Shown in pieces: positions 1 through 5,576 of a stretch of 5,576 nucleotides of DNA. How positions within the stretch are numbered: position 1 is the first letter of the stretch; every line of letters begins with the position of its first letter. Made by a program: the position numbers and the translations under genes. Location: NCBI GenBank assembly GCA_030620115.1, contig JAUXFG010000214.1, positions 1 through 5,576 on the forward strand, read 5' to 3'. The notes beneath the pieces are model-generated. The model had not been told where the DNA came from, did no database searches, and worked only from the letters and a program-made list of their open reading frames with translations. The stretch is from Candidatus Fermentibacterota bacterium. GTDB lineage: Bacteria > JAFGKV01.

Positions 1-390
1 CATCTCAAACACGCTGATATGACTGAGCACCCCTCCGGGTGGAAGGATCCCTCTCTCCTTGTGGAGGATGGCGCGCATGTACACCTCGGTCCCCACCTGT
101 CCTTTCATGAGCATCTGAGCCTTACCGGCAGCGACCAAGCTCACCGCTTCTTGGGTTGCGAGAACAGGGTCTGGCTGGTGGATCACGGAGAAGAGGTCAT
201 TTCCAATGCCTTCCCGTTCGAGAAGCGTCTCCACTTTGTCCTGGTCCGCTACCAGGATCACCTCAACCAATCCCTCCCGGGCTGCCCGTGCAGTGGCCTG
301 AATCGTATCGGGATCGTGGCCGCCTGCCACCACGAGTTTGCCACCAGGAGTCTGTCCGGCGCGTTCCACCAGTTCGGATAACTTCTGCAT
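1..390 (-). CDS. ptb: Phosphate butyryltransferase / phosphate acetyltransferase family enzyme, N-terminal part (runs off left edge)
   Basis: These are the first 130 residues of a Ptb/Pta-family acyltransferase. Such enzymes swap CoA for inorganic phosphate on a short acyl-CoA (butyryl-CoA or acetyl-CoA) in the cytoplasm; the acyl phosphate then feeds an acyl kinase to make ATP. Seen in the sequence: an alpha/beta start with VVAGGHDPDTIQAT (residues 20-33) leading to the strand EVILVAD (43-49), then the family signature LMKGQVGTEVYMRAIL (94-109) and VLSHISVFEM (121-130), very like the LMKG and LSH-VFE blocks of phosphate butyryltransferases. The family is usually about 300 residues, so less than half is present, cut only by the window edge. 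The ATG at 390 is set by an AAGGAGG four bases upstream. A butyrate kinase gene often follows ptb and would lie beyond the left edge. The choice between butyryl and acetyl specificity is not settled by this fragment, so the symbol is tentative. Confidence 0.85.
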   Translation of the reverse strand, partial: MQKLSELVERAGQTPGGKLVVAGGHDPDTIQATARAAREGLVEVILVADQDKVETLLEREGIGNDLFSVIHQPDPVLATQEAVSLVAAGKAQMLMKGQVGTEVYMRAILHKERGILPPGGVLSHISVFEM

Positions 391-394
391 TATT

Positions 395-401
395 CCTCCT
401 T
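395..401 (-). promoter_or_regulatory. Shine-Dalgarno sequence of the ptb-like gene
   Basis: On the minus strand AAGGAGG lies four bases before the ATG at 390. It is the strongest ribosome binding site in the window and fixes the start of a gene whose stop is outside the window. Confidence 0.8.
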
Positions 402-509
402 GAGTCGTGCGCCTCGGAGGTTGCGCATTTCCAAGACATGCATGTGGGGTCATGAACCAATTAGCGTGCTAGGTCATAACAACGGATATGGGCATCTCAT
501 GTGGGCGTG

Positions 510-538
510 AAAATTGTGCGCACCACCGAATAGGTCAA
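510..538 (-). promoter_or_regulatory. Weak candidate sigma-70-type promoter for the ptb-like gene
   Basis: On the minus strand TTGACC (538-533) is followed after 17 bases by AATTTT (515-510). The -35 match is good and the -10 match is poor (3 of 6). It would give a leader of roughly 110 bases before the ATG at 390. No other obvious promoter was seen in the 391-556 stretch. This is pattern matching only. Confidence 0.2.
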
Positions 539-556
539 CGCTTGTAACGCGTCCAT

Positions 557-610
557 TAACCCGGACTTCTCACCGGCTTCGCTTCGAAAGCCGGTGAGAA
601 GTCCGGGTTA
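557..610. repeat. Perfect 23-bp inverted repeat (hairpin), compact member of a dispersed repeat family
   Basis: The arms at 557-579 and 588-610 are perfect reverse complements of each other (left arm begins TAACCCGGACTTCTCACC) around an 8-base loop, CGCTTCGA. Positions 574-610 match 5198-5234 at 34 of 37 bases, so this is one copy of a family that recurs about 4.6 kb away. It sits between divergent genes, and no T-run follows either arm, so it is not a standard intrinsic terminator. The arm ends (TAACCC...GGGTTA) equal the terminal inverted repeat of the 5016-5235 element, so this looks like a minimal MITE or REP-type hairpin. No clear target-site duplication is visible. Confidence 0.85.
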
Positions 611-611
611 G

Positions 612-640
612 TTGAGCAGCAGGATCCATATGCATAGATT
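612..640 (+). promoter_or_regulatory. Candidate sigma-70-type promoter for the HAD phosphatase gene
   Basis: TTGAGC (612-617) and TAGATT (635-640) are separated by exactly 17 bases, each matching 4 of 6 consensus positions. Transcription would start near 647, giving a leader of about 35 bases before the ATG at 682. The -35 hexamer begins two bases after the right arm of the 557-610 inverted repeat, so the repeat insertion may have shaped this promoter. Confidence 0.35.
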
Positions 641-681
641 CGGCGGAATCGTTCTCTTCTCTGGAATCCGAGACGGATGGC

Positions 682-1446
682 ATGATGGTGGGACTGAAGA
701 TCAAGCCTGAGCTGGTTTGCACAGATGGCTCCAAGAGGATACCGACTCCCGGCTTGGTCGTTCTCTGGGACATAGACGGTACCCTCATGTGGTCGAACGG
801 CGCCGGCAGGGCGGCCATGGAGCGTGCCTTTGTCACACAGTTCGGTATCCACGATGCCCTGAAGGGCATTGAGTTGGCGGGAAGAACAGACGAGGCCATA
901 CTCTTGGATGCAATGGGTCGATGCAGCGTGGAGGTGCAGGAGACCATGGTCTCTCAGTTCAAGACTCTCTACTACTCATTCTTGGAGGTGGAGCTCAACT
1001 TATCAAGAAGAACGCCATGGGTCTTGCCAGGTGTTGTAACCGCTCTTCAGGGCATCGAAGCAGACTCTCGATTCATTTCCGGTCTTCTCACGGGCAACTG
1101 GCGGACGTCGGCATACACAAAACTTGGTTCCGTGGGGCTTGAGAGATGGTTCTCTTTTGGGGCCTTTGGAGGGGAAGCTCCCTCCCGAGAGGCCTTGTTG
1201 CCATTGGCGCTTGAGAGAGCCGCGCAGGTTTCCGGTGAAGCAATACCGCCGCAGAGAGCGGTTATCGTAGGCGATACTCCGCGGGATGTGGCGGTTGGCA
1301 AGGCCCATGATGCGAAGACAATTGCCGTGGCCACCGGACTTCATTCATCTGACGAGCTGGCCGCTACTTCTCCTGATCTGTTGCTGGGCGATCTGTCTGG
1401 CCATGAGTTGCAGCAGAGCCTCCGGCTCTGGCATGCACAGTCTTGA
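682..1446 (+). CDS. HAD-superfamily hydrolase, phosphoglycolate-phosphatase-like
   Basis: This is a 254-residue cytoplasmic phosphatase of the haloacid dehalogenase superfamily, probably acting on a small phosphorylated metabolite. All core motifs are visible: motif I DIDGTL (30-35) with nucleophile D30 and acid/base D32; motif II LLTGN (135-139) with T137; a lysine suited to motif III at K147 in TKLGSVGLERWF; and motif IV VIVGDTPRDV (194-203) with D198 and D202 for magnesium. The stretch of about 75 residues between motifs I and II is mostly helical, as in a C1 cap like that of phosphoglycolate phosphatases. ATG 682 is followed directly by a second ATG at 685, and neither has a good Shine-Dalgarno. 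The frame is open back to 616 but holds no other ATG or GTG start. About 25 residues precede motif I, more than usual, so a later start is possible. The gene stands alone, divergent from ptb and convergent with the next unit. The exact substrate cannot be told from sequence. Confidence 0.88.
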   Translation: MMVGLKIKPELVCTDGSKRIPTPGLVVLWDIDGTLMWSNGAGRAAMERAFVTQFGIHDALKGIELAGRTDEAILLDAMGRCSVEVQETMVSQFKTLYYSFLEVELNLSRRTPWVLPGVVTALQGIEADSRFISGLLTGNWRTSAYTKLGSVGLERWFSFGAFGGEAPSREALLPLALERAAQVSGEAIPPQRAVIVGDTPRDVAVGKAHDAKTIAVATGLHSSDELAATSPDLLLGDLSGHELQQSLRLWHAQS

Positions 1447-1535
1447 CCCGCATTTTCTCCAGAGGGGCTCCCCTCGCAAGAAGAGCTGATTGCTCCGGTC
1501 GGGAGGAGAGAGAGCCAAAAGGTCTTGGGTTGTGA

Positions 1536-1571
1536 AACTTATTAAGTTCCTGCGCAGAAACTTAATAAGTT
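1536..1571. repeat. 36-bp near-perfect nested palindrome between convergent genes
   Basis: The 13-bp arms AACTTATTAAGTT (1536-1548) and AACTTAATAAGTT (1559-1571) are exact reverse complements. Between them lies CTGCGCAG (1550-1557), itself a perfect palindrome, so over 36 bases only the pair 1549/1558 (C/A) is unmatched. Each arm is also internally palindromic (AACTTA, one base, TAAGTT), giving four copies of an AACTTA-type half-site. It occupies the 242-base gap (1447-1688) between the 3' ends of two converging genes; nothing else convincing was found in that gap. No U-tract follows on either strand, so a classical terminator is not shown. It could be a cruciform or transcript-end hairpin, a protein-binding site, or a mobile-element remnant. 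Confidence 0.85.
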
Positions 1572-1688
1572 GTATAGAAACCGAGAAACAACATATGAAC
1601 CGAAATTCGACCATTCGCCATCATACATAGGTCGGCGTCTTGGAAGATCATTGCGGGGAACCGTTCCGGACGATACATGCACGACGCA

Positions 1689-3683
1689 TCAGCCAGAGGT
1701 GATTGCCGCTTGGTCCATGGCGAATTCAGGATATACCCAGTAGTGGAAGGAATGGACGGCACCCTCCATGTCGAAATGAACTACGCCACCATACGCCAAG
1801 GGAATCTCGAGATAGGTGAATCCCTCTTCCAACGAGACTACCCCATTGAACACCTCGATCCCATCTGCAGCCACCCGCAGTCTTGAACGTCTCACCGAGA
1901 GGGCGACAGGAGACTTGTCGAACTCCTCCAGTATGTTTCCCTGAAACGATCCCCTGTACCTGCAAACAAGGGTCCCGCCATTTTCCGGTACTGGCAGGTC
2001 AAATTCCTCGGCAATGATTCCTGGTCTCCCCCCATCCCAAAACCCATCGCCCTCCATGAGGAAACTCCCCAGCGGACGTTCCAACGAGTCGCGGAACTTA
2101 TACCGGCATGCGATTTCGGAAGACGGATCACCTACATCAAGCTCGGAATAGGGATCGCCATAGGGGGCTTGGTCTTTGATCTTCGAGAGATCGAGGAGTC
2201 TTGCTTCAGCGATATTCTTGTACCTTCGCATGCATGACTTCAACTGTTGTGTAGTGAATTGAGAGAACCATCGCTCGGTCAGGCTATTCTCATAATAGGA
2301 AACAAAGGCAACACGTGTGGGATACAGCTTCTGAACAAGCTCGGATATCTCGAGTGGCCGGAAATAGCTCCTCACATAAGCGCCAAGATATGGGTTGGAT
2401 GCGGGGGAGAGGGTATGGCATTTCAATCGGCGGTCGGCCCAGTAAGAGACGCTGTACGAGGCATCGAGTACCTCAGTCTCGGACCACTCCGATAGGAGGT
2501 GATCAGTAATCTGCTTATCACACGCGATCTGCGCCTTGACGTTTCTCTGCCCCGGGATCGCGCCGAAGAACTGCAGCCCAAGCATGAGTGAGAAGAATAC
2601 TGTCATGGGAACGTAGAGGGATATGCCCCTGATCTGGATGCCTCGTACGAACCAGAGTGCAAATCCGAAGAAGAAAGGCGCCATGAAGCTGATATGCCTG
2701 TTCTGGTGTGCGGCGGAGAACAGGGTGAATGAATCTCCCACAATGGCAATCAAGAGGTATGAAGACAGAATGGCAAGCCACCACTTCTTGTACTTTGCGA
2801 GACCGAGCAGCGCCAGAATGAAGAGAAAAGGCGGAAAAGATCCCAACCAACCGGAACCCTCACTCCCTATCTTCGCACTGGTGGGGAAGATGCCCAAGAT
2901 GCCCCCTTTGATCTGGTCGGTTATCCCAGAGAATGCCACAGCGATGCTTCCCCCAAAGCCCTCGTACTGCACGATATTCTGGGGGCCAACTCCCTGGGAT
3001 ACGAAGCTTCCCGTAAGGATCTTGTAGAGGAGAGGAGGGATCAACAGGGGAAGAAGGCCCGGCAAGAATCTCCACAGCCTTGATTTCCCATGGGTCGTGG
3101 AGAAGAGCAGCACAAGAAGGAGATAGACCATTATCCCTTCCGGGCGCGTGAGCCCTGCCAATATGCTGAACAGGATGAATAGAGGGAATGAATCAATGAA
3201 TGCAAGCGCGCCCCAGAAGAATACAAAGAAGAATCCGAAGTTGGTATGGAATATGTTACTAAAAATCCCAGTGAAGATCATGCTCAATAGGGTTGCCGGG
3301 AATGCAACTTCTGGAATGGATCTCTTGTGGAACCTCCATATGAAATACGCACTACAGAGCGCAATGATGAGGCACTCGATATATGCCCACAGGATAAAAC
3401 TCGAGGGAGATCGAAAGCCTAGCCAATAACCCCCAGAGAAGAGGAGAGGGCTCAAGAGATCCGATAGCATGGTTGATGGCGGGTCGCCAGGCAGAAGTTG
3501 AAGGGGATGGCCATGAGCCAAGGTTCTCGCCATCATCAGCGTATTCATGGTGTCTGGATGGACCGGAGTCCAGATGCCGGTCTGGCTGTCGTACCCCATC
3601 ATCAGATAGATGACCCATTGGAGCACCACCACCACGAGGATGAGAAGAAGCCTGTAGCGGGGTTTCGTCACGCCGGCACTCAC
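1689..3683 (-). CDS. GT-C-like multi-pass membrane glycosyltransferase with large soluble C-terminal region
   Basis: This 664-residue integral membrane protein is best read as a GT-C-fold glycosyltransferase, a class that transfers sugars from lipid-phosphate donors on the outer face of the cytoplasmic membrane. Seen: about ten hydrophobic segments (residues 11-30, 93-115, 126-145, 147-164, 166-193, 206-221, 283-297, 301-316, 332-347, 353-374). A first external loop carries HPD (42-44) and LSDLLSPLL (73-81), where GT-C enzymes usually place catalytic and metal-binding acids. LTRPEG (178-183) is a motif I associate with polytopic GT-C proteins. Residues about 375-664 are soluble; the last 100 or so look beta-rich and sandwich-like, ending in SFHYWVYP. 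Start: GTG at 3683, preceded by GGAGG six bases upstream and 13 nt after the upstream stop. The frame stays open to a TTG at 3743, but that start lacks this site and would overlap the upstream gene by 47 nt. Coupling to the SGNH gene suggests a joint role in surface glycan synthesis. Donor and acceptor are unknown. Confidence 0.72.
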   Translation of the reverse strand: MSAGVTKPRYRLLLILVVVVLQWVIYLMMGYDSQTGIWTPVHPDTMNTLMMARTLAHGHPLQLLPGDPPSTMLSDLLSPLLFSGGYWLGFRSPSSFILWAYIECLIIALCSAYFIWRFHKRSIPEVAFPATLLSMIFTGIFSNIFHTNFGFFFVFFWGALAFIDSFPLFILFSILAGLTRPEGIMVYLLLVLLFSTTHGKSRLWRFLPGLLPLLIPPLLYKILTGSFVSQGVGPQNIVQYEGFGGSIAVAFSGITDQIKGGILGIFPTSAKIGSEGSGWLGSFPPFLFILALLGLAKYKKWWLAILSSYLLIAIVGDSFTLFSAAHQNRHISFMAPFFFGFALWFVRGIQIRGISLYVPMTVFFSLMLGLQFFGAIPGQRNVKAQIACDKQITDHLLSEWSETEVLDASYSVSYWADRRLKCHTLSPASNPYLGAYVRSYFRPLEISELVQKLYPTRVAFVSYYENSLTERWFSQFTTQQLKSCMRRYKNIAEARLLDLSKIKDQAPYGDPYSELDVGDPSSEIACRYKFRDSLERPLGSFLMEGDGFWDGGRPGIIAEEFDLPVPENGGTLVCRYRGSFQGNILEEFDKSPVALSVRRSRLRVAADGIEVFNGVVSLEEGFTYLEIPLAYGGVVHFDMEGAVHSFHYWVYPEFAMDQAAITSG

Positions 3684-3689
3684 ATGAAA

Positions 3690-3694
3690 CCTCC
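3690..3694 (-). promoter_or_regulatory. Shine-Dalgarno that fixes the GTG start of the GT-C-like gene
   Basis: GGAGG on the minus strand lies six bases before the GTG at 3683, in the 13-nt gap after the SGNH stop codon (3699-3697). It decides the start in favour of GTG 3683 over the longer reading from TTG 3743. Confidence 0.7.
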
Positions 3695-3696
3695 GT

Positions 3697-4743
3697 TCAT
3701 GGTTCCTCTTGGGATGAAAGAATTCCTGACAGGGAGCGAGCAATCACCTCTGCAGCGATTTTATGGCCCGCTGTTGAGAAATGACTCGCATCATTGAATA
3801 ACTCCACGTCACTGTTCTGCAAATGAAATGATGAGAAACAAGGAAGAAGGTCGACAACTTGGACGCCATGGCGGTTGAAATATGAGAGCAACCTCTGCTG
3901 GGGTTGAGAGGTGTTCGTTGGATCATCCAACTGGAATTCATATGGGGCGATTATCAGTAGAAACGGGATGTTGTTCACGGCAGCAATATCACGTATTCTA
4001 TCGATCTCCGACAGCGTAAGGATCCATGCATCCTCCAACTCATGACTCAGATAATCCTTTGCCATGTTCCTCACTTCGTATTCTTGCTTGTTACGGGACA
4101 TGTCGACGAGCTGACGAGCAAGTAACTCGAAGGTCCGGGAATGCCTGATCATCCAGCCGAATACCCCTGGTATTGAATGACGAGTGTCGATGCCAAAGAA
4201 GACATTATCACCGCCATACTGAGCGAGATTCCAATATCTCTCTACGACATCATTAAGACAGAACTGAAGGACAATCATATCAGGATCCAGAGCGAGACCG
4301 CGGATCTCCAAGTAGCGGAGCTCTTGAAATGTGGAATAGCCGGGGACCGCGCTGTTTATTATCTCGAATACCTTCCCTGTGCTCAATGAGGAGAGCAACT
4401 CCTCGGTCAATTGCGGATAGACATCTTCTACGTTGTCAATGCCGTCGCCCCATGAAACTGAGTCGCCTAGCAAAAGAATTTTCACCGCTGCCTTGAGATT
4501 CAAGGGCTTGTCACGGAAACCCAATTCGTTCGTTCTCAGAGGGCCAGTCGTGCGGGGCTTCAGGCGCCAGACAAGCACAGGATCCGGTTCAACTGTTCCC
4601 GCGATGCTTTTTCCTGTATTTCCGTGGCCGGAGAAGAGCCAGAATACGGCCTCTGCCAGGAGGGCGGCGGCCAGAAGCGGCACCAACGAGAATAGGAGCA
4701 GTTTATGAAGCGGCAACTTGGGGTAATGATGTTCAGTTCGCAT
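3697..4743 (-). CDS. Membrane-anchored SGNH/GDSL-family hydrolase or acyltransferase
   Basis: This is a 348-residue protein with one N-terminal membrane segment (about 13-37) and a soluble SGNH domain probably facing the periplasm or outside. The SGNH blocks are in order: block I LLGDSVSWGDG (91-101) with nucleophile S95; block II glycine G135 in SAVPGYST; block III N164 in FCLNDV; block V NDASHFSTAGH (317-327) giving the DxxH pair D318 and H321. TNELGFRD (71-78) before block I resembles a motif common in membrane-anchored polysaccharide-linked SGNH proteins. The family includes esterases that remove O-acyl groups from glycans and enzymes that add them; sequence alone does not decide. The ATG at 4743 lies 3 nt after the stop of a decayed upstream frame, with only a weak GGGA seven bases upstream, so translation may once have been coupled. 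The GT-C-like gene follows 13 nt downstream, which suggests one operon acting on one glycan. Confidence 0.8.
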   Translation of the reverse strand: MRTEHHYPKLPLHKLLLFSLVPLLAAALLAEAVFWLFSGHGNTGKSIAGTVEPDPVLVWRLKPRTTGPLRTNELGFRDKPLNLKAAVKILLLGDSVSWGDGIDNVEDVYPQLTEELLSSLSTGKVFEIINSAVPGYSTFQELRYLEIRGLALDPDMIVLQFCLNDVVERYWNLAQYGGDNVFFGIDTRHSIPGVFGWMIRHSRTFELLARQLVDMSRNKQEYEVRNMAKDYLSHELEDAWILTLSEIDRIRDIAAVNNIPFLLIIAPYEFQLDDPTNTSQPQQRLLSYFNRHGVQVVDLLPCFSSFHLQNSDVELFNDASHFSTAGHKIAAEVIARSLSGILSSQEEP

Positions 4744-4746
4744 TCT

Positions 4747-4964
4747 CTATTCCCGAATCAGTGCAACGGAAGGAGGAGACCTGCCCGTTGTATGGTCCGT
4801 GCTGGCCGTCCCCACCAAGTCGAAATGGTGTGATGCATGCAATGTCTTAATGATGTGCTTCCTCCACATTTCATTCCGGCCCGTCGCTCCTCAGATGGCT
4901 ATGATGAATCAATGTACACGGGTCTTGGGCATTCCTCAATTTCATCGCTCCTGCCATATGAAGC
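4747..4964 (-). pseudogene. Decayed C-terminal remnant of a protein gene upstream of the SGNH gene
   Basis: Two minus-strand frames read in succession look like degraded protein. The first (4964-4902) holds ASYGRSDEIEECPRPVYIDSS before a TAG at 4901-4899 and continues PSEERRAG. The second, offset by a frameshift around 4880-4898, is open from 4890 and reads GRNEMWRKHIIKTLHASHHF, then DLVGTASTDHTTGRSPPSVA and LIRE, stopping with TAG at 4749-4747. That stop lies 3 nt before the SGNH ATG, the spacing expected of a real operon neighbour, and residue composition is protein-like across the junction. The parent protein is not recognised. The closing pattern (W..HI...L..S..FDLV, then PPSVAL.R) faintly recalls soluble tails of membrane glycosyltransferases, but that is a guess. 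A nonsense codon plus a frameshift argue for a pseudogene; sequencing error is the main alternative. Confidence 0.45.
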
Positions 4965-4992
4965 TCATCATAGCTGGAGCCCTGAGCTTATT

Positions 4993-5036
4993 CTTGTGAG
5001 AAGTCCGGGCCAACCTTAGCCCGAACTTCTCACAAG
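4993..5036. repeat. 18-bp inverted repeat formed by two element ends facing each other
   Basis: The arms CTTGTGAGAAGTCCGGGC (4993-5010) and its reverse complement (5019-5036) differ at one position and flank an 8-base loop, CAACCTTA. The left arm with its CAA (4996-5013) resembles a right-hand end of the repeat family (TGAGAAGTCCGGGCTAA, with CCAA for CTAA), and the right arm is the left end of the 5016-5235 element. Two ends therefore sit head to head with two bases between them. Only one end of the left-hand copy was found. Confidence 0.75.
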
Positions 5037-5235
5037 CTTTCGGCTGCAGCAGCCGATATGGCATCCCGCGTCCGACGCGGGACTTCGTTACGCTCTGTCG
5101 GTCGCCAGATACTTCGCTGGCGCTCAGCACAGGCTCCCCGCAGAGGATACGCCTGCGGGGTCCTCAGTCGCAAGCCTCGCATTCAGAACCATCTCGGCGG
5201 CTTCGCTTCGAAACCCGATGAGAAGTCCGGGCTAA
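5016..5235. mobile_element. MITE-like, hairpin-rich non-coding element of 220 bp
   Basis: The ends TTAGCCCGAACTTCTCA (5016-5032) and TGAGAAGTCCGGGCTAA (5219-5235) form 17-bp terminal inverted repeats with one mismatch. The interior is a chain of short hairpins: TCGGCTG/CAGCCGA (5040-5056, 3-base loop), TCCCGCGT/ACGCGGGA (5064-5082, 3-base loop), CGCCAG/CTGGCG (5103-5122) and CCCCGCAG/CTGCGGGG (5136-5160). The right part (5198-5235) repeats the right half of the hairpin at 557-610. No transposase or credible coding frame lies inside. Any IS family that mobilises it is unknown to me. No convincing target-site duplication is seen. A REP/BIME-like cluster or a structured RNA is the alternative reading. 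Confidence 0.6.
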
Positions 5236-5576
5236 ACGTCGAACCTGTCGGTGAGGAGCAGACGAGATTTCCCGTTCTGGGTCGTATTAGATGATCCGGA
5301 TGGGAATTGCTTGATTTCGAGATCTGAGATTGCGGCAATGCGATGAAAGGACTCATGATCAATAATTGTCAGTCGGGAACGGGACCGGTCGAGGCCCATG
5401 TGAAGTGTTATTGTACGTATTGCTTTGGCTCTTCTTTCCCCAAGAGCACCCTTGCCGCGGTGCCTCTTAGGCGGCGCAAAGCAATAACGCAGCGTCTTAT
5501 GGTTTGACATATCGGCCTGCCGATCTATCATGGCCCCATGATCCAATCCACGATCGTCGATATGGTAAAACTGGAA
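5232..5576 (-). CDS. Unrecognised open frame, C-terminal 114 residues (enters from right edge), ended by the repeat element
   Basis: The minus-strand frame is open from the window edge to a TAG at 5234-5232 and begins in mid-protein with FQFYHIDDRGLDHG. I do not recognise the product. It is soluble and basic around residues 30-52 (RYCFAPPKRHRGKG, then ERRAKAIR), followed by a possible strand RLTIIDHESFHRIAAISDLE (68-87) and a polar tail. No membrane segment is visible, and no comparable frame exists on the plus strand. The stop codon is formed by the outermost bases of the 5016-5235 element (GTT TAG, from TTAGCCC), so the protein probably lost its original C-terminus when the element arrived. 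An internal ATG at 5510 could start a shorter 92-residue protein but has no good ribosome binding site. It points the same way as the SGNH/GT-C pair and may be the broken head of the same operon. It could instead be a chance open frame. Confidence 0.4.
   Translation of the reverse strand, partial: FQFYHIDDRGLDHGAMIDRQADMSNHKTLRYCFAPPKRHRGKGALGERRAKAIRTITLHMGLDRSRSRLTIIDHESFHRIAAISDLEIKQFPSGSSNTTQNGKSRLLLTDRFDV

Follow-up and report, generated by a model that had tools for sequence, protein, structure and literature searches.

A family of hairpin-forming miniature elements in a Candidatus Fermentibacterota genome, probably mobilised by IS1380-type transposases

Copies in the window and in the genome

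The window, i.e. the whole stretch of 5,576 nucleotides that was analysed (contig JAUXFG010000214.1 of a Candidatus Fermentibacterota bacterium), carries a compact copy, an extended copy and a solo end of a short repeat flanked by terminal inverted repeats and by target-type tetranucleotides:

556..559: left target-type flank of the compact element, TTAA (YTAR)
560..607, strand ".": compact element, with left terminal inverted repeat CCCGGACTTCTCACC, an 18-nt sub-terminal hairpin and right terminal inverted repeat GGTGAGAAGTCCGGG
608..611: right target-type flank of the compact element, TTAG (YTAR)
4993..5009: third, solo end (CTTGTGAGAAGTCCGGG; partial-end match 4997-5009), remnant or inverted duplicate of the extended left end
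5016..5019: left target-type flank of the extended element, TTAG
5020..5231, strand ".": extended element, 212-bp core, the standard form of about 177 bp plus inserted modules
5020..5033, strand +: left terminal inverted repeat of the extended element, CCCGAACTTCTCAC
5064..5082: M1 micro-hairpin TCCCGCGTCCGACGCGGGA in the extended element, standing where the standard form has 7 bp (CTGCCTG)
about 5103..5139: second inserted module of the extended element (CCAGATACTTCGCTGGCGCTCAGCACAGGCTCC...), edges approximate, compared by eye with the standard form
5217..5231, strand +: right terminal inverted repeat of the extended element (GATGAGAAGTCCGGG)
5232..5235: right target-type flank of the extended element, CTAA

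A first-pass annotation had drawn attention to positions 574-610 and 5198-5234, which are indeed identical at 34 of 37 bases, and had described one copy as a perfect 54-bp hairpin and the other as the right end of a 220-bp stretch. Both descriptions hold: positions 557-610 form a perfect 54-nt hairpin with 23-nt arms (557-579 and 588-610) and an 8-nt loop, a form that recurs at a second locus (L096:17448), and the stretch 5016-5235 consists of TTAG, the core 5020-5231 and CTAA. Inserted micro-hairpin modules account for most of the difference between the extended and the standard form. The solo end opposes the left end of the extended element (4993-5036), has the same private CACAAG bases and is apparently an inverted duplication, 17-19 bp long, of that left end. 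The window also carries a second inverted repeat (1536-1571; 18-nt arms, AACTTATTAAGTT...), about 90 bp 3' of a HAD-hydrolase gene; hairpin arms starting with TAAGTT have a few further occurrences in the sequence examined from this genome.

The genome (4.10 Mb, 296 contigs, 98% complete) was searched as a whole, by pattern and by family. With at most one mismatch, the terminal 13-mer TGAGAAGTCCGGG occurs 455 times (228 + 227) against 1 + 5 occurrences of the reversed pattern, and the 18-base end TARCCCGRAYTTCTCACC 384 times (197 + 187) against none in the control; this 18-base end is absent from two other genomes of the phylum. The annotation had predicted a high copy number and had named a lack of further copies as the finding that would speak against a dispersed family; the whole-genome count gave hundreds of ends instead. 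A BLAST search with the long copy matched about 40 places in the genome, at 72-92% identity or partially at higher identity.

The ends are terminal inverted repeats, (YTAR)CCCGGACTTCTCACC ... GGTGAGAAGTCCGGG(YTAR). In 1.57 Mb of the genome (38%), a sample whose contigs were picked partly for holding ends and whose densities are therefore not genome averages, adjacent ends are arranged left-then-right (R-F) 99 times, against 12 FR, 10 RR and 8 FF pairs. The modal R-F distance of 164 corresponds to an element of about 177 bp, and distances of about 35 in compact copies and up to 220 in long ones agree with the compact and extended forms with shared ends that the annotation had proposed. All these elements are short (38-230 bp between ends) and devoid of any long ORF, and their midpoints lie within ORFs in 32 of 93 cases, compared with 79% of random positions (greedy ORF calls, hence approximate values).

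Fold, distribution and insertion sites

The alignment of 20 module-free copies (A1) yields one long hairpin in which 94.2% of the cells are paired. Pairs altered on both sides number 23, against 9.2 +/- 2.0 in shuffles (0/500), a count that is not a probability since the copies are related, and slid controls give 6-10. The interior of these elements is non-coding, one long imperfect hairpin maintained through compensatory change. Compact copies would derive from this form by internal deletion, and extended copies by the replacement of short segments by micro-hairpin modules.

At least nine further groups of bacteria carry the same ends, with tens of copies per genome. The scan of a species-genome collection with YTARCCCGGACTTCTCACC gave at least 72 stretches, including a few single matches due to chance (about 7 expected by estimate); among the matches listed are Planctomycetota, Myxococcota, Acidobacteriota, several Proteobacteria, Eisenbacteria, Balneolaceae, Gemmatimonadetes, Verrucomicrobia and others. 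The 23 genomes among the matches listed, like nearly all foreign genomes considered here metagenome assemblies, carry 2 to 124 ends each, the reversed control giving no match in 22 of them and a single match in one. The bare end had no match among the plasmids searched. In Balneolaceae, an ORF terminating at a repeat end was rejected as a transposase: it is a host gene, conserved in a relative without the repeat.

By their interiors, copies from different genomes can be sorted into at least three classes. Class I (about 160-177 bp) includes the form of the genome under study and is marked by the blocks TCGTCGCGA and CTRCTGC, one per end. This arrangement is present in 11 of the 32 foreign copies and in none of 640 shuffles, although these copies are partly non-independent (several stem from a single genome). 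Gamma- and alphaproteobacterial genomes hold two further classes, measuring about 240 and 265 bp. The fold is strong in most foreign copies tested (z -4 to -13; the exception is L232), and an apical CRTA...TAYG stem is recurrent, as judged by eye. The exact interior pattern has no match in the genome contig collection, so that the interior is lineage-specific. Globally, ends persist while interiors differ completely between lineages. Separately, two CCCGGATTTCTCACC ends on an IMG/VR contig enclose 1 kb (L286:2328-3353) with no long transposase ORF, in a sequence with GCGATCGC octamers; this is possibly a larger non-autonomous relative.

ERIC and Correia elements, two known groups of MITEs, have ends and a target other than those of the elements described here. 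They resemble them as imperfect palindromes of 100-200 bp, mostly intergenic and present in tens to hundreds of copies (PMC10969869). They are taxonomically narrow, whereas the end described here occurs in many phyla.

Outward from the ends, conservation stops after YTA(R) and is followed by random sequence. At one locus (L092), the element lies within a 36-bp module that is uninterrupted elsewhere; the comparison of the empty module (GGGC-GTAG-CCTGG) with the filled one (GGGC-GTAG-[CCCGG...CCGGG]-GTAG-CCTGG) indicates a 4-bp target duplication. Among 32 foreign copies, 19 have identical 4-mers on their two flanks, where 14.0 would be expected (P 0.008; per-letter P 0.0018). In the genome under study, there are 15 such copies against 10.4 expected (P 0.08; per-letter P 0.0185), many copies have unequal flanking 4-mers, and the first outside base correlates both with its hairpin partner and with a duplication. 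One further nested junction is common to L068 and L089, and L126 has one side of it; this composite was therefore probably copied, or a single event was spread by recombination. An IS630/mariner origin (TA target) was considered and rejected, as the genome has no DDE_3 gene and L092 suits a duplication of 4 bp better than one of 2 bp.

Strong folding, covariation and a location mostly outside ORFs would also suit a structured RNA or a transcription-related hairpin (terminator or processing element), amplified by other means and whose ends are conserved for function rather than for transposition. Nevertheless, the element has only sub-threshold matches in Rfam, none above the gathering score, the ends stay while the interiors change, and several features speak for transposition: the duplicated target, the nested insertions, the flanking YTAR and the ends in common with IS1380 (see below). 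Such an RNA origin is thus very improbable. By contrast, the annotation's reading of the repeats as MITEs agrees with the hundreds of ends, the terminal inverted repeats, the target duplication, the nested insertions and the depletion in ORFs.

IS1380 and other candidate transposases

The annotation had also offered a REP-type alternative, considered here as the movement of a REP/BIME-type element by a RAYT (Y1 HUH) transposase. Indeed, the genome encodes four PF01797 proteins, three of them matching the REP-associated tyrosine transposase model (two above the cut-off), and an element end follows one of the four genes at a distance of about 130 bp. However, none of these genes has the element on both sides, the two long REP-type genes have their own inverted ends (GGGGTCAG...), unlike those of the MITEs, and the element has symmetrical repeats at its two termini and duplicates 4 bp of its target, a duplication that is not known to result from HUH insertion. 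Similarly, REP/REPIN sequences associated with RAYT are small hairpins in high copy number (PMC3116915), but the MITEs described here are longer, display a target duplication and have no RAYT with their ends. A REP-type origin therefore appears highly unlikely. The REP-type tyrosine transposases of L063:907-1872 and L064:1471-2445, bounded by GGGGTCAG... ends, have a C-terminal stretch that matches DnaA (E 8e-9 and 2e-13).

An IS701-type insertion sequence of the same genome (C81) is bordered by CTAG on either side, has ends that begin with CCC and could be thought to mobilise the MITEs. Its ends (CCCTACAACGACNGTTAG), however, agree with theirs at only 4-5 of 15 positions, and DDE_5 copies in six other carrier genomes are devoid of MITE ends, so that this IS701 origin is also most unlikely.

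The candidate retained is IS1380. In IMG/VR, the end is present on four contigs, and on one of them (L287, same contig as L325) it adjoins an IS1380 gene, which led this family to be considered as a partner. A PF13701 search over 26 genomes revealed, in the gammaproteobacterial genome G045, a 485-aa IS1380 transposase (L295; NF033539, E 7e-118), to which the L287 one is 61% identical. Its gene lies between CCCGGATTTCTCTCC and CCCGGATTTCTCACC, both flanking ends corresponding to CCCGGATTTCTC(T/A)CC, and G045 also carries 124 of the MITE ends. IS1380 copies from G052, IMG/VR, Bradyrhizobium and Halomonas have ends identical at 11-14 of 15 positions; the Bradyrhizobium and Halomonas plasmid copies (11-12 of 15) display CTAG or TTAG flanks, with CTAG on both sides in Bradyrhizobium. 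Furthermore, PF13701 proteins above the cut-off were found in 11 of the 23 foreign genomes with ends against 1 of 14 control genomes; the 12 end-bearing genomes in which none reached it are incomplete assemblies.

These IS1380 elements (PF13701/NF033539) and the MITEs thus have in common the terminal inverted repeat CCCG(G/C)A(C/T)TTCTCA and CTAG-type flanks, the likeness extending over about 15 bp; the former differ in carrying a transposase (about 1.6-1.8 kb) and in their sub-terminal sequence. MITE ends were not seen in distant IS1380 copies (ISPme1, IS1247 and IS1678 groups), so that the match is limited to a subgroup of the family.

In the whole 98%-complete genome under study, no PF13701 protein lies above the cut-off and a single match has E 9e-4. 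In 38% of this genome, no autonomous copy was found, and R-F pairs 0.5-3.5 kb apart enclose apparent host genes in the cases read. The transposase postulated by the annotation elsewhere in the genome is thus matched in type and ends by IS1380 from other genomes, whereas the genome itself offers only the sub-threshold match. The partner transposases of MITEs can be lost, and a cognate gene in the same genome is typical but not required. Because no IS1380 gene was found there, the family may be immobile in its own genome, stranded, or else driven in trans.

Taken together, these data make it likely that the repeats are a family of MITEs, i.e. non-autonomous DNA transposons on which DDE transposases of the IS1380 type act in trans. 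Such trans-mobilisation, deduced from shared ends, would involve the recognition of the 13-15-bp ends CCCG(G/C)A(C/T)TTCTCACC by the transposase, the excision of the element (with a cutting mechanism proposed by analogy with piggyBac) and its insertion at YTAR targets (CTAG, TTAG, TTAA), with duplication of 4 bp. IS1380 is an outgroup to piggyBac and its prokaryotic relative, and piggyBac elements have CCC ends and a TTAA target (PMC10813416). The piggyBac superfamily and the MITEs therefore both display CCC-starting ends and a 4-bp TTAA-type target, a likeness that is consistent with, but not proof of, a shared mechanism; piggyBac elements are eukaryotic, have a stricter target and are related to the MITEs through IS1380 only.

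Micro-hairpins and significance

The M1 module of the extended form is one of the micro-hairpins M1, M2 and M3 (16-28 nt). In the sequence examined from this genome, these occur within the MITEs, but also within tandem heptamers and an unrelated REP-like palindrome. Of 87 distinct copies with an empty partner, 55 stand in place of exactly 7 bp; about six host sequences are involved, one of them the unrelated palindrome GGGCACGG[CATGCCG]TGCCC. Other replaced lengths are 5 bp in heptamer tracts, 9 bp for M3, and longer ones that may result from recombination between two copies; most replaced segments have C as first and G as last base. A partial repeat of the analysis, restricted to M2-type and similar hairpins by a pattern that missed M1, gave 24 replacements of 7 bp out of 46, compared with none of the 31 control windows for which the partner differed in length. 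As copies at the same site of the MITE probably derive from one event, independent events are few.

Elhai et al. 2008 reportedly described the SDR elements of Nostoc as short hairpins that lie within minitransposons and tandem heptamers, a possible parallel to the micro-hairpins found here; in the latter, insertion replaces a short target segment, most often of 7 bp. Tentatively, and with more doubt than confidence, the micro-hairpins TCCCGCGnnnnnCGCGGGA and TCCGCCAGCTGGCGGA of the extended copies could represent a separate class of mobile DNA of 16-28 nt, which would replace a C...G-bounded segment, mostly of 7 bp, without simple insertion or target duplication. The 7-bp replacement itself is unexplained.

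No description of MITEs of IS1380 was found in the open-licence literature, and a search of open-licence papers by end sequences gave nothing relevant, which is weak evidence of novelty. The IS1380 link ties the intergenic hairpins of many uncultured bacteria to one transposase family. The ends and sub-terminal blocks common across phyla point to a very wide horizontal spread or to an old element. Furthermore, with their replacement of 7 bp, the nested micro-hairpins hint at a route of mobility outside the insertion mechanisms familiar to us.
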